A DNA stretch of 62,286 nucleotides from Planctomycetota bacterium (lineage in GTDB: Bacteria; Planctomycetota; Phycisphaerae; Tepidisphaerales; Tepidisphaeraceae), in the NCBI GenBank assembly GCA_039182125.1, contig JBCDCH010000019.1, positions 1 to 62,286 on the forward strand, read 5' to 3'. Position 1 is the stretch's first letter. Every line of letters begins with the position of its first letter. Below are positions 1 to 62,286 of the stretch, in pieces. The position numbers and the translations under genes were made by a program. The notes under the pieces are model-generated. The model saw only the letters and a program-made list of their open reading frames with translations, was not told the DNA's origin and did not search any database.

Positions 1-264
1 CCCGGCGAGGGTCGGGTCGGGCGTGAACAACTCGGTGCGGACCAGCAACGCGCCGATGCCACCGACGAGGAAGAAGCCCAGCACCGTGAACATGTACATG
101 ATGCCGATCCGCTTGTGGTCGACGGTCGTCGCCCATGACCAGATCGTGCCCATGATGCCTTTTTTCTCGTCGCCGTAGGTCAGGTAGTTGTCGACCTGCG
201 GCTCGGTCTCGGTCTCGGGCTTGGGAACCCCAGTCAGGATGCCGGGTTGGCTGATGGTGCTCAT
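1..264 (-). CDS. ctaD: Cytochrome c oxidase subunit I, N-terminal part
   Basis: Only the first 88 codons are present; the gene runs off the left edge. The product begins MSTISQPG and contains TTVDHKRIGIMYM followed by a hydrophobic helix. This is the classic start of haem-copper oxidase subunit I, just before TM1. Subunit I carries haem a, haem a3 and CuB, reduces O2 and pumps protons in the inner membrane. It is the last visible gene of the minus-strand act-sco-ctaC-ctaD cluster and starts 89 bases after ctaC. The catalytic histidines lie outside the window, so the oxidase type is inferred from the neighbouring subunit II. Confidence 0.93.
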   Translation of the reverse strand, partial: MSTISQPGILTGVPKPETETEPQVDNYLTYGDEKKGIMGTIWSWATTVDHKRIGIMYMFTVLGFFLVGGIGALLVRTELFTPDPTLAG

Positions 265-353
265 GCTCAAATCCTCTTTCAAACGCTCAAGAACTTATTC
301 GGAAAACACCGCGCTCCACGGTCAAGCGGAGCGAGGCGGGGTGTGGGTCCGGA

Positions 354-1448
354 TCAGTCGTCGTAATCCTCGCGTGGGTCGGAGACGGTGCCGTCCTCGG
401 CGACGACCGCGCCGTTCTCGTCGATGGTGAATCCGTCGGTGAGCGACTTGATGTACTCGCCGACCGCGATGGTGTCCTTGACCGAAAGCTGGGCCGCGTA
501 GGAGGGCATCACGTTGCCCCAGCCGGCCACGATCTTGCGACCGGGATAGCGGATCGACTCGGTGATGTACTCCTGATCGACGAGCACTTGTGAACCGTCG
601 GCCATCTCGTGCTGCTGGCCCCAGATGTTCTTCCACGACGGGCCGGTGCCGACCGAGCCGTCGATACTGTGACAAGCGGCACAGCCCTGTTGTTGGTGAA
701 TCTTCTGGCCGACCTCCCAGAACGGCACGCCGCCGGCGTAGGGGTTGCTGATCTCCTCCATCTTCGCGTCGTACTCCTCGCGGCTCACGACGTGGACCTT
801 GGTGACCATCTTGCTGTGCAGCGTGCCGCAATACTCAGCACAGAACAGTTCGTAGGTTCCCTCGACGTCGGCTTGGAACCAGAGCGTGTTGAACCGGCCC
901 GGCACCACGTCCTTCTTCACGCGGAACGCCGGGATGTACAGCGAGTGGATCACGTCGGACGAATCGAGCGTGATTTGCACCGGCTCGTTGACCGGCACCC
1001 ACAACTCGGGGGAACCCTGGCCGAGTGCGTCGGGGTAGCTGAAGAACCACGCCCACATCTTGCCGTTGGCCGAAATCTGGATCGCGTCCGGCGGGGCGAA
1101 TCGGCTGGAGAGGTATCCACGGAAACCGAATGTGAAGATGACCAACACGATCAGCGTCGGGATCAGCGTCCAGGTGATCTCGAGCGTCGTCGAGTTCGAG
1201 GCACCCCGGCCTTCCTGAGGCCCGTCCTTGCGGTGGCGGAAGATGATCGCGAAAGCGACCATCGCGATGATCACGATGCCGCCGAAGAAGAACGAGATGT
1301 AGTTGATCATCCACATCGTCCAGTCGACGTCATCGCCACTGGACGAGGCATCGAAGGGCATGAAGCCCTGTCCCCAGCCGGTGTCGTTGGTCACCGGGGC
1401 TGCGGTTGCGATCAGGTCGGGCAGGATGCAAAGCGAGTCAGTCCACAT
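354..1448 (-). CDS. ctaC: Cytochrome c oxidase subunit II with fused cytochrome c (caa3 type)
   Basis: 364 residues. Two transmembrane helices (about 48-70 and 90-110) are followed by a periplasmic cupredoxin domain. The CuA ligands are visible: His168 and the cluster C203-x3-C207-x3-H211-x2-M214. A C-terminal cytochrome c domain follows, with CAACH at 256-260 and a likely axial Met near 314. The fused haem defines a caa3-type oxidase that accepts electrons directly, here probably from the cytochrome subunits of alternative complex III encoded upstream in the same cluster. The C-terminus is acidic (DPREDYDD). Length is normal for caa3 subunit II. Confidence 0.96.
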   Translation of the reverse strand: MWTDSLCILPDLIATAAPVTNDTGWGQGFMPFDASSSGDDVDWTMWMINYISFFFGGIVIIAMVAFAIIFRHRKDGPQEGRGASNSTTLEITWTLIPTLIVLVIFTFGFRGYLSSRFAPPDAIQISANGKMWAWFFSYPDALGQGSPELWVPVNEPVQITLDSSDVIHSLYIPAFRVKKDVVPGRFNTLWFQADVEGTYELFCAEYCGTLHSKMVTKVHVVSREEYDAKMEEISNPYAGGVPFWEVGQKIHQQQGCAACHSIDGSVGTGPSWKNIWGQQHEMADGSQVLVDQEYITESIRYPGRKIVAGWGNVMPSYAAQLSVKDTIAVGEYIKSLTDGFTIDENGAVVAEDGTVSDPREDYDD

Positions 1449-1466
1449 GGTTCTTGTCTTTCGGTC

Positions 1467-2375
1467 TTATGCCGTCGCCGGCGTGCCGGTGTCCTTCGGA
1501 TCCTTCTCGGCGTTGTCTTCGGTCCGGACGCGCTTTTCGCGGAACAGCCAGTATGCGATCACCACGCCCATCAACACCACCGTCAGCAACGCCGCCGACC
1601 GCATGAGCTTCACCGCGCTGGGCGTGTATTGGCCCATCCCCGCGTCGTAGCTGAAGCACGTGATGAGGGCGATCTTGTCCAGGAACGTACCGACCCGCCC
1701 GTCGGCGGCCTCGACCAGCGAGAGCCGGACCGTTTGCGGGTCGAAGTCCACGCCGGGAATCGACCGGGTGAGCTTGCCGGACGGGCTGAGGATGAAGATG
1801 ACCGACGGGTGCGACCATTCCTGGGCGAGCTCGACCCAGCCGTAACCGAAGCCGACCGACTCGGTGAGCACGTCGATGTTGTCCTGGGTGCCGACTAGGA
1901 AATGCCAGTCGTCGAACACCTCGGGCCGACCGACCGCGTCAAGCGTGGTGGTCTTCTTGGCCGCACCGAGGGTGTACTTTTCGTTCGGGTCGAAGCTGAC
2001 CGTGAGGATGCGATACTCGCCGTCCTCGAGCGTTAGGTTCTTGACCGCGTCCGCGATGCCCTTGCTGATCTCCGTGCAAAGCTGTGGACATTCGTAGTAA
2101 CCCAGTTGCAGGATGACAGGGGTGGTGCCGTCGAAGTAATCGCCGAATTTCACTTCCTTACCGGTCTCGTCGGTAAAGGTCAGGTCCAACGGTATGTCCG
2201 TGCCGACCTGGGCAAGCCTGAGGTACGACAGTTCTTCCGCGTCTTGTTGTGCGAGGAAGTCGCGGTTGTTCGGGGCGTCGAAGCTGTCGGGCCGTTGGTA
2301 CTGCGCGGACGCAACCCCGGCCGAGGCGGCCAAGGTGGTGGCGGCGAGGATGGCGGCGAGACACTTCATGGGCAT
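1467..2375 (-). CDS. sco: SCO1/SenC-family copper chaperone with C-terminal membrane anchor
   Basis: About 302 residues. It has a signal peptide (AILAATTLAASAGVASA) and a thioredoxin-like domain with the Sco copper motif CPQLC near residues 96-100 and the third ligand His near 189 (EWSHPS). A C-terminal helix (LLTVVLMGVVIAYWLF) then anchors it. Sco proteins deliver copper to CuA of oxidase subunit II, which is the next gene, 18 bases downstream. The ATG at 2375 is preferred over an in-frame GTG at 2384; neither has a clear Shine-Dalgarno site. Sco homologues (SenC/PrrC) also accompany RegB/RegA systems in Proteobacteria, and such a pair lies about 11 kb away. Confidence 0.93.
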   Translation of the reverse strand: MPMKCLAAILAATTLAASAGVASAQYQRPDSFDAPNNRDFLAQQDAEELSYLRLAQVGTDIPLDLTFTDETGKEVKFGDYFDGTTPVILQLGYYECPQLCTEISKGIADAVKNLTLEDGEYRILTVSFDPNEKYTLGAAKKTTTLDAVGRPEVFDDWHFLVGTQDNIDVLTESVGFGYGWVELAQEWSHPSVIFILSPSGKLTRSIPGVDFDPQTVRLSLVEAADGRVGTFLDKIALITCFSYDAGMGQYTPSAVKLMRSAALLTVVLMGVVIAYWLFREKRVRTEDNAEKDPKDTGTPATA

Positions 2376-2419
2376 GGATAACACTAACTACTTCGGTCGT
2401 CGGAACTTTCAGTTCTGAT

Positions 2420-2752
2420 TTACTCAACCGACGCGGTCGCTCCGGAGGAGGGCGTCGTGCCGTCGGTCGCGTTGGCGTCGAGCCACATGTCCATGGCCAT
2501 GTCGATGGGCACGGCCACGGTTTGCTTGGAATCGTCAGTGAACCGGACGGCGGTCATGTTCGCCGTCTGCTCTTCGCTGAGCATGCGCAGGTCACGGTCG
2601 CGGGCGTCCTGTGCCCGTTCGGCCATCAGTCGATCGGTCGACCAGTAGTACCAAGCCTGCACGCCCAGCACGAGGTTGACCATGATCAGCAGTGCGATCA
2701 GTCCCACCATGGAGACGACCGGCACGTTGATTCCCTGTTTCATCGCTGCCAT
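2420..2752 (-). CDS. Small single-helix membrane protein at the actG position
   Basis: 110 residues from the ATG at 2752; an upstream in-frame start at 2842 would overlap the end of actF. It has one N-terminal transmembrane helix (roughly residues 8-30), then a polar region rich in Asp, Met and Thr and a Ser/Thr/Ala-rich tail. No catalytic motif is recognised. It sits between actF and sco inside the operon, where some alternative complex III clusters carry a small accessory subunit. A role in complex assembly or stability is an inference from position only. Confidence 0.75.
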   Translation of the reverse strand: MAAMKQGINVPVVSMVGLIALLIMVNLVLGVQAWYYWSTDRLMAERAQDARDRDLRMLSEEQTANMTAVRFTDDSKQTVAVPIDMAMDMWLDANATDGTTPSSGATASVE

Positions 2753-2848
2753 GACAAATGCTTCTTTCTGCGGACCAACGTTACGCCAAAAACCGAGCCG
2801 AACTTGCCGCATGCGACGATCGGTCGCACGTCTTTCAAACAAAACCGA

Positions 2849-4411
2849 TCAGATGTTGTGGAAAGCCAAGCTTTCTGGGAGCCGCGGGTCGCTGGCGGGC
2901 ACCAACCGGTGCGCCGTGAGGTTGCCCAGGGCGTAGAACGCGAAGATCCCGCCGACGCCGACCGTCGCGAGGATCGGCACCACCGGCACCTTGTACCAAA
3001 GCCCGCCGGGCATCTCCGGCATGATCAGCCAGTAGATGTCGATCCAGTGGAAGATCAAAAGCCACACACCCCAGAACGAGAGCAACACACGGTTGCGCTT
3101 GACGTGCCGACTCAACAACCCGGCAAACGGGATGATGAAGTGACCGACCAGCACCGCCGCAGCCACGATCGTCCAGAAGCCCGCCGCGTAGATCGTGCCC
3201 TGGGCGGTGATCGCGAGGTTCTCGCTCACCATCGACGCGCCACGCCGGGCGAACCACGTGCTCTCCTCGGCGAGGGCGCCGTACCAGATCAGCATGTACT
3301 GGCTGAAGGCGATGTACCCCCAGAAGAACACGAACGCGAAAAGGAACTTACCGATGTCGTGAAGGTGCTCGGTCGTGACGGCGTCCTTGAGCAGGCCCTT
3401 GCCGAGCATGACCGAGTAGGCGATCGCCATGGTCGCGAAGATCGCCACGGCCGAGCCGGCGAAGAAGTAGACCGCGATGATCGTCGAGTACCAGTGCGGA
3501 TCGACGGCCATGATCAGGTCGAACGCCGCCAGCGAAACCAGCAACGAGAACAACAGGAAGCCCGGATAGCTCCGAGCTCGCATCTTGATCGAAAGCTCGG
3601 GGTCCTTGGCCGTGTCCTGCTTGACCGACGTGCGGTAGTACCAGTTGCCCAGCACGAGCAACCCGCCGAGGTAGATCAGCAGCCGACCGGTCCAGAACGG
3701 GCCGTTGAGGTAAGCGGATTTACCCTCGGTGTACTCGTCGTAGATGAAGTGCTTGTAAACCGCATCGACGGTGGCGACCTGGTCGAGCTCGGTGAACGGC
3801 TTGGCGACGTGATGATCGCCCGCGTGATGGTCACCGGCGGCATCCGCGGCGACGTACTCGGCCGGGAAGTCGTTGGCGGAGACTTCCTCGCCGCTGCCGT
3901 GATCGTCACCGTGATCGTGCCTGTCGCTGTCATCATCGCCGTGACCGCCGGCGTACGGATCGCCGGGGCCGGACGCCCAGGGGTAGAGGTTGGGCATCTT
4001 CTCGAACATCTTGTGCGCGGCCCAGTTCTCGCCGGCCACCTCGGTGTCGACCTTGGCGATCTCGATCCGCCCGGGCAGGAACACCGACACCACCAACGGC
4101 AACGCCAGCAACACGAGGATCGGGAACGACCCCGCCAGCGCTTCGGGCACGCGCCGCACCACGACCGACCAGCCGGCCTTGGTCGCGTGCTGCAGCATCA
4201 CCACGAACAGCCCGCCCACCGCGAAGCTCAGGCAAAACACATACGCCATCAGGTACGACAGGTAGAACTGCCGAAGCCCACCGAAGAACCAGCAGGTGAT
4301 GAACGCACTGATCAGCCCGATCACGCCGCCGGCGAGCAGGAAGAACTTGAGCCCGTCGGCATTGAGCTTCTCGTTCACGGAGTCGGGCGGGGTGGTGGGG
4401 GCGTGGGCCAT
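2849..4411 (-). CDS. actF: Alternative complex III membrane subunit ActF
   Basis: 520 residues from the ATG at 4411 (MAHAPTT); the longer open frame upstream would overlap actE. It is a polytopic protein with about ten helices, related to ActC/NrfD-type quinone-binding subunits. The loop near the middle is strikingly rich in His and Asp (a DDDSDRHDHGDDHGS stretch), which could bind metal or be a flexible linker. It is the second large membrane subunit of the quinol:cytochrome c oxidoreductase, following actE by 47 bases. Confidence 0.92.
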   Translation of the reverse strand: MAHAPTTPPDSVNEKLNADGLKFFLLAGGVIGLISAFITCWFFGGLRQFYLSYLMAYVFCLSFAVGGLFVVMLQHATKAGWSVVVRRVPEALAGSFPILVLLALPLVVSVFLPGRIEIAKVDTEVAGENWAAHKMFEKMPNLYPWASGPGDPYAGGHGDDDSDRHDHGDDHGSGEEVSANDFPAEYVAADAAGDHHAGDHHVAKPFTELDQVATVDAVYKHFIYDEYTEGKSAYLNGPFWTGRLLIYLGGLLVLGNWYYRTSVKQDTAKDPELSIKMRARSYPGFLLFSLLVSLAAFDLIMAVDPHWYSTIIAVYFFAGSAVAIFATMAIAYSVMLGKGLLKDAVTTEHLHDIGKFLFAFVFFWGYIAFSQYMLIWYGALAEESTWFARRGASMVSENLAITAQGTIYAAGFWTIVAAAVLVGHFIIPFAGLLSRHVKRNRVLLSFWGVWLLIFHWIDIYWLIMPEMPGGLWYKVPVVPILATVGVGGIFAFYALGNLTAHRLVPASDPRLPESLAFHNI

Positions 4412-4458
4412 GTGAAGGTGCTGAATGCGAAAGGGAAAGTGCGAAGTTCCGTGTCGAA

Positions 4459-5319
4459 CTAGCGGGCCGCGGCCTGCTCGGTGTCCGTTTCCTCCGCCGG
4501 CTCTTCCACCACCGGCGGCTTGCCGTTGGTCAGTGCCGGCTGGACCGGGGCGTTGGCGACGAGCGACGGGTCGACCTCGCCGGCCGGCACCGCTTGCGAG
4601 AGTTGCAACGCCCGGACGTAGGCCACCACGGCCCAGCGATCCTTGGGGTCGCGGATGAGCGTGCCGTAGCCGGCCATGTTGCGAATGCCGTTGTTGACCG
4701 TGTTGTACAGGTGTCCGTCGGCCCGGCCCAGACGGGTTTCGTCGTGCAGGTTGCTGGGTGTAACCCAAAGGGCGTTCTGGCCCTTGACCGCACGGACGTG
4801 GATCGGGCCGTTCCCGTAGCCGTCGTACCCGTGGCACAGCCAGCAGAATCGGTTGTACAACTCTTGGCCACGCTTCATGAACTTTTCGTCGACCTCAAGG
4901 CCGTCGGGCATGCCCTCGACCCAGGTAACGTTGCCTTGGCCGTCCATGACGTAGCCGAGGGCGTATTTCTCATCTTCGATCAGCTCGCCGCGGGCGACGG
5001 TGCCGGGCACGGGCAGCCGCATGGCCCGACCGTCCTCGAAGACCGGCGACGGGGCCTGGGCCTTGTACTTGGCCTGGTTATCCATATCGAGGAACAGGTG
5101 CGGCCGGGGATCAGGGCTTTTGGCAAAGCGGTAGTACACGCTCCAGGTGATCGGGATGAACGACGCGATGATCCCCGCAACCGCGAACCCGAGCAGCAGG
5201 AACGGCGGCCGACGGAATCGACGCAACGCACCGATCGCAAAGCTGAACGCCGGGTTTTGCAACGCGCTGCGCATCAACCCTTTCGGGGCGTAATCGTGAT
5301 CGAGGGGAGTGCGGGACAT
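4459..5319 (-). CDS. actE: Alternative complex III monohaem cytochrome c subunit ActE
   Basis: 286 residues. An N-terminal anchor helix (about 39-60) is followed by a periplasmic cytochrome c domain with one CWLCH haem motif (159-163) and a candidate axial Met in the NMAGYG segment. The C-terminus is a Glu/Pro/Thr-rich tail. ActE is the monohaem electron carrier of alternative complex III and probably lies near the exit of the chain toward the oxidase. It sits between actD and actF in the standard order. Confidence 0.93.
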   Translation of the reverse strand: MSRTPLDHDYAPKGLMRSALQNPAFSFAIGALRRFRRPPFLLLGFAVAGIIASFIPITWSVYYRFAKSPDPRPHLFLDMDNQAKYKAQAPSPVFEDGRAMRLPVPGTVARGELIEDEKYALGYVMDGQGNVTWVEGMPDGLEVDEKFMKRGQELYNRFCWLCHGYDGYGNGPIHVRAVKGQNALWVTPSNLHDETRLGRADGHLYNTVNNGIRNMAGYGTLIRDPKDRWAVVAYVRALQLSQAVPAGEVDPSLVANAPVQPALTNGKPPVVEEPAEETDTEQAAAR

Positions 5320-5366
5320 GGGTGTATCAGGTGCGAACTTGGAACGGCGACCGGCGGGCCTTTCGG

Positions 5367-6047
5367 TCAGTCCTTGACCACTTCGATCGCCAACGGCGAC
5401 GAGTCCTCAAGGATGTCGCGGGCCTGGTCGAACTTCTTGTCCTTGGCGTCGATCACGACGAAAAAGCGGTCGTCGGTGACCCGGCGAAAACGTTCATGTT
5501 TGAACAGCGGGTTGTAGAGCATCGGCAGCCCGTTGAGCAGCAGCATGCCGAGGCCAGCCGTGAAGGCCGCGGCGAGAATCGTGGTCTCGAAGATCACCGG
5601 GATGTATGCCGGCAGCGAGTTCAGCGGCTTGCCCGAGATCAGGTATTCGTACGGTGCGAGTGAGAGCAGCGAATCGAAGGAGCCGAACGCGCCCTGGGTG
5701 TACATCGTGAGGAAGAACCCGCCGGCCATGCCCGAGAGCCCCGCGCCCAGCACGATCCACGGCAGGATCGTCGGCTTGATGCCGATGACATCGTCGATGC
5801 CGTGGATGGGAAAGGGCGTGTGGACGTCGAACTTGGTGATCCCGGCTTCGCGGACGGCCTTGGCGGCGGCGACGACGCCGTCGACCGTGTCGTACTCGCC
5901 GAAGATGCCGACCGTTTCCTCGCGCTCCTGGTCGAGCGATGAGTCGATCGAGTAATCGAGGGAGTCCGGTGTTGAGAGCGGGCTCGTTTGGCGGCGCAGC
6001 TCGACGTCGGCGGTCTCGAGGGTGGGGTTGTCGTCAGTGGTGCTCAT
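5367..6047 (-). CDS. actD: Alternative complex III subunit ActD (DUF3341)
   Basis: 226 residues. The N-terminal part is soluble and contains the family signature around GIFGEYDTVDGVVAAAKAV and FDVHTPFPIHGIDD. Two transmembrane helices follow (around 95-115 and 150-175), then a short cytosolic tail. DUF3341 proteins are found almost only in alternative complex III operons, where ActD is a structural, cofactor-free subunit. The gene follows actC after 21 bases. Confidence 0.93.
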   Translation of the reverse strand: MSTTDDNPTLETADVELRRQTSPLSTPDSLDYSIDSSLDQEREETVGIFGEYDTVDGVVAAAKAVREAGITKFDVHTPFPIHGIDDVIGIKPTILPWIVLGAGLSGMAGGFFLTMYTQGAFGSFDSLLSLAPYEYLISGKPLNSLPAYIPVIFETTILAAAFTAGLGMLLLNGLPMLYNPLFKHERFRRVTDDRFFVVIDAKDKKFDQARDILEDSSPLAIEVVKD

Positions 6048-6068
6048 GGGGAGACCTCGGTCCGAGGG

Positions 6069-7559
6069 TTACTTCTCGGGGTGCATGTCCTCTTTGGCTT
6101 CGGGGTGAGCGTTTGTCTCGTGGGTCGAGTGGCCGATGTGGGCCTGGGGCATGATCGACTTGACCTCCGCCAGCGCGATGATCGGGCCGACGCGAACGAA
6201 CAGAAGCATGTTCGTGAAGAACAGCCCGAACGTGCCGGCGAACATCGCCCAGTCGACCCACGTCGGCCAGAACGCGCCCCAGCTGCTGGGCAGGAAGTCG
6301 GCTTCGAGCGAGATGATGATGATCACGAACCGCTCGAACCACATCCCGAAGTTCACGCACATCGCCACCGCCATCGTGACCCAGAGGTTCTTACGCATCC
6401 GGCTCGACCAGAGCACCTGCGGGGCGATCACGTTGCAGAACATCATCGCGTAGAAGAACAACGCCTTGTCGCCGAACGGGCGGTAGAGGAACTGGAACTG
6501 CTCGTAGTGGTGCCCGGAGTACCAGGCGATGAAGAACTCGGTGATGTAGGCGAAGGACACGATGCAGCCCGTGAGCAACAGGATGCGGTTCATGTTTTCG
6601 ATGTGGCGTTTGGTGATCACGCCCTCGAGGCCGAAGAGCCAGCGGGCGGGGATCGCCAGGGTCAGCACCATCGCGAAGCCGCCGAACACGGCACCGGCGA
6701 CGAAGTACGGCGGGAAGATCGTCGTGTGCCAACCGGGCAGCTGCGAGACCGCGAAGTCGAACGACACCACCGAGTGGACCGAGAGCACCAGCGGCGTGCA
6801 GAGCGCCGCGAGGAGCAGGTACATCTTCTCGAAGCGGTGCCAGTGGCGGGCCGAGCCGTTCCAGCCGAGCGAGAGGGCGCCATAAGCGACCTGCTGGATG
6901 CGGGTCTTGGCTTTGTCACGCAGCGTCGCCAAGTCCGGGACCATGCCCAGGTACCAGAACAACGCCGAGACGGACGCATAGGTCGACACCGCGAACACGT
7001 CCCACATCAGCGGCGAGCGGAACTGCGGCCACATGGCCATTTGGTTCGGGATCGGGAACAGCCAGTACGCCAGCCAGGGCCGACCGATGTGGATGCCCGG
7101 GTACATGCCCGCACAGATGACCGCGAAGATCGTCATCGCTTCGGCAAAGCGGTTGATCGACGTACGCCAGTTCTGACGGAGCAGGAAGAGGATCGCGGAG
7201 ATCAGCGTGCCGGCGTGGCCGATGCCGACCCAGAACACGAAGTTCACGATCGGAAAGCCCCACGCGACGGGGTTGTTGTTGCCCCACACACCCGGACCCG
7301 CCGCGAAGAGATAGATCTGTGTCAGCGGCAGCAGTTGCAGCAGCGTGAACGCGACGGCAAACGCCCCGAGCCAGCGGTAGGACGGCAGCTTGAAGTTCTG
7401 CCGGGTCGTGACCTCGGTCACCGCGCCGAACGACTCGGCCGGTGGTCCGAGCACCAACGGCTCACGCCCGCTGACCGGCTCGCCCAGATTGTCCGGGTAG
7501 AACGGCTTGTACCCGCGCATGCGGTCGATGAGTCCGGGCTGTGAGGGGATCGTTGCCAT
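6069..7559 (-). CDS. actC: Alternative complex III NrfD-like quinol-binding membrane subunit ActC
   Basis: 496 residues with about ten hydrophobic segments and the NrfD/PsrC family pattern. Conserved features include the FRSPLMWD segment and the His-bearing [18 protein letters not shown] segment. ActC holds the quinol oxidation site and passes electrons to the iron-sulfur chain of ActB. The C-terminus is hydrophilic and His/Glu-rich. The gene starts 51 bases after actB. Confidence 0.95.
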
Positions 7560-7610
7560 AAGGAAATGCGGACTGAGGAATGCGGCGTGCGAAACGGAGA
7601 AAGGACGGCG

Positions 7611-10600
7611 TTATGCCTGTTCCACGTCCGTCTTCTCGCTACCGCCTTCCGACTTATCTTCTTCGGGCTTGTTGCGAATCACCGCGAGGTACTTCGTGCG
7701 CGGTCGGGTGTTGAGTTCTTCCAGGACCCCGTAGGCGCGGGGCTTGCGTTGGTTTTTCGTGACGGTCTGGTCGGCCTGGTTGAGGTCACCGAAGACGATC
7801 GCCTGAGTCGGGCAAGCCTGCTGGCAGGCGGTGATGATCTCCATATCGTCGACGATCTCGCTGTCGGCGTTGCCCTTGGCCCACTCGTTGCGCTTGTTGA
7901 TCGTGACCGCCTGGATGCGCTGGGTGCAGTAGGTGCATTTCTCCATGACGCCACGCATGCGGACCGAGACGTCGGGGTTCATGACCATCCGCTGGACCGC
8001 GTCGATCGCGTCGCCCTGCTGTTGGTCGGGGAGCCAGGGGTACAGGGCCGAGAGCGTGCCTTTGCGCGGATCCTTGTAGTGCCAGTCGAGGTAGTTGAAC
8101 CGGCGGACCTTGTACGGGCAGTTGTTCGAGCAGTACCGCGTGCCGATGCAGCGGTTGTAGACCATCGTGTTGAGGCCTTCGGTGTCGTGCACGGTGGCGG
8201 CGACGGGGCAGACCTGCTCACACGGCGCGTTCTCGCAGTGCACGCACATCATCGGCTGGTGCGTGACCTCCGGACGCTCGGCGTCCGGATCGAGGTTGGT
8301 CTTCTTGTCGTCGGTCCACTTGGTCTTGAAGTACCGGTCGACGCGCAGCCAGTGCATCTCGCGGTTCATGTGGACGCCTTCCTTGCCGACGACGGGGATG
8401 TTGTTCTCCGACTGGCAGGCGATGACGCAGGCGTTGCAGCCGACGCAGGCGTTCATGTCGATGGACATGCCCCAGGCGTGGGGGGTGTTGAACTGGTTGG
8501 GCGGCTCCCAGAGTTGCAGGGCCACGCCGCCGTGCTGGCCCTTGTGCGGGGCGTACTTGTTCTTCTGGAAGTCGGCGAGCGTGGCTTCGCGAAGCACTTT
8601 GCCGGGCTTGCCGATCGTGCCGAGTCGCTTGTTCTTGCCGTACTGCTTGACATCACCGACGATGTAGTGTTCCTGGGTGGAGTCCAGCACGTGGGTGTCG
8701 GAAGTCGGCTCGACGACGGCGTCAGCGAGGTAGAAGTTGCCGGCCGAGCGGAGTGGATAAACGTCGAAGCCCACGGGTGACACGTTGGCCGCTGTGAGGC
8801 CGCCGATGTTGCCCGCGCGGGTCCGGCCGAAGCCGACCGCCACGCTCACGCATCCCCTGGGTTGGCCGGGCAAGAGGTAGACCGGCAGCTTCACCGTCGT
8901 GCCGTTGACCGTCACGTTGGCCATCGGGGCGTCGTCGGTCTTGTACCTGCCCGGGTCGATGCCGAGTACCTCGCGGGCATCGGCCAGGCTCATCAGCAGG
9001 GCGTTGTCCCAGGTGAGTTTGGTCAGCGGGTCGGGCGCTTCCTGGAGCCAGCCGTTGTTGGCATGGGTGCCGTCGTAGATCGTGTCGTGCTGGACAAACC
9101 GCAATGCCATGCCTTGCGGCTCGGGCATCGCTGGGGCCGGCACGTTTTGGGGTACCGCGTTGGCCGTGGCAAACCCGGCAAGTGGGCGCAGGCCGTCGTG
9201 CAGTACCTTTTGCCACGCCTTCTTGTCCAGTCCCCAGGTCTGAGCCCACGTCTGGGCGACCGCGGCCATCCCGTCGCCCAAGTCCTGGCCGAGCAGCATG
9301 CCCAGCGTTTGGACCATCGACATGCCGTTGTACAGCGGCAGGATGAGCGGTTGCTGGACCGACGGCGTGCCGTCGTAGGCCAGCGCGTCGCCCCAGCATT
9401 CGAGGTAGTGGGCCCGCGGCAGGTGCCACTTGCAGACGCCCGAGGTTTCGTTGTCGTCCTGCGAGAGGTGGGCGGTGAACGGAACCGAGATGAGCAAGTC
9501 ACGGAAGGCCAGCTCGGCCGGAGCGTCGTAGGCGGGGTTGCCGCCGAGGATGACCAGGCCGTTGATCTCGCCAGCGCTGAGTTTGCCGGCCAGTTCGACG
9601 ATTTCCTCGGGTGACGGCGGCAGTGCGTCTTCCGGAACGTAGAGCAACGTGATCGTGGTGCCGACCGAGCCGATTTTGGCATTAAGTGCCATGCAGGCGG
9701 CCTGCACATCGACGGGCAGGTGGGCACCGGCAGTCACGACGCCTCGCGCGCCAGCCGCTTTGAGATCCTTGGCGGCGCTCTTCACGAACTTTGTGGCGTA
9801 TTCGTCGAGGCCGCTCACCGTGCCGCCGTCGAGCGCGGTGGTCAGGGCGTTGATCATCGCGACGAGCTTGGCCGGGTTGGCCGGCTCGCGGACGTCGGCG
9901 GCCGCGCCGGTGTTGGTCAGCGTCGTCTCGGCGACGTAGGTGCGCGACATCGTGCCCGTTTCGTCGACGGCGCGGCGCGACTTGGCCCAATCGCCGGCGT
10001 AGCGGATGGCTGCCGGGTGCAGGCCGAGGAAATCGTCGTCGAAGCTGACGATGACGTCGGCCTGATCAAGTTTGAGCATCGGTCGACCGGCAACGCCGAA
10101 GGCGGCTTTGGCCGCTTCGGTTTCCTGCCACCGGCTCAACGGTTCGTAGCGGTAGACCTCGACGCCGGATGCTTCGAGCTCGGCCAATAGCCGGCGGGCC
10201 GTGGGCGAGGAGGTGTGCTCGGCGAGAACCGCGACTTGGCCGGTCGACTTGGCGTCGGCGAAGGCTTGCTCGAACTCCGCGAACGAAGCCCGACGGGCTT
10301 GCGGGCCGCTACGGTCGATGACGTTCTTGGATCGGTCGGGGTCGTAGAGGTCGAGAATGCTCGCCTGGGTGATCGTGCCCGAAGCGCCCCACCTGCCGCC
10401 GGCGGTCGCGGTCATCGGGTGTTCGGGGTTGCCCTCGAGCTTGATCGGTCGGCCATCGAAGCTCGACACGAGCACCGGGCGACCCACGCCGCCGTATTCG
10501 TGGATCGAGGCGTAGTACTCCGGCACGCCGGGGACGCGATCGCGCGGCATCGCCGAGTAGGGGGCGAGCACTTCCTTGGGCCAACGCCGGCAGCCGCTAA

Positions 10601-10811
10601 GGGTCATGCCCGCCAGCGCCATCCCGGCCGCGGCGTACTTCATGAACCCGCGACGCGACATCCGCCGCAGCTCGTCGGGGTCGTAGTCCTGAAACTCGTT
10701 GGCCAGCTTCTCCTGAATCTCCGGCGAGTCGGCATATTCGGCCAGGCTGCGCCAGTATCCCGCGTTGGGCGATTCGATCGGCGATACGGATGGGTCAGAA
10801 GGCTGGTGCAT
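7611..10811 (-). CDS. actB: Alternative complex III ActB: molybdopterin-oxidoreductase-like plus Fe-S subunit
   Basis: About 1066 residues from the ATG at 10811; a TTG at 10844 is the alternative start. A Tat motif SRRGFMK lies unusually far in (about residues 52-58), followed by a hydrophobic stretch and a lipobox-like LSGC, so export as a folded Fe-S protein with lipid anchoring is plausible. The N-terminal two thirds resemble a molybdopterin oxidoreductase fold; in this family the fold lacks the cofactor. The C-terminal third is a four-cluster ferredoxin domain with CVGCNAC, CVHCENAPCEQVC, CIGTRYCSNNC, CTYC and CQQAC motifs. It is the electron conduit from ActC to the cytochromes. Confidence 0.95.
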   Translation of the reverse strand: MHQPSDPSVSPIESPNAGYWRSLAEYADSPEIQEKLANEFQDYDPDELRRMSRRGFMKYAAAGMALAGMTLSGCRRWPKEVLAPYSAMPRDRVPGVPEYYASIHEYGGVGRPVLVSSFDGRPIKLEGNPEHPMTATAGGRWGASGTITQASILDLYDPDRSKNVIDRSGPQARRASFAEFEQAFADAKSTGQVAVLAEHTSSPTARRLLAELEASGVEVYRYEPLSRWQETEAAKAAFGVAGRPMLKLDQADVIVSFDDDFLGLHPAAIRYAGDWAKSRRAVDETGTMSRTYVAETTLTNTGAAADVREPANPAKLVAMINALTTALDGGTVSGLDEYATKFVKSAAKDLKAAGARGVVTAGAHLPVDVQAACMALNAKIGSVGTTITLLYVPEDALPPSPEEIVELAGKLSAGEINGLVILGGNPAYDAPAELAFRDLLISVPFTAHLSQDDNETSGVCKWHLPRAHYLECWGDALAYDGTPSVQQPLILPLYNGMSMVQTLGMLLGQDLGDGMAAVAQTWAQTWGLDKKAWQKVLHDGLRPLAGFATANAVPQNVPAPAMPEPQGMALRFVQHDTIYDGTHANNGWLQEAPDPLTKLTWDNALLMSLADAREVLGIDPGRYKTDDAPMANVTVNGTTVKLPVYLLPGQPRGCVSVAVGFGRTRAGNIGGLTAANVSPVGFDVYPLRSAGNFYLADAVVEPTSDTHVLDSTQEHYIVGDVKQYGKNKRLGTIGKPGKVLREATLADFQKNKYAPHKGQHGGVALQLWEPPNQFNTPHAWGMSIDMNACVGCNACVIACQSENNIPVVGKEGVHMNREMHWLRVDRYFKTKWTDDKKTNLDPDAERPEVTHQPMMCVHCENAPCEQVCPVAATVHDTEGLNTMVYNRCIGTRYCSNNCPYKVRRFNYLDWHYKDPRKGTLSALYPWLPDQQQGDAIDAVQRMVMNPDVSVRMRGVMEKCTYCTQRIQAVTINKRNEWAKGNADSEIVDDMEIITACQQACPTQAIVFGDLNQADQTVTKNQRKPRAYGVLEELNTRPRTKYLAVIRNKPEEDKSEGGSEKTDVEQA

Positions 10812-10851
10812 TGCGGCTCTGCTGTCTCGAATCTGAGTCTTCAAGTCCCGT

Positions 10852-11613
10852 TCAACGGTGACACGTGGAGCAGGCGGTCATGTAGGCCTGGTCCTTGATG
10901 TTGTACTGCTCGACAAGAATCTTGCCGACGCGGAGTTGGGCTTCCTCGGGGGTTTCGTCGCCCATGACGACCAGGTCGCCCGGGCCGCCTTCTTCGGTGC
11001 CGCCCTTGCCGAGGTGGTAGTCCATGTTGGTCACTTCGCTGATCGGGCGGATGAACTTCTCCGGCTGGCGGTGACAGTCGAGGCACCAGCCCATGTTCAG
11101 CGGCTCGGCCTGGTAGACGCCTTCCTCGCCCATGTGATCGACCCGGCCGTGGCAGCTGTAGCAGCCGATGCCCTTGTTGATGTGGGCCGAGTGGTTGAAG
11201 TACGAGTAGTCGGCCAGGTCGTGAACCTTGGTCCATTCGATCGGCTGGCCGGTTTCCCAGGATTCGCGGACCGGGGCGAGCTTGAGCGATTCGGTCTCGA
11301 CAGCCGTGTGACAGTTCATGCAGGTCTGCGTCGACGGGATCGCCGCGAAGCCGGCTTCGTCGACGGTCGTGTGGCAGTACCGGCAGTCCATCCCGAGTTG
11401 GCCGACGTGCAACGCGTGGCTGTACGGCACCGGCTGCTCCGGGCGGTAGCCCACGTTGAGCGTGGTCGGGTTCAAGGCACTGAAAACGACCGTCGGAACA
11501 TAAACCGCAGCCCCGACGGCGTTTAACACGATGAATGGCAGAAGAAAGTTGGCCCACCGCGGGAACTGAAAACGGCCTGCGGGCTTGTCGGAGGGTTGAG
11601 AGGACTTGGCCAT
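10852..11613 (-). CDS. actA: Alternative complex III pentahaem cytochrome ActA
   Basis: 253 residues. An N-terminal transmembrane helix (FLLPFIVLNAVGAAVYVP region) is followed by a periplasmic domain with five CXXCH motifs in the order CRYCH, CMNCH, CYSCH, CLDCH and CSTCH. A five-haem ActA matches characterised alternative complex III. It is the first gene of the operon; actB follows 40 bases downstream. The complex functionally replaces cytochrome bc1, and no bc1 genes are visible here. Confidence 0.95.
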   Translation of the reverse strand: MAKSSQPSDKPAGRFQFPRWANFLLPFIVLNAVGAAVYVPTVVFSALNPTTLNVGYRPEQPVPYSHALHVGQLGMDCRYCHTTVDEAGFAAIPSTQTCMNCHTAVETESLKLAPVRESWETGQPIEWTKVHDLADYSYFNHSAHINKGIGCYSCHGRVDHMGEEGVYQAEPLNMGWCLDCHRQPEKFIRPISEVTNMDYHLGKGGTEEGGPGDLVVMGDETPEEAQLRVGKILVEQYNIKDQAYMTACSTCHR

Positions 11614-11705
11614 GAGCGTCGACGGCGGAAACTAAGGGGACGAAACGGGTCGCAGCATACGCACAAATCGCCACACTCCAAGCGCCGGGCGCACTGGGGC
11701 AGCAC

Positions 11706-11734
11706 AATATAATTCGTGTGCGGCAGACTGTAAG
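11706..11734 (-). promoter_or_regulatory. Putative sigma70-type promoter of the act operon
   Basis: On the minus strand a -35 box CTTACA (11729-11734) and a -10 box TATATT (11706-11711) are separated by 17 bases. They match consensus at 4/6 and 5/6 positions. Transcription would start near 11699 and leave a leader of about 85 bases before actA. It is the only AT-rich stretch between actA and the upstream terminator. Prediction only. Confidence 0.5.
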
Positions 11735-11806
11735 GATCGGCCCGGCTCACTGCACCCCATTACTCCCGAAGATGACTGTGGCAATCCGCCACACCAAGCC
11801 GGCCCG

Positions 11807-11849
11807 GCAAATGAAAAGCCGTCCGCGTTCCAGGCGGAACACGGACGGC
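11807..11849 (-). terminator. Rho-independent terminator of the upstream PEP-CTERM gene
   Basis: The arms GCCGTCCG-C-GTTCC (11818-11831) and GGAAC-A-CGGACGGC (11836-11849) form a stem of 13 pairs with one mismatch and a four-base loop. Read on the minus strand it is followed by CTTTTCATTTGCC. It lies 33 bases past the stop codon of the gene at 11882-12490, so it insulates that gene from the act operon promoter. Confidence 0.75.
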
Positions 11850-11881
11850 GAAGTCGGAAGGTCGGAATCTGTCGAAGTCGC

Positions 11882-12490
11882 TTAGCGGCGACGACGCACC
11901 AGACCAAGGCCGGCGACCGAAAGCAGGCCGAGGCTCGCCGGTTCGGGGATGGCGGTCAACGAGATGTTGGCCACGGTCACGGCCAGCGCGTCCGTACCGC
12001 CGAAGGGCGTCTGGAAGCTGGCTTCGGTGATGCCGGTGCCGGAGAACGCTCCGTCACCGCTGTTGAAGAAGAAGCTCTCGATCGGCAGGCTCAGCGTGGT
12101 GAAGGTCGAGCCGTTCAGGTCGGCCGTGGCAAAGCCGTAGCTGAAAACTTCGCCGTCTTCGATGAATGCGACGACCAGTGTGTCGCCGACGTTGCCGTCT
12201 TCCAGCTTGGCGGTGACGTTGATGGTGCTGCCGGCGGCCGGGACGGGGTTGGCGTCAAGGCTGACATTGGTGCCGGTGCCGCCGAAGTTCGAGGCCGGGG
12301 CGTCGACACCGGGAATGATCGCGGTGAGGCCGTCAGGGCCGGGGGTGGTGTTGCCGCCGAAAGCGTCGAACTCGAAGTCAGGTGCGACGCTGCCGGTGTA
12401 GTCGACGGCGATGACTTGGGCACCGGCCGAGGCGGTGACGGCGAAAGCGGTCGCAGCGGCGACCGAAGCGATGGATGTGCGGATGGACAT
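11882..12490 (-). CDS. PEP-CTERM sorting-domain secreted protein
   Basis: 202 residues with a Sec signal peptide (MSIRTSIASVAAATAFAVTASAGA) and a Gly/Asp/Thr-rich beta-type body. The C-terminus has the full PEP-CTERM signature: IPEPASLG, a hydrophobic helix, then RRRR at the end. Such proteins are normally processed by an exosortase and sent to the surface or matrix; no exosortase lies in the window. The body has no recognisable catalytic motif. A strong AGGAG Shine-Dalgarno site precedes the ATG. It has its own promoter and terminator, so it is a single-gene unit. Its leader closely resembles that of the second PEP-CTERM gene at 30645-31466. Confidence 0.9.
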   Translation of the reverse strand: MSIRTSIASVAAATAFAVTASAGAQVIAVDYTGSVAPDFEFDAFGGNTTPGPDGLTAIIPGVDAPASNFGGTGTNVSLDANPVPAAGSTINVTAKLEDGNVGDTLVVAFIEDGEVFSYGFATADLNGSTFTTLSLPIESFFFNSGDGAFSGTGITEASFQTPFGGTDALAVTVANISLTAIPEPASLGLLSVAGLGLVRRRR

Positions 12491-12508
12491 GGTTTCTCCT
12501 CTGAGAAA
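12488..12508 (-). promoter_or_regulatory. Leader hairpin covering the Shine-Dalgarno site of the first PEP-CTERM gene
   Basis: Read in the mRNA direction the sequence is TTTCTC-AGAG-GAGAAA-CC-ATG. The two six-base arms are exactly complementary, and the AGGAG ribosome site lies in the loop and 3' arm. The same arrangement occurs at 31464-31486. Folding could limit ribosome access. The pairing is visible; a regulatory role is inference. Confidence 0.45.
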
Positions 12509-12800
12509 AAATTGAGGCCCGCGGAGCGGCGGGCCGGTGAAACTGTTACAGCAAATCATGATGACGCGCCCGCGCCATGTGTCAAGGTGCGAAATCATGC
12601 GCCCGCCCCGACAGGTTCATCCCGCAAGGGTCATGCATGTCATTCTGGGAATGCTGTGACGCGTGTGAAGCCATCGACCCTCGTTAGCGCCCGCCAAGCG
12701 GTGTTGGAGGTGGTTGGCGTTTTCGAGAATATTCTTCGTGAAAAGCACCTCTGATCACCACGGTTGCCCCCGCCGGCCGACCGATATACGTTCGCAGACC
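12491..12800. other. Divergent intergenic region between the PEP-CTERM gene and the regBA cluster
   Basis: A 310-base stretch without a supported gene. It holds the leader and promoter of the minus-strand PEP-CTERM gene. The half nearer the plus-strand membrane protein gene contains an AT-rich patch (GAGAATATTCTTCG, near 12724-12737) that may be part of its promoter, but no convincing -35/-10 pair was found there. The short frames crossing it look like noise. Confidence 0.6.
12558..12585 (-). promoter_or_regulatory. Putative promoter of the first PEP-CTERM gene
   Basis: A perfect -35 TTGACA (minus strand, 12580-12585) and a -10 CATCAT (12558-12563, 4/6 matches) are separated by 16 bases. Transcription would begin near 12551, giving a leader of about 60 bases that includes the hairpin at 12493-12508. 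Confidence 0.5.
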
Positions 12801-13316
12801 ATGGCCACCGCATCCGTCCCCGCCGTACCAACCACGAAACTGGACACCGACCAACGCGAGGCGGTCAATATGGCCATGCTTACCGCGTGGGGCGTTTATC
12901 TCGGGCTTGGCGGGCTTCCGGCTCTTGCCAGCGTCATCGGGATCTGGACGTCGCTTCTGGCCGAGACTTCCAGCCCCGAGGTCAACATGTGGTTCATGCT
13001 TGCCTCGTGCGCGTGGTTGACTTTCGGTGTGCCAGCGGCCCTGCTCTTTCGCCGGTCCGCGTTTTCGGAGTTCTACAAAGGCAAGCCCGTCTCGCCGGCC
13101 AACTTTCTCAAGGGGTCGATTCCGCTGTGGGTGGTGCTCGTCACGGGTGGCCTCATCGCACAACTCGGCTGGATCGTCAGCGGCACCCCGGTGGTCTCGG
13201 GCTTCATTGCCGCTTGTGCGTTGATCGTCTTCCTCGTCTTCTATCCGACCGGCGTCGCGATGCTTCATCCGGTGGGCGGACACGATGACGCAGCCGTTTA
13301 CGAAGAACCGGCGTAG
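12801..13316 (+). CDS. Four-helix membrane protein of unknown function upstream of regB
   Basis: 171 residues from the ATG at 12801. Four hydrophobic segments lie around residues 20-50, 60-80, 105-127 and 132-152. Loops are short, and the C-terminus is His/Asp-containing and acidic (VGGHDDAAVYEEPA). No family is recognised. It ends 12 bases before regB, so co-transcription is likely and it may supply or modulate the signal seen by RegB, but that rests on position only. An upstream in-frame start at 12714 would add a non-hydrophobic, low-quality extension and is not favoured. Confidence 0.8.
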   Translation: MATASVPAVPTTKLDTDQREAVNMAMLTAWGVYLGLGGLPALASVIGIWTSLLAETSSPEVNMWFMLASCAWLTFGVPAALLFRRSAFSEFYKGKPVSPANFLKGSIPLWVVLVTGGLIAQLGWIVSGTPVVSGFIAACALIVFLVFYPTGVAMLHPVGGHDDAAVYEEPA

Positions 13317-13328
13317 TCTCACTTTTCC

Positions 13329-14699
13329 ATGACCAAATTGAGCACCGAGCGTTCGCCATCAATCGCGCTGACGTGGTTGGAACGTCTGCGCTGGGTTGCG
13401 GTCGCGGGGCAGCTATTGGCGGTGCTGGTTGCCGAGATGGCGGTGGGGTTGACCGTGCATTTGCCGGCGGTGTTCGCCGTGGTGTCGGTGACTGTCCTGA
13501 CGAATCTCGCACTGCTCTGGTCGCGGCGTCGCCGGATGGTCGGCCCGTCGGTCGCGCGGGTCGCCGTGACGGGCAAAGGTCGTTCGATCTCCGATCGGCT
13601 CGTCCCGGCGGTGATTGTTCTCGACGTGATGCTGCTGACGATCATGCTCGCGTTCACCGGCGGTGCCGAGAACCCGTTCTCGATGCTGTACCTCGTGCAC
13701 GTCGCCCTGGCGACGGTCATGCTCGGCACGCGCGGCGCCTGGGCGGTGCTGTTCCTATCGGCCCTGTGTTACGGGTCGCTCACGATCTGGTGGGTGCCGT
13801 TTAACGAGGACGCATTTTCCCGCAGCGTTCGTGTCGGGGGGCAGTGGGTCGCACTCCTGTTGATCGGCGGTTTGATCGTCTACTTCACGGCACGGGTGCT
13901 GGCCGCGTTGCGACGCCGCGAGCTTGATCTTGCGGAGGCGCACGAGCGCGCCCTCCGCAACGAAGGTCTGACCACGCTCGCCGCCGGTGCCGCCCATGAA
14001 CTCGGCACGCCGTTGGCGACGATCAACATCGTCGTCGGGGAACTCGAGCACCAAACCGACGGCGACGTCCGCGAGGACATCCGGCTGATCAAGTCCGAGG
14101 TCGATCGCTGCCGCAACGTCATTGACCGCATGCGTGGCGAGATCGCCGAGGGGGCGGCGCTCAGCAAGCGGCACGCCGAATGGCAAGATGTTCTTGCGGG
14201 GGTGCAGCGTTCGCTGGGCGATCGTGCCGAACGGCTCGCGGTGGTCGCGACCGATGTGCCGCCGATCGGCGTGCAGCCGAGGGTGCTCGAGCAAGCGCTG
14301 GTCATCATGATCCGCAACGCCTTCGACGCTTCGCCGCCCGATGCGTGGGTGACGCTCACGGCCAAGCAGGTCGACGGCACGGTTCGGTTGGAGGTGCGTG
14401 ACGATGGCGAGGGGATGAGCGCGGAAGTGCTCCGTCGTGCCGCCGAGCCGTTCTTCACGACCAAGCCACCGGGCAAGGGGATGGGGCTCGGGCTTTTTCT
14501 TGTACGACTCACGGCGGAACGGAACGATGGCGTGCTTGAAATCGACTCGACGCCGGGCGAAGGTACGGCGGTGACGATGCGCCTGCCGCTCGCCGCGGGC
14601 GCGGCGACCCGGCCGCACGTCGAACCCCCAGCGGCGGGGCGAAATGCCGCACTTGATGAGTCGGTGGATCAGCCCATGAACGCGACAAACGGGCCTTAA
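13329..14699 (+). CDS. regB: RegB/PrrB-type redox sensor histidine kinase
   Basis: 456 residues. The N-terminal half contains about six transmembrane helices. The RegB quinone-site heptapeptide GGxxNPF is present as GGAENPF (111-117). The dimerisation/H-box reads AAGAAHELGTPLATI with phospho-acceptor His223, a RegB hallmark. Cys261 (VDRCRNV) lies 38 residues after the His, where RegB kinases carry their redox-active cysteine. The catalytic domain has N (MIRNAFDAS), G1 (VRDDGEGM) and G2 (GKGMGLGLF) boxes. RegB senses quinone-pool redox state and controls respiration, photosynthesis and carbon or nitrogen fixation in Proteobacteria. The cognate regA follows 20 bases downstream. The C-terminus extends beyond the ATPase domain with a Pro/Ala-rich tail. 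Confidence 0.93.
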   Translation: MTKLSTERSPSIALTWLERLRWVAVAGQLLAVLVAEMAVGLTVHLPAVFAVVSVTVLTNLALLWSRRRRMVGPSVARVAVTGKGRSISDRLVPAVIVLDVMLLTIMLAFTGGAENPFSMLYLVHVALATVMLGTRGAWAVLFLSALCYGSLTIWWVPFNEDAFSRSVRVGGQWVALLLIGGLIVYFTARVLAALRRRELDLAEAHERALRNEGLTTLAAGAAHELGTPLATINIVVGELEHQTDGDVREDIRLIKSEVDRCRNVIDRMRGEIAEGAALSKRHAEWQDVLAGVQRSLGDRAERLAVVATDVPPIGVQPRVLEQALVIMIRNAFDASPPDAWVTLTAKQVDGTVRLEVRDDGEGMSAEVLRRAAEPFFTTKPPGKGMGLGLFLVRLTAERNDGVLEIDSTPGEGTAVTMRLPLAAGAATRPHVEPPAAGRNAALDESVDQPMNATNGP

Positions 14700-14719
14700 T
14701 CAGATAAGATTGTCGCGTT

Positions 14720-15316
14720 ATGGCCACGCTCACAATCCCCACGTCCGAGATCACCCCCATGACTGAGACGACCGATGACAACCACCGGCTGATGCTCGTT
14801 GACGACGACGAGATTTTCCGTCGCCGACTGGCCAAAGCCATGGATGCCCGCGGCTTCGAGGTCTGCCAGGCCGGCGATGCTGCTGAGGCCGTCAAGGTCG
14901 CTAAGCAGCAGCAACCCCACTACGCGTTGCTCGACCAACGCATGCCCGGCAAATCCGGCCTCGAACTCATCGGCGATCTCGCCAAGCTCGACCCTGACAT
15001 GCAGATCGTTCTGCTCACCGGCTACGGCTCCATCGCCCACGCCGTCGAGGCGACCCGTGCCGGCGCGATCGACTATCTGACCAAGCCCGTCGACGCCGAC
15101 CAGATCGTTGCGGCGTTCGAGCGGAGTCGAGACGTCGACAAGGCCGCCCGCCTCGCCGCCGACGAGACCACGCCGAGCCTGGCCCGCGTCGAGTGGGACT
15201 ACATGCAGCGCATCCTCCACGATTGCGGCGGCAACATCAGCCAGGCCGCCCGCAAGCTCGGCATCCACCGCCGGTCGTTGCAGCGCAAGCTCGCGAAGTA
15301 CCCGCCGGTCGATTGA
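14720..15316 (+). CDS. regA: RegA/PrrA-type response regulator with Fis-like HTH
   Basis: 198 residues from the ATG at 14720; an ATG at 14759 (MTETTDDN) would give a more usual length of 185. The receiver domain has the acidic pocket LVDDDE, phospho-acceptor Asp72 (LLDQRMPG), the switch Thr in LLTGYG and Lys in YLTKPV. The C-terminus carries the RegA-type Fis HTH (CGGNISQAARKLGIHRRSLQ). It is paired with RegB immediately upstream. Targets cannot be read here, but the adjacent respiratory operon is an obvious candidate. The end converges on the methyltransferase gene with only three bases between stops. Confidence 0.93.
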   Translation: MATLTIPTSEITPMTETTDDNHRLMLVDDDEIFRRRLAKAMDARGFEVCQAGDAAEAVKVAKQQQPHYALLDQRMPGKSGLELIGDLAKLDPDMQIVLLTGYGSIAHAVEATRAGAIDYLTKPVDADQIVAAFERSRDVDKAARLAADETTPSLARVEWDYMQRILHDCGGNISQAARKLGIHRRSLQRKLAKYPPVD

Positions 15317-15319
15317 CGA

Positions 15320-16384
15320 TCACGCAAACAACGCCGGCTCTTCCGTGACCACGCGTTCCGCTACGCTCGGCGCGGCGACGACGTAAAGGAACTCCTTGTT
15401 CCGCAGGTGGCTGACCTTGCCGACTTTCTTGCCGGTCAGGTCATGAATGCCGATCTGGGCACCGACGTAACGCTTGAAGTCGTTCTCGAGCGTGACCACC
15501 GCGCGGCCCGGGAACACCTCGGCGAGCAGCGCCTCCATCGCAACCCGATCGAGGTAGCCCTCGTTGTTGAACGAAATGATCAGCGCTTGGCACCGGATGT
15601 TGCGGAGGACTTGCTCGAAGGCTTCGGCGAACTTCGGTCGGCTGTTGAACAAGCTCCGCCTTTCCCGCACGTCGACGCGTTTGCACGCCTTGCCGTAGAC
15701 CGCCGGCTTGTCCCAGCGGACCAGCGATTCCCAAACGTGGTAGTTGCCCAAGTACGAGTGTTGGTTGTACGGAGGGTCGAGGTAGACGACATCGGCCTCG
15801 AGCTTGCGGGCGGCATCGACGGCGTCGAGTTGATGAGCTTCGCCTTTGCCGTGTCGGGCACGAGGTAGCAGGACGGGGACGCGGAGCTCAAGGGCGTTGT
15901 GCGAGCGCGGTGCCCACTGCTTGAGATACGCCATCTGCACGCCGGTGGTCGAGTCGACGCGATCGGCCGCCTCCATCAACGACACGAGGATGACCGCTTC
16001 GAGTTCCGGCGGCAGGCCTTTCGCCGCGATCGCTTCACGGATGGCGTCGATCCGTGCGCCGTTCTTCGGCTGAAAGAACCATGATTTCTCGCAGAACGTC
16101 TCGGTGAAGTACCCCGGCTCGCCCCGGAGCGCGTTGAACTCCATCACCAGCTTCGCCGCGTCGTCGGCCCAATCGTCATCGGCCTGCACGTAGCACCGCG
16201 CCAACGTTGCCGCGTAAGCATTGTGATCGTTGCTCCGTACCGCGTACCCCGCCGCCTTGAGCGCATGCCCGACCCGCGCCGTTCCGCTGAACAGGTCCGT
16301 CACGGTCCGCACATCGGCAAGCTTGCCCACGGCGTTGAGAATCACTGGCAACAGCGTGCGCTTGGACCCGAGGTACTTGATCAT
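15320..16384 (-). CDS. D12-class DNA adenine-N6 methyltransferase (Dam-like, orphan)
   Basis: 354 residues. The start MIKYLGSKRTLL is the conserved opening of D12-class enzymes. The SAM-binding motif is DLFSGTARVGHAL (30-42) and the catalytic motif is DPPY (203-206). It should methylate adenine in DNA using S-adenosylmethionine. The ATG overlaps the stop of the upstream gene as ATGA, which suggests translational coupling. No restriction endonuclease lies nearby, so it looks like a solitary regulatory or protective methylase, or one whose partner is elsewhere. Its recognition sequence cannot be deduced. Confidence 0.9.
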   Translation of the reverse strand: MIKYLGSKRTLLPVILNAVGKLADVRTVTDLFSGTARVGHALKAAGYAVRSNDHNAYAATLARCYVQADDDWADDAAKLVMEFNALRGEPGYFTETFCEKSWFFQPKNGARIDAIREAIAAKGLPPELEAVILVSLMEAADRVDSTTGVQMAYLKQWAPRSHNALELRVPVLLPRARHGKGEAHQLDAVDAARKLEADVVYLDPPYNQHSYLGNYHVWESLVRWDKPAVYGKACKRVDVRERRSLFNSRPKFAEAFEQVLRNIRCQALIISFNNEGYLDRVAMEALLAEVFPGRAVVTLENDFKRYVGAQIGIHDLTGKKVGKVSHLRNKEFLYVVAAPSVAERVVTEEPALFA

Positions 16385-16848
16385 CCGCCCACCACCCGCA
16401 GGGCGACGGCTCTGGGTGGTTTGACGTAGCCGTAGTCGCGCAGCTCCATGCGGATCGCGTCGGGCAGTGGCATGCGTGTCGCGCCGCCGGCGATCCACGT
16501 CGCGGCGAGTTCGCCGTTCCAGGCGATCTCCAGGGTCTTACCCGGTGCTTCGGCGACGGTTTCGATCGTGAGCTGCGGGTTCATGCGGTGGGCCATCGCG
16601 ACGTTGTCACCGAGGCGGGCGTCGGCGAGGCTCGCCAGCCACTGTGCGGTAAGCGGCGGGACGATGCGGTCCTTGGTCGGTGTCTCGACCGGCAGCATGT
16701 ACGGCACTTCCGGCCGGGCGGTGTCGGGCAGGGCCACCCGTCGGCCGTCCTCGGTGTAGCGCTTGTACCACACCCGCACCGCGCCTGGAACGCTGCCGAC
16801 GATCAGGATGGCCACGATGATCCAGTTGATCTTCGTTTCACGCCGCAT
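16381..16848 (-). CDS. Membrane-anchored protein of unknown function
   Basis: 155 residues with an N-terminal transmembrane helix (about 8-25) and a soluble remainder without recognised motifs. Its stop overlaps the methyltransferase start by four bases (ATGA), so the two are translated together. It is divergent from the gene at 16926 with a 77-base spacer. A TACTAT box (16854-16859) sits so close to the ATG that it would give an almost leaderless message; there is no good -35 partner. Confidence 0.8.
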   Translation of the reverse strand: MRRETKINWIIVAILIVGSVPGAVRVWYKRYTEDGRRVALPDTARPEVPYMLPVETPTKDRIVPPLTAQWLASLADARLGDNVAMAHRMNPQLTIETVAEAPGKTLEIAWNGELAATWIAGGATRMPLPDAIRMELRDYGYVKPPRAVALRVVGG

Positions 16849-16925
16849 GTCGAATAGTACGGCGTTGTGGGCGTGAAGGGTTTCTCTGCTTTGCGCAGCC
16901 GGCCAGGTCGTTTAAGCTTCAAATC

Positions 16926-17747
16926 ATGCGGAAGCTCAAGCGAACGGTCCTGGCCACCTGTGTTCTTGGCGTCGTTGGCGCCGTCGCGCTCTCGAACAGC
17001 TGGGCGGCCCAGAATCGTCAGACGGCACGCGGCCCGGAGGCTTACCTCTCCAATGCCGACGTTCAAGCCATCCGCCGCGCCGAGCTGCGCGACGATGACA
17101 CGGGGGTCGGTTTCCGCTTCACCAACAACCTGATCCGCCGGTTCGTCGAAAGCAAGCAGGGCATGGAGCTGCGCGACTTCTCCCGCGGCACGGACCTGCA
17201 AAAGGCGTTGTACATCATCCGCAACACCGACGACCCCGACTTGCTCAACGATCTGGTCATCCGCAACGACCCGGCGTCGATGCGGGTCTGGCGGCAGAAC
17301 GTGCAGCCGATCGTGTTGCAGGGCTGCGCGAGCGCCGGCTGTCACGGCGGCACCGAGCCGGTCGGCGGGCTCCAACTGTACCGAAACGCCCAGAACGAGA
17401 ACGTCGCCTACACCAACTTCTACAACCTGGCGACGTTCGAGCAGGAAGTCGAGGGCGAGGGGATGTTCGGCGGCGGGATGAAGAAGATGATCGACCGTCA
17501 GCGGCCGATCGATTCGCTGCTGCTCCAGTACTCGCTACCGGCCAACGTTGCCGACACGCCTCATCCCAAACCGCCGGGCGGTCAGGACATCGCGATGTTC
17601 CGCAGCACCAACGACCAACGCTTCCGTGCGATCGGCCTGTGGATCGAGCAGGGCTTGGTGCCGATGGACAACAAGGGCTACGACGTCGAGTTCGCCATGC
17701 CGGGTCAGGGCTCGACGACCACGCCGTCCACCCAGCCCGCCGAGTGA
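16926..17747 (+). CDS. Secreted protein with a CX4CH cytochrome-like motif
   Basis: 273 residues: a signal peptide (VLATCVLGVVGAVALSNSWA) and a soluble domain. Around residues 138-144 is CASAGCH, followed by GG and a region of Trp, His and Pro residues. CXnCH motifs with widened spacing resemble the haem sites of planctomycete cytochrome-c-like (PSCyt) domains. If haem is bound, the protein would be a periplasmic electron carrier or sensor. The C-terminus is Thr/Ser/Pro-rich. It stands alone or heads a short unit with the small gene eight bases downstream. Confidence 0.85.
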   Translation: MRKLKRTVLATCVLGVVGAVALSNSWAAQNRQTARGPEAYLSNADVQAIRRAELRDDDTGVGFRFTNNLIRRFVESKQGMELRDFSRGTDLQKALYIIRNTDDPDLLNDLVIRNDPASMRVWRQNVQPIVLQGCASAGCHGGTEPVGGLQLYRNAQNENVAYTNFYNLATFEQEVEGEGMFGGGMKKMIDRQRPIDSLLLQYSLPANVADTPHPKPPGGQDIAMFRSTNDQRFRAIGLWIEQGLVPMDNKGYDVEFAMPGQGSTTTPSTQPAE

Positions 17748-17755
17748 TCGCGGCG

Positions 17756-18004
17756 ATGGCGGACACCGAAAACGTAGAGGCGGACGTGGTTCGGACCGAC
17801 GGCGATCCGTTCGACGCCTCTGCCAAAGCCGTCCCGCATCTTCCGATGCTCGCCGCCGACATTCGCGTGCTGCGGACGCATTACCGTGCGACCGCCAGCG
17901 GTCCGCCGACGATCGTTCGGCTGGACGTGTCTTACGTCCTCGGATTACTGAGCCGGCGTCGAATCCGGTACGCGACCGTGGAGCTACCGGCCTCGGACTC
18001 GTGA
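17756..18004 (+). CDS. Small hypothetical protein
   Basis: 82 residues from the ATG at 17756, eight bases after the previous stop. It is soluble; the first half is acidic and the second half holds a mixed beta-strand pattern (TIVRLDVSYVLGLL) and an RRRIR basic cluster. No family is recognised. Tight spacing and direction support a real gene, but a fortuitous frame cannot be excluded. Confidence 0.5.
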   Translation: MADTENVEADVVRTDGDPFDASAKAVPHLPMLAADIRVLRTHYRATASGPPTIVRLDVSYVLGLLSRRRIRYATVELPASDS

Positions 18005-18071
18005 CCTCTTGCCTGTCCGTACGCGGCCGTGTGTAATCCGGATCACCGCGACGGCCCTACGCTGCCCGTTC

Positions 18072-19034
18072 ATGGACGTCGGTGCGCTTCTCGACAACCT
18101 GCTTTCTCCGGCGATCTTGTTGTTCGTCGTCGGCATCATCGCCGCGACCCTGCGGTCGGACCTCGAAATCCCGCCGCCGATTCCCAAGGCACTGGCCTTG
18201 TTCCTGCTGTTGGCGATCGGGTTCAAGGGCGGCATCGGACTGCGGGCGGTCGAAGGGGATCAAGTCGGCATGGTGCTGGGGGTTCTCATCGTGTCGGTGG
18301 CGGCGTCGGCGCTGTTCCCGCTCGGGGCGTATGCGCTATTGCGGCTCAAGCTCGGTCGGCCCGATGCGGCGGCGATCGCGGCTTGTTACGGGTCCGTCTC
18401 TGCCGTCACCTTCGTCACGGCGCTGGCGTTTCTCGACTTCGAGGCGGCGGTTTACGGCGGCTACATGGTCGCCGCGCTCGCGCTGATGGAGTCACCCGCC
18501 ATCGTCACCGGTGTGCTGCTCGGCAAGGGCGGGGGCAATCTCAAGCTCAAACCACTGCTCCACGAAGCGCTACTCGGCGGGCCGGTCGTGTTGTTGGTCG
18601 GGGCGATGGTCGTCGGTTTCGTCGCCCAGCCCGATGCCGCCGCGAGCCTGAGAAAGCCGTTGGCCGGGGCGTTCGACGTGGCGTTGGCGGTGTTCCTGCT
18701 GGACATGGGGCTGCTCGCGGGTCGACAGATGCGCAATCTGAAAGACGCGGGTTGGCTGCCGCCGACGTTCGCCCTCGTCGCGCCGCCGGTCCAGGCGAGT
18801 CTCGGCGTCTTGTGTGCTTACGTGCTCGGACTCGCGCCCGGGGACGCGCTTTTGTTGGCGGTGCTCTTCGGCGGGGCGAGCTACATTGCCGTTCCCGCCG
18901 CGATGCGGATCGCCATGCCCGAGGCGTCGCCGGGGTTGTACGTGCCGATGTCGCTGGGCATCACCTTCGCCTTCAACGTCACGCTCGGCATCCCGCTCTA
19001 CTGGCTGCTGATCCAAACGCTTTGGGGTTTCTGA
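18072..19034 (+). CDS. sbtA: SbtA-like sodium-dependent bicarbonate transporter
   Basis: 320 residues from the ATG at 18072. About ten transmembrane helices form two inverted halves. Family-typical stretches include FKGGIGLR near the start of the first half and FGGASYIAVPAAMRIAMPEA near the end. SbtA symports bicarbonate with sodium across the inner membrane and is known mainly from cyanobacterial carbon concentration. The partner PII-like gene begins two bases after the stop, the standard SbtA-SbtB arrangement. No carboxysome or Rubisco gene is visible, so bicarbonate may feed anaplerosis or pH control here. Confidence 0.88.
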   Translation: MDVGALLDNLLSPAILLFVVGIIAATLRSDLEIPPPIPKALALFLLLAIGFKGGIGLRAVEGDQVGMVLGVLIVSVAASALFPLGAYALLRLKLGRPDAAAIAACYGSVSAVTFVTALAFLDFEAAVYGGYMVAALALMESPAIVTGVLLGKGGGNLKLKPLLHEALLGGPVVLLVGAMVVGFVAQPDAAASLRKPLAGAFDVALAVFLLDMGLLAGRQMRNLKDAGWLPPTFALVAPPVQASLGVLCAYVLGLAPGDALLLAVLFGGASYIAVPAAMRIAMPEASPGLYVPMSLGITFAFNVTLGIPLYWLLIQTLWGF

Positions 19035-19036
19035 CC

Positions 19037-19333
19037 ATGCAGCCGATCAAACGCATCGAGATCGTGATGGATTCGTCCGGGGCTGGTGAGCTGGAGTCGG
19101 CCTTGGCGGCCGCGCGGGTGACTGGCTGGTCGAAGATCCCCGACGTCGAGGGCAGCGGCCATCGCGGGCGGCGGACCGCGAACCTGCCGATGGACGTCGG
19201 GAGCAACGTGCTCTTCCTGATCGCGGCCGAGCCGGCGGTGGCGGACAAGGTGGTCGCGGCGACCCGGCCGATCCTGGAAACCTGGGGCGGGATGTGCTTG
19301 GTCAGCGATGCCGCGTGGGTGACCCATGATTAG
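19037..19333 (+). CDS. sbtB: SbtB-like PII-family regulator
   Basis: 98 residues with the ferredoxin-like beta-alpha-beta fold pattern of PII-like proteins: KRIEIVMD at the start and VLFLIAAEPAVADKVVAAT in the second half. A T-loop region (WSKIPDVEGSGHRGRRTANLPM) lies between. SbtB proteins bind adenyl nucleotides and gate SbtA. The two-base gap to sbtA implies tight co-expression. The T-loop is basic (HRGRR), suiting contact with a membrane transporter. Confidence 0.8.
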   Translation: MQPIKRIEIVMDSSGAGELESALAAARVTGWSKIPDVEGSGHRGRRTANLPMDVGSNVLFLIAAEPAVADKVVAATRPILETWGGMCLVSDAAWVTHD

Positions 19334-19480
19334 CCACAGGATCATGCCGGGCTCATCGGCCATCGGTTGACGCGCAAGCCCCGTGGTGCTTTCGTTCGTC
19401 CCGACCGTCGGTACAATCCGGGGCCCGCCGGGTGCAATGCCCGGCTTTTTGACCCCACCTTTCCCGACACGGAGAAAAAC

Positions 19481-19912
19481 ATGGCCGAGCCCGGCAATCA
19501 GGAATATCCGACCATCATTGGCCCCGACGCCGAGTTCAAAGGCGAGCTGAAGTTCGACAAGGGCTTGCGCCTTCAGGGCAAGTTCGAGGGCCAACTCAAA
19601 AGCTCCGGCAAGCTCCATGTCGCGAAGGAAGCCAACCTCTCCGGCGATGTCGACGCCAACAGCGTCGTTATCGAGGGCAACGTTCGCTCCAACCTGAACG
19701 TCTCGGACAAGGTCGAACTCAAGGCAAGTGCCAAGTACGAGGGCGATCTCAACGCCTCGAAGCTTGTCGTCGAAGAAGGCGCCGTGTTCGTCGGGCAGGT
19801 CTCGGTCGGTCCCGATGCGGTCAAGAAGGGTGGCGGCAGCCCTGGGATCAGCCGGCCCGCCGCCCCGTCGGGTCAGAACCAGCCCCAGAATCAGGGTTCC
19901 AACAAGTCGTAG
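19481..19912 (+). CDS. Bactofilin
   Basis: 143 residues from the ATG at 19481 with a GGAG ribosome site nine bases upstream. The core is a right-handed beta-helix of short repeats (for example GKLHVAKEANLSGDVDANSVVIEG), flanked by a short N-terminus and a Gly/Pro/Gln/Asn-rich C-terminal tail, as in bactofilins. These polymerise into cytoskeletal filaments that position envelope enzymes or stalk machinery. A second bactofilin-type gene starts 46 bases downstream, suggesting a shared operon. Confidence 0.9.
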   Translation: MAEPGNQEYPTIIGPDAEFKGELKFDKGLRLQGKFEGQLKSSGKLHVAKEANLSGDVDANSVVIEGNVRSNLNVSDKVELKASAKYEGDLNASKLVVEEGAVFVGQVSVGPDAVKKGGGSPGISRPAAPSGQNQPQNQGSNKS

Positions 19913-19958
19913 TTGACAGGTGATAGGCGTCCGCGACGCTTCCCGTTAGACTGCCCCG

Positions 19959-20441
19959 GTGGCCCGCCAGCCGAGCAAAAAACTCAAAGAGGAACGGTCT
20001 GACGACAAGGTCCTCATCCACTGCCACGAGTGCGGCGGCGAGAACGAAGTCTCGCGCCGGGCCATGACGATCACATGTTCCAAGTGCTTCAAGCCGTTGA
20101 AGCTCGAGGACATCGTGGTCGAGCGGTACGACGCCCGTCGGACCCTGGCGACGGTCGGCGTGGTGACGGTGGAGAAGAAAGGCCAGATCGTCGCCGACAC
20201 GATCAAATGCGGTGCCCTGATCCTGCGGGGACAGGTGAAGTCCAAGCACGTGTTCAGCAACGGGGCGGTGCTGGTGAGCCCGCAGGCCGAGTTGCTCGGT
20301 GACGTGAAAGCCCCGAGCCTCGCGATCGGCGGTGGCGCGAAACTCGACGGGTACTACGAAATCGGCGACCTGAGCACACTGCCCTGGCGGGAGAACGGAA
20401 AAGTGGTCGCCGAGGAAAACCCGGACGAGTCAGCCGCTTGA
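19959..20441 (+). CDS. Bactofilin-like protein with N-terminal zinc ribbon
   Basis: 160 residues beginning at a GTG codon; no ATG is available before the domain. A zinc ribbon is formed by C22-x2-C25 and C40-x2-C43 (CHEC...CSKC). It is followed by a beta-helical bactofilin domain (residues about 60-140, with repeats such as GQIVADTIKCGALILRGQV). The zinc ribbon could bind nucleic acid or protein and link filaments to another structure. It lies directly behind the plain bactofilin, so heteropolymer formation is plausible. Confidence 0.85.
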   Translation: MARQPSKKLKEERSDDKVLIHCHECGGENEVSRRAMTITCSKCFKPLKLEDIVVERYDARRTLATVGVVTVEKKGQIVADTIKCGALILRGQVKSKHVFSNGAVLVSPQAELLGDVKAPSLAIGGGAKLDGYYEIGDLSTLPWRENGKVVAEENPDESAA

Positions 20442-20504
20442 TTCGGCGCGGGACCGGGGTATTGTCTTTGCCCGCCGATCGGCACGTTCGGCGACACACC
20501 ACTC

Positions 20505-20576
20505 GCGGGTGTAGCTCAGTGGTAGAGCGTCACGTTGCCAACGTGAATGTCGTGGGTTCGAATCCCATCACCCGCT
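20505..20576 (+). tRNA. tRNA-Gly (anticodon GCC)
   Basis: A full cloverleaf can be drawn: acceptor stem GCGGGTG/CACCCGC, D-arm AGCTCAGTGGTAGAGC, anticodon stem TCACG/CGTGA with loop TTGCCAA (GCC at 20537-20539), and T-arm GTGGGTTCGAATCCCAT. The discriminator base is T and CCA is not encoded. Confidence 0.96.
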
Positions 20577-20581
20577 TTCGC

Positions 20582-20620
20582 AATGACGAGTGACGATCAT
20601 CGTCATTCGTCATTTTGTTT
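20582..20620 (+). terminator. Hairpin terminator between the two tRNA genes
   Basis: Inverted arms AATGACGAGTGACGAT (582-597) and ATCGTCATTCGTCATT (599-614) pair along their length with one G-T wobble, and are followed by TTTTGTTTG. It sits six bases after tRNA-Gly and just before tRNA-Arg, so it probably ends the tRNA-Gly transcript. It could also be a small dispersed palindrome. Confidence 0.6.
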
Positions 20621-20694
20621 GTTCCCGTAGCTCAATTGGATAGAGTGTCGCCCTCCGAAGGCGAAGGTTAGTGGTTCGAGCCCACTCGGGAACG
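20621..20694 (+). tRNA. tRNA-Arg (anticodon CCG)
   Basis: Cloverleaf: acceptor GTTCCCG/CGGGAAC with discriminator G, D-arm AGCTCAATTGGATAGAGT, anticodon stem TCGCC/GGCGA with loop CTCCGAA (CCG at 20655-20657), and T-arm GTGGTTCGAGCCCAC. CCA is not encoded. It reads CGG codons, which suits the high GC content. Confidence 0.96.
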
Positions 20695-20715
20695 CTGCGG
20701 AGCAAGGCTCCACGC

Positions 20716-21366
20716 ATGCCTGAGCCGACTCCCGTCATCATGTGCAAGTTTCCGGTCCCTGGCCGCGTGAAAACGCGGCTCTGCCCGCCGCTTTCGCACG
20801 CACAGGCTGCGGATGTGCAGGCGGCGTTCCTAAAGCATCTCGCAACCCGGCTTCCGGCTGCGGTGTTTTGTGTCGATGACCCCGCTGCATTCGTCGAGCG
20901 ATTCGGGGACGTGCGGACGATCCAGCAGGGCACGGGGAACCTCGGCGACCGCCTGATTGATGTTCGGAGACACCTACCTGATACCGACCTGCTTTTTCTC
21001 GGGGCGGACGTGCCGGACCTGCCGGCGGGGCCGTTGCTCGACGTGATGCAAGAGCCGTTCGACGTGGCGATCGCACCCACCGACGACGGCGGCTATTGGT
21101 GCGTGCGGGTCAACGCCGACGTGCCGATCGAGTCATTGTTTGGCGACGTGGATTGGTCCAGCGGGCGGGAGTATGAGCAGACGCTGGCCAATGCCGCGAG
21201 GATTGGTGCAACCACGTTCATCGGCGAGTCCTGGCGGGATTGCGACGAGATCGCCGATCTGCGGGCGTTGCTGGGGCGGTTATCGGACAGCGTTGATCCG
21301 AACGACGTGGTTCTTCGGGAAGGATTGGCTTTCCTGGGTGACCCCGCGACAATGGGAGACGCATGA
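20716..21366 (+). CDS. DUF2064/TIGR04282-family glycosyltransferase-like protein
   Basis: 216 residues from the ATG at 20716, just after tRNA-Arg. The N-terminus [17 protein letters not shown] is the nucleotide-sugar-binding signature of this family; GADVPDLP gives a DXD-like centre and [10 protein letters not shown] follows. Relatives are annotated as glycosyltransferases related to arsenosugar biosynthesis or GT-A-fold nucleotidyl/glycosyl transferases. Substrate is unknown. The stop overlaps the next gene by four bases (ATGA). Confidence 0.85.
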
Positions 21367-21860
21367 CCCGCCAGGACAGCCCCCACGCCGACCTCGCCGA
21401 CCACGAGTCGTTCCTGCCCGACTCGCGCGTGCTGATCGTCGACGACAACCTGCAAAATCTGGAGCTGCTCCAGGCGTTTCTCGAAGCGTTGCCGGTGCAG
21501 ATCGACACCGCGACCGATGGCGAGGAAGCGCTGGCCAAGATCCGCGAGTCCAAGCCAGACCTCGTGCTGCTCGACGTGATGATGCCCAAGCTCAGCGGCT
21601 TCCAGGTCTGTCGCGAGGTCAAGAGCGATCCCGACACGCGTGACATCCAGGTCCTGATGGTCACCGCCTTGCACGAGTTGGGCGACATCGAGCGCGCCAA
21701 CGAGTGCGGCACCGACGACTTCGTGAGCAAGCCGGTCAACAAACTCGAGCTGCTCACCCGCGTTCGCAGCCTCCTGCGGGTTCGGCATCTCAAGACCGAA
21801 CTCGAACGGGCGCTGGGGTATCTGCAAGAAATCGAAGGCGACGACGAAGAAGAGGTCTGA
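21363..21860 (+). CDS. Single-domain response regulator
   Basis: 165 residues. The receiver domain has LIVDDN (acidic pocket), phospho-acceptor Asp in LVLLDVMMPK, the conserved Thr in VTALHE and Lys in FVSKPVNK. A C-terminal helix with an acidic tail (EGDDEEEV) follows; there is no DNA-binding or enzymatic output domain. The PleD-like receiver signature suggests a CheY-like or adaptor role. No partner kinase is adjacent. It is translationally coupled to the upstream gene. Confidence 0.88.
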   Translation: MTRQDSPHADLADHESFLPDSRVLIVDDNLQNLELLQAFLEALPVQIDTATDGEEALAKIRESKPDLVLLDVMMPKLSGFQVCREVKSDPDTRDIQVLMVTALHELGDIERANECGTDDFVSKPVNKLELLTRVRSLLRVRHLKTELERALGYLQEIEGDDEEEV

Positions 21861-21885
21861 CCAGGCCGCATGGTTACGATGTGTC

Positions 21886-22473
21886 ATGCCGATTGATACT
21901 TCCGTCAGCGTTCAGGACTTCCTTGAAGCCGCCGCGGCGAAGCAACCGTTTCCCGGCGGCGGGGCGTGTGCGGCACTCGTCGGCGCGCTCGGGGCGGCGA
22001 TGGGGACGATGACGTTGCGTTACACCAAGGACGACTCGGTCGCGGAACCGATCGCCGAACTCGATCGGGCTCGGGCGATGTTCGAGCAACTCGTGCTCGA
22101 GGACCAGACCGCGTACCAATCGCTGACCGAAACGAAGAAGTCCGGCGGTGGTGCGGGGGAGGTCGAAGCCGCCGCGGCGTTGGCCGTTGCCGCTCCGCAG
22201 GCGATCGCGACGACCGCCTTGGCCGTTCTGCGGCTCGCCGAGTCGGTCGTTCCGGTCGCCAACAAGTGGCTGCTCTCCGACCTGGCCGTCTGTTGCGAAC
22301 TGTCGATGGCCACCCTCCGCTGCGGCATCTACAACGTCCGCATCAACCTCCCCGACGCCAGCGATGACACCGTGAAACGTGCCAGCGCCGACTGCGCCAA
22401 ACTCCTCGATGAGGCCGCAGCGGTGATTCAGCGCGTCGTGCCGGCGATTCATGCACGCATGAACGAAGCTTAA
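21886..22473 (+). CDS. Cyclodeaminase/cyclohydrolase family protein (FTCD_C)
   Basis: 195 residues, all helical, with the opening PFPGGGACAALVGALGAAMG typical of the formiminotransferase-cyclodeaminase C-terminal domain and of FchA. Relatives act on 5-formimino- or 5,10-methenyl-tetrahydrofolate. Length matches stand-alone members of the family. It follows the response regulator by 25 bases; the functional link between them is not evident. Confidence 0.87.
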   Translation: MPIDTSVSVQDFLEAAAAKQPFPGGGACAALVGALGAAMGTMTLRYTKDDSVAEPIAELDRARAMFEQLVLEDQTAYQSLTETKKSGGGAGEVEAAAALAVAAPQAIATTALAVLRLAESVVPVANKWLLSDLAVCCELSMATLRCGIYNVRINLPDASDDTVKRASADCAKLLDEAAAVIQRVVPAIHARMNEA

Positions 22474-22503
22474 GCGGTGCGGTCGCACTGCTAAACGCGG
22501 GAC

Positions 22504-22704
22504 GTGGCGAATGCCGATGGAGTACGGGTGCCGTCTTCCCGTCCCTTCCTCTCCATCCGCTTCGACTGTTGCCAGACGTATTCGCGGATCTACCTCACCA
22601 AGGACGGCAAGCGGTACGCAGGGCATTGCCCCAAGTGCGCGAAGCCGGTGAGCATCCGCGTCGGGCCCGGCGGGACCGATTGCCGGACGTTTTCGGTGAG
22701 TTGA
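22504..22704 (+). CDS. Small zinc-ribbon-like protein
   Basis: 66 residues if started at the GTG at 22504; a later GTG is possible. The core is FDCCQTYSRIYLTKDGKRY then HCPKCAKPV, so Cys pairs (CC and CPKC) could make a small zinc site, followed by a GPGGTDCRTF turn. It looks like a small conserved protein known from Planctomycetota, but its function is unknown. Confidence 0.65.
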   Translation: MANADGVRVPSSRPFLSIRFDCCQTYSRIYLTKDGKRYAGHCPKCAKPVSIRVGPGGTDCRTFSVS

Positions 22705-22723
22705 GTCGGCGTACCATATCACG

Positions 22724-23233
22724 ATGGCCGCAGACACCGCTTCTTATTCAGTCACCAAGCCCGGCGGCGTCTGCTACGTCTCGGGCGCGGACATCGTCCC
22801 GGGCACGCTCTTCCACTCGGCCCTGCGTGACACCGACGAAGGCCTGCAACGCGTCGATGTGTTGCCGGGCTCGTGGGAAGCCTTCGACCGCAACGGCGTG
22901 ATCGCGCACTGGCAGGCGACCATGCCCGAGCCGACCGAGAAGAAGAAGCTGCTCGTCGACGATGCGGTACTCTGCGACCTGTTCGAACGGCTCGCCGACA
23001 GTGAGGAAGATGACAAGCGACAGTTCCGTTTCGTGCTCGGTCTGATCCTCATGCGAAAGCGGCTGCTGGCGTACGACGGCAGCGAGGGGAACGTCTGGCA
23101 GATGCATTGGTCCAACCTCGGCGCGGCCAAGGCCCACGATGGTGCCGTCGAACTACACGATCCCAAGCTCAGCCAAGACCAGATCGCCGACGTCAGCGCG
23201 AACCTCGGCGAAATCCTCAACGCGGAGTTGTGA
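22724..23233 (+). CDS. Hypothetical soluble protein
   Basis: 169 residues, no signal peptide or membrane helix. The pattern begins with a short beta-rich segment (VCYVSGADIVPGTLFHS), then a basic patch EKKKLLVDDAVL and a helical middle (FERLADSEEDDKRQFRFVLGLILMRKRLL). The conserved look and position in a run of co-directional genes support reality. The stop overlaps the next start (TGATG). No function assigned. Confidence 0.75.
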   Translation: MAADTASYSVTKPGGVCYVSGADIVPGTLFHSALRDTDEGLQRVDVLPGSWEAFDRNGVIAHWQATMPEPTEKKKLLVDDAVLCDLFERLADSEEDDKRQFRFVLGLILMRKRLLAYDGSEGNVWQMHWSNLGAAKAHDGAVELHDPKLSQDQIADVSANLGEILNAEL

Positions 23234-24135
23234 TGGACCGGTTCCATACGCGTGTCGTGGTGCTCTTGGCGTTGCTGGGCGGTTGCGCAACGGCGACGGA
23301 ACCCGTCGCGATGAACGACGGCCCATACCTCGGGCCGACGCTGGAACCGGCGGCACTGATCGCGGAGCTACGCGCGCGGGCGGAGTCGCTGCCGACGCTG
23401 TGGGCCAACGGCACGTTCGAGGCCGAGTTCGTCTCGCCGGACCGCACCGACTTCGTCAATGGTTCGCTGGTCGTCCAACACCGCAAGCCCGGTGATCTGC
23501 GCGTCCTTGGCGACAAGGCCGGCCAACGCGTCTTCGACGTCGGGCTCAACGCCGACACGTATTGGGCCTTGGTCAAAGGCGGCACCGACACGCTTTGGTA
23601 CGGCGCGATCGACGGCATCGATGCGGTCGACCAGCGTGCCTTGCCCGTGCGGCCGGATCAACTCGCCGACGTGTTCGGGCTCGCCGGCTTCGACGCGGAC
23701 CTGCTCGCCGAGCCGTTTCCGGTGGTGCGGTTCAACCCGGACGACGACGTGTACATGGTGACGTGGCACGAGCGGCGGGACGATCTGCCCGGCGGGTCGC
23801 GGGTGGTTGCGGTGCGCGAGGTGTGGTACGACCGCGCGACGTTATTGCCGCGCTACGTGCATTTGTTTGATCCGCAGGGCCGGGTGATCGTGCGTGGGGA
23901 TCTGTCGGATCACACCGAAGTCACCGACGCCGGCGGCACTCGACTTGCCCGCCGCTACGATCTCTTCTTTCCCGAGACCGGCAGCGTCATGCAACTCACG
24001 CTCGGACAACTTCGGCTCAGACGCGGACGCTTCCCGATAGCCCGTAGCTTCGCCGCACCCGATCCGGCCCGGCCGGGCGTGGGGAACGTGGTGAACCTCG
24101 ACGATGCCCCTCTCAATGCGGGCGGTGTGCGTTGA
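23233..24135 (+). CDS. Lipoprotein of unknown function, LolA/LolB-like flavour
   Basis: 300 residues. The N-terminus (RVVVLLALLGGCATA) carries a lipobox ending at Cys18, so the protein is exported and lipidated. The mature part reads as a beta-rich domain with many short strands (FVNGSLVVQHRKPGDLRVLGDKAG), which faintly resembles outer-membrane lipoprotein carrier folds. Overlaps at both ends (ATGA with the upstream stop, TTGA with the downstream start) tie it to its neighbours in one operon. Confidence 0.8.
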   Translation: MDRFHTRVVVLLALLGGCATATEPVAMNDGPYLGPTLEPAALIAELRARAESLPTLWANGTFEAEFVSPDRTDFVNGSLVVQHRKPGDLRVLGDKAGQRVFDVGLNADTYWALVKGGTDTLWYGAIDGIDAVDQRALPVRPDQLADVFGLAGFDADLLAEPFPVVRFNPDDDVYMVTWHERRDDLPGGSRVVAVREVWYDRATLLPRYVHLFDPQGRVIVRGDLSDHTEVTDAGGTRLARRYDLFFPETGSVMQLTLGQLRLRRGRFPIARSFAAPDPARPGVGNVVNLDDAPLNAGGVR

Positions 24136-25238
24136 GCCGGCTGTGGCCCATCCTGGCGGTGTTGCTCTCGGCAGCATCAGCCGACGCCGGGCTGCACGCG
24201 GCGTCCAACGACACGCACCTGTTCGTCACGGTGCCGACCACGGTCGAAACATCCGACGGTTCGGAGACGGTGGACGTCTTGGTGCGGCGTGAACGGTTCG
24301 CCGAAGGGCGTTGGCAGCGCGTTCGCAAACTCACGTCGTCGGCGGTGGGTCTGGCGGTGTTTCGGGGCGATGCGTTGGTGCTCGACGAAGCGGGCAACCT
24401 TCGACTCATCGCACCGGGCCGGGCTTCGGCCGTGACCGCGCCGCGTCCGATCACCGCCTTGGCAACGGTCGATGGCACCATCCTGGGCAACACCGCCGAC
24501 GGACCGCTCGCGTTCGACGGGGCGTGGGCCGAGACGACGCTTGTGTTTCCCGAACCGGCCGACGAGGTGGCGGTGGAGTTTGCGGGCAGCCGTTATGTGT
24601 TCACGCCGACCGACACCGGCGTGTCCGTACAGGCGTTCGACGCCAGCGGTACACCTGTCGGTGATTCGACGCCGATTGATTTCAACGTGACCCCGCCGAA
24701 GCCGCCGTCGTGGCCGGTGTGGTTGCTCCTGGCGATGCTCGCGGCGACGGCGTGGGGAACGATGTCGTTGCGCAGCCCACCGCCACCGATCGCCGAGGCG
24801 AAGGTCGCGCCCGCCGGGGCGGGGCGCCGGTTCTTCGCGGGTGTCGTCGACATCATCCTCGGCTATCCGGTGGGTAGCTACCTTGCGTACACGTATGCGA
24901 TCGACGCGCTGCCGGCCGGGACGGCGTCGGTCGTCGTGCTCATTGGCGGTTTCAGCCTGTACTTTCTGCTCACCGCCGCGGTCGAACTGGCGACCGGGCG
25001 CTCGATCGGCAAGTGGATCGCCGGGCTCGATGTCGTCGACCTCGACGGTAAGCCCGCGACCTTGGGCGCGCTGCTCACCCGCAACATCCTTCGCATTGCC
25101 GACGTGTGGCCGATCTTCCCGTTGGTGATCGTGCTGGTGCATCCCCTGCGTCAGCGGTTGGGCGACGCGGCGGCACGGACGATGGTCGTGCAGCGCACGC
25201 CCCCGGTGTCGGTCGGGCCCACGTCCGCGCCGTCGTGA
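24132..25238 (+). CDS. RDD-family membrane protein with large extracytoplasmic domain
   Basis: 368 residues from a TTG start that overlaps the upstream stop as TTGA. A signal peptide (LWPILAVLLSAASADA) precedes about 170 residues of beta-rich extracytoplasmic sequence. A helix (WPVWLLLAMLAATAWGTMSL) and a C-terminal RDD domain with R(R)FFAGVVDII and further helices follow. RDD proteins are poorly understood; some act as transporters or membrane chaperones. The association with the preceding lipoprotein suggests an envelope role. Confidence 0.8.
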   Translation: MSRLWPILAVLLSAASADAGLHAASNDTHLFVTVPTTVETSDGSETVDVLVRRERFAEGRWQRVRKLTSSAVGLAVFRGDALVLDEAGNLRLIAPGRASAVTAPRPITALATVDGTILGNTADGPLAFDGAWAETTLVFPEPADEVAVEFAGSRYVFTPTDTGVSVQAFDASGTPVGDSTPIDFNVTPPKPPSWPVWLLLAMLAATAWGTMSLRSPPPPIAEAKVAPAGAGRRFFAGVVDIILGYPVGSYLAYTYAIDALPAGTASVVVLIGGFSLYFLLTAAVELATGRSIGKWIAGLDVVDLDGKPATLGALLTRNILRIADVWPIFPLVIVLVHPLRQRLGDAAARTMVVQRTPPVSVGPTSAPS

Positions 25239-25288
25239 CCTGGCCCGTCGTGATCTTGTCCGGGCGATCGCGTATCCTTCGACGTTCC

Positions 25289-26701
25289 GTGCCCGACACT
25301 CCCGAGCTAAACCCGCCCGCCGATACGAAAGCCCGCGTGATCGGCTGGTTGCGTTTTGCACTGCGTTGGGGCATCGCCATTGCCGGGATCGCATGGGTCG
25401 TCACCCATCTGACCATCCGCGATCAGACGCTCGTGCTCGATGCCGACAACATTCCTCGCGATGCGGCGATCATCGAGCCGTTCGATGGGTCGAGGTTCGA
25501 CGTCGAGTACCACGACGACGGCACGACCGAGACGGTGCCGCGTGACCGGCTCGTGCGCGGCCCGGACCGCGGCGAAGTGACCGTTGCCGGCGCGCCGACG
25601 GCGTTGCTCGGCATGCGGCTCCGCGAGGTCGACCGCCAACCCGTCGTCGAAGCGTTGCTCGTTCGTGATGGCGAGGTGGGGCGCTGGATCGACCCGGAAC
25701 TCGCCACGGTCAACGGCCGGCCATACCGCCTGTCGATGGAGCAGCCGTTGATCCAGATCGGGCTCAGGCATCTCGTCGCCGACGCCGACCCGTTGCTGCT
25801 CGCGCTGGGCATGCTCGCGTTCCCGTCGACGTTCTTGCTCACCACGGTCCGCTGGCAGAAACTGTTGCAGGGTGTGGGGATTACGCTGACGTTCGGTCGG
25901 ACGCTCACGTTGAACATGGTCGGGCTGTTTTACAGTTCGTTCCTACTGGGCAGCACCGGCGGCGACGTGATCAAGGCCGTGTACGCGGCCCGGCAGACCT
26001 CGGCGAAAGGGCGTGCCGTCATCAGCGTGCTCTTCGATCGCGGCGTCGGGCTGGTCGCGCTGATCATCCTCGGCGGCAGCGGCGCGGTCTACGGCTGGGT
26101 CACCGCCGGCAGCGACACGCCCACCGGTCGGGCATGCATGCAGGTCGCGATCATCAGTTTCGTCGTACTCGCATTCCTGCTGGTCGGCGCGTTCGTGCTG
26201 TTTCATCCGGCGTCTCGCGACCGGTTCGGCATTGTCGACCTCCTGCCCAAGCTCCCGGGTGCGGCCAGGACCAAGGGGCTGATCGAAGCCCTCGAGGATT
26301 ACGCCCGTCGGCCCGGGCTGGTGGCGTATGCGATCGCGCTCACGTTCCCGGTGCACATCGCCGTGGTGCTCTGCGGCTACCTCGGAGGCAGGGCGTTCGG
26401 GCTGGAAGTGACGCCGATGTTTTACCTCGTTGCGGTGCCGGTGATCATTCTCGTCGGTTCGATCCCGATCACGCCGCAGGGGGCGGGGGTGCAAGAGTTT
26501 TTCGCCGTGCTGCTGCTCCAGCGGCAGGGCGTCACCGTCGGCGAGGCGTTCGCGCTCACGATGTTCATCCGGCTCGCGCACATCCTTTGGTACCTCACCG
26601 GCGGACTGTTTGTGCTCAAGGGCGGATACGGCGAAGGCAAGACGTCGGACGATGCCGAGCCAGACACGCCGGCAGCGGAACCGATCCCCTCCGCGTCGTG
26701 A
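25289..26701 (+). CDS. Lysylphosphatidylglycerol-synthase/AglD-type membrane flippase-like protein
   Basis: 470 residues from a GTG start (VPDTPELN); an extension further upstream is out of character. An N-terminal helix is followed by a soluble insert of about 120 residues, then six or more helices with the family motifs FLLGSTGGDVIKA and SIPITPQGAGVQEFF. The family (UPF0104/LPG synthase TM region) moves lipids or glycolipids, or anchors transferases. The soluble insert with DGTTETVPRDRLVRG near residues 70-90 is unusual. The gene ends inside a 17-base tandem repeat. Confidence 0.85.
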   Translation: MPDTPELNPPADTKARVIGWLRFALRWGIAIAGIAWVVTHLTIRDQTLVLDADNIPRDAAIIEPFDGSRFDVEYHDDGTTETVPRDRLVRGPDRGEVTVAGAPTALLGMRLREVDRQPVVEALLVRDGEVGRWIDPELATVNGRPYRLSMEQPLIQIGLRHLVADADPLLLALGMLAFPSTFLLTTVRWQKLLQGVGITLTFGRTLTLNMVGLFYSSFLLGSTGGDVIKAVYAARQTSAKGRAVISVLFDRGVGLVALIILGGSGAVYGWVTAGSDTPTGRACMQVAIISFVVLAFLLVGAFVLFHPASRDRFGIVDLLPKLPGAARTKGLIEALEDYARRPGLVAYAIALTFPVHIAVVLCGYLGGRAFGLEVTPMFYLVAVPVIILVGSIPITPQGAGVQEFFAVLLLQRQGVTVGEAFALTMFIRLAHILWYLTGGLFVLKGGYGEGKTSDDAEPDTPAAEPIPSAS

Positions 26702-26740
26702 TCCCCTCCGCGTCGTGATCCCCTCCGCGTCGTGATCCCC
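26683..26740 (+). repeat. 17-base tandem repeat carrying the stop codon of the upstream gene
   Basis: The unit GATCCCCTCCGCGTCGT occurs three times in a row without mismatch plus a partial fourth copy. The first copy codes the last residues (IPSAS) and, with the first base of copy two, the stop. Since 17 is not a multiple of three, copy changes would not disturb the protein end. Probable replication slippage. Confidence 0.95.
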
Positions 26741-26769
26741 GTGTGGCGACGGGAGACTACGCTTGGCGA

Positions 26770-27594
26770 ATGCTCGGCCTCGATCGACTTCTGCTGCGTG
26801 TGCAAAACGTGCCGGCCGCCGCGCGGTTCTGGACGCAGACGTTCGGGCTCGAAGCCATCCGCTCCGACGAGCAGGTCGCATTGTTGAAGTTCAAGGAAGG
26901 CGGCGAGGTGTTACTCCACGCTGACCCGGACCTGCCGGCCGAAGGCGTCTTCATCCGCGTCGAATCGGTCCGACAAATGTACGAGCAACGTGGCGAACTC
27001 CGACTCACCTTCACAGGCCCCCCGACACGCATCGCCCGTGGCTACCGCGCCACGATCAAGGACCCGTTCGGAAACGTCATGCTCATCCTCGATCGCAGCG
27101 TCGACGAGAAAGCCGCCGAGGACACGCGCAGCAGCGGCGCACTTTTCCCCGGCGTCGAGACACCCGTGACGCCCAAGCGCGAGGTGCTCGGAAAGCTGTA
27201 CGAGGAAGTCGGGCGCACCGCCGACGACCTGCCCTACACGCCGCACTTCGAGGCACTACACGAGCGTTACGCCCAGCACTTCAACGACCCGCAGCCCACG
27301 CGGCAGGAGACCTGGCGGCACCTGCTCAACTGCCGCAAGGCCGGCCAACTGCCCAAGCTCACCGAAGACGGCGAGAAGGCGAAGGCGCGTCTCAAGCCGC
27401 CGCCGGTGTCCGATGATGCCCGCAAGCTGCTGGCTGACCTGCTCGGCGACGAACTCAGCCGCCGCGACCGACTTCCCTACGCACCGCGTTTCGACGAAGT
27501 GAATGAGGCGTTCAACAAAGCCATGCATGAGCTTGGCCAGCGTCCGGTGAGCCCGCACCAACTCTGGCGAATGATCGCGACGCTGGCGAAATGA
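26770..27594 (+). CDS. VOC (glyoxalase-fold) protein with a duplicated C-terminal module
   Basis: 274 residues. Residues 1-115 form a vicinal-oxygen-chelate domain (LDRLLLRVQNVPAAARFWTQ, ATIKDPFGNVMLILDR). The rest contains two related segments of about 40 residues: LPYTPHFEALHERYAQ...WRHLL and LPYAPRFDEVNEAFNK...LWRMI. Such paired helical units behind a VOC domain are unusual. Metal-binding residues of the VOC domain are not all obvious, so it may be a binding protein rather than an enzyme. It follows the tandem repeat by 30 bases. Confidence 0.8.
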   Translation: MLGLDRLLLRVQNVPAAARFWTQTFGLEAIRSDEQVALLKFKEGGEVLLHADPDLPAEGVFIRVESVRQMYEQRGELRLTFTGPPTRIARGYRATIKDPFGNVMLILDRSVDEKAAEDTRSSGALFPGVETPVTPKREVLGKLYEEVGRTADDLPYTPHFEALHERYAQHFNDPQPTRQETWRHLLNCRKAGQLPKLTEDGEKAKARLKPPPVSDDARKLLADLLGDELSRRDRLPYAPRFDEVNEAFNKAMHELGQRPVSPHQLWRMIATLAK

Positions 27595-27605
27595 GGGGTT
27601 AACGT

Positions 27606-28892
27606 GTGGGCATGGTGCCGTCGTTGTTGTTGACGTGTTTGTTCGTCGTCGTGCCCACGACCCGGCAGGCCGAAGTGTCGTCGGAAGTTGCGGCGCTCGT
27701 CGAACAACTTGGCTCGGAGCAGTTCCGCGATCGCCGTCAAGCCATGCGCGGCCTGCGGGAGCAGGGCGAGGCGGCCCGCGTCGCCTTGGAGCTGGCCCTC
27801 GATAGCGATGACGCGGAAGTCCGCGCGTTGGCCCGGACACTTTTGGTCGAACTCGGTGCAGCGAGCCGGCTGCGTGAGTCGCGCGTCTCGCTCAAGCTCG
27901 ACAAGGTTCCCGTGGCTGATGCGTTGGCCGCGTTGGAGGAGGCGATCGATTTCAAGTTCGTCGTCGAGCCGAACAACTGGCAGGAGTTCGGCCAGCACGG
28001 TAACGTCAGCGTCGACTTGCAGGACGTGCCGTTGATCGATGCGCTACGCGAGGTGATACCACGTTGCGGCTTGTCGGTCAGCGAGCACGGGCAAGGCCAG
28101 CTCTGGGCGTGGGGCGAGCAGGATTGGCCGGACTATCCGTTGCACCGCGCCGGTGCGGTTCAGATCGAGGCCCGCCGTATCGAGCTGAACCAGCACGCGT
28201 CGGTCAACCTCGCGCACGGGGCCGCCGACCGTCACACCAACGGGAGTATCACCTTTCTCGTGCTCGTCGAGCCCAAGCTCCGCACGCTCGGACAACCGAC
28301 GATCGAGTTCGAGCGCGTTGTAACCCCCGATGGCAAGGAGATCCGCACCGGACCCAACGATTACGGACATCACCACGGCCAAGCCAGCGGCGGCCTTTTC
28401 CACATCGTCACGCGACCACTCGATCTGTCCTTCGCCGAGGACGCGCCCGAAGCCATCGGCAAGCTCACCGGCACCGTCTCTCTCCGTGTCGAAACACGCA
28501 GCGACGAGTTCGTCATCGACAACCCGCTCGAAAACACGGGCGAAACGTCGTATCTCAAGACGGACCTTTCGGTCGGTAAGCTCCGCGAAACCGGGGCCGG
28601 TCGGTTCACCGTCCACGTGAAGATCAAGAACGTCGGCGAGATTACGTCGGACCCCTCGTTTCTTGCCGGTCTTCGCTTGGAGCTCAACGATGGCCGTACG
28701 GTCCGCCCCATGGTGCCCCGCTCCAGACGCCACGAGCAGTCGATCGAAGCCGACTTGCGCTACCAGTTTCACAACGAGAATGCCGACAACGACGCCCCCG
28801 TGGCCCGTCCGACCCGCCTCGTCTGGCACATCCCGCTGGAAATGGAAGAGCGTGTGATCCCGTTCGAGTTTAACGATCTGCCGTTGCCGTGA
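27606..28892 (+). CDS. Secreted protein with HEAT-like and STN-like regions
   Basis: 428 residues from a GTG at 27606 (an ATG lies two codons later). A signal peptide is followed by a helical HEAT-like stretch (residues 25-85). A secretin/TonB short N-terminal-like domain follows (LKLDKVPVADALAALEEA...VSVDLQDVPLIDALREVI), then a beta-rich domain with many acidic and aromatic residues. STN domains often sense or dock in the envelope; a link to type II secretion or TonB systems is possible but unsupported here. Confidence 0.75.
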   Translation: MGMVPSLLLTCLFVVVPTTRQAEVSSEVAALVEQLGSEQFRDRRQAMRGLREQGEAARVALELALDSDDAEVRALARTLLVELGAASRLRESRVSLKLDKVPVADALAALEEAIDFKFVVEPNNWQEFGQHGNVSVDLQDVPLIDALREVIPRCGLSVSEHGQGQLWAWGEQDWPDYPLHRAGAVQIEARRIELNQHASVNLAHGAADRHTNGSITFLVLVEPKLRTLGQPTIEFERVVTPDGKEIRTGPNDYGHHHGQASGGLFHIVTRPLDLSFAEDAPEAIGKLTGTVSLRVETRSDEFVIDNPLENTGETSYLKTDLSVGKLRETGAGRFTVHVKIKNVGEITSDPSFLAGLRLELNDGRTVRPMVPRSRRHEQSIEADLRYQFHNENADNDAPVARPTRLVWHIPLEMEERVIPFEFNDLPLP

Positions 28893-28924
28893 GGTTTGCC
28901 GCGACGGTCGCTATCGTGGCTTTC

Positions 28925-30634
28925 ATGTCCGATCTGCCCCGCACGCATTCGTCGAAAGTCACCGAAGGTCCCTCCCGCGCGCCGCACCGGGCGTTTTTCC
29001 GGGCGATGGGGTTGGATGACGAACAGATTCATCGGCCTTGGGTCGGCGTGGCGAGCACGTGGAACGAGGCGACGCCGTGCAACATCACGCTCGACCGCCA
29101 AGCCCGTGCCGCCCAGCGCGGCGTCGATACGGCGGGCGGCACCGGACGAATGTTCACCGCGATCAGCGTTTCCGACGGCATCGCGATGGGCCATGAGGGG
29201 ATGAAGGCGTCGCTGGTGTCGCGCGAGGTCATCGCCGACAGCATCGAGCTGATGATTCATGGTCACGGCTACGACGCGGTCGTCGGCGTGGCCGGTTGTG
29301 ACAAGTCGCTGCCCGGGACGCTCATGGCGATGGCCCGGCTCAATCTGCCGAGCGTGTTCCTCTACGGCGGCACGATTCTCCCCGGCAACTTTCGCGGCAA
29401 GCCCGTCACCGTGCAGGACGTCTACGAAGCCGTCGGCGCACACGCGGCGGGCAAGATGTCCGACGACGACCTGTACGAGATGGAATGCGTGGCGTGCCCG
29501 AGCGCGGGCAGCTGCGGCGGGCAGTTCACGGCCAACACGATGGCTTGCGTCGCCGAGGCGCTGGGCATGAGCTTGCCGATGAGTGGAAGCCCGCCAGCGG
29601 TCGACGAGACCCGCGACGAGTACGCCGTCGAAGCCGGCAAGGCGGTGATGCGCCTGCTCGCCGACGGCATCACGGCACGCGACATCATGACCCGCAAGGC
29701 GTTGGAGAACGGCGTCACGATCGCCGCCGCGACCGGTGGCTCGACCAACATCGCGTTGCACCTGCCAGCCATTGCCAACGAGCTCGGCATCGACTTCACG
29801 CTCGACGACATCGACCGCATCAGCCGACGCACGCCGATCATCGCCGACCTCAAACCGTTCGGCCGATACACCGCCCTCGACGTCCACGAAGCCGGCGGCA
29901 TCCCCGCGATCCTCAAGGTGCTTCTCGACGCCGATCTCATCCACGGCGATTGCCTGACCGTCACCGGCAAGACCATGGCCGAGAACCTCGCCGACGTGAA
30001 GCTCAAGGACGGTCAAGACGTGATCGTCCCGGCGTCCAAGGCGTACTCGCCGACGGGTGGCCTGAACATCTTGCGCGGCTCGCTCTGCCCCGACGGCTCG
30101 GTCATCAAGACCGCCGGCGTGAAGAAGCTCCAGCACCGCGGCCCGGCCAAGTGTTTCGACTGCGAGGAAGACGCCATGGCTGCCGTGAGCGCGAACAAAA
30201 TCGTCGCTGGCGACACGGTCATCATCCGCTACGAAGGCCCCAAGGGCGGGCCCGGCATGCGCGAGATGCTCGGCGTCACCGCCGCGATCGTCGGGCAGGG
30301 TTTGGGCTACGACGTGTGCATGATCACCGACGGCCGGTTCAGCGGCGCGACGCGCGGCCTGATGGTCGGCCATGCCGGTCCCGAAGCGATGGTCGGCGGC
30401 CCGATCGCGCTGGTGCGTGACGGCGACATGATCGCCGTCGACGCCGAGGCCGGCACGATCGAGTTGGAAGTCGACGACAACGAGTTGGCCCGCCGCCGCG
30501 CGGCGTTCGTGCCGCCGCCGATCAACTACGACGGCGGCGTGCTCTGGAAGTTCGCCACCCTCGTCGGCCCCGCCAGCGCGGGGGCTGTCACCAGCCCCGC
30601 ACGTGTCAAGTCCCTGCAACTCAACGAGCTGTGA
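28925..30634 (+). CDS. ilvD: Dihydroxy-acid dehydratase
   Basis: 569 residues from the ATG at 28925. The family Fe-S and substrate motifs are present: AGCDKSLPGT and CPSAGSCGGQFTANTMA, plus the C-terminal DGRFSGATRGL. IlvD converts 2,3-dihydroxy-isovalerate and -methylvalerate into the 2-oxo acids of valine and isoleucine synthesis. Length is normal. The stop lies ten bases from the end of the convergent PEP-CTERM gene. No other ilv gene is in the window. Confidence 0.97.
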   Translation: MSDLPRTHSSKVTEGPSRAPHRAFFRAMGLDDEQIHRPWVGVASTWNEATPCNITLDRQARAAQRGVDTAGGTGRMFTAISVSDGIAMGHEGMKASLVSREVIADSIELMIHGHGYDAVVGVAGCDKSLPGTLMAMARLNLPSVFLYGGTILPGNFRGKPVTVQDVYEAVGAHAAGKMSDDDLYEMECVACPSAGSCGGQFTANTMACVAEALGMSLPMSGSPPAVDETRDEYAVEAGKAVMRLLADGITARDIMTRKALENGVTIAAATGGSTNIALHLPAIANELGIDFTLDDIDRISRRTPIIADLKPFGRYTALDVHEAGGIPAILKVLLDADLIHGDCLTVTGKTMAENLADVKLKDGQDVIVPASKAYSPTGGLNILRGSLCPDGSVIKTAGVKKLQHRGPAKCFDCEEDAMAAVSANKIVAGDTVIIRYEGPKGGPGMREMLGVTAAIVGQGLGYDVCMITDGRFSGATRGLMVGHAGPEAMVGGPIALVRDGDMIAVDAEAGTIELEVDDNELARRRAAFVPPPINYDGGVLWKFATLVGPASAGAVTSPARVKSLQLNEL

Positions 30635-30644
30635 GCCCTGTGCA

Positions 30645-31466
30645 TCACCGCCGGCGTCGGACGAGCATGACGGCCCCGACGAGTCCTGCCAGCGCCGATG
30701 CCGGCTCGGGAACTTGGTTGAACTCGCCGACGATGAAGAAGCCGCTCACGAACGTCGGTCCCGCGTTGGGGGCGGCGAAAGTGATGTCGAGCGTGCCGTC
30801 GACGTCCGACATCACGTCGACGAAGTTGAACAGCGTTCCCGTGCCTGCGGTGCCGACCGCGGCGGGGAGGAACTCGACACTTGCCCCACCGACTGTCGCC
30901 AGCCCGGCGTTGTCCGGCCCGATCCCCGCCGCGATGTTCGAACTGAACGACGCGATCGTGTAGGTGCTGCTCGGGAGCAGGTCGTTGTAGGTGAACGTCA
31001 CCGAACTGCCGGGCGCGAACTCATAGAAGTCGGCGGCAACCTCGGTGGCGGCGACGCCGTCGAATGTGTCATCCGCGTCGCCGATGCCGGGTCCGACGAA
31101 GCCGGTGCCGGTCAACTCACTGATCGTCAGCGACACCGTGGTTTGTGCTCCCGCGTCCGCGCCGAGGCTGACGAAAAGGTTCGAGCCTTCGGGATTCACC
31201 TGCAGCGGCGTGTCGAGCGGGACCGACAAGCCCGAGCCGTCCTGGATCGCGCCAATGGTGCCGCCGAAAGTCGCGTCGAGGTCGTCGGCCGTCAGGCCGT
31301 TGATCGGCACGGCCGACGGGGCGATCGACCCGGAGCCGATGTCGCCTTCGAAGTCGAGAATGACGACGCCGCTGACGGTCGATTGTGCATGTGTGTTGGT
31401 GGTCGAGAGGGTGACGCACGCGGAAGCCGCGGCGATGGTGAGCGCGGCAGGTGTTCTGATGGACAT
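30645..31466 (-). CDS. PEP-CTERM sorting-domain secreted protein
   Basis: 273 residues with a signal peptide (MSIRTPAALTIAAASACVTLS) and a Gly/Thr/Asp-rich beta-type body with motifs such as NAGPTFVSGFFIVGEF. The C-terminus VPEPASALAGLVGAVMLVRRRR is a complete PEP-CTERM signal. The start MSIRT and the sequence just upstream (GAGGAGAGAAAACC) resemble those of the first PEP-CTERM gene at 11882-12490, although the bodies differ. Likely a surface or matrix protein. Confidence 0.9.
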   Translation of the reverse strand: MSIRTPAALTIAAASACVTLSTTNTHAQSTVSGVVILDFEGDIGSGSIAPSAVPINGLTADDLDATFGGTIGAIQDGSGLSVPLDTPLQVNPEGSNLFVSLGADAGAQTTVSLTISELTGTGFVGPGIGDADDTFDGVAATEVAADFYEFAPGSSVTFTYNDLLPSSTYTIASFSSNIAAGIGPDNAGLATVGGASVEFLPAAVGTAGTGTLFNFVDVMSDVDGTLDITFAAPNAGPTFVSGFFIVGEFNQVPEPASALAGLVGAVMLVRRRR

Positions 31467-31486
31467 GGTTTTCTCTCCTCGAGAAA
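31464..31486 (-). promoter_or_regulatory. Leader hairpin covering the Shine-Dalgarno site of the second PEP-CTERM gene
   Basis: In mRNA sense the sequence is TTTCTC-GAGGA-GAGAAA-ACC-ATG. The arms are perfectly complementary, and the GAGGAG ribosome site lies in the loop and 3' arm. The architecture is the same as at 12488-12508, with a five-base loop instead of four. Confidence 0.45.
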
Positions 31487-31642
31487 GCGGGTGAAAACGA
31501 GGGGTGAAACGTAGCCCGGTTCAGGAAATTCCGGCATGTACCATTCGTCGTTGGTGGTGGTGCTATTCGGTGTACTTTCGAGTAGTTCCCTGCGCGGCGA
31601 TCAGATGCTGCGGAACGGGGCGAGAGTCGCTAACCTGCTCAC

Positions 31643-32041
31643 ATGGCCAAGCCGCCCGCACCTCCGGCATTCAACCCCGACGGCACACCCAAGGGTCACC
31701 GGGCGACGGTGGCGGGCCACGATTCGTCGGGCGACTACGCGCTCGAGCCGGCCGAAACGTTGCCCAAGCACGACCTTAAGCCGTCGGCCAACCCGATCTC
31801 GCCGGACCTCGAGAAACTTAAGTCCAAGAAGACGACGCCCGAGCAGGAGACGCCGACCAAGGGCGAGCCGGAGAGCGGAAAACTGGATTCGGACGTCGAG
31901 TCGCACGGGCGTTACGCCGCCACTCCCGATGCCACGGTGTACAACACCGACGCGAATCGGTTCAGCATCACGACCGCGACGGTTATCTCGATTTTCGCTC
32001 TAGCGATTTTCTGCGTGCTTTTCTGGCTGATTATTCTCTAA
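31643..32041 (+). CDS. Small tail-anchored protein
   Basis: 132 residues. The first 110 are hydrophilic, rich in Pro, Lys, Glu and Thr, with no recognised motif. The last 20 form a strong transmembrane helix (ATVISIFALAIFCVLFWLII). This layout is a C-terminal tail anchor with the disordered part facing the cytoplasm. It has no operon partner: the next gene starts after 106 bases with its own upstream palindrome. Confidence 0.75.
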   Translation: MAKPPAPPAFNPDGTPKGHRATVAGHDSSGDYALEPAETLPKHDLKPSANPISPDLEKLKSKKTTPEQETPTKGEPESGKLDSDVESHGRYAATPDATVYNTDANRFSITTATVISIFALAIFCVLFWLIIL

Positions 32042-32052
32042 GGCCGTGGGCG

Positions 32053-32067
32053 AGTTGAATATCAACT
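32053..32067. promoter_or_regulatory. Perfect palindrome upstream of the glycyl radical enzyme gene
   Basis: The sequence AGTTGA-ATA-TCAACT is a perfect inverted repeat with six-base arms, 81 bases before the ATG, in a locally AT-rich patch. It is a candidate operator. It does not match the FNR/CRP spacing (TTGAT-N4-ATCAA). Confidence 0.4.
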
Positions 32068-32147
32068 AATCGTATCTTTTTGTCGTCCAATTGGGTGGCA
32101 GCGGTCTTGCTGTCGGTCGATGATTCGGGTGAACGAGAGGTTCGCCC

Positions 32148-34319
32148 ATGAATCATCCGCAGCGACCCGATTCCGGGATCTCGGAGTTGAAGCTCGCATA
32201 CCTCGAGGTGTTTACCGACACGCACCGCCGGTTCGCCCATGCGCCGCCGGCGGTTCGCGAGGCCGCATGCCTGCGGTTGCAGGTTCCGTTGCAGTTCGCG
32301 CCCCTGCGACGAGGCGACGTGTTTGCGGGCCGACTCAACGAACTGCCGTTGCTGTTTTCCCCGGAGGATCAGGGGCTGGGGTTCTGCTTCCATCCGGATC
32401 GGCTTCCAGATTGGCTCGGAGAGCGGACGCGGGGGATGCACGCCGATCGGATTGGACAGGTCGAACGCTATTGGCACGACCATCGCACCGACAATCTTGT
32501 CCGCCAGACGTATCCGGCCGATCTGACGGCAACACTGCCGAGCGACGCATGGACGGACGAGCCGGGCGAGGCGTTCCCGTTGTACCGGCTCGCGGGGTTC
32601 AGCCCGGACTTCGGGCGAGTTCTCCGTCTCGGTTTACCGGGGCTTGCCGAGGAAGCACGGCAGGTCGAAGACGCCATGCTGCGCGGGGGGCTGGTCGACG
32701 CGGTCGAGGTGTTGACCGGGCTTTGCCGGCGGTACGCGGTTGAGGCCGAGGCGATCGGTGACGGGCATCTTTCGGCCACGCTCGACGGTCTCTGCAGGCG
32801 CCCACCGGAGACGCTGCGTGAAGCCCTCCAACTGGTGTGGTTGACGGTGCTGATCAGTGGCGGGCGAAACTTCGGGCGCATGGACGATTACGCCGGCCTG
32901 TTTCTGGCGGCGGACCTTGCCGCCGGTCGGCTCGATGACGCTTCTGCCCAGCGGTTGGTCACTGCGCTCTGGCGGTGCATCGAAGAACGAAAGACCACGT
33001 TCAACGGGCGCGTCATCATCGGCGGTCGCGGCCGACGCAATCCCGAGGCGGCCGATCAGTTCGCCCGGCTCGCGTTGCAGGCCACTCGCGAAGCCCCCGC
33101 GCCCGAGCCGCAACTCACGCTCCGCCTTGATGACGCACAAGACCCGGCGCTGTACGAGACCGCGCTCGACATGATTGGCTCGGGGCTGACCTACCCGATG
33201 CTTTACAATGACGCCGTGAACGTGCCGGCCGTCGAACGGGCGTTCGGCGTCAGCCAGGATCTGGCCGAGCGGTATGTGCCGTTCGGTTGCGGGGAGTACG
33301 TGATTGAAGGGCATTCGTTCGGCTCGCCCAACGGCGTGCTGAACTTGCCGGCCGTGTTGCGGAACGTCGTCCTCGACGCGCCCAGCCAAGGCTTTGCCGA
33401 CTTCAACGCATTGCGTTGTGCGTACGACCGGCGGGTCGAACGCAATGTCGCTGCGCTGGCGGAGCAGGAGGCGTTGGCGTACGACGTCGCCGCCGCCGAA
33501 GGGGCGTTCCTGTTTTTCACATTGCTCGACGAAAATTCGATGCGACGCGGTCGGGCGATGTTTGACGGCGGCTGCGCCCACCTCGGCGGCACGCTCGAAA
33601 CCTACGGCAATACCAACGCCGCCGACGGCCTGGCCGCGATCCGCCGTTGTGTCTACGAACAAAAGTCACTGACCTTCGGCCGACTCCGGTCGGCGGTACG
33701 GGCGGATTTCGTCGGCCACGGCGAAGTACGGGCACGACTCGTCGCCGCGCCCAAATGGGGTAACGACGACCCTGCCGTTGACGACCTCGCTGCCGAGCAG
33801 CACCGCACGCTCTGTGGGGTCACCCGCAAGCACGGCAAGCGTGTCGGGCTCGACAGTTATCTCGTCGTGATCATCAACAATCAGGCCAACACGATCCTCG
33901 GTCGACACACCGGCGCGACGCCCGACGGTCGCCCGGCGGGCAGGCCGTTTGCCAACGGTAACAACCCCGCCGGCGGGGCCGACCGAAACGGCATCACCGC
34001 GTTGCTCCGCTCCCTTGCTCGCCTTGATCCGACCGTCCACGCCGGTGCGGTGCAGAACCTCAAGCTCAGCCCGGATTTGTTCTCCGAGTGCAACTGTCCA
34101 CGGACCGACGCATTACTCCGCGGCTACTTCGGCCTCGGCGGGACACAACTGATGATCACCGTCGTCAACGCCGACGATCTGCTCGACGCCTACGAGCATC
34201 CCGAGCGTCACCCGAATCTCCTAGTGCGTGTCGGCGGGTTCAGTGCGCGGTTCGTCGAACTCGCCCGGGATGTGCAGCGTGAAATCATCAGCCGGACCTG
34301 TCACGGGAGTCTTCGATGA
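32148..34319 (+). CDS. Uncharacterised glycyl radical enzyme (PFL-like family)
   Basis: 723 residues. The C-terminal glycyl radical motif reads VRVGGFSARF, with the radical on Gly697. The active-site loop has GCGEY with thiyl Cys381 and a Glu two residues on, as in dehydratase/lyase-type family members. FGRMDDY (242-248) matches the conserved GRxD stretch. It lacks the double Cys of pyruvate formate-lyase, so a dehydratase or other C-X lyase is more likely than PFL. GAGAGG-type ribosome-site bases precede the ATG. The activase gene overlaps the stop (ATGA). The radical is destroyed by O2, so the enzyme should work under anoxia although the cell also encodes an aerobic chain. Substrate unknown. 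Confidence 0.9.
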   Translation: MNHPQRPDSGISELKLAYLEVFTDTHRRFAHAPPAVREAACLRLQVPLQFAPLRRGDVFAGRLNELPLLFSPEDQGLGFCFHPDRLPDWLGERTRGMHADRIGQVERYWHDHRTDNLVRQTYPADLTATLPSDAWTDEPGEAFPLYRLAGFSPDFGRVLRLGLPGLAEEARQVEDAMLRGGLVDAVEVLTGLCRRYAVEAEAIGDGHLSATLDGLCRRPPETLREALQLVWLTVLISGGRNFGRMDDYAGLFLAADLAAGRLDDASAQRLVTALWRCIEERKTTFNGRVIIGGRGRRNPEAADQFARLALQATREAPAPEPQLTLRLDDAQDPALYETALDMIGSGLTYPMLYNDAVNVPAVERAFGVSQDLAERYVPFGCGEYVIEGHSFGSPNGVLNLPAVLRNVVLDAPSQGFADFNALRCAYDRRVERNVAALAEQEALAYDVAAAEGAFLFFTLLDENSMRRGRAMFDGGCAHLGGTLETYGNTNAADGLAAIRRCVYEQKSLTFGRLRSAVRADFVGHGEVRARLVAAPKWGNDDPAVDDLAAEQHRTLCGVTRKHGKRVGLDSYLVVIINNQANTILGRHTGATPDGRPAGRPFANGNNPAGGADRNGITALLRSLARLDPTVHAGAVQNLKLSPDLFSECNCPRTDALLRGYFGLGGTQLMITVVNADDLLDAYEHPERHPNLLVRVGGFSARFVELARDVQREIISRTCHGSLR

Positions 34320-35053
34320 GCGACGTGCGAGGCATCGTGTTCGATGTTCAGCGTGCGGCCTATCACGACGGGCCGGGCTTGCGGACGGTGGTGTTTCTCA
34401 AGGGCTGCCCGCTGCGTTGTCCGTGGTGCCACAACCCCGAGTCGCAACGGCTCACCCCCGAACAACGGACCGCCGCGGACGGGTCAGCGAAGACGGTCGG
34501 CCGGGAGATGGGCGTCGGCGAGGTGATGGACATCGTCCGGCGTGACGATGCGTTCTACCGAAGCAGCGGTGGCGGGATGACGATCTCGGGCGGCGAGCCG
34601 ATGATGCAGCCCGAGTTCGCGGTGGCGTTACTCTCGGCCGCGCGGGATGCGGGGGTTCATACCTGCCTCGACACGTCTGGTGCAGTCAGTGCCGATCGGC
34701 TGCGACGGACCTTGCCGTACACGGATCTGTATCACTTCGACTACAAGATCACCGGTGATGCCGAGCATCGCGCGATGGTCGGCGCGCCGGCCGATTTGGT
34801 ACTGGACAATCTCCGCATGCTCGCCGAAGCCGGTGCACGGATTCAACTGCGTTGCCCGATCATCACCGGCGTTAACGACACCGCCGAGCACTTCGACGCG
34901 ATCAAGCAACTGCGCGACACGCTGCAACTGGGTGGCGTTGAGTTGTTGCCGTACCACGACGCTGGCGTCGGTAAGTGGCGCGACGAGGCCACGGTCCGGT
35001 TCCGCTTGCCACAAGCTGACGAGGTGGCGCGGTGGAACAAACTTGTCGGGTGA
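34316..35053 (+). CDS. Glycyl radical enzyme activase (radical SAM)
   Basis: 245 residues. The radical-SAM CX3CX2C cluster motif is at C31-PLR-C35-PW-C38, followed by HNPESQ. The SAM-binding GGEP follows in ISGGEP. There is no cysteine-rich insertion between these, so it has only the single SAM cluster, like the activase of pyruvate formate-lyase and unlike the larger dehydratase activases with added ferredoxin clusters. It installs the glycyl radical on the upstream enzyme. The overlap of start and stop gives a fixed ratio of enzyme and activase. Confidence 0.93.
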   Translation: MSDVRGIVFDVQRAAYHDGPGLRTVVFLKGCPLRCPWCHNPESQRLTPEQRTAADGSAKTVGREMGVGEVMDIVRRDDAFYRSSGGGMTISGGEPMMQPEFAVALLSAARDAGVHTCLDTSGAVSADRLRRTLPYTDLYHFDYKITGDAEHRAMVGAPADLVLDNLRMLAEAGARIQLRCPIITGVNDTAEHFDAIKQLRDTLQLGGVELLPYHDAGVGKWRDEATVRFRLPQADEVARWNKLVG

Positions 35054-35059
35054 CGACCT

Positions 35060-36724
35060 TCAAAGCTTGGGCCTGTAGCGCTGGGCGATGGGCATGCGGC
35101 GGCCGAAGCCGAAGGCGCGGCTGGTGACCTTCAGCCCCGGAGCGGCTTGGCGGCGTTTGTATTCGTTGATGTCGACAAGCCGGATGATCCGTTGCACGAT
35201 TTCCGCGTCGTGGCCGGCGGCGATGATGTCGGCGATGGGGGCGTCGTCCTCGACGTATCGCTCGAGAATGTCATCGAGCACGTCGTAATCCGGCAGCGAA
35301 TCGGTGTCGAGTTGGTCCGGACGCAACTCGGCCGAGGGCGGTTTGGTGATCGTGTTTTCGGGGATCAGTTCTCGGCCGGCGTGCTCGTTGATGTGACGGG
35401 CCAGGGCGTAGACGTCGGTCTTGGGCACGTCGGAGATGACCGCGAGTCCGCCGCACATGTCGCCGTAGAGCGTGCAATAACCGACGGCAAGTTCCGACTT
35501 GTTGCCGGTGGTCAGCAGTAGCGCGCCGGTCTCGTTGGAGTGGGCCATGAGCGTCGCGCCACGGATGCGAGCCTGGAGGTTTTCCTCGGTGAGTCCCTGC
35601 ACTTTGAACAGCGGGTCGATAGCCTCGGCGTATGCGTTGTGCATCGGCTTGATCGGCACGATGTGGAACGGCATGCCGAGATTGTCGGCCAGCACTTCGG
35701 CGTCGATGACCGAGTGCCCCGACGAGTAGCGTGACGGCAGCGCGATGCCGGTGACCGCCTTGGGGCCGAATGCTTCGACGGCCAGCGCGGCGGTGACGGC
35801 CGAGTCGATGCCGCCGGAGAGTCCGATGACGACTTTCTCGAAGCCGCACTTGTGAACGTAGTCCCGCAGGCCGAGCACGAGCGCACGGCGGATCGATTCG
35901 ATGCCGGTGCTGTGGAGTTCGTTGCGGTAGTCGCCGGTGTCGAGGTCGACGATGAGGAGGTCTTCCTCGAAATCCTTGGCTTGGGCGATGATGTTGCCGG
36001 CGGCGTCGATCGCGAGAGAGTTGCCGTCGAAGACCAACTCGTCGTTGCCGCCGACCTGGTTGACGTACACCAGCGGCCGCCCGACGTCTTTCACCTGGGC
36101 GGCGAAGAGTTCGCGGCGGAAGTCATGCTTGCCGACCACGAACGGCGACGCCGACGCGTTGACCATGAGGCTCGCGCCGGCGGCATGGAGATCGCGGATC
36201 GGATTGCTGTGGTAAAGCCGACGTGGGATGAGCCGTTCATCGTTCCAGAGGTCTTCGCAGATCGACACACCGACCGGCGTGTCCTCACCGCGTGAGTCGT
36301 TGACGGTGACGATGTTGTTGCGTTCGTCGTTGGGGCCGGGTTCGAAGTATCGGCTCTCGTCGAACACGTCATACGTCGGCAGAAGCGTCTTGAAGTGTCG
36401 CGATTCGATCTTGCCATGGGCGAGTAGGGCGACGGCGTTGTGCAGTGGCCGGCCTATCGGGGCCGTGTTCCGCTCGGCGTAGCCGACGAGGGCCGCGATG
36501 CCGTTGGACATGCCCGCGAGTTCGCCGAGCGCGTCCAGTTGCGCGTCGATGAACTCCGTCTTGAGCAGCAGGTCCTTGGGCGGGTAGCCGGTGAGCGACA
36601 GTTCGGGGAAGACGACCAGCGTCGCTCCCGCATCGGCGGCCCGTTGAATGCAATCGGCATGCTTCGCAACGTTCCCCGGCAGGTCGCCGACCGTCGGGTT
36701 GATCTGTGCAAGGGCGAGACGCAT
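35060..36724 (-). CDS. nadE: Glutamine-dependent NAD+ synthetase
   Basis: 554 residues. The N-terminal half is a nitrilase/amidase domain with the Glu-Lys-Cys triad positions in FPELSLTGYP, KTLLPTYDVF and SICEDLW. The C-terminal half is the synthetase with the ATP P-loop GLSGGIDSAV. Glutamine supplies ammonia, which amidates deamido-NAD. Length is normal for the two-domain bacterial enzyme. It is convergent with the activase gene and lies just downstream of the unknown membrane protein. Confidence 0.96.
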   Translation of the reverse strand: MRLALAQINPTVGDLPGNVAKHADCIQRAADAGATLVVFPELSLTGYPPKDLLLKTEFIDAQLDALGELAGMSNGIAALVGYAERNTAPIGRPLHNAVALLAHGKIESRHFKTLLPTYDVFDESRYFEPGPNDERNNIVTVNDSRGEDTPVGVSICEDLWNDERLIPRRLYHSNPIRDLHAAGASLMVNASASPFVVGKHDFRRELFAAQVKDVGRPLVYVNQVGGNDELVFDGNSLAIDAAGNIIAQAKDFEEDLLIVDLDTGDYRNELHSTGIESIRRALVLGLRDYVHKCGFEKVVIGLSGGIDSAVTAALAVEAFGPKAVTGIALPSRYSSGHSVIDAEVLADNLGMPFHIVPIKPMHNAYAEAIDPLFKVQGLTEENLQARIRGATLMAHSNETGALLLTTGNKSELAVGYCTLYGDMCGGLAVISDVPKTDVYALARHINEHAGRELIPENTITKPPSAELRPDQLDTDSLPDYDVLDDILERYVEDDAPIADIIAAGHDAEIVQRIIRLVDINEYKRRQAAPGLKVTSRAFGFGRRMPIAQRYRPKL

Positions 36725-36741
36725 GCGTCAGCTTAGGAAAA

Positions 36742-38241
36742 CTACTTACGCAACGCGGCGAGTTGGCGTTCGTCGCGGCGCTCCGTGTCGACCAGCGAAC
36801 GCCGCGCTTTGGCCCGTTGTCGTGCACGTTCACGCTTGTGGAACTTCTCGAGCTTGCTCATCGCGTCGTCACGTTCAACCTTTTCGAAATGCTGATGGAC
36901 CCAGCGGAAGTCTCCGTGGTGTTTGCGGTAGACCAGCCCGAGTGAGAAGCACGCGAGGTGCAGCAGGTAGACGCCGATGAGCGTGCCGGCCGATCCGGCC
37001 AACACGAATGCCCAGGTCGGGATGGCCACCGGCGGGAGCTGATCGAAGGCCAGGGCGAGCGCGACGTTGAACGCGCCGGTCGATCCGAGCGTGACGGCCA
37101 ACGCCATGGCGAAAAGCATGAGACACCAGATGTAGCCGAGCCCGCCGCCCCACATGGTGCGTGCGATGCGGTGAGGTGCGAGGTTCGCCATCGACCCGCT
37201 GGTGCAGGTGATGAGCAGCACGGCCGGGAAAGCGAAAAACGTGATCGCACAAAGGCCCAGCGCGATCAGTGCGGCTTCGGACGGCAGTGTCGGCTCGGGC
37301 GCGGCGCGTCCGGCGACCCCCGCGGAAATGCCGGCCGCTCGGTCGTACAGCCCGACGGCCTGCACCAGGATCATCGGCCAGAAGCAGACGCACGTCGCCA
37401 CCACGACCCGCACGAACGGCAGCCAGATGTCCTCGGCGAAGCTCGCGTTGCGGAAGAGCGTGGGGATCTCGTCGCGCTGCTCGGGGCCGGTGTCTTCGAT
37501 GGTGTTCCCGTAGTGCCCGACGACGCCGAGCATGAGCAGGAACCCGGCAAGGCTCAAAAACAGGATGAACGCCAACGGCAACGCGAAGTACACGTTGAGC
37601 AGGATGTGCCCGGCGAACAGGATCATGATCACGAACGCGTTGTGCGCCATGAACAGCTCGACCGGTAGACTGACCAGTGACACGCGTGGTTGGGTGTTGC
37701 GGTCGGCGTAGCGGAGCGTGCTGCTCTTGTCGGCTTGCCGGGGGTCGGTGTGGCCCCCGGTTGAAAGATGGGGGTCAGATTCGTCTATCGGCGTGACGGT
37801 TTGCGCGTCGACTCCGCGATCGGCGATGTCGAGCGGCGCGATGAGTTCGCCGGTCTCAGGGTCGTACTTGGGTCGACTTTTGGCCGGCTTGTCGAAATCC
37901 GCAGGCGCGCCGGCGGCCATGAACTTCTCCAACGAAGTCCGGCGGTCGGGGCTTTTGCCCTTCTTCCCGCGGTACTCGAGTACCACGCCCTGCCCGGGGA
38001 CCTCGTCGAGTTTGTTGTCTGGATTCGGCGTGTCGACGTTTATCTTGAACGCGCCGTCCCTGTCGATCTTGTCGAGGTCTTCGAGGTAAGGGATGTCGAC
38101 CAGCCGGCCGCAACGACCGCATTGGGTGACGTCGCCGGCCATGTCTTCGCGAACGGCAATCTCGTTGCCACAGTTGCACGGGAATCGGATCAAAGCGGCG
38201 ACCTCCGGCGGGGGTACGAAGCGGGGACTGGTGTGAACCAT
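36742..38241 (-). CDS. Zinc-ribbon membrane protein of unknown function
   Basis: 499 residues from the ATG at 38241. The N-terminus holds a zinc ribbon (CNCGNEIAVREDMAGDVTQCGRC), followed by a Pro/Asp/Thr-rich linker of about 130 residues. About six transmembrane helices follow, and the C-terminal cytosolic tail of 60 residues is strongly basic (KFHKRERARQRAKARR). The arrangement resembles planctomycete-specific proteins of unknown function. It precedes nadE by 17 bases and may share its transcript. Confidence 0.8.
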   Translation of the reverse strand: MVHTSPRFVPPPEVAALIRFPCNCGNEIAVREDMAGDVTQCGRCGRLVDIPYLEDLDKIDRDGAFKINVDTPNPDNKLDEVPGQGVVLEYRGKKGKSPDRRTSLEKFMAAGAPADFDKPAKSRPKYDPETGELIAPLDIADRGVDAQTVTPIDESDPHLSTGGHTDPRQADKSSTLRYADRNTQPRVSLVSLPVELFMAHNAFVIMILFAGHILLNVYFALPLAFILFLSLAGFLLMLGVVGHYGNTIEDTGPEQRDEIPTLFRNASFAEDIWLPFVRVVVATCVCFWPMILVQAVGLYDRAAGISAGVAGRAAPEPTLPSEAALIALGLCAITFFAFPAVLLITCTSGSMANLAPHRIARTMWGGGLGYIWCLMLFAMALAVTLGSTGAFNVALALAFDQLPPVAIPTWAFVLAGSAGTLIGVYLLHLACFSLGLVYRKHHGDFRWVHQHFEKVERDDAMSKLEKFHKRERARQRAKARRSLVDTERRDERQLAALRK

Positions 38242-38285
38242 GCGCCGGCGGGGCGGGAGTTGCCGACGGCGGTATGCTATGGGAG

Positions 38286-38885
38286 ATGACGCTTTCACGC
38301 TTCCCCCGAAGTTGCCTCGCGGCCGGGTTGTGCCTGGCCTTGTTTCCGGCCGTCGCGGCGGCCCAGGACAGTCGCGACTACAAAAAGGACTACGAGGACG
38401 CGCTGGCCCAACTCAAACAAGCCCAGGACCGCAAGTCCGAGCTCAACCGGGAGAACGAGCAACTCAAAGCCCAACTCGCCGCGCTCGAGGCCGAGGCGAA
38501 AGTCCTGCGGCGTGACGCGGCCGACCATGCCGAGCGGACGTTTTTTCTCCGCAGCCACTACGCCGCCTGGAAGCGATTCATCGCGGCGAATCCCGAGTTG
38601 AAGAAGCGGTGGGATCAGTATCTCGGCGCCGCTGCGGCGGAATTGCCCGCGCCGTTGGTCGACCCGTTGGTGCCGCTCGAGCCGGCGGAGTCGGAGAAGC
38701 CGGGACCGTCTGAGGAGGAGCGGGTCGAGGAGCCGGCAACGGACGAGCCGGCTACGACGCGTCCGGCTCCGGAGCCGGGCCCGACAGAGCCTGAGCCGAC
38801 GCCGGACGCCCGGCCCACCGATCCGCCAGCGGAACCCGTGTCCACACCAGCCACAGCGCCCAGCACTTCGCCAGCGTCTGAGTGA
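38286..38885 (+). CDS. Secreted coiled-coil protein with Pro/Glu-rich tail
   Basis: 199 residues from the ATG at 38286, divergent from the preceding gene. A signal peptide ending in AVAAA is followed by a coiled coil (residues about 25-75) rich in Glu, Lys, Gln and Leu. A globular helix and a disordered Pro/Glu/Thr tail (residues about 120-199) complete it. The last 134 bases overlap the convergent membrane protein gene on the other strand. Confidence 0.75.
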   Translation: MTLSRFPRSCLAAGLCLALFPAVAAAQDSRDYKKDYEDALAQLKQAQDRKSELNRENEQLKAQLAALEAEAKVLRRDAADHAERTFFLRSHYAAWKRFIAANPELKKRWDQYLGAAAAELPAPLVDPLVPLEPAESEKPGPSEEERVEEPATDEPATTRPAPEPGPTEPEPTPDARPTDPPAEPVSTPATAPSTSPASE

Positions 38886-39639
38886 CTCCGAGCGCGAGTA
38901 GGGCGTTGTCGGAGACGTTGATCGGACCCACGTCGGTCCCGCCGGTCGACGCCGCCGACGCCGAGAGTGTCAACACCCGCATCGGCGGTACGTTCGGCTC
39001 GGTCGCCAGCAGAAACATCGACGTCAACGTGTACAGCACCAACACGCCTGCCAGCCACGGCTTGGGTCGTACGAGGATCGCCACGCCGCCGACGTGCAAC
39101 AGCGTGAGCAGTGTCATCAACGCCGTGTCCTGCACGGTGGTCCCGGTGAGCAACACCCGGATCGCCAACGGGAAGAACGCGATCGGGAGCAGCAGCCAGT
39201 AGGCCCGGAATCGTCGGGGTTCGGTTGTCGATCCCTTCGCCAGCCACAACGCCGACGTGCTCACCACCAGCGCGACCGGCACGCCGATCCACGCGCTCGC
39301 CGTTCCCCAGGTCGCGAACCCGCTCGGGCTCACGATCGCCAACGGCAACAGCCACGCAGCCCGTCCCCCCAGAAGTGGCCAGAGCACCGCGAACATCCCG
39401 CCGATGCCCAGCGTCCAGACGACCGCCGTGCCCAGCACGTTGAACGTGTACCCCGTCGGCAGCCCCGACCCGCTGGCGGCGTTGGTCGCGGCGAAGACCG
39501 AACGTGCGGCCGAGAGCTCCGCGCCCGCCGGCGTGCCGGCCAATCCGAGCAACGCCACGCCGAGCAGCGTAACTGTCGCATACGCTGTACACACCAACGC
39601 CGGGATCCATCTTGACCGTCTGGGCACCTCGCTTAGCAT
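38752..39639 (-). CDS. Polytopic membrane protein of unknown function
   Basis: 295 residues from the ATG at 39639, with about eight hydrophobic segments. A segment reading [19 protein letters not shown] faintly recalls pore-loop regions of Trk/Kdp-type potassium transporters, but this is weak. It is divergent from pgk with a 34-base spacer and its 3' end overlaps the gene at 38286-38885 in antisense. The overlapping tail codes a Pro/Ala-rich C-terminus and is probably dispensable. Confidence 0.7.
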
Positions 39640-39673
39640 CGCGCCCGCCCGGCCGAAGGAAAGCGCCCAAACC

Positions 39674-40858
39674 ATGAAAAAGACCGTCGCCGATATCGAT
39701 GTCACTTCCAAGCGTGTGCTGATGCGTGTGGATTTCAACGTGCCGCTGGACGGCGAGACGATCACCGACGATCGCCGCATCACCCAGGCGCTGCCGACGA
39801 TCAAGGCGGTACTCGCCGGCGGAGGCAAGCTGATCCTCATGTCCCACCTCGGTCGGCCCAAGGGCCAACGAAAGCCCGAGTTCACCCTCGCTCCGGTCGC
39901 CAAGCATCTTGCAACGCTGCTGCCCGGCACCTCGGTCGACTTCGCCGACGACTGCATCGGTGACGCGGTGGCCGCCAAGGTGGATGCGTTACAGGATGGC
40001 CAAGTGCTGTTGCTGGAAAACCTCCGTTATCACGCCGGCGAGGAAAAGAACGACCCCGACTTCGCCAAACAGCTCGCCGTCTTCGCCGACGTCTACGTCA
40101 ACGACGCCTTCGGTACCGCCCACCGCGAACACGCCTCGACCTTCGGCGTTCCGCAGCTGCTCGACGGCAAGCCGCGTGTCGCTGGCTTTCTCATCAACAA
40201 GGAACTGGAGTACCTCGGCGGCGCGCTCGAAGAGCCGAAGCGGCCGTTCGTCGCCGTGCTCGGCGGGGCGAAGGTCTCCGACAAAATCAAGGTGATCGAG
40301 CGTTTGCTCGACAAGGCCGACACACTGCTCATCGGTGGCGCGATGGCGTACACGTTCTTCCTCGCCCAAGGCAAGAAGGTCGGCGACTCGCTGGTCGAGC
40401 CGGACAAGGTCGACCTCGCCACGAGCCTGATGAAGAAAGCCGGCGAGAAGCTCAAGCTGCCGGTCGACACCGTCACCGCCACGGAGATGACCGACGACGC
40501 CACGACGACCATCGTCGAGGGCGACATCCCCGACGGCCGCGAGGGCTTCGACATCGGCCCCGAAACCCGCAGTCACTTCCTCGACATCGTCGAGAACGCC
40601 GGCACCGTGGTCTGGAACGGCCCGATGGGCGTGTTCGAGAAGGTGCCGTTCGCTGCCGGGACCCAGGCGATCGCCGACGCGTGTGTGGCATGCACCGACA
40701 AGGGCGGCATCACGATCATCGGCGGCGGCGACAGTGCCGCGGCCGTCGAAAAGCTCGGCCTCTCCGAACGTGTCAGCCACGTCTCCACCGGCGGTGGCGC
40801 GAGTCTCGAGTTCCTCGAAAAGGGCCGGTTCACCACCCTCGACCTGCTGGACGATTGA
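39674..40858 (+). CDS. pgk: Phosphoglycerate kinase
   Basis: 394 residues with standard PGK motifs: [12 protein letters not shown] near the start, [15 protein letters not shown], and the nucleotide-site GGGDSAAA near the C-terminus. It transfers the acyl phosphate of 1,3-bisphosphoglycerate to ADP in glycolysis. No gap or tpi gene adjoins it. The ATG lies 34 bases from the divergent membrane protein gene. Confidence 0.98.
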
Positions 40859-40860
40859 TC

Positions 40861-41499
40861 ATGTTCAACCTTGCGACCCCCAAAGCCCACGGCTTTAGCC
40901 GTGGGTCCGCCAAACGCCTCGCCGACCCACGCCTGAAGGCGTGGGCTTTGATCGTCTTTGCATGCACCCTCGTCGGTTGCGGCGGCGATGACGCTGGCGA
41001 GCCGGGCGTGATCGCGTCGTTCAACGGCGACGAGTTCGCCGCGACCGAGTTCATGGCCGCCTACGAGCCGGCGATCCGTTCCCAGGACAACGGCAACCGC
41101 CCCGAAAAGCCGACCGGCATCGACACGCTGACCGGCCGGTTCCGCCTGATCGCCAAATCCGGCGACCGGCAGGGCAACGGCACCGAGCCCGCCCGTGAGT
41201 TTGTTCTGACCGTCTCCGGCGTCGACGGTCCGGGCACCTACCCGATCATCCGCGGCGACCAGAACATCGAGTCGTTCCAGCTTTATGCCAAGGATTATGC
41301 CGCCGGTTCCCTGGCCGCGCCCGTCGAGTACTACGCCCCGGTCGGCGATACGCAGGTCGGCACGTTGATCATCGACGAACTCGGCCCCGACGCGGTCGGC
41401 AGCTTCTCGTTCAGCATTCCGTCCGCGGGCGGGGAAGTCGCCGAAATCACCGACGGTGCGTTTCGCATCGAGGATGTGTTGCCGGCATCGGACGAGTGA
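40861..41499 (+). CDS. Lipoprotein whose N-terminus is encoded by a REP-like palindrome
   Basis: 212 residues. Residues 8-30 are encoded within the palindromic element at 40881-40950, yet they keep an open frame and lead into a hydrophobic stretch and lipobox ([10 protein letters not shown], Cys40). The mature part is Asp/Gly-rich, beta-type, with no recognised domain. It begins two bases after pgk. There is no other plausible start before the lipobox; the in-frame TTG at codon 30 would leave too short a signal peptide. Confidence 0.75.
40881..40950. repeat. Paired REP-like inverted palindrome (BIME-type)
   Basis: Two hairpins sit head to tail: CCCACGGC-TTTA-GCCGTGGG (40886-40905) and CCCACGCC-TGAA-GGCGTGGG (40926-40945), each with an eight-base perfect stem. 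The outer flanks CAAAG and CTTTG are also complementary, so the whole 70 bases is one imperfect palindrome. This is the layout of REP/BIME elements mobilised by REP-associated (IS200-like) transposases. No transposase gene is in the window. Confidence 0.8.
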
Positions 41500-42486
41500 T
41501 CAAAGCGTCACGAGAAAACGTTCCACCGCCGGGCCGACGTTGGCGAAGCCAGTCTTGATCCGCCGGTCCAGCAGGGCGAGTTGATCCAGCGCGCGCCGCA
41601 GCCCGACGTCGCCCATCGTCTCGGCCTGTGCCAGTAGCGGCCCGACGTTGCTCGCGGGCCAGATGCGTAGTTCCTTGCCGATGGCGAAGTCGCTGGCGTT
41701 GCTGCGGAGCTTCATCCGCCTGGCGGCGGTGGCTTTCTCGACCCAGATCGCCAGCCAGGTCACGGCACGGAAGGCCGCGGAACTGTCGGTCTGCTGAAGT
41801 TGTCGCCAGCGTCGCACGGCCTCGGCCGTGTCGCCGCTGCTCAGCGCGTCGGTCATGCTCCACATCTGCTGCTCCCGCTGGAATGCCACGCCGCCGGCGC
41901 GGATGGTCTGGGCGGTGACCGGGCCGTCCACGTTCAACGCGAGCTTCGCCAGCTCGTTGTCGATCCGGCCGAGCTCCGCGCCGATGAGGTCGGCGAGCAG
42001 GTCGGCCGCGTCGCGATCCATCTCGAGGCCGTGCGCGGTCCGCGCCCGTTGCTCGATCCACGCCGGTAGCTCGCGCTCCTTGGGCGGCTCGCACTTGATC
42101 ACCTGACCGACCTTCGCGATCGACTTGGCGATCCGCTGGTTGCCCGGGAGCGATCGGCAACGCAGCACCAGCGTCCCCGAATCGGCGGGCGCGGCAACGT
42201 AATCTTCGAGTTGGGGGCGGTGCTTGGAAATGAACTCGTCGGCGTCGCGAACAACCACGAGCTTCTCGCCGCCAAACATCGCAAAGCTACGCAACTCGTC
42301 GAGTACCTCGGCGAGTCCGGCCCGCTCGCCGTCCACGTCGATCCGTTGCGGCTCATCGGATAGCGTTGCCGTAATCGCCGCCAGACTCTGTTGTTGAAGG
42401 AACGGGACTTCGCCGACGAGTGCGTAGACCGGGAGTCCGGGTTTGACGGTCGTGCCGGCTGTGTTCGTGGTGGCGGTCTTGGCCAT
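41500..42486 (-). CDS. holA: DNA polymerase III delta subunit (HolA)
   Basis: 328 residues from the ATG at 42486. The N-terminus (VYALVGEVPFLQQQSLAAI) and the segment GGEKLVVVRDADEFI match the clamp-loader delta fold. Later motifs such as LPAWIEQRARTAHGLEMD and LIGAELGRIDNELAKLAL match the delta consensus. It opens the beta sliding clamp at the replication fork. No Walker A motif is expected in this subunit. It is convergent with the lipoprotein gene. Confidence 0.9.
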   Translation of the reverse strand: MAKTATTNTAGTTVKPGLPVYALVGEVPFLQQQSLAAITATLSDEPQRIDVDGERAGLAEVLDELRSFAMFGGEKLVVVRDADEFISKHRPQLEDYVAAPADSGTLVLRCRSLPGNQRIAKSIAKVGQVIKCEPPKERELPAWIEQRARTAHGLEMDRDAADLLADLIGAELGRIDNELAKLALNVDGPVTAQTIRAGGVAFQREQQMWSMTDALSSGDTAEAVRRWRQLQQTDSSAAFRAVTWLAIWVEKATAARRMKLRSNASDFAIGKELRIWPASNVGPLLAQAETMGDVGLRRALDQLALLDRRIKTGFANVGPAVERFLVTL

Positions 42487-42632
42487 GAGGCGAGTGCGAG
42501 CGGTCGGCGGCGAAAAATCGTTGGCGTCTGGCCCTTTGCGGCGTACCTTGACGCGATGCAGGGTGTCCACGGTAGCAGGTGTGGTGGCGCGTGCCGCCCC
42601 GACCGATACATCTCGACGGAGAACCCACACTG

Positions 42633-43382
42633 ATGGCGACGCCGTACGGCACATTTTGCGACGACTTCTACGTCAACCTGCGGCTCGGCACGCAGATGCG
42701 CTTGCCCAACACCCGCGAGACGTTGCTCCATTTCTTCGAGCAGGCCCAGAAAGCATTCCCCGGCATGACCCGCTTCAGGCGAGGCGGCGAGGGGGAGTTT
42801 TCCATCGAGGAAGACCGCTCCACGCCGACCTACCGCTGGCTCAGCGTCGAGCCGACCCGCCTGTCCGCCGGGCATGTCAATCCCGAAGAACTCGAAGACG
42901 CCGCCGGCTTACATCGCATGGTGCTCGAACAAGCGCCGTACGGCCTGGGCATCTCGCCGGTCGAGATCGATTACATGGACGTGCTTTTCGGCTTCGACCT
43001 TGAGTTCACCGGTAACCACGACGAGGTCGTGGCCAACGCGCTGCTGAGCGACGCGCCGATCGCCTGCCTGTTCGACGCCGGGGCCGGCAAGCCGCTCGAC
43101 TTCCAGCCCAAGACGACGGTCGCGCTCAGCGAGGACTGCCGCCTGCAGGCCCGCCTCGAAGTCGTCACGCGCACCGGGAGCTACGAGGTCCGCACCGGTG
43201 ACTTCGACGAGGACGTCATCAGCGTGTACTTGGTGATTCGTCAGTATTGGGGCAATCGCCGCGAAGGCGCGACGCCGCAGCTGTTCGACGAACTCCTGAA
43301 CAAAGCCGACGAGCTCGCCAGCGATCGCATCGTCCCGCAGGTGCTTCAGCCGATCAACGCACTGATCAGCAGCAAGAGTTGA
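42633..43382 (+). CDS. Conserved hypothetical protein
   Basis: 249 residues from the ATG at 42633, soluble, no signal peptide. Distinctive segments are DDFYVNLRLGTQM, FRRGGEGEFSIEEDRSTPTYRW and DYMDVLFGFDLEFTGNHDEVVANAL. The pattern of acidic strands suggests an alpha/beta fold. I do not recognise a family; it resembles conserved planctomycete proteins. It is divergent from holA across a 146-base spacer and convergent with comEC. Confidence 0.75.
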   Translation: MATPYGTFCDDFYVNLRLGTQMRLPNTRETLLHFFEQAQKAFPGMTRFRRGGEGEFSIEEDRSTPTYRWLSVEPTRLSAGHVNPEELEDAAGLHRMVLEQAPYGLGISPVEIDYMDVLFGFDLEFTGNHDEVVANALLSDAPIACLFDAGAGKPLDFQPKTTVALSEDCRLQARLEVVTRTGSYEVRTGDFDEDVISVYLVIRQYWGNRREGATPQLFDELLNKADELASDRIVPQVLQPINALISSKS

Positions 43383-43385
43383 CGC

Positions 43386-45950
43386 TTACTTCAAAAACGG
43401 CTCGACACGGATGCTTCCGTCCAGTCCGAGTCCGATGGTGATAGCGCCGTCGCGGCCGGTGCGCAGGAGCGGGCGGTCGCCGACCAGTGCCTCGAACGCC
43501 TTCTGCTTGCGTGTCGGCGTCGCGTCGTCGCTGCTGACGATCCAGTTGGGATCGACCGCCTCAAGGAACTTTGGCGTGAGTTCTTCCGCGCTGCCGTGGT
43601 GCGGGGCGAGCAGAACGTCGGCCGACAGATCGGCCGCGCTCCGTAGCAACTCGCCCATGGCCGCGTTCTCGATGTCACCGGCGAAGAGCATCGTGCGATC
43701 GGCGACGTGGAGCCTAACCACGAGCGACGTGTCGTTGGCCGTCCATTGCTCCCCGAGCACCGGTGGCCAGAGCACTTCGAGGTACGCATTCCGGCCCAGT
43801 GGCACACGCTCCCCGGCGGAGACGACCGTGGGCGGCAGGTCCGCGGCGTTGAGTTGCCGAAGCACCGCCAGGCCGGCCGGGTCGCGCTGGGCGTCGTCGA
43901 TGAACCTCGGCCCGACCAGCACGGTGCCCGGTGCGTAGCGCGTGGCCACATCGCCGGCCGCGCCGTAGTGATCCGCGTTGGCGTGCGTGATAAGCAACCC
44001 CTCAATCGCGGTGAGCTTGGCACGCCGCAGGTAAGGCCCGATCGCCCGGCCCATCGGGTCGCTCATCGTCGCGCTGCCCGCGTCGATCAACCAAGTCCGA
44101 CGTTGAGGTGTTTCGATCACGACGCATTGGCCTGCTCCCACCGCAAGCACCGTCACGCGGACTTCGTCAACCTCGCCCGCCAACGCCTGGGGCGCGGCGA
44201 TGGTCAGGGCGGGTTTGCGCTGCAGGTACGGCCCGACGATGAGCACGAATGTCGCCGCGGCCAAGGCGCCGCGCGTGCTCCATCGCATGGTGCCGGTCGG
44301 CCACTTGCGCACGGCCGCGGCCAATGCCGCGAAGTAGATCAGCACGATCAGCAACGCCGGTTGCGGCAGCGGCACGTCGGCGGCGGGCAAGCCGGACAAG
44401 CTCGCCGCGGAGCTTCGCATCCAGCCGGCAGGAATCGCCGCGAGGTCGGCCCACAACGCATCGCCCCACGGGACCGCCGTGCTCGCCAGCACCTTCAGCA
44501 AGCCGACGCACAGCGCGAGCATCGTCGGCCCGCTCAGCAGGATTGAGCCGGCCACGCCCCACGGGTTGAGCTGGCCGAAGTGCCAAGCCACCAGCGGCAT
44601 CGACACCGCCCACGCCACGAGAGTCGCGGCGACGACATTGATCGTCTTGTTGTCGAACCACCGCGCGGCCACCGACCAACCGCTGGCCAAGTAGGCGTCA
44701 TCCGGTCGGGCCCATTCGGTGACGCGCTCGACGACGATCGGCGTGAGCACCAGCAGCCCGAACACCGTGCCGAACGAGAGTTGAAACCCCGCCGAGAACA
44801 GGTCGTGCGGTTGCAACAGAAGCACGATGATCGCGGCGACCGACAGCGATTGCAGCGGGTCGGCCTTGTGCCGTAGTAGCAAACCGACGGCAAACGCGGA
44901 CCAGAGGATCACCGCTCGCGCGACCGACGGTGTCGGCTGTGCGAGCCAGCCGTAGGCGAGGACGAAGACGGTCGCCGCCAGCAGTGCCGGGCGCGGGGGC
45001 AGTTGCGTGAGTCGGGCGACGAGGAACACGAACCCGCCCATGATTGCGACGTGCATGCCGCTGATCGCGAGGTGGTGGCCGGCCCCGATGGCGCGGAAGT
45101 CGTCGGCGACATCGCTCATCAGCGGGTCACGTTCACCGAGAATCAGCGCCGTGAGCAGCGCGGCGTCGATCACGTCCATGTCGTCGAACCCGGCGGTGAG
45201 ACGTTGGCGAACGAAGGCCCGCGCGGCGGTCCGTAATGGCGGGGCGGCCGTGTCGATGATGCGAAGCTGATCCGGGCCGTTGATCGACACGCCGGCGAGA
45301 ATGCGGTCGGCACGGTAGTGCCGGGACCAATCGAACTGTCCGGGGTTCATCGCCGGGGCCGGTCGGCGTAGCAGTGCGAGTGCTTCGATCGTCTGGCCGG
45401 CGGCGAGACGTGGGTCGACCCGGCGGACGTTGAGCAAGACGCTGCCACGGGTGTTCGCCCAACCGTCGATGGTTTCGATGGCCACGACTTCCGCGATGCT
45501 GTTTTGCATGGGCGGCATCGGGATCATCGCGTCGGCGTCCGGGATTCGGACCCGTGGCGGCTCGTCGAGTCGAAGGCGGACGCGGACCAGTTGCGGCTTG
45601 GCCGTTGTGAAATGGGCAACGTCGTTGGGGGCGTAGCGGTGCCAGTGATGCTGTGCCGCCGCGAAGCCGAGTGCGGCGAAACCGAGTAGCAGGATCGTCG
45701 TCGACCGCCCGGCGAGCGAGATGACGAACGCCATCGTGGCGATCGCAAGAGCCACCCACGGCCAGGGGGCGATATGCGTCGAGAGAACGATCCCGCCGAT
45801 CAACGCCAGCGCCACCGGCAATGCCGCACGGCGAAATGACGCTGGCGAGCCCACCCGTGCCAAGTTACCGGTGATGGCGTTGTGTTGCGAAAGAAACACA
45901 ACTTTGGCAAGCCGGCACGATACTGGCGCGGTGCCCGGCTTGTGGGTCAT
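43386..45950 (-). CDS. comEC: ComEC/Rec2 DNA uptake channel
   Basis: 854 residues from the ATG at 45950; internal GTG or TTG starts are possible. It contains an N-terminal DUF4131-like region, a central Competence domain (residues about 260-540, with GAGHHLAISGMHVAIMGG) and a C-terminal metallo-beta-lactamase-like domain with THANADHYGAAG. ComEC carries single-stranded DNA through the inner membrane during transformation. It lies divergent from the type IV pilus ATPases, and a ComF homologue is about 9 kb further on. Confidence 0.94.
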   Translation of the reverse strand: MTHKPGTAPVSCRLAKVVFLSQHNAITGNLARVGSPASFRRAALPVALALIGGIVLSTHIAPWPWVALAIATMAFVISLAGRSTTILLLGFAALGFAAAQHHWHRYAPNDVAHFTTAKPQLVRVRLRLDEPPRVRIPDADAMIPMPPMQNSIAEVVAIETIDGWANTRGSVLLNVRRVDPRLAAGQTIEALALLRRPAPAMNPGQFDWSRHYRADRILAGVSINGPDQLRIIDTAAPPLRTAARAFVRQRLTAGFDDMDVIDAALLTALILGERDPLMSDVADDFRAIGAGHHLAISGMHVAIMGGFVFLVARLTQLPPRPALLAATVFVLAYGWLAQPTPSVARAVILWSAFAVGLLLRHKADPLQSLSVAAIIVLLLQPHDLFSAGFQLSFGTVFGLLVLTPIVVERVTEWARPDDAYLASGWSVAARWFDNKTINVVAATLVAWAVSMPLVAWHFGQLNPWGVAGSILLSGPTMLALCVGLLKVLASTAVPWGDALWADLAAIPAGWMRSSAASLSGLPAADVPLPQPALLIVLIYFAALAAAVRKWPTGTMRWSTRGALAAATFVLIVGPYLQRKPALTIAAPQALAGEVDEVRVTVLAVGAGQCVVIETPQRRTWLIDAGSATMSDPMGRAIGPYLRRAKLTAIEGLLITHANADHYGAAGDVATRYAPGTVLVGPRFIDDAQRDPAGLAVLRQLNAADLPPTVVSAGERVPLGRNAYLEVLWPPVLGEQWTANDTSLVVRLHVADRTMLFAGDIENAAMGELLRSAADLSADVLLAPHHGSAEELTPKFLEAVDPNWIVSSDDATPTRKQKAFEALVGDRPLLRTGRDGAITIGLGLDGSIRVEPFLK

Positions 45951-46046
45951 CGGCCCCGTGTTACCCTACAATGCCCGTCAGCGCCCGGTGACAGGTCACG
46001 GTCGGCCCCGCTTCCGACCGGTGTTTCGAGCGAAAGGCAGTATGTC

Positions 46047-47834
46047 ATGGCCAAACTCCAGAAAAAACTCGGTGAAATCCTCGTCGATTGGGGCATCAAT
46101 AAGCCCGAAGAGATCAAGCAGGGCCTCGACCACGCCAAGGAAAAAAAGCTCCGCATCGGCGAGGCGCTGGTCGATTTGAAAATCTCCACCGAGGCCAACG
46201 TTTACAAGGCATTGGCCGCCCAGCAGAACCTGGAGTTCGAGGACCTCGACGCCAATAGCGTGCCGCCTAATGCGGTCAACGCGATCCCCGACGACCTGAT
46301 GCGTAAGCACCTGATCCTCCCGTTGGGCAACGAGGGGGGCAAGATGCGCGTCGCCATGCACGACCCGCTCGATTTCGAGCTTCAGGAAATCCTCCGCTTC
46401 CGTATCGGCAAGGAGATCAAGCCGGTCCTGGCACCCAAGACCAAAATCAAGCAGGTCATCGACTCGCTGTTCAACGCCAACGCGACCAGCACCATCGACC
46501 AGACGATGGACCGCACCATCGACCGTTTGCGCGACACGATGGACCGGTCCATGGACGGCTCGATCGACAAGTCCATCGACAAATCGATCGACAAGAGCAT
46601 CGACAAATCGATCGACCTCGGGAGCATGGGCGAGGACGCCGACGACCCGACGCAGGCACCGATCATCAAGCTGGTACAGGCGATGATCGCCGAGGCGGTG
46701 CGGACGCGTGCGTCGGATATTCACATCGAGCCGATGAAGGACCGCGTCAAGGTGCGCTACCGCATCGACGGCGAGTGTGTCGAGCGCGACAAGATCCCGC
46801 TGCGCATGCGTGGTCCGCTGATCTCGCGCATCAAGATCATGGCCGGCATCGACATCGCCGAGAAGCGCCTCCCCCAGGACGGCCGCATCAAGATGACCGT
46901 CGACAACCAGCAGATCGACTTCCGTGTCTCGACGCTGCCCGCCTACCACGGCGAGTCGACCGTGCTGCGTATTCTGCGGCCCGACAACGTCCGCATCGGC
47001 CTAGAGAACATGGGCTTCGAGTCCGAGGACTACGCGGAGTTCGAGAAGATCATCAAACGCCCCAACGGCATCTTCCTCGTCACGGGCCCGACCGGTTCTG
47101 GTAAGACGACCACGCTCTACGGTGCGCTCAACGTTCTGAACCGCCCGGACCGCAAGATCATCACCGCCGAGGACCCGGTCGAATACAACTTCGCCGGCAT
47201 CAACCAGTGCCAGGTCCGCGAAGCGATCGGTCTGTCATTCGCGAAAATCCTTCGGGCCATGCTGCGTCAGGCACCCAACATCATTCTCGTGGGTGAGATT
47301 CGTGACCTCGAAGTGGCCGAGGTCGCTATCCAGGCGGCACTCACCGGTCACTTGGTGTTCTCTACGCTCCACACCAACGACGCCCCGTCGGCCATCACGC
47401 GTCTGATCGACATGGGCGTGAAGCCGTTCCTGGTCGCATCCGCGGTGCAGGCGATCATGGCCCAGCGTCTGGTGCGCGTGCTGTGCCCGAAATGTAAGGT
47501 GATCGACAAGGAACCTGACGAAAACTGGCTGCGCTTGGCGGGCATCACGCAGGAGATGCTCGAGGGCAAAACTCTCTACAAGCCGCGCGGTTGCGACCAC
47601 TGCGCCGGCACCGGCTTCCGTGGCCGACAGGGCATCTTCGAGCTCATGAAGCTCAACAACGAAGTCCGCCAACTCGCCTTCGACCGCGCCCCGACCAACA
47701 AGATCCGCAAGGCCGCCCGCGACAGCGGCATGAAGACCCTGCTGCAGGACGGCGTGATCAAAGTGCTCAAGGGCGTGACCACCGCCGAGGAAATCGTCAA
47801 GGTCGCCCAGGTCGAGGGCGTTGCCACAGAGTAA
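46047..47834 (+). CDS. pilB: Type IV pilus / type II secretion assembly ATPase, first copy
   Basis: 595 residues from the ATG at 46047. An N-terminal GspE-II/MshEN domain (MAKLQKKLGEILVDWG) is followed by a run of TIDQ/TMDR/IDKS repeats (residues 149-190). The AAA-like GspE domain has Walker A GPTGSGKTTT, Walker B ILVGEIRD, the conserved STLHTNDA and the tetra-cysteine zinc site CPKC...CDHC. It powers pilus extension. It heads a pilB-pilT-pilB set. The repeat between the domains is not a normal feature of the family. Confidence 0.95.
   Translation: MAKLQKKLGEILVDWGINKPEEIKQGLDHAKEKKLRIGEALVDLKISTEANVYKALAAQQNLEFEDLDANSVPPNAVNAIPDDLMRKHLILPLGNEGGKMRVAMHDPLDFELQEILRFRIGKEIKPVLAPKTKIKQVIDSLFNANATSTIDQTMDRTIDRLRDTMDRSMDGSIDKSIDKSIDKSIDKSIDLGSMGEDADDPTQAPIIKLVQAMIAEAVRTRASDIHIEPMKDRVKVRYRIDGECVERDKIPLRMRGPLISRIKIMAGIDIAEKRLPQDGRIKMTVDNQQIDFRVSTLPAYHGESTVLRILRPDNVRIGLENMGFESEDYAEFEKIIKRPNGIFLVTGPTGSGKTTTLYGALNVLNRPDRKIITAEDPVEYNFAGINQCQVREAIGLSFAKILRAMLRQAPNIILVGEIRDLEVAEVAIQAALTGHLVFSTLHTNDAPSAITRLIDMGVKPFLVASAVQAIMAQRLVRVLCPKCKVIDKEPDENWLRLAGITQEMLEGKTLYKPRGCDHCAGTGFRGRQGIFELMKLNNEVRQLAFDRAPTNKIRKAARDSGMKTLLQDGVIKVLKGVTTAEEIVKVAQVEGVATE
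46491..46616 (+). repeat. Degenerate 12-base tandem repeat inside pilB (IDKS repeats)
   Basis: 126 bases encode a run of four-residue units: TIDQ, TMDR, TIDR, LRDT, MDRS, MDGS, then IDKS four times and a final ID. The DNA period is 12 bases (ATCGACAAGTCC-type), so copy changes keep the reading frame. The encoded 42 residues should form an amphipathic helix or charged linker between the N-terminal and ATPase domains. Confidence 0.9.
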
Positions 47835-47847
47835 CTGAGTACAGAAC

Positions 47848-49050
47848 ATGGCCACGATTCAGATCGACAGACTGCTTGAGACCGTCGTCAAGCGCAAGGC
47901 GTCCGACCTTCACCTTGCCATTGGCAAGCCGCCGACGTTGCGCCTCTCCGGGCGGCTGCGTGAGTTGCAGACCAAGGTGCTCGACCCCGAGGACACCGTC
48001 TCGCTCATGAAGGCGATCACGCCCGAGCGCATCCAGCAGGAGTACGAAGAGACCGGCTCGGGCGACTTCGGTTTCGCGTATGGCGAGGAGGCCCGCTTCC
48101 GCGTGGCGATCTTCAAGCAGAAGGGCGCTTGCTCGTTGGTGCTGCGGCGAATCCCGAACACGATTCTGACCTTCGAGCAGATCGGCTTGCCGGAGATGGC
48201 CCGCCAGATCTGCCGGCGCCCGCGTGGCATCTTCCTCGTGACTGGCCCGACCGGCTCGGGCAAGACCACGACGCTCGCGTGCATGATCAACTACATCAAC
48301 GAGCAGTTCGATCGGCACATCATCACGATGGAAGACCCCATCGAGTACTACCACCCGCACAAGAAATCCATCGTCGTGCAGCGCGAGATCGGCGTCGATA
48401 CGCCGTCGTTCTCCGAAGCGCTGCGGCGTGCCTTGCGTCAGGACCCCGACGTCATGCTCGTGGGTGAGATGCTTGACTTGCCGACGATCTCCTCGGCGAT
48501 CACCGCCGCGGAAACCGGTCACTTGGTCTTCGGCACGCTCCACACCTCCGGTGCCGCTTCAACTATCAACCGAATCATCGACGCGTTCCCGACCGACCAG
48601 CAGGAGCAGGTTCGTGTGCAGCTGGCGAACAACCTCATCGCCGTGCTTTCGCAGGCGCTGATGCCCCGCGCCGACACCGACGGCATGCTCGCGGCGTACG
48701 AGTTCATGTACGTCACGCCCTCGATCCAGAACCTCATCCGCGAAAACAAGTCCTACCGCATCGACTCGGACATTCAGACCGGTAAGAAGTACGGCATGCA
48801 GCTGCTGGACGACAACCTCTGGATGCACTACCTCGCCGGGCACATCACCGCCGAGGACGCGGTCGACAAGTCCAAGAACCCCGGCGGCATGGTCGATCGC
48901 ATCCAGCGTCACGGGGCCGACGACATCGATGACCTCGACGACGGCCTGCTCGCCGAGGTCGACGATGATGATGACGGCGGTGGTGCGGGTGCCGAGCCCG
49001 AGGACGCTGCCGCCCTCCAGGCCCGTCGTGACCGGATGAAGAAGATGTAA
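47848..49050 (+). CDS. pilT: Type IV pilus retraction ATPase with variant Walker B flank
   Basis: 400 residues. The core matches PilT: Walker A TGPTGSGKTTT (132-142), the HIITMEDPIEY segment, AETGHLVFGTLHT and SIQNLIREN near the C-terminal part. The usual GEMRDLET reads GEMLDLPT at 206-213, replacing a conserved Arg with Leu and a Glu with Pro. It also has a long acidic C-terminal extension with DDIDDLDDGL and DDDDDGGG runs, ending in a basic DRMKKM. PilT depolymerises pili during twitching and DNA uptake. It follows the first pilB by 13 bases. Confidence 0.94.
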   Translation: MATIQIDRLLETVVKRKASDLHLAIGKPPTLRLSGRLRELQTKVLDPEDTVSLMKAITPERIQQEYEETGSGDFGFAYGEEARFRVAIFKQKGACSLVLRRIPNTILTFEQIGLPEMARQICRRPRGIFLVTGPTGSGKTTTLACMINYINEQFDRHIITMEDPIEYYHPHKKSIVVQREIGVDTPSFSEALRRALRQDPDVMLVGEMLDLPTISSAITAAETGHLVFGTLHTSGAASTINRIIDAFPTDQQEQVRVQLANNLIAVLSQALMPRADTDGMLAAYEFMYVTPSIQNLIRENKSYRIDSDIQTGKKYGMQLLDDNLWMHYLAGHITAEDAVDKSKNPGGMVDRIQRHGADDIDDLDDGLLAEVDDDDDGGGAGAEPEDAAALQARRDRMKKM

Positions 49051-49101
49051 GATTCGCGCCGCTTGTTTGTATGATCCGTATCCCCGCACCCGGAGTATTC
49101 C

Positions 49102-50874
49102 ATGCCCCCGACCGCCACTGCCGACGCCCCGACGAAGATGCCCCCGATCGACCAGCTCAAAGGACGTCCGATCGGCCGCGTGCTTACGAAGATGGGCAAG
49201 GTCAAGCGCGAGCAGGTCGTCGAAGCGCTGAACTTCCAGAAGCAGAAGGGCGGTGCGCTGGGGCAAATCCTGCGCGACTTCGATTACATCTCCGAGGCCG
49301 ACCTTAACATCGCCCTCGCCGCCCAGCAGGGCTACGAACTTCTTGATCTGCGTGGGATGGAGATTCCGCCCGAAGCGATCAAGGCCGTCCCCGCCCAGAC
49401 GGCGCAGACGTACGAGTTGATCCCGATCAAGTTCGATGAAGCCAGGAAGCGGCTCACCGTCGCGATGGCCAATCAGGACAACTTCCAGGCACTCGACGAG
49501 CTGCGCAACCTGTTCGGCTTCAAGGTCGAGGCGAAGATCGCCGAGGCCGACCAGATCAAGTCGTTGATCACCAAGTACTACGACACCGCCGACGAGTCGC
49601 TCGGCGACGTCCTTGGCGAACTCAACACCGACGACAACCTCGCCGACCTCAAGAAGAAGTCCGGCGGAGAGAGCCTCGACCTCGAGACGCTCAAGGATGC
49701 CGCGGATTCCAACCCGGTCCGCAAGCTGATCAACCTCGTGTTGCTTCAAGCGATCAAGGACAAGGCGTCCGACATCCACTTCGAGCCGTTCGAGGACGAA
49801 TACAAGCTGCGGTATCGCATCGACGGTGTGCTGTACGAGATGATGCCGCCGCCGAACCACATCGGTGCGGCGCTCTCGTCGCGTGTGAAGGTCATGGCGA
49901 ACCTCGACATCGCCGAGCGCCGCATGCCTCAGGACGGCCGTATCGAACTCAACGTCAACAACCAGCAGATCGACCTTCGTGTGTCGGTCTTGCCGACGAT
50001 GTTCGGTGAGTCGGTCGTGATGCGTGTGCTGGACCGCAGCAACGTGAACCTCGATTTGGAGATGATCGGGCTCAGCCCCGAGGAGCTCAAGATCGTCCGC
50101 GTGCTGATCAACAAGCCAAACGGCATCGTGATCGTCACCGGCCCGACCGGCTCGGGCAAAACCACCACGCTCTACTCCGCTCTCAACGAACTCAACGACC
50201 CGACCGAAAAACTCATCACCGCCGAGGACCCGGTCGAATACGACATTGACGGCATCATCCAGTGTCAGATCCGACCCGACATCGAGATGACGTTCGCGCG
50301 GATCCTCCGCTCCATGCTGCGTCAAGACCCGGACACCATTCTCGTGGGTGAGATCCGTGACCGCGAGACCGCCGAGATCGCGGTGCAGGCATCGCTCACC
50401 GGTCACTTGGTCTTCTCGACCTTGCACACCAACGACGCACCCTCGTCGATCGCACGTCTGCTCGACCTTGGCCTCGAGCCGTTCCTGGTGACCGCGACGC
50501 TCGAAGGCGTGATCGCCCAGCGCCTGGTGCGAAAGATCTGCCTCGACTGCAAGACCGAGTACACCCCCGCGCTCGAACAGCTGATGGAGCTCGAGCTCAA
50601 GCCCGAGGACGTCGAAGGGCAGAAGTTCTTCTACGGCAAGGGTTGCGACAACTGCAACAACACCGGCTACAAGGGCCGGCTTGGCGTGTTCGAGATCATG
50701 ACGCTCGATGACGACATGCGCGAGATGATCGTCAACCGTGACTCGACGCAGAAGCTCCGCGATGCCGCCAAGGCCCGCGGCATGACCACCCTCCGCGATG
50801 CCGGCTTGAAGGCGATCTTCGACGGCCTGTCGACCATCGAGGAAGTCGTCCGCGAGACGATCGTCGAAGAATAG
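49102..50874 (+). CDS. pilB: Type IV pilus / type II secretion assembly ATPase, second copy
   Basis: 590 residues. An N-terminal MshEN domain (GRVLTKMGKVKREQVVEAL) is followed by the GspE ATPase with Walker A GPTGSGKTTT, Walker B ILVGEIRDRE, and the cysteine pairs CLDC and CDNC. It lacks the IDKS linker of the first copy and carries a different linker (residues about 170-215). Two extension ATPases beside one retraction ATPase suggest two pilus or secretion systems. No pilC, pilin or secretin gene adjoins; the next gene is lpxA. Confidence 0.95.
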   Translation: MPPTATADAPTKMPPIDQLKGRPIGRVLTKMGKVKREQVVEALNFQKQKGGALGQILRDFDYISEADLNIALAAQQGYELLDLRGMEIPPEAIKAVPAQTAQTYELIPIKFDEARKRLTVAMANQDNFQALDELRNLFGFKVEAKIAEADQIKSLITKYYDTADESLGDVLGELNTDDNLADLKKKSGGESLDLETLKDAADSNPVRKLINLVLLQAIKDKASDIHFEPFEDEYKLRYRIDGVLYEMMPPPNHIGAALSSRVKVMANLDIAERRMPQDGRIELNVNNQQIDLRVSVLPTMFGESVVMRVLDRSNVNLDLEMIGLSPEELKIVRVLINKPNGIVIVTGPTGSGKTTTLYSALNELNDPTEKLITAEDPVEYDIDGIIQCQIRPDIEMTFARILRSMLRQDPDTILVGEIRDRETAEIAVQASLTGHLVFSTLHTNDAPSSIARLLDLGLEPFLVTATLEGVIAQRLVRKICLDCKTEYTPALEQLMELELKPEDVEGQKFFYGKGCDNCNNTGYKGRLGVFEIMTLDDDMREMIVNRDSTQKLRDAAKARGMTTLRDAGLKAIFDGLSTIEEVVRETIVEE

Positions 50875-50916
50875 CTTCTGGCTCTCCACGCGTGGCAACC
50901 CTCACGCGCATCTTTC

Positions 50917-51645
50917 ATGCCCGACATCCATCCCACTGCCATTGTCGCCGACACCGTCACCATCGGCGAAGGCACGACCGTGCTTCCCTACACCATTATC
51001 GAGGGGAACACGGTCATCGGGCGCAACTGCACCATCGGCCCCCACGCGGCCATCGGCGGGCCGCCACAACACCGCAATTCGCCGATCGACGATGGCTGGG
51101 TCGTCATCGGCGATGACTGCGTGCTGCGTGAACAGACGACCGTCAATCGTGCGACGAAGCCCGGACGAGACAACGCCACGGCCGTTGGTGATCGTTGCTA
51201 CCTGATGACCAGCGTTCACCTCGGCCATGACACCAAACTCGGTGCGGACATTACCCTCGCTAATCAGGTGATGATCGCTGGCCATGCGGCGATCGGCGAC
51301 GGGACGTTTTTCGGTGGCGGCACGGGCATCCATCAGTACTCCCGTGTCGGGCGTCTCTGCATGATTCACGGTAACGAAGGCCTCTCGCTCGACGTGCCGC
51401 CATTCGCGTTGGTGCAGCACACCTGCGTCCGCGGTCCGAACGTCATCGGGCTTCGGCGTAATGGCTTTTCCTCGGAAACTCGCCAAGCCATCGCCCGCGC
51501 GTACCAGACACTGCGCCGCGTACCCGTGATGAGCAAGGCTTTGGCACAGCTCGAGTGTGTCGACGTGCCTGAGGTTCGAGAGATCGTCGAGTTCTACCGG
51601 GCCAGCAAGCGTGGCGTAACCACAGCCCGACGAAAGCGTGTCTAG
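50917..51645 (+). CDS. lpxA: UDP-N-acetylglucosamine acyltransferase
   Basis: 242 residues forming a left-handed beta-helix of hexapeptide repeats (for example VIGRNCTIGPHAAIG), then a C-terminal helical domain. The catalytic His lies in SVHLGHDTKLG, and the acyl-chain region HQYSRVGRLCMIHGNEG follows. It starts lipid A synthesis by acylating UDP-GlcNAc. Its 3' end overlaps the convergent permease gene by four bases. No lpxB, lpxD or fabZ adjoin. Confidence 0.93.
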   Translation: MPDIHPTAIVADTVTIGEGTTVLPYTIIEGNTVIGRNCTIGPHAAIGGPPQHRNSPIDDGWVVIGDDCVLREQTTVNRATKPGRDNATAVGDRCYLMTSVHLGHDTKLGADITLANQVMIAGHAAIGDGTFFGGGTGIHQYSRVGRLCMIHGNEGLSLDVPPFALVQHTCVRGPNVIGLRRNGFSSETRQAIARAYQTLRRVPVMSKALAQLECVDVPEVREIVEFYRASKRGVTTARRKRV

Positions 51646-53372
51646 ACCTTGCCGAGCCGCGAGAGGAGGGTGATGCCGGTGATGAACACCACGGCATTGC
51701 CGCCCCAGATCATCATGATCCCCAAGCCCAGCGGGTCGTTGAAATCGGCGGTCACGTTGGACGGGATGTTCTCCGCGACGTGCTGGCCGCTGACGATGAG
51801 CACGATGCACAAGATCGCCGGCACCACCGACAGGGCGAACGCGCTCAGGAAGTTCCCCGTTCGGAAGAGCACGCCGATCGCGATGCCAACGAGTACGAGA
51901 CTGAAACAACTCACCGCGAACGACAGCCGCGCGTGAATCTCGCTGTGCACGCCGTTGAGCAATTTGTACACCTCGCGCCGCAGTCGGCCTTTCATCTTCG
52001 TCGAGACCTCCGGATTGGTCAGGTACGTCTCGGCGGTGCGCATCTTCAGGTCGCGGATCTCCTTGGGTGTCGGCACCATGATCGTCGTCTCGAAGCTGGT
52101 GCGCGGCGTCTCGACGAGCGCTCCGTCCGGCTCGACGGTGGTCACCACCGGATTGACCAGCCGAACCTGCACCGCGAGTTCGGTGCCGTCGGCGGTGTTG
52201 CCCACGCGGACTTGCGCCGACTCGGCACTGGCCGCGAGCAGCATCTCCGGGCCCTGCTCCGTGCGGGTGGTGCGTTGGAACCGAATGTCGGGCATGGCCT
52301 CGGGACCGGGACCGATGTTCACCGTCGCTCGGCGCAGACGGTAGTCGGTCCCGCCGTGGGCGAGCGTATAGATGTCGCCGTCGCTGCTGACCAGGACGAA
52401 CTCACCATCCCGCTCGAGCCCGGCCATGACGATGTTCTGGAGGTATGCCGTCTGCTGATCACCGCGGACGTAGTCGTTGAGCACAAGCGCGACGCGACGC
52501 GACTGCTCGGGCTGGACGCCGAGCTTGCGGAGCTTGGCGAAGTCCATGAACTTCGTGTTCTCGCGCAGCGGTGACGGGAGAGGGTACGGGCCGAACTGGC
52601 TCTTACGAAGCGTTGCCTGCCGGGCTTGGTCGACGCCTTCGATCGTGCGGGGCAACGCCATGCCGTCGACGAGACTGATGGTGACCTGCACGTCCTCGTC
52701 GGGGTTGCCGGTGTTTTCGATGAACGCGGTTGCCTGGCGGGCGACGTAGATCTCCTCGACCGGCCGCGGCGTCGTGTTCGGGTCGGCGTCTTCGGGGAGG
52801 TCGGCGTAGCGGGCGATGGAAATGTCGAGCAAATGCACGACTTGCGTCCGCCCGTCGTCGGACGATTCGCCGACCCGCGCATCGGCCGCATACAGCGTCA
52901 CGCCACGGTTGAACCCGCCGAGTTCGAGTTTGTTGTTCTGGCGGATCTGGAAGGCCGCGAACTGGGCGAGGTTGGAAAACACCACCCGCTCCACGGCCAG
53001 CGTCGCCCGCGGCACGATGAAGCTGAGCATCGCCCCGCTCAGCAGCGCGACCGACAACCCCATCACCACCCCCGGCAAGGCCAACTCCCACAGCGGTACA
53101 CCCGCCGCCCGGCACGCGGTCAGTTCGTTGTCCGCCGAGAGCCGGCCGTAGACGAACGTACACGCGAACAGCGCCGCCACTGGCAGCGAATACGTGAGCA
53201 TCGCCGGCATCAGGTAGGTGAGAATCCGACCGACTTGCGACGCCGAGAGTCCGTTGTCGGTGAGCGGATCGAGCAAGCCGCCGAACGCCATGATGCCCGC
53301 CAACGCCGTGTTGGCGAGGAGGAAGATGCGAAGCAGGTCGCGGAAGACGTACCAGAAAAGCGTGGTGCCCAT
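51642..53372 (-). CDS. LptF/LptG-family lipopolysaccharide export permease
   Basis: 576 residues: an N-terminal block of three helices, a large periplasmic beta-jellyroll domain (residues about 150-480) and a C-terminal block of three helices. TACRAAGVPLWELALPGV near residues 85-100 is the coupling-helix region typical of LptF/G. The periplasmic domain is longer than in E. coli LptF/G (about 360 residues). LptFG with LptB2 extracts LPS from the inner membrane; no second permease or lptB is visible here. Confidence 0.9.
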   Translation of the reverse strand: MGTTLFWYVFRDLLRIFLLANTALAGIMAFGGLLDPLTDNGLSASQVGRILTYLMPAMLTYSLPVAALFACTFVYGRLSADNELTACRAAGVPLWELALPGVVMGLSVALLSGAMLSFIVPRATLAVERVVFSNLAQFAAFQIRQNNKLELGGFNRGVTLYAADARVGESSDDGRTQVVHLLDISIARYADLPEDADPNTTPRPVEEIYVARQATAFIENTGNPDEDVQVTISLVDGMALPRTIEGVDQARQATLRKSQFGPYPLPSPLRENTKFMDFAKLRKLGVQPEQSRRVALVLNDYVRGDQQTAYLQNIVMAGLERDGEFVLVSSDGDIYTLAHGGTDYRLRRATVNIGPGPEAMPDIRFQRTTRTEQGPEMLLAASAESAQVRVGNTADGTELAVQVRLVNPVVTTVEPDGALVETPRTSFETTIMVPTPKEIRDLKMRTAETYLTNPEVSTKMKGRLRREVYKLLNGVHSEIHARLSFAVSCFSLVLVGIAIGVLFRTGNFLSAFALSVVPAILCIVLIVSGQHVAENIPSNVTADFNDPLGLGIMMIWGGNAVVFITGITLLSRLGKV

Positions 53373-53433
53373 GGCGTTGCGGTGAGGTTACGGGATCACC
53401 GGCGAGAAGGCACGGGGGATCAACTCGTGGCGA

Positions 53434-54723
53434 TCAGTTCGCGCCAACGGCGGCGGCGAGACGTTCGATCCCCAACTCGATCTTGTCGATCGGCACCACG
53501 CCGAAGCTCAGCCGCATCTGGTTGCGGGGCGTGTTCGCGCCGGTGTAGCAGTAATCGCCCGGCACGTACATCACACCGCGCTTCACGCAATCGGCGAACA
53601 ACGCCGACTCACGAGCCGTGTCGATCGACTCGGGCAGGGTCGCCCAGACGTACAGCCCGCCGCGCGGGTGGGTCCAGGTCACGCCATCGGGCATGTGTCG
53701 CTTCAGCGCGTCGAGCATGGCGTGCATTTTGGCGCGGTAGCCGTCGTGCAGGGCCTTGAGTTGATCGGCGTACACGTCGGTCCGCAACGCTTCGGCGGCA
53801 ATGTGCTGGGCGAGGTTCGCGCTTCCGAAGTCGTGGTTGCCCTTTTGCTGCAGGACCGCGTCGAGGACGGCCCCAGGCAGTGCGGCGTAGCCGAGCTTGA
53901 TGCCGGGCGCGAACGGCTTGGAAAACGTCTGGCTTAGCGCGACGTACTCGTTGCCGACGTCGAGCGACTTGATCGTCGGTGGGGCCCATGGTTGATCCTC
54001 CGGGCCTTCGTACGTGAGTTCGCGGTACGCCGCGTCCTCGATGATGATGATCCGGTGGCCGGCCAGCGCGGAGTACTTCTTCACGAGTTCGAGAATCGCC
54101 GGCCTGCGGTCCGCCGCGAGGGTCAGGCCCGTCGGGTTTTGGTGGTAGGTTTGCACGTACACGAACCGCACCAGTTGCAACCGGTTTTGGTGCTTGAGTT
54201 CCTCGAACGATCGTTCCAACGCCTCGACGCACATTCCGCCTTCGTCCATCGGTACGCCCACGACCTCGACGCCGATGGATTGGAGCGTACCGGTGTAGAC
54301 GAAGTAGTCCGGCTGGCAGCAGATTCCGATGTCGCCGGGGTCGGCCAACACATCCGCGAGCATGTAGATCGCCTGTTGGCTGCCGGTCGCGGTGACGAGA
54401 TGGTCGGGCGTGACTCCCTGTGCCGTGTAGTCGACGCCGTCGATGTCGCAGAGGTGTTGGTGGAGCAGTTGGCGTAGCTCCGCGAAGCCGTGCGTGGTGC
54501 CGTACTGCATGACCACCCGGCCGCGCTCGTCGTTGCCGAGCAGGTCATCGACGATCTTCCGCACCGGCATTACCGGCAACGTCCGCGGATCGACCAATCC
54601 GGCGGCGAACGAGATGATGTCCGGGTTTTCGACCGCCGCCGCCATGAGGTACGAGATCGGCTGTTCGGTCGTCCGCCGGGCCTTGGCGGAGAATGGGATT
54701 GGGGGCGTGTCTGGCAAGACCAC
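53434..54723 (-). CDS. PLP-dependent class I aminotransferase (MocR/2-aminoadipate transaminase-like)
   Basis: 429 residues from a GTG at 54723 (VVLPDTPPIPF); a longer frame to 54849 would overlap the divergent comF gene. Fold-type I features are present: YGTTHGFAELRQ, ATGSQQAIYMLADVL, the NPTG motif, EDAAYREL and the Schiff-base Lys in SQTFSKPFAPGIKLG. The sequence resembles LysN-type or aromatic transaminases that use 2-oxoglutarate. Substrate is not determined. Confidence 0.88.
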   Translation of the reverse strand: MVLPDTPPIPFSAKARRTTEQPISYLMAAAVENPDIISFAAGLVDPRTLPVMPVRKIVDDLLGNDERGRVVMQYGTTHGFAELRQLLHQHLCDIDGVDYTAQGVTPDHLVTATGSQQAIYMLADVLADPGDIGICCQPDYFVYTGTLQSIGVEVVGVPMDEGGMCVEALERSFEELKHQNRLQLVRFVYVQTYHQNPTGLTLAADRRPAILELVKKYSALAGHRIIIIEDAAYRELTYEGPEDQPWAPPTIKSLDVGNEYVALSQTFSKPFAPGIKLGYAALPGAVLDAVLQQKGNHDFGSANLAQHIAAEALRTDVYADQLKALHDGYRAKMHAMLDALKRHMPDGVTWTHPRGGLYVWATLPESIDTARESALFADCVKRGVMYVPGDYCYTGANTPRNQMRLSFGVVPIDKIELGIERLAAAVGAN

Positions 54724-54814
54724 ACCATAGAGCCGGCGCGAGCGGATCACAGGCGAAACTCGTGACAGCCGCTCCACATGGCGATCAAGCAGGGATGTGC
54801 GGTATCGTGCGAAA

Positions 54815-55594
54815 ATGCATTCGCTGCTCCACCGCACCTTCACAACCACGGTCGCCGCGTCACGGTGGGCGTGGCGGGAGTCGGTGCATTTCGCCTACCC
54901 GCAGACCTGCGTTCATTGCGAGGCGGGGGCAGAGGGCATGTTTTGCGAGGCGTGTGAGGCCGGCTGGTCCGCGACGCTGGCCGAGCCGTGCTGTTTCGCG
55001 TGCGGCCGCCCCGTGGCGGATGCGGAAGCGCCCTGCACATGGTGCGGGGGCAACGGCCGACGCCGGCTCGATCGCGTCGCCCGCCTCGGCGTGCTCAACG
55101 GCCCGCTCCAGTCGGCCGTGATTGCACAGAAGTACAAAAGCCAGTGGTGGATCGCGGAACGCCTGGCCGACACGCTCGCGGACCGGCCGATGGCAAGGTC
55201 GGTGCTGGCGGACGCGCACGTGATCGTCGCGGTGCCGTTGCATTGGTCGCGGCGGGTATCGCGTGGGTACAACCAAGCGGCGGTCATCGCGGACATGCTC
55301 GGCAAACGCCGTGGCGTTCCCGTCGTTCGGCCCGCGGTGCGACACCGCCGGACCCTGCCGCAGGTGCGAACCAAGAGCATGCGCGAACGCTGGGAGAACG
55401 TCCGCGACGCGTTCCGTTTGACCAATCCCGACGCCGTGGCCGGCAAGCGGGTGGTGATCGTCGACGACGTGATGACCACCGGCAGCACGATCGGTGCCCT
55501 GGCCCGCGCGATCGACCCGGCCGGGCCGGAAGCGATCAGTGCCGTCGTCCTCGCCGTCGCCGACCCCAAGCACAGCGATTTCGAGCGAAAGTGA
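54815..55594 (+). CDS. comF: ComF-family phosphoribosyltransferase-like protein
   Basis: 259 residues from the ATG at 54815. An N-terminal zinc-finger region (CVHC...CEAC...CFAC...CTWC) is followed by a PRT domain with the PRPP-binding signature VVIVDDVMTTGST. ComF helps pull transforming DNA through the inner membrane in transformable bacteria, though the gene is also found in non-transformable ones. With comEC and the pilus ATPases it forms a competence-like set. Confidence 0.9.
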   Translation: MHSLLHRTFTTTVAASRWAWRESVHFAYPQTCVHCEAGAEGMFCEACEAGWSATLAEPCCFACGRPVADAEAPCTWCGGNGRRRLDRVARLGVLNGPLQSAVIAQKYKSQWWIAERLADTLADRPMARSVLADAHVIVAVPLHWSRRVSRGYNQAAVIADMLGKRRGVPVVRPAVRHRRTLPQVRTKSMRERWENVRDAFRLTNPDAVAGKRVVIVDDVMTTGSTIGALARAIDPAGPEAISAVVLAVADPKHSDFERK

Positions 55595-55648
55595 GGCGTA
55601 GCGTGGACAGATTTTGGCACCCCGCGATTGGCGCGGTAGCGTTGGCCG

Positions 55649-56368
55649 ATGCCCGATGTGGTTGTGATTATCCCTGCTCGCCTGGCGTCCGAGCGGCTGC
55701 CGCGGAAGATGCTGCTGGCCGAGACGGGCAAGCCGCTGGTGCAGCACACGGTCGAGCGGGCCATGGCCGCCGATGTCGGGCCGGTCGTGGTTGCCGCGGA
55801 TCATCAGGAGATCGCCGACGCCTTGGCCCCGTTCGGGACCGAGGTCGTGCTGACGGACCCGAACCATCCCTCAGGCACCGATCGCATCGCCGAGGTCGCC
55901 GCCGATCGGGGCGAGCCATTTGTCATCAATGTGCAGGGCGACGAGCCGGAGATTGACCCGAAGATCATCCGCGATCTGTCCTTTCGCCTCGACGACAGCG
56001 GGGCGGTGATGGCGACGGTGAGCGTGCCGTACATCGGCGATGTGAGCGACCCGAATCGGGTGAAAGTCGTCACCGGTACCGACGATCGTGCGTTGTACTT
56101 CAGTCGCAGCCCGATTCCGTTCAGTCGTGGTGAGCCCGTCGAGCCGCGGCTGCACGTGGGCATCTATGCTTACACCCGGGATTTCCTATTGCGGTACCCC
56201 ACGCTCGAGCCGACGCCGCTGGAGCGGGCCGAGAAGCTTGAGCAGTTGCGCGTGCTGGAGCACGGTTTTCGCATTGATGTTCTCGCGGCCGACGGACACG
56301 CCGCGGGGATCGACACCGCCGAGCAGTACGCCGACTTCGTTCAACGATTCACGAGCACCAAGCCATGA
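55649..56368 (+). CDS. kdsB: 3-deoxy-manno-octulosonate cytidylyltransferase
   Basis: 239 residues. The nucleotidyltransferase opening IIPARLASERLPRKML is followed by GTDRIAEVA, NVQGDEPEID and the C-terminal EKLEQLRVLEHG. It forms CMP-Kdo from CTP and Kdo for lipopolysaccharide core synthesis. The stop overlaps pyrG (ATGA), so Kdo activation is coupled with CTP production. No kdsA or waaA is visible. Confidence 0.95.
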   Translation: MPDVVVIIPARLASERLPRKMLLAETGKPLVQHTVERAMAADVGPVVVAADHQEIADALAPFGTEVVLTDPNHPSGTDRIAEVAADRGEPFVINVQGDEPEIDPKIIRDLSFRLDDSGAVMATVSVPYIGDVSDPNRVKVVTGTDDRALYFSRSPIPFSRGEPVEPRLHVGIYAYTRDFLLRYPTLEPTPLERAEKLEQLRVLEHGFRIDVLAADGHAAGIDTAEQYADFVQRFTSTKP

Positions 56369-58131
56369 GCATGAACAGCCAAGACCTCCTCGCATCGACC
56401 GGTCACGCCCAGGATGAGACCGAGTTCTACACGCCGCTGCCCGAGGGGTATGTGCGTGGCAAGACCAAGTACGTCGTGGTCGTCGGCACCGTCATCAGCG
56501 GCTTGGGCAAGGGCATCTTCGCCTCGTCGCTGGCGAAGTTGCTCAAGGACAAGAAGCTCACCGTCGCGCCGATCAAGATGGAGGGTTACCTCAACATCGA
56601 CTCGGGCACATTGAACCCCTTCCGCCACGGCGAGGTGTTCGTGCTGGACGACGGCATGGAAACCGACATGGACCTGGGCACCTACGAGCGCCTGCTCGAC
56701 CAGAACCTCGGCGGCGAAAACTTCACCACCAACGGCCAGGTGCTCAGTGCCGTGCTCAAGAAGGAACGCGAGGGCGGGTACCTCGGACGCGACGTGCAGG
56801 TCATCCCGCACGTCGTCGGCGAGGTGAAGTTGAAACTCCGCGAACTCGCCGTCAAGAGTCAGGCCGACGTCGTTTTCGTCGAGATCGGTGGCACCGTCGG
56901 CGACTACGAGAACTCCTTCTACCTCGAAGCTTGCCGACAACTCGCTTACGAAGAAGGCGAGAACGCGGTGATGTTTGTCGCGCTCACGTACGTCCTCCAG
57001 CCCAACGCGCTCGGTGAGCAGAAGTCCAAGGCGGCGCAGCTCGGTATCAAACGCCTCATGGAACTGGGCATCATGCCCCAGATCGTCGCCTGCCGCGGCC
57101 GTCGGCCGATCAACGAGAAGGTCCGGCAGAAGATCAGCATGTACACGAACGTCCCGATGCGGCGCGTGTTCAGCATGCACGATCTCGACAGCATCTACCT
57201 CGTGCCCGAGGCGCTACGCGGTGCAGGGCTGGACCGTGAGGTGATGACCCACCTCGATCTGCACGAACGGGCCGACGTGCTGCATGAAGACGAGCAGCGT
57301 GCGCTGTGGAAGCGCTACGTCGACGCGATCGGGATGGAGCGTGAGAAGAAACTCAAGGTCGCCGTCACCGGTAAGTACACGTCCGTTCGCGACGCTTACG
57401 CCTCGATCATCAAGGCCATCGAGCACTGCGAAGTCCACACCGGCATCAGCGTCGAGCTCGAGTGGATCGACACGACCAACATCACCGACAAGAACGTCGC
57501 CGCCCGGCTCAAGGGCATGCACGGCATCATCGTCCCCGGCGGCTTTGGCGCGCGTGGCACCGAGGGCAAGATCGCTTGCATCAAATACGCCCGGGAAAAC
57601 AAGCTGCCGTACCTCGGGATCTGTCTCGGCTTCCAGATGGCAGTGATCGAATATGCCCGCAACGTCGCGGGGTTGCCCGATGCCGACTCGACCGAGTTCA
57701 GCCGTGATTCCAGCTGCCCGGTCATCGACATCCTTCCCGAGCAAAAGCAGATCGAGGGGCTCGGCGGCAACATGCGGCTCGGCGGGAAGGACATCGACGT
57801 CACGCCCAGCTCGCTCGCCGCCGAACTCTTTGAGCGCAAGCTCGACGAGAACAATCGAATCCGCTTGCGCTTCCGCCACCGCTACGAGGTGGACCCGAAG
57901 TACATCGAACAGCTGACCAAAGCTGGCCTGATCTTCAGCGGCAAGCACCCGCACCAGCCGATCATGCAGATCCTCGAACTGCCGCGGTCCGAGCACCCGT
58001 ACTTTGTCGGCACTCAGGCCCACCCGGAAATGACCAGTCGTCCGCTCGACCCGAGCCCGTTGTTCCTGGGATTGGTGAAAGCGGCCGAGAAGTACGCGGC
58101 GGCGAAGCCCGCGGCCAAGGTGTCGGTCTAG
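56365..58131 (+). CDS. pyrG: CTP synthase, divergent form
   Basis: 588 residues, about 40 longer than the E. coli enzyme. The N-terminal synthetase domain is recognisable (GTVISGLGKGIFASSL, HGEVFVLDDGMETDMDLG, FVEIGGTVGDYENS). Several near-invariant motifs differ: K-x-D-P-Y-I-N-V-D is KMEGYLNID (71-79), and GExKTKPTQ is GEQKSKAAQ (217-225). The glutaminase domain is normal, with PGGFGARGTEGK, nucleophile Cys420 in LGICLGFQ and the His-Glu pair in TQAHPEMTSRP. It aminates UTP to CTP. It follows kdsB with a four-base overlap. Confidence 0.92.
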   Translation: MSMNSQDLLASTGHAQDETEFYTPLPEGYVRGKTKYVVVVGTVISGLGKGIFASSLAKLLKDKKLTVAPIKMEGYLNIDSGTLNPFRHGEVFVLDDGMETDMDLGTYERLLDQNLGGENFTTNGQVLSAVLKKEREGGYLGRDVQVIPHVVGEVKLKLRELAVKSQADVVFVEIGGTVGDYENSFYLEACRQLAYEEGENAVMFVALTYVLQPNALGEQKSKAAQLGIKRLMELGIMPQIVACRGRRPINEKVRQKISMYTNVPMRRVFSMHDLDSIYLVPEALRGAGLDREVMTHLDLHERADVLHEDEQRALWKRYVDAIGMEREKKLKVAVTGKYTSVRDAYASIIKAIEHCEVHTGISVELEWIDTTNITDKNVAARLKGMHGIIVPGGFGARGTEGKIACIKYARENKLPYLGICLGFQMAVIEYARNVAGLPDADSTEFSRDSSCPVIDILPEQKQIEGLGGNMRLGGKDIDVTPSSLAAELFERKLDENNRIRLRFRHRYEVDPKYIEQLTKAGLIFSGKHPHQPIMQILELPRSEHPYFVGTQAHPEMTSRPLDPSPLFLGLVKAAEKYAAAKPAAKVSV

Positions 58132-58985
58132 TGCCCGGCTCGGCGGTAGGCCGTGGGCGTGATGCCGACGATCTTGCGGAACGCGGTCGCGAAGTACTGG
58201 CTCGAGGCGAAGCCGCAATCCATCGCGATGATGGTCACGGTTTTGTCGCTTTCACGGAGCATGCGTTTGGCGTGAGCGATCCGCTGGCGGGCGCACCAGT
58301 CGGCCGGGGCGTAGCCGGTTTCCTGCACGAACCGCTCGTGAAACCGCGACACCGAAAGCCCCGCGACATCGGCCAGTTCATCGACGCTCATCACCCGGCT
58401 CGGTTTGCGGCGAAACGCCCGTATGGCGGCGGCGATGCCAGGCGATATGGCTGTCCTTTCGTCATTTGCCCGGTCCGCGCAGTCGATCGCGGCCAGTAGC
58501 ATGTTCAGCATCGTGGCACGCGTTCGCAGCGAGGCGAGGGGGTGACTCGATCGGCATGAGGCCATCAGTTGTGCCAGGCACGCCTCCAACGCGGCGTCGC
58601 CCCGGAACGTCCGCGGCAAGCCGTGCAATCGTTCGGCCAAACGTTGCGCTTCCGTCGGCGTGACGCCGTAGGCCCGCGGCGGCTCCGGCAGTGTGAAGCC
58701 GACCCAGTAAAGCTCCGCCAACCCCAAAACATCGTTCGCCCCGCCGTGGACCTCGCCAGGGCGTGTCAGGTGACACATGCCCGGCCCGAGCAGGTGCGTC
58801 TCATCCTCCGCCCACCAGTCGACCTGCCCGCTCACGATCAGGCAAAGTTCGAACGAGTTCGCATGACGGTGGGCGGCGAGGCCGTAGTCGTCGGCCGACG
58901 TGGAACGTGACCAGCCGAGTTGCGTGATGCCGCGATGCCGGAGTGCGCGCTGATCTTCTGTGTACTGGCGTGTTTCACCCCTCAT
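58128..58985 (-). CDS. AraC-family transcriptional regulator
   Basis: 285 residues from the ATG at 58985. The N-terminus is a cupin-type sensor domain (YGLAAHRHANSFELCLIVSG). The C-terminus has two HTH motifs of the AraC/XylS type (SVDELADVAGLSVSRFHERF and TIIAMDCGFASSQYFATAFR). It is divergent from the dioxygenase gene with an 84-base spacer, the classic layout for a regulator and its target. Its 3' end overlaps pyrG by four bases. Confidence 0.92.
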   Translation of the reverse strand: MRGETRQYTEDQRALRHRGITQLGWSRSTSADDYGLAAHRHANSFELCLIVSGQVDWWAEDETHLLGPGMCHLTRPGEVHGGANDVLGLAELYWVGFTLPEPPRAYGVTPTEAQRLAERLHGLPRTFRGDAALEACLAQLMASCRSSHPLASLRTRATMLNMLLAAIDCADRANDERTAISPGIAAAIRAFRRKPSRVMSVDELADVAGLSVSRFHERFVQETGYAPADWCARQRIAHAKRMLRESDKTVTIIAMDCGFASSQYFATAFRKIVGITPTAYRRAGH

Positions 58986-59069
58986 GTTCAAAATCCTACG
59001 ACGTGGATTGCCGGACGCCAGCCGGCACCGTTTGTCACAGACTGTCCGGGAACCCAATCGAGGAACCCA

Positions 59070-59918
59070 ATGTCTGCCACGATCGAATCACCGCTCAACG
59101 TCTCCCATCAACTCACCGAGGCCGATCTCAATCGCTACGCCGATTCCGGCTACTGGATCTCGCCCAAGCTCATTGATGATGATCAGGTCGCCGCGCTGCG
59201 CAACGCCCACGACCGCATCTGGGCCGGCGATTTCGACGGCAAGGGATGCTTTCCGCAGAACCCGTCCTCGGTGAAGCCCGAGTACGATCCCCACGCACTT
59301 CGGAAGGTCGAGAACGGTTGGTGGGTCAACGATGTCGTACGCGATCTGGTTCTATCCGAGGCGGTGGGGTCGATCGCCCGGCAGTTGCTCGGGTGCGACA
59401 TCGTCCGACTTTGGCACGACCAGGTGATCTACAAGCCACCGACCGGTGACGCGGGCAATGTTGGCAATGTCGGCTGGCACCAGGACTGTGGCTTTTGGAA
59501 GGCGGCCGACACCACCAACATGATCACCGCATGGATCGCGCTGCAGGACACTGACCTGCACAACGGTGGCATGCGTTCGATCGCCGGCAGCCACAAGTGG
59601 GGGCTCATCGAAGACTCCGACACGTTTTTCGATCAGGACCTGGAGAAGCTGCACGCGAAGTTCGCACACTTGGGCGAGTGGCGTGATGAGCCGTGCATCC
59701 TCCCGTCTGGGCATGCAAGCTTCCACCACGGCCTTTGCTTTCACGGCTCCGGGCCCAACCAAGCTGACGAGCCGCGCCTGAGCATCGTCGCCCACCTCAT
59801 GCCTGACGGCACCGCCTACAGCGGGATCAACTGGCACCCGAACGTGACGGTGCTCGGTCCCCGACCGAAGATCGGCACCAAGTTCACCGAGCCGCTCTGC
59901 CCGGTCGTCGGAAAATGA
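59070..59918 (+). CDS. Phytanoyl-CoA dioxygenase (PhyH) family protein
   Basis: 282 residues from the ATG at 59070. The Fe(II)/2-oxoglutarate site is visible: H137-x-D139 in WHQD, the distal His225 in CFHGSGPN and Arg236 in EPRLSIVAH. It should hydroxylate an unknown substrate with O2 and 2-oxoglutarate. A regulator of the AraC family lies divergently upstream. The family covers lipid, sugar and natural-product hydroxylases, so the substrate is open. Confidence 0.9.
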   Translation: MSATIESPLNVSHQLTEADLNRYADSGYWISPKLIDDDQVAALRNAHDRIWAGDFDGKGCFPQNPSSVKPEYDPHALRKVENGWWVNDVVRDLVLSEAVGSIARQLLGCDIVRLWHDQVIYKPPTGDAGNVGNVGWHQDCGFWKAADTTNMITAWIALQDTDLHNGGMRSIAGSHKWGLIEDSDTFFDQDLEKLHAKFAHLGEWRDEPCILPSGHASFHHGLCFHGSGPNQADEPRLSIVAHLMPDGTAYSGINWHPNVTVLGPRPKIGTKFTEPLCPVVGK

Positions 59919-59941
59919 CCGGCGTGTGATATGCTTCGCGT

Positions 59942-60694
59942 ATGGCGATGCGGGAAATTCGGTTTGCGGGTTCGTCGGCCGAGTTGGCCGCGCGGTTTGA
60001 TGTCGCCGACGATGCCATCGGGACAGCGCTGTTCGCGCACTGCTTTACGTGCTCAAAGGACATCGCCGCCGCCCGGCGGATTGCTGAAGGGTTGAACCAG
60101 CGGGGCGTTTCGGTGCTGCGGTTCGACTTCACGGGCTTGGGCCACTCCGACGGCGAGTTCGGCAACACGAGCTTCTCGTCGAACATCGCCGACCTGCTCG
60201 CGGCCGCCGCCTGGTTGCGGGAGAACGCCCAGGCACCCAAGCTGCTCATCGGGCACAGCCTCGGCGGGGCGGCGGTGTTGTCCGCGGCGTTCGACGTGCC
60301 CGAATGCACGGCCGTCGCGACCGTCGGCGCGCCCAGCGATCCGGGCCACGTCACGCACCTTTTCGGCCAGCAACGCGAGGAGATCGAGGCCTGCGGTATC
60401 GCCACCGTCACACTCGCCGGTCGGAAGTTCGACATCGCCAAGTCGTTTCTCGACGATCTCGAAACCCACCAACTGACCGACCGCCTGTCCGGACTGAACA
60501 AGGCGGTGCTGTTCATGCACGCCCCGGGCGACACGATCGTCGGCATCGACGAGGCCGCCAAGTTGTACACCGCCGCGAAGCACCCGAAGAGTTTCGTGAG
60601 CCTTGATGATGCGGACCATCTGCTGACCAGGCCGCGTGACGCGCAGTACGTTGCCGACGTGCTGGCCGCATGGGCGGGGCGGTACCTCGGTTGA
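59942..60694 (+). CDS. Alpha/beta hydrolase
   Basis: 250 residues. The nucleophile elbow is GHSLGG (Ser in the middle), the oxyanion region HCFTCSKD precedes it, and the acid and His candidates lie in APGDTIVG and DDADHLL. Related proteins in other bacteria are fused to an OsmC domain; here the hydrolase stands alone. Likely an esterase or lipase-type enzyme. It follows the dioxygenase by 23 bases. Confidence 0.88.
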   Translation: MAMREIRFAGSSAELAARFDVADDAIGTALFAHCFTCSKDIAAARRIAEGLNQRGVSVLRFDFTGLGHSDGEFGNTSFSSNIADLLAAAAWLRENAQAPKLLIGHSLGGAAVLSAAFDVPECTAVATVGAPSDPGHVTHLFGQQREEIEACGIATVTLAGRKFDIAKSFLDDLETHQLTDRLSGLNKAVLFMHAPGDTIVGIDEAAKLYTAAKHPKSFVSLDDADHLLTRPRDAQYVADVLAAWAGRYLG

Positions 60695-60766
60695 CGCACG
60701 CTTGACCTGATGGGACCAATGCCGCCGGGCTGTCGCACGGTCGGCGATCAGCGTCGTACTTCGGGT

Positions 60767-61147
60767 ATGCACCACCATCACGAACCGACGATGCCGCGGA
60801 AGCCGATGACGAGCTTCGACCAGTTCTGGCCGTTCTACCTCGGCGAACATCTGGACCCGCTCAACCGCAAGTTCCACGTCGTCGGCACGGTCGCTGCCGT
60901 GGCGACGGTCGTCACTGTCGGGGTGCTTGCATCGCTCGGGATGATCGCGTGGTGGTGGATTCTGGCCGCCCTCGTCGTCGGCTACGGACCGGCTTGGGTC
61001 GGTCACTTCTTCATCGAACGCAACCGCCCGGCGTCGTTCGGCAACCCGTACTGGAGCTTGATCGCCGACTTCCGACTGGCATGGTTCGAACTGCGCGGCG
61101 CCCTCCCCGTCGAGGCCGCTCGTGTCGGGGCACGTTGCCGATTCTGA
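60767..61147 (+). CDS. Mpo1-like (DUF962) membrane protein
   Basis: 126 residues from the ATG at 60767, beginning MHHHHEP; the ATG at 60791 (MPRKPM) is an alternative start. Family features are present: FYLGEHLDPLNRKFH, two central helices, then GYGPAWVGHFFIERNRP and FGNPYWSLIADFR. Yeast Mpo1 is an Fe(II)-dependent dioxygenase that removes one carbon from 2-hydroxy fatty acids. The conserved His and Glu residues are present here. The downstream gene, dnaK, is separated by 195 bases. Confidence 0.85.
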   Translation: MHHHHEPTMPRKPMTSFDQFWPFYLGEHLDPLNRKFHVVGTVAAVATVVTVGVLASLGMIAWWWILAALVVGYGPAWVGHFFIERNRPASFGNPYWSLIADFRLAWFELRGALPVEAARVGARCRF

Positions 61148-61342
61148 CAGTTACGGCGACGGATCGAGCCGCCTCGGTGTTCCTGTCATGCTGGCAGGGA
61201 CTCGGGGCGGCTTTGCCGCGCGATGATTCACTAATGCCGTATTCCGCTCCGTAAACCGCCATTTCCGCGCGGCACGGGCCTTGCCATCATGTGGTTCCCA
61301 AATCTGATTAACCTCACTGAAACCGCAAAGGACTGAAACACT

Positions 61343-62286
61343 ATGGCCAAGATCATCGGCATCGACCTGGGCACGACCAACTCCGTCGTCTCCGTCATGG
61401 AGGGCGACCAGCCCAAGGTTCTCATCAACCAGCAGGGCAACCGCATCACGCCGTCCGTGGTCGCGTTCACCGACAAGGGTGAGCGGCTCGTCGGCCAGAC
61501 CGCCCGTCACCAGCAGGTGACCAACCCCAAGAACACCATCTTCAGCGTCAAGCGGTTCATGGGCCGCCGGCACAACGAGATCGAGTCCGAAGAGAAGATG
61601 GTCCCCTACGAGATCACCGGTGGGCCCGAGGACTACGTCAAGATCAAGGTCCGCGACAAGGAGTACACCCCCGAGCAACTCTCGGCGTTCATCCTGCAGG
61701 ACCTGAAGAAGACGGCCGAGGACTACCTCGGCGAGAGCGTCGAGGAAGCGATCATCACCGTCCCGGCGTACTTCAACGACGCCCAGCGGCAGGCGACCAA
61801 ACAGGCCGGCGAGATCGCGGGCCTGAAGGTGCTCCGCGTGCTCCCCGAGCCGACCGCGGCGGCCGTCGCGTACGGCATCGACAAGAAGGCCAACGAGGAC
61901 GTCCTCGTCTTCGACCTCGGCGGCGGTACGTTCGACGTCTCCGTGCTCGAAACCTCCAACGAGGACGGCGAGCAGATGTTCGCCGTCGAGTCGATCAACG
62001 GTGACACGCACCTGGGCGGTGACGACTTCGACGAAGAGCTCATCGACTACATCGCCGGCGAGTTCAAGAAGCAGGAAGGCATCGACCTTCGCCAAGACCC
62101 AATGGCCCTGAAACGGCTCATGGAGTCGGCCGAGACGGCCAAGATCGCGCTGTCGACCACCATGTACACGACGGTGAACCTGCCGTTCATTACCGCCGAC
62201 GCCAGCGGTCCCAAGCACCTGAACCTCACCATCACGCGCTCGAAGTTCGAACAACTCGTCGACCCGCTCGTGCAGCGGCTCAAGAA
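61343..62286 (+). CDS. dnaK: Hsp70 chaperone DnaK, 5' part
   Basis: The first 314 codons of DnaK; the gene runs off the right edge. Hallmarks are present: [19 protein letters not shown], the phosphate-binding [15 protein letters not shown], and [21 protein letters not shown]. It covers most of the nucleotide-binding domain. The 195-base region upstream has no clear heat-shock (sigma32) or CIRCE element by eye. No grpE or dnaJ is visible in the window. Confidence 0.97.

Follow-up and report, generated by a model that had tools for sequence, protein, structure and literature searches.

The sensor kinase and response regulator encoded in the window, the whole 62,286-nucleotide stretch analysed here and one contig of a 4.13-Mb assembly, form a RegB/RegA system. 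Its main conserved target in Planctomycetota is probably (probability about 0.8) the operon of alternative complex III (ACIII), Sco and cytochrome c oxidase. The regB gene (13,329–14,699, + strand) encodes a RegB-type sensor histidine kinase of 456 amino acids with an N-terminal membrane domain, and regA (14,720–15,316, +) encodes a RegA-type response regulator of 198 amino acids with a receiver domain and a Fis-type helix-turn-helix (HTH). They are preceded by tm4 (12,801–13,316, +), which encodes a four-helix membrane protein of 171 amino acids. Since the gaps on this strand are only 12 bp (tm4-regB) and 20 bp (regB-regA), the three genes probably form one transcription unit, of which tm4 is the first gene.

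The best NCBIfam model for the kinase was ActS/PrrB/RegB (NF033792, E 5.8e-60). The match covered residues 8–420, nearly the full length and including the membrane domain, and exceeded the next unrelated model by about 100 bits. The score of 203 bits was below the curated cut-off of 350 bits. RegBs of Pseudomonas (230 bits), Burkholderia (211 bits) and Nitrosomonas (284 bits) were also below this cut-off, as were those of Myxococcota, and among the RegBs scored it was exceeded by alphaproteobacterial group 1 alone (about 590 bits). The cut-off marks group 1 only. The low score is therefore no objection to a RegB identity, because the cut-off is also missed by group 2 RegBs, Pseudomonas RoxS among them. 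Phylogeny had been set beforehand as a test, and a maximum-likelihood tree of 74 rows was constructed. The RegBs of Proteobacteria, Myxococcota, Verrucomicrobia and Planctomycetota were split from ZraS/PilS-like and other kinases with support of 100/96, and the window kinase fell inside this RegB family. Support was 96/97 for the set including alphaproteobacterial group 1 and beta-/gammaproteobacterial group 2 RegBs, and the window RegB grouped with its own taxonomic family (99/95).

We then located the motifs of RegB by alignment. The quinone-site heptapeptide GGAENPF was found at residues 111–117 (13,659–13,679, +), the phospho-acceptor His223 in AHELGTPLATI (13,995–13,997, +), and Cys261 38 residues past the phospho-His (14,109–14,111, +), all as the original prediction had described them. 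Both PMC9147068 and PMC8191878 assign GGXXNPF to a quinone site. Cys261 aligned with the redox-active proteobacterial Cys (Cys265 in R. capsulatus; PMC9147068), in the same column as the RCR Cys of alphaproteobacterial RegB. The predicted likeness to the redox-sensing layout of the proteobacterial kinase thus holds by column, and the spacing of 38 in the window RegB is due to a short loop deletion. GGxxNPF, the phospho-His and the Cys261 column were invariant across 15 planctomycete RegBs. GGXXNPF was present in the RegB rows of the alignment except the divergent L074, and the full motif was missing from the outgroup rows. Six transmembrane helices are expected of a RegB kinase; the hydropathy profile showed hydrophobic N-terminal 195 residues in which segments were merged. 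Pfam 6TM_PilS matched the kinase with E 1e-7, which, taken with the sub-cut-off NCBIfam score, could indicate a generic PilS/ZraS-like sensor of nitrogen or stress type that merely resembles RegB. However, ActS/PrrB/RegB was the best NCBIfam model by more than 100 bits with the membrane domain covered, accepted group 2 RegBs score alike (210–284 bits), and the partner is a receiver-Fis RegA and not a sigma-54 activator. Together with the tree placement and the motifs, the model and the partner refute a PilS/ZraS-like identity as far as sequence allows, and we regard it as hardly credible.

For the regulator, the best NCBIfam model was ActR/PrrA/RegA (NF033791, E 2.3e-52), matched over nearly the full length. 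Its 177.5 bits were below the curated cut-off of 250 bits, which was reached by no planctomycete RegA in the 392 genomes surveyed. The nearest solved structure was 3rqi. The protein has a receiver domain with the phospho-acceptor Asp72 (14,933–14,935, + by alignment), and the Fis HTH expected from the first reading was confirmed (PF02954, E 2e-15), with an HRRxLQR recognition helix. The alignment showed that the recognition helix NISxAARxLGxHRRxLQRKL is common to planctomycete and proteobacterial RegA. Cys169 (15,224–15,226, +) immediately precedes the HTH and aligns with alphaproteobacterial Cys156. In R. capsulatus, a copper- and oxygen-driven disulfide at Cys156 dimerises RegA (PMC9147068). 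The pre-HTH Cys had been described as a group 1 feature, yet it was seen in the window and in RegA proteins of L061–L100, was widespread in planctomycete and myxococcal RegA as well as alphaproteobacterial RegA, and was missing from the beta- and gammaproteobacterial RegAs examined. We saw no Sco linkage in the Myxococcota RegBA loci examined, and this weakens a strict link between the RegA Cys and Sco.

The actABCDEF-p107-sco-coxB-coxA operon lies on the − strand and begins with actA 1.7 kb from regB. The original prediction had placed the ACIII and caa3 operon and a sco gene near regBA, and sco indeed belongs to this operon, on the strand opposite to regBA and less than 12 kb from it. ActA (10,852–11,613, −) is the pentaheme cytochrome c of ACIII (Cytochrome_C7, five CXXCH, QrcA-like), ActB (7,611–10,844, −) a fused molybdopterin-like and Fe-S subunit, and ActC (6,069–7,559, −) an NrfD-like quinol-site subunit. 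The genes actD (5,367–6,047, −), actE (4,459–5,319, −) and actF (2,849–4,411, −) stand in an order that is kept in other planctomycetes. They are followed by p107 (2,420–2,743, −), encoding a small one-helix protein, sco (1,467–2,375, −), encoding a SCO1/SenC copper chaperone (PF02630 above cut-off), coxB (354–1,394, −; TIGR02866 above cut-off) and the start of coxA (1–282, −). CoxB has a single C-terminal CXXCH at residue 238, as in caa3 oxidases. Between actA and tm4-regB-regA lies a gene for a PEP-CTERM-anchored exported protein (11,882–12,490, −), after which come a terminator-like hairpin and then a promoter-like site proper to actA. An exported protein of 273 amino acids is encoded at 16,926–17,747 (+); its CASAGCHGG resembles a heme site with one residue too many, and Pfam and NCBIfam searches with this protein gave no match.

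A survey of 392 planctomycete genomes was performed, in which RegA was called at E <= 1e-35 and ActC at E <= 1e-60. RegA was present in 34 genomes, with the best eight candidates scored per genome, and a full recheck of 15 genomes gave no full-length RegA; ActC was present in 220. ActC occurred in 30/34 RegA-bearing genomes compared with 190/358 others (Fisher p 3e-5). RegA was found without an ActC match at 1e-60 in G121, G148, G402 and G430 (L091, L100). In 19 of the 34 RegA-bearing genomes, from six families, one contig carried regBA and actA or actC no more than about 10 kb apart; several surveyed genomes were fragmented, which can only hide linkage. The commonest linked layout was regB-regA-actABCDEF-sco-coxBA on one strand, also seen in Planctomycetes bacterium Poly30. 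The window's family showed two linked layouts (divergent in the window, downstream in L064), and linkage was absent in most of its sampled members. No ACIII was seen near RegBA in the Myxococcota and Verrucomicrobia loci examined. The first reading had called RegBA best known from Proteobacteria, and it is there that the system has been studied, but its occurrence beyond them is not new. Homologues in Planctomycetacia, Verrucomicrobia and Acidobacteria already stand in a 2021 tree, as given in the accessible part of PMC8191878, and the presence of RegBA outside Proteobacteria, Planctomycetacia included, is on record there.

RegA regulators are expected to have target sites of the GNGRC-N5-GNCGC type at respiratory promoters, and half-sites of the published RegR/RegA type served as the starting point for a search of actA upstream regions. 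The discovery pattern, GYGRC-N5-GNCGC with the spacing fixed at five, was sought in the 450 bp before actA at 15 loci. It gave 14 sites there, compared with 1.1 expected from its frequency in the remainder of these loci. The pattern was then applied unchanged to held-out genomes, 20 RegA-positive and 44 RegA-negative. The box was found upstream of actA in 16/20 RegA-positive genomes (17 sites against 1.9 expected) and in 4/44 RegA-negative genomes (4 sites against 3.1 expected), a difference in presence with a Fisher p of 3e-8. Enrichment was confined to RegA-bearing genomes. Within-family permutation of the box against RegA gave p 0.0075, so shared ancestry accounts for only part of the association. 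The presence of the box tracked RegA inside families f1 and f43, and the box was kept at actA where regBA is far from ACIII, for example in 6/6 cases in family f37.

The box consensus GCGACANNNTGCCGC agreed with GNGRCRTTNNGNCGC of B. japonicum RegR (quoted in PMC5506826). It also agreed with R. capsulatus ChIP sites that fit the pattern, GCGACCGTTCGTCGC at ccoN and GCGACAGGACGCCGC (PMC5359404). One genome in which RegA was not detected, G414 (L264), kept a good box upstream of actA, which possibly reflects recent loss of regBA or an assembly gap. The same genome could be cited for a different regulator that co-occurs with RegA and binds the dyad, as a correlated motif does not reveal which protein binds it. 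The match to experimentally mapped proteobacterial RegA sites (PMC5359404, PMC5506826), the recognition helix conserved between planctomycetes and Proteobacteria, and the way in which the box follows RegA within f1 and f43 all speak for RegA instead, and we consider another regulator very unlikely.

We next scanned the window with a matrix derived solely from other genomes. Rank 1 of the 62 kb was the candidate RegA box GCGAC-GATCG-GTCGC (GCGACGATCGGTCGC) at 2,813–2,827, in the 105-bp gap from actF to p107-sco-coxB. Rank 4 was the RegA-box-like palindrome GTGGC-AATCC-GCCAC (GTGGCAATCCGCCAC) at 11,778–11,792, upstream of actA between the hairpin and the promoter-like site. With its half-sites GTGGC and GCCAC, the actA-promoter site is a weaker variant and escaped the strict pattern. 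The chance of such scores in stretches of equal length was about 0.1% for the 2,813 gap and about 1.6% for the 11,778 region. Good matches were present in both gaps in the relatives G005, G009 and G012, and none in the RegA-lacking G013. A one-mismatch RegR box scan of the window fell below chance expectation; of the two scans, that with the matrix was the informative one. In the whole genome, the tight box gave 12 matches compared with 18 in the reversed control, and a broad regulon is therefore unsupported. The gap between the PEP-CTERM gene and tm4 contained no box, so autoregulation of the window regBA is likewise unsupported. In two distant genomes a good box was observed in the regB-regA interval (L098:9662–9676, L088:9573–9587), a hint that regA may be autoregulated there, unlike in the window.

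The original prediction had suggested that RegA may control ACIII and caa3. The enrichment of a candidate box at the actA promoters of RegA-bearing genomes and the two window sites support this suggestion. The pair could instead be a true RegB/RegA that regulates other genes in this genome and whose proximity to ACIII in the window is incidental. In most sampled members of the window's family regBA does not adjoin ACIII, gene orientation varies between lineages, and a genome-wide search gave no excess of the tight box. Against this, ACIII linkage recurs in six families with two layouts within that of the window, actA keeps the box in genomes that carry regBA elsewhere, and intergenic gaps of the ACIII operon contain two of the four highest-ranking boxes in the 62 kb. 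Incidental proximity is unlikely, and control of the ACIII operon is the reading that we prefer.

For TM4, Pfam and NCBIfam searches gave nothing above cut-off, and a fold search against solved PDB structures returned no significant match. The structure model had four helices (pLDDT 77). The protein had been described as lacking a recognised homologue; this stood for Pfam and NCBIfam, but relatives were found in 11/60 related genomes. Five of them are directly upstream of regB, one (G012, L221) immediately precedes actA and is accompanied by p155, and the others adjoin genes that read as pyruvate:ferredoxin oxidoreductase-like or hydrogenase-like. By its gene neighbours, TM4 is a small uncharacterised family belonging to a respiratory setting, and it may have an accessory role in the membrane within the respiratory regulon of RegBA. 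The uncharacterised protein p155 (16,381–16,848, −) consists of one helix and a soluble part. It appears to travel with this respiratory setting, because its relatives stand upstream of TM4-regBA (L062, L066), regB (L069) or TM4-actA (L221).

In R. capsulatus, RegB is inhibited by oxidised quinone at GGxxNPF but can autophosphorylate in the presence of quinol, and oxidation of its Cys turns the kinase off (PMC9147068). The window genome contains the menaquinone genes MqnA and MqnD, and a search of it for ubiquinone hydroxylase gave nothing above cut-off; menaquinone is therefore the quinone that RegB probably reads. Menaquinone is also the substrate oxidised by ACIII (PMC8552683). Family membership, motif conservation, gene linkage and the enrichment of the box in RegA-bearing genomes are observed; quinone and thiol sensing, phosphotransfer and DNA binding are inferred, and RegA could act as an activator or as a repressor. 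By analogy, membrane-seated RegB would read the redox state of the quinone pool, here menaquinone, through the GGxxNPF loop, and oxidation of Cys261 would probably modulate it. RegB would phosphorylate RegA at Asp72. RegA would occupy the GYGRC-N5-GNCGC dyad in front of actA and, in the window genome, a second one between actF and sco-coxBA, and would adjust act and sco-cox transcription so that the menaquinol-oxidising branch is fitted to the electron load. A fuller version remains speculative. In it, planctomycete RegB/RegA would be a menaquinone-reading rheostat dedicated to ACIII, the pre-HTH Cys of RegA would add copper and oxygen control matching the supply of Sco-assembled oxidase, and TM4 would tune RegB in the membrane.

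These results indicate that what is new is the predicted target of planctomycete RegBA, ACIII. In the open literature, we found no paper that connects RegB, under this or its other names, with alternative complex III. If the assignment is true, RegBA is the first candidate regulator of alternative complex III, cultured planctomycetes offer an immediate test of its DNA motif, and a sensor known chiefly for ubiquinone also serves organisms that use menaquinone. The assignment further raises the question of whether RegBA follows the quinol-oxidising complex of whichever type, rather than a fixed gene set.

Among known systems, ZraS/PilS-like kinases share the multi-helix membrane input and the HisKA-HATPase core with the window RegB, but they lie outside the RegB clade, are without GGxxNPF and have the H-box HExxNPL. 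The homologues of Planctomycetacia, Verrucomicrobia and Acidobacteria in PMC8191878 belong to the same family, those of Planctomycetacia to the same phylum, and the accessible text of that paper names neither targets nor gene linkage nor DNA sites for any of them. Group 2 RegB/RegA of Beta- and Gammaproteobacteria, with RoxS/RoxR, have the same regB-regA order in one unit, a similar score and the motifs; they differ in forming a separate clade, in RegAs without the pre-HTH Cys, and in that ACIII linkage was not seen. Alphaproteobacterial group 1 (PrrB/PrrA, RegS/RegR, ActS/ActR) shares the GGxxNPF loop, the H-box and the redox-Cys column of RegB, the HTH and DNA box of RegA, the Cys just before the HTH, and a nearby Sco gene (PMC9147068). 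Group 1 scores about 590 bits against the RegB family model, whereas the window scores about 200 bits. In group 1, senC (sco) is co-transcribed with regA, whereas in the window sco is in the neighbouring act-sco-cox operon on the other strand. The window further differs in coming from a menaquinone organism and in its extra TM4 gene, and the conserved target, bc1/cbb3 in group 1, would be ACIII in planctomycetes.
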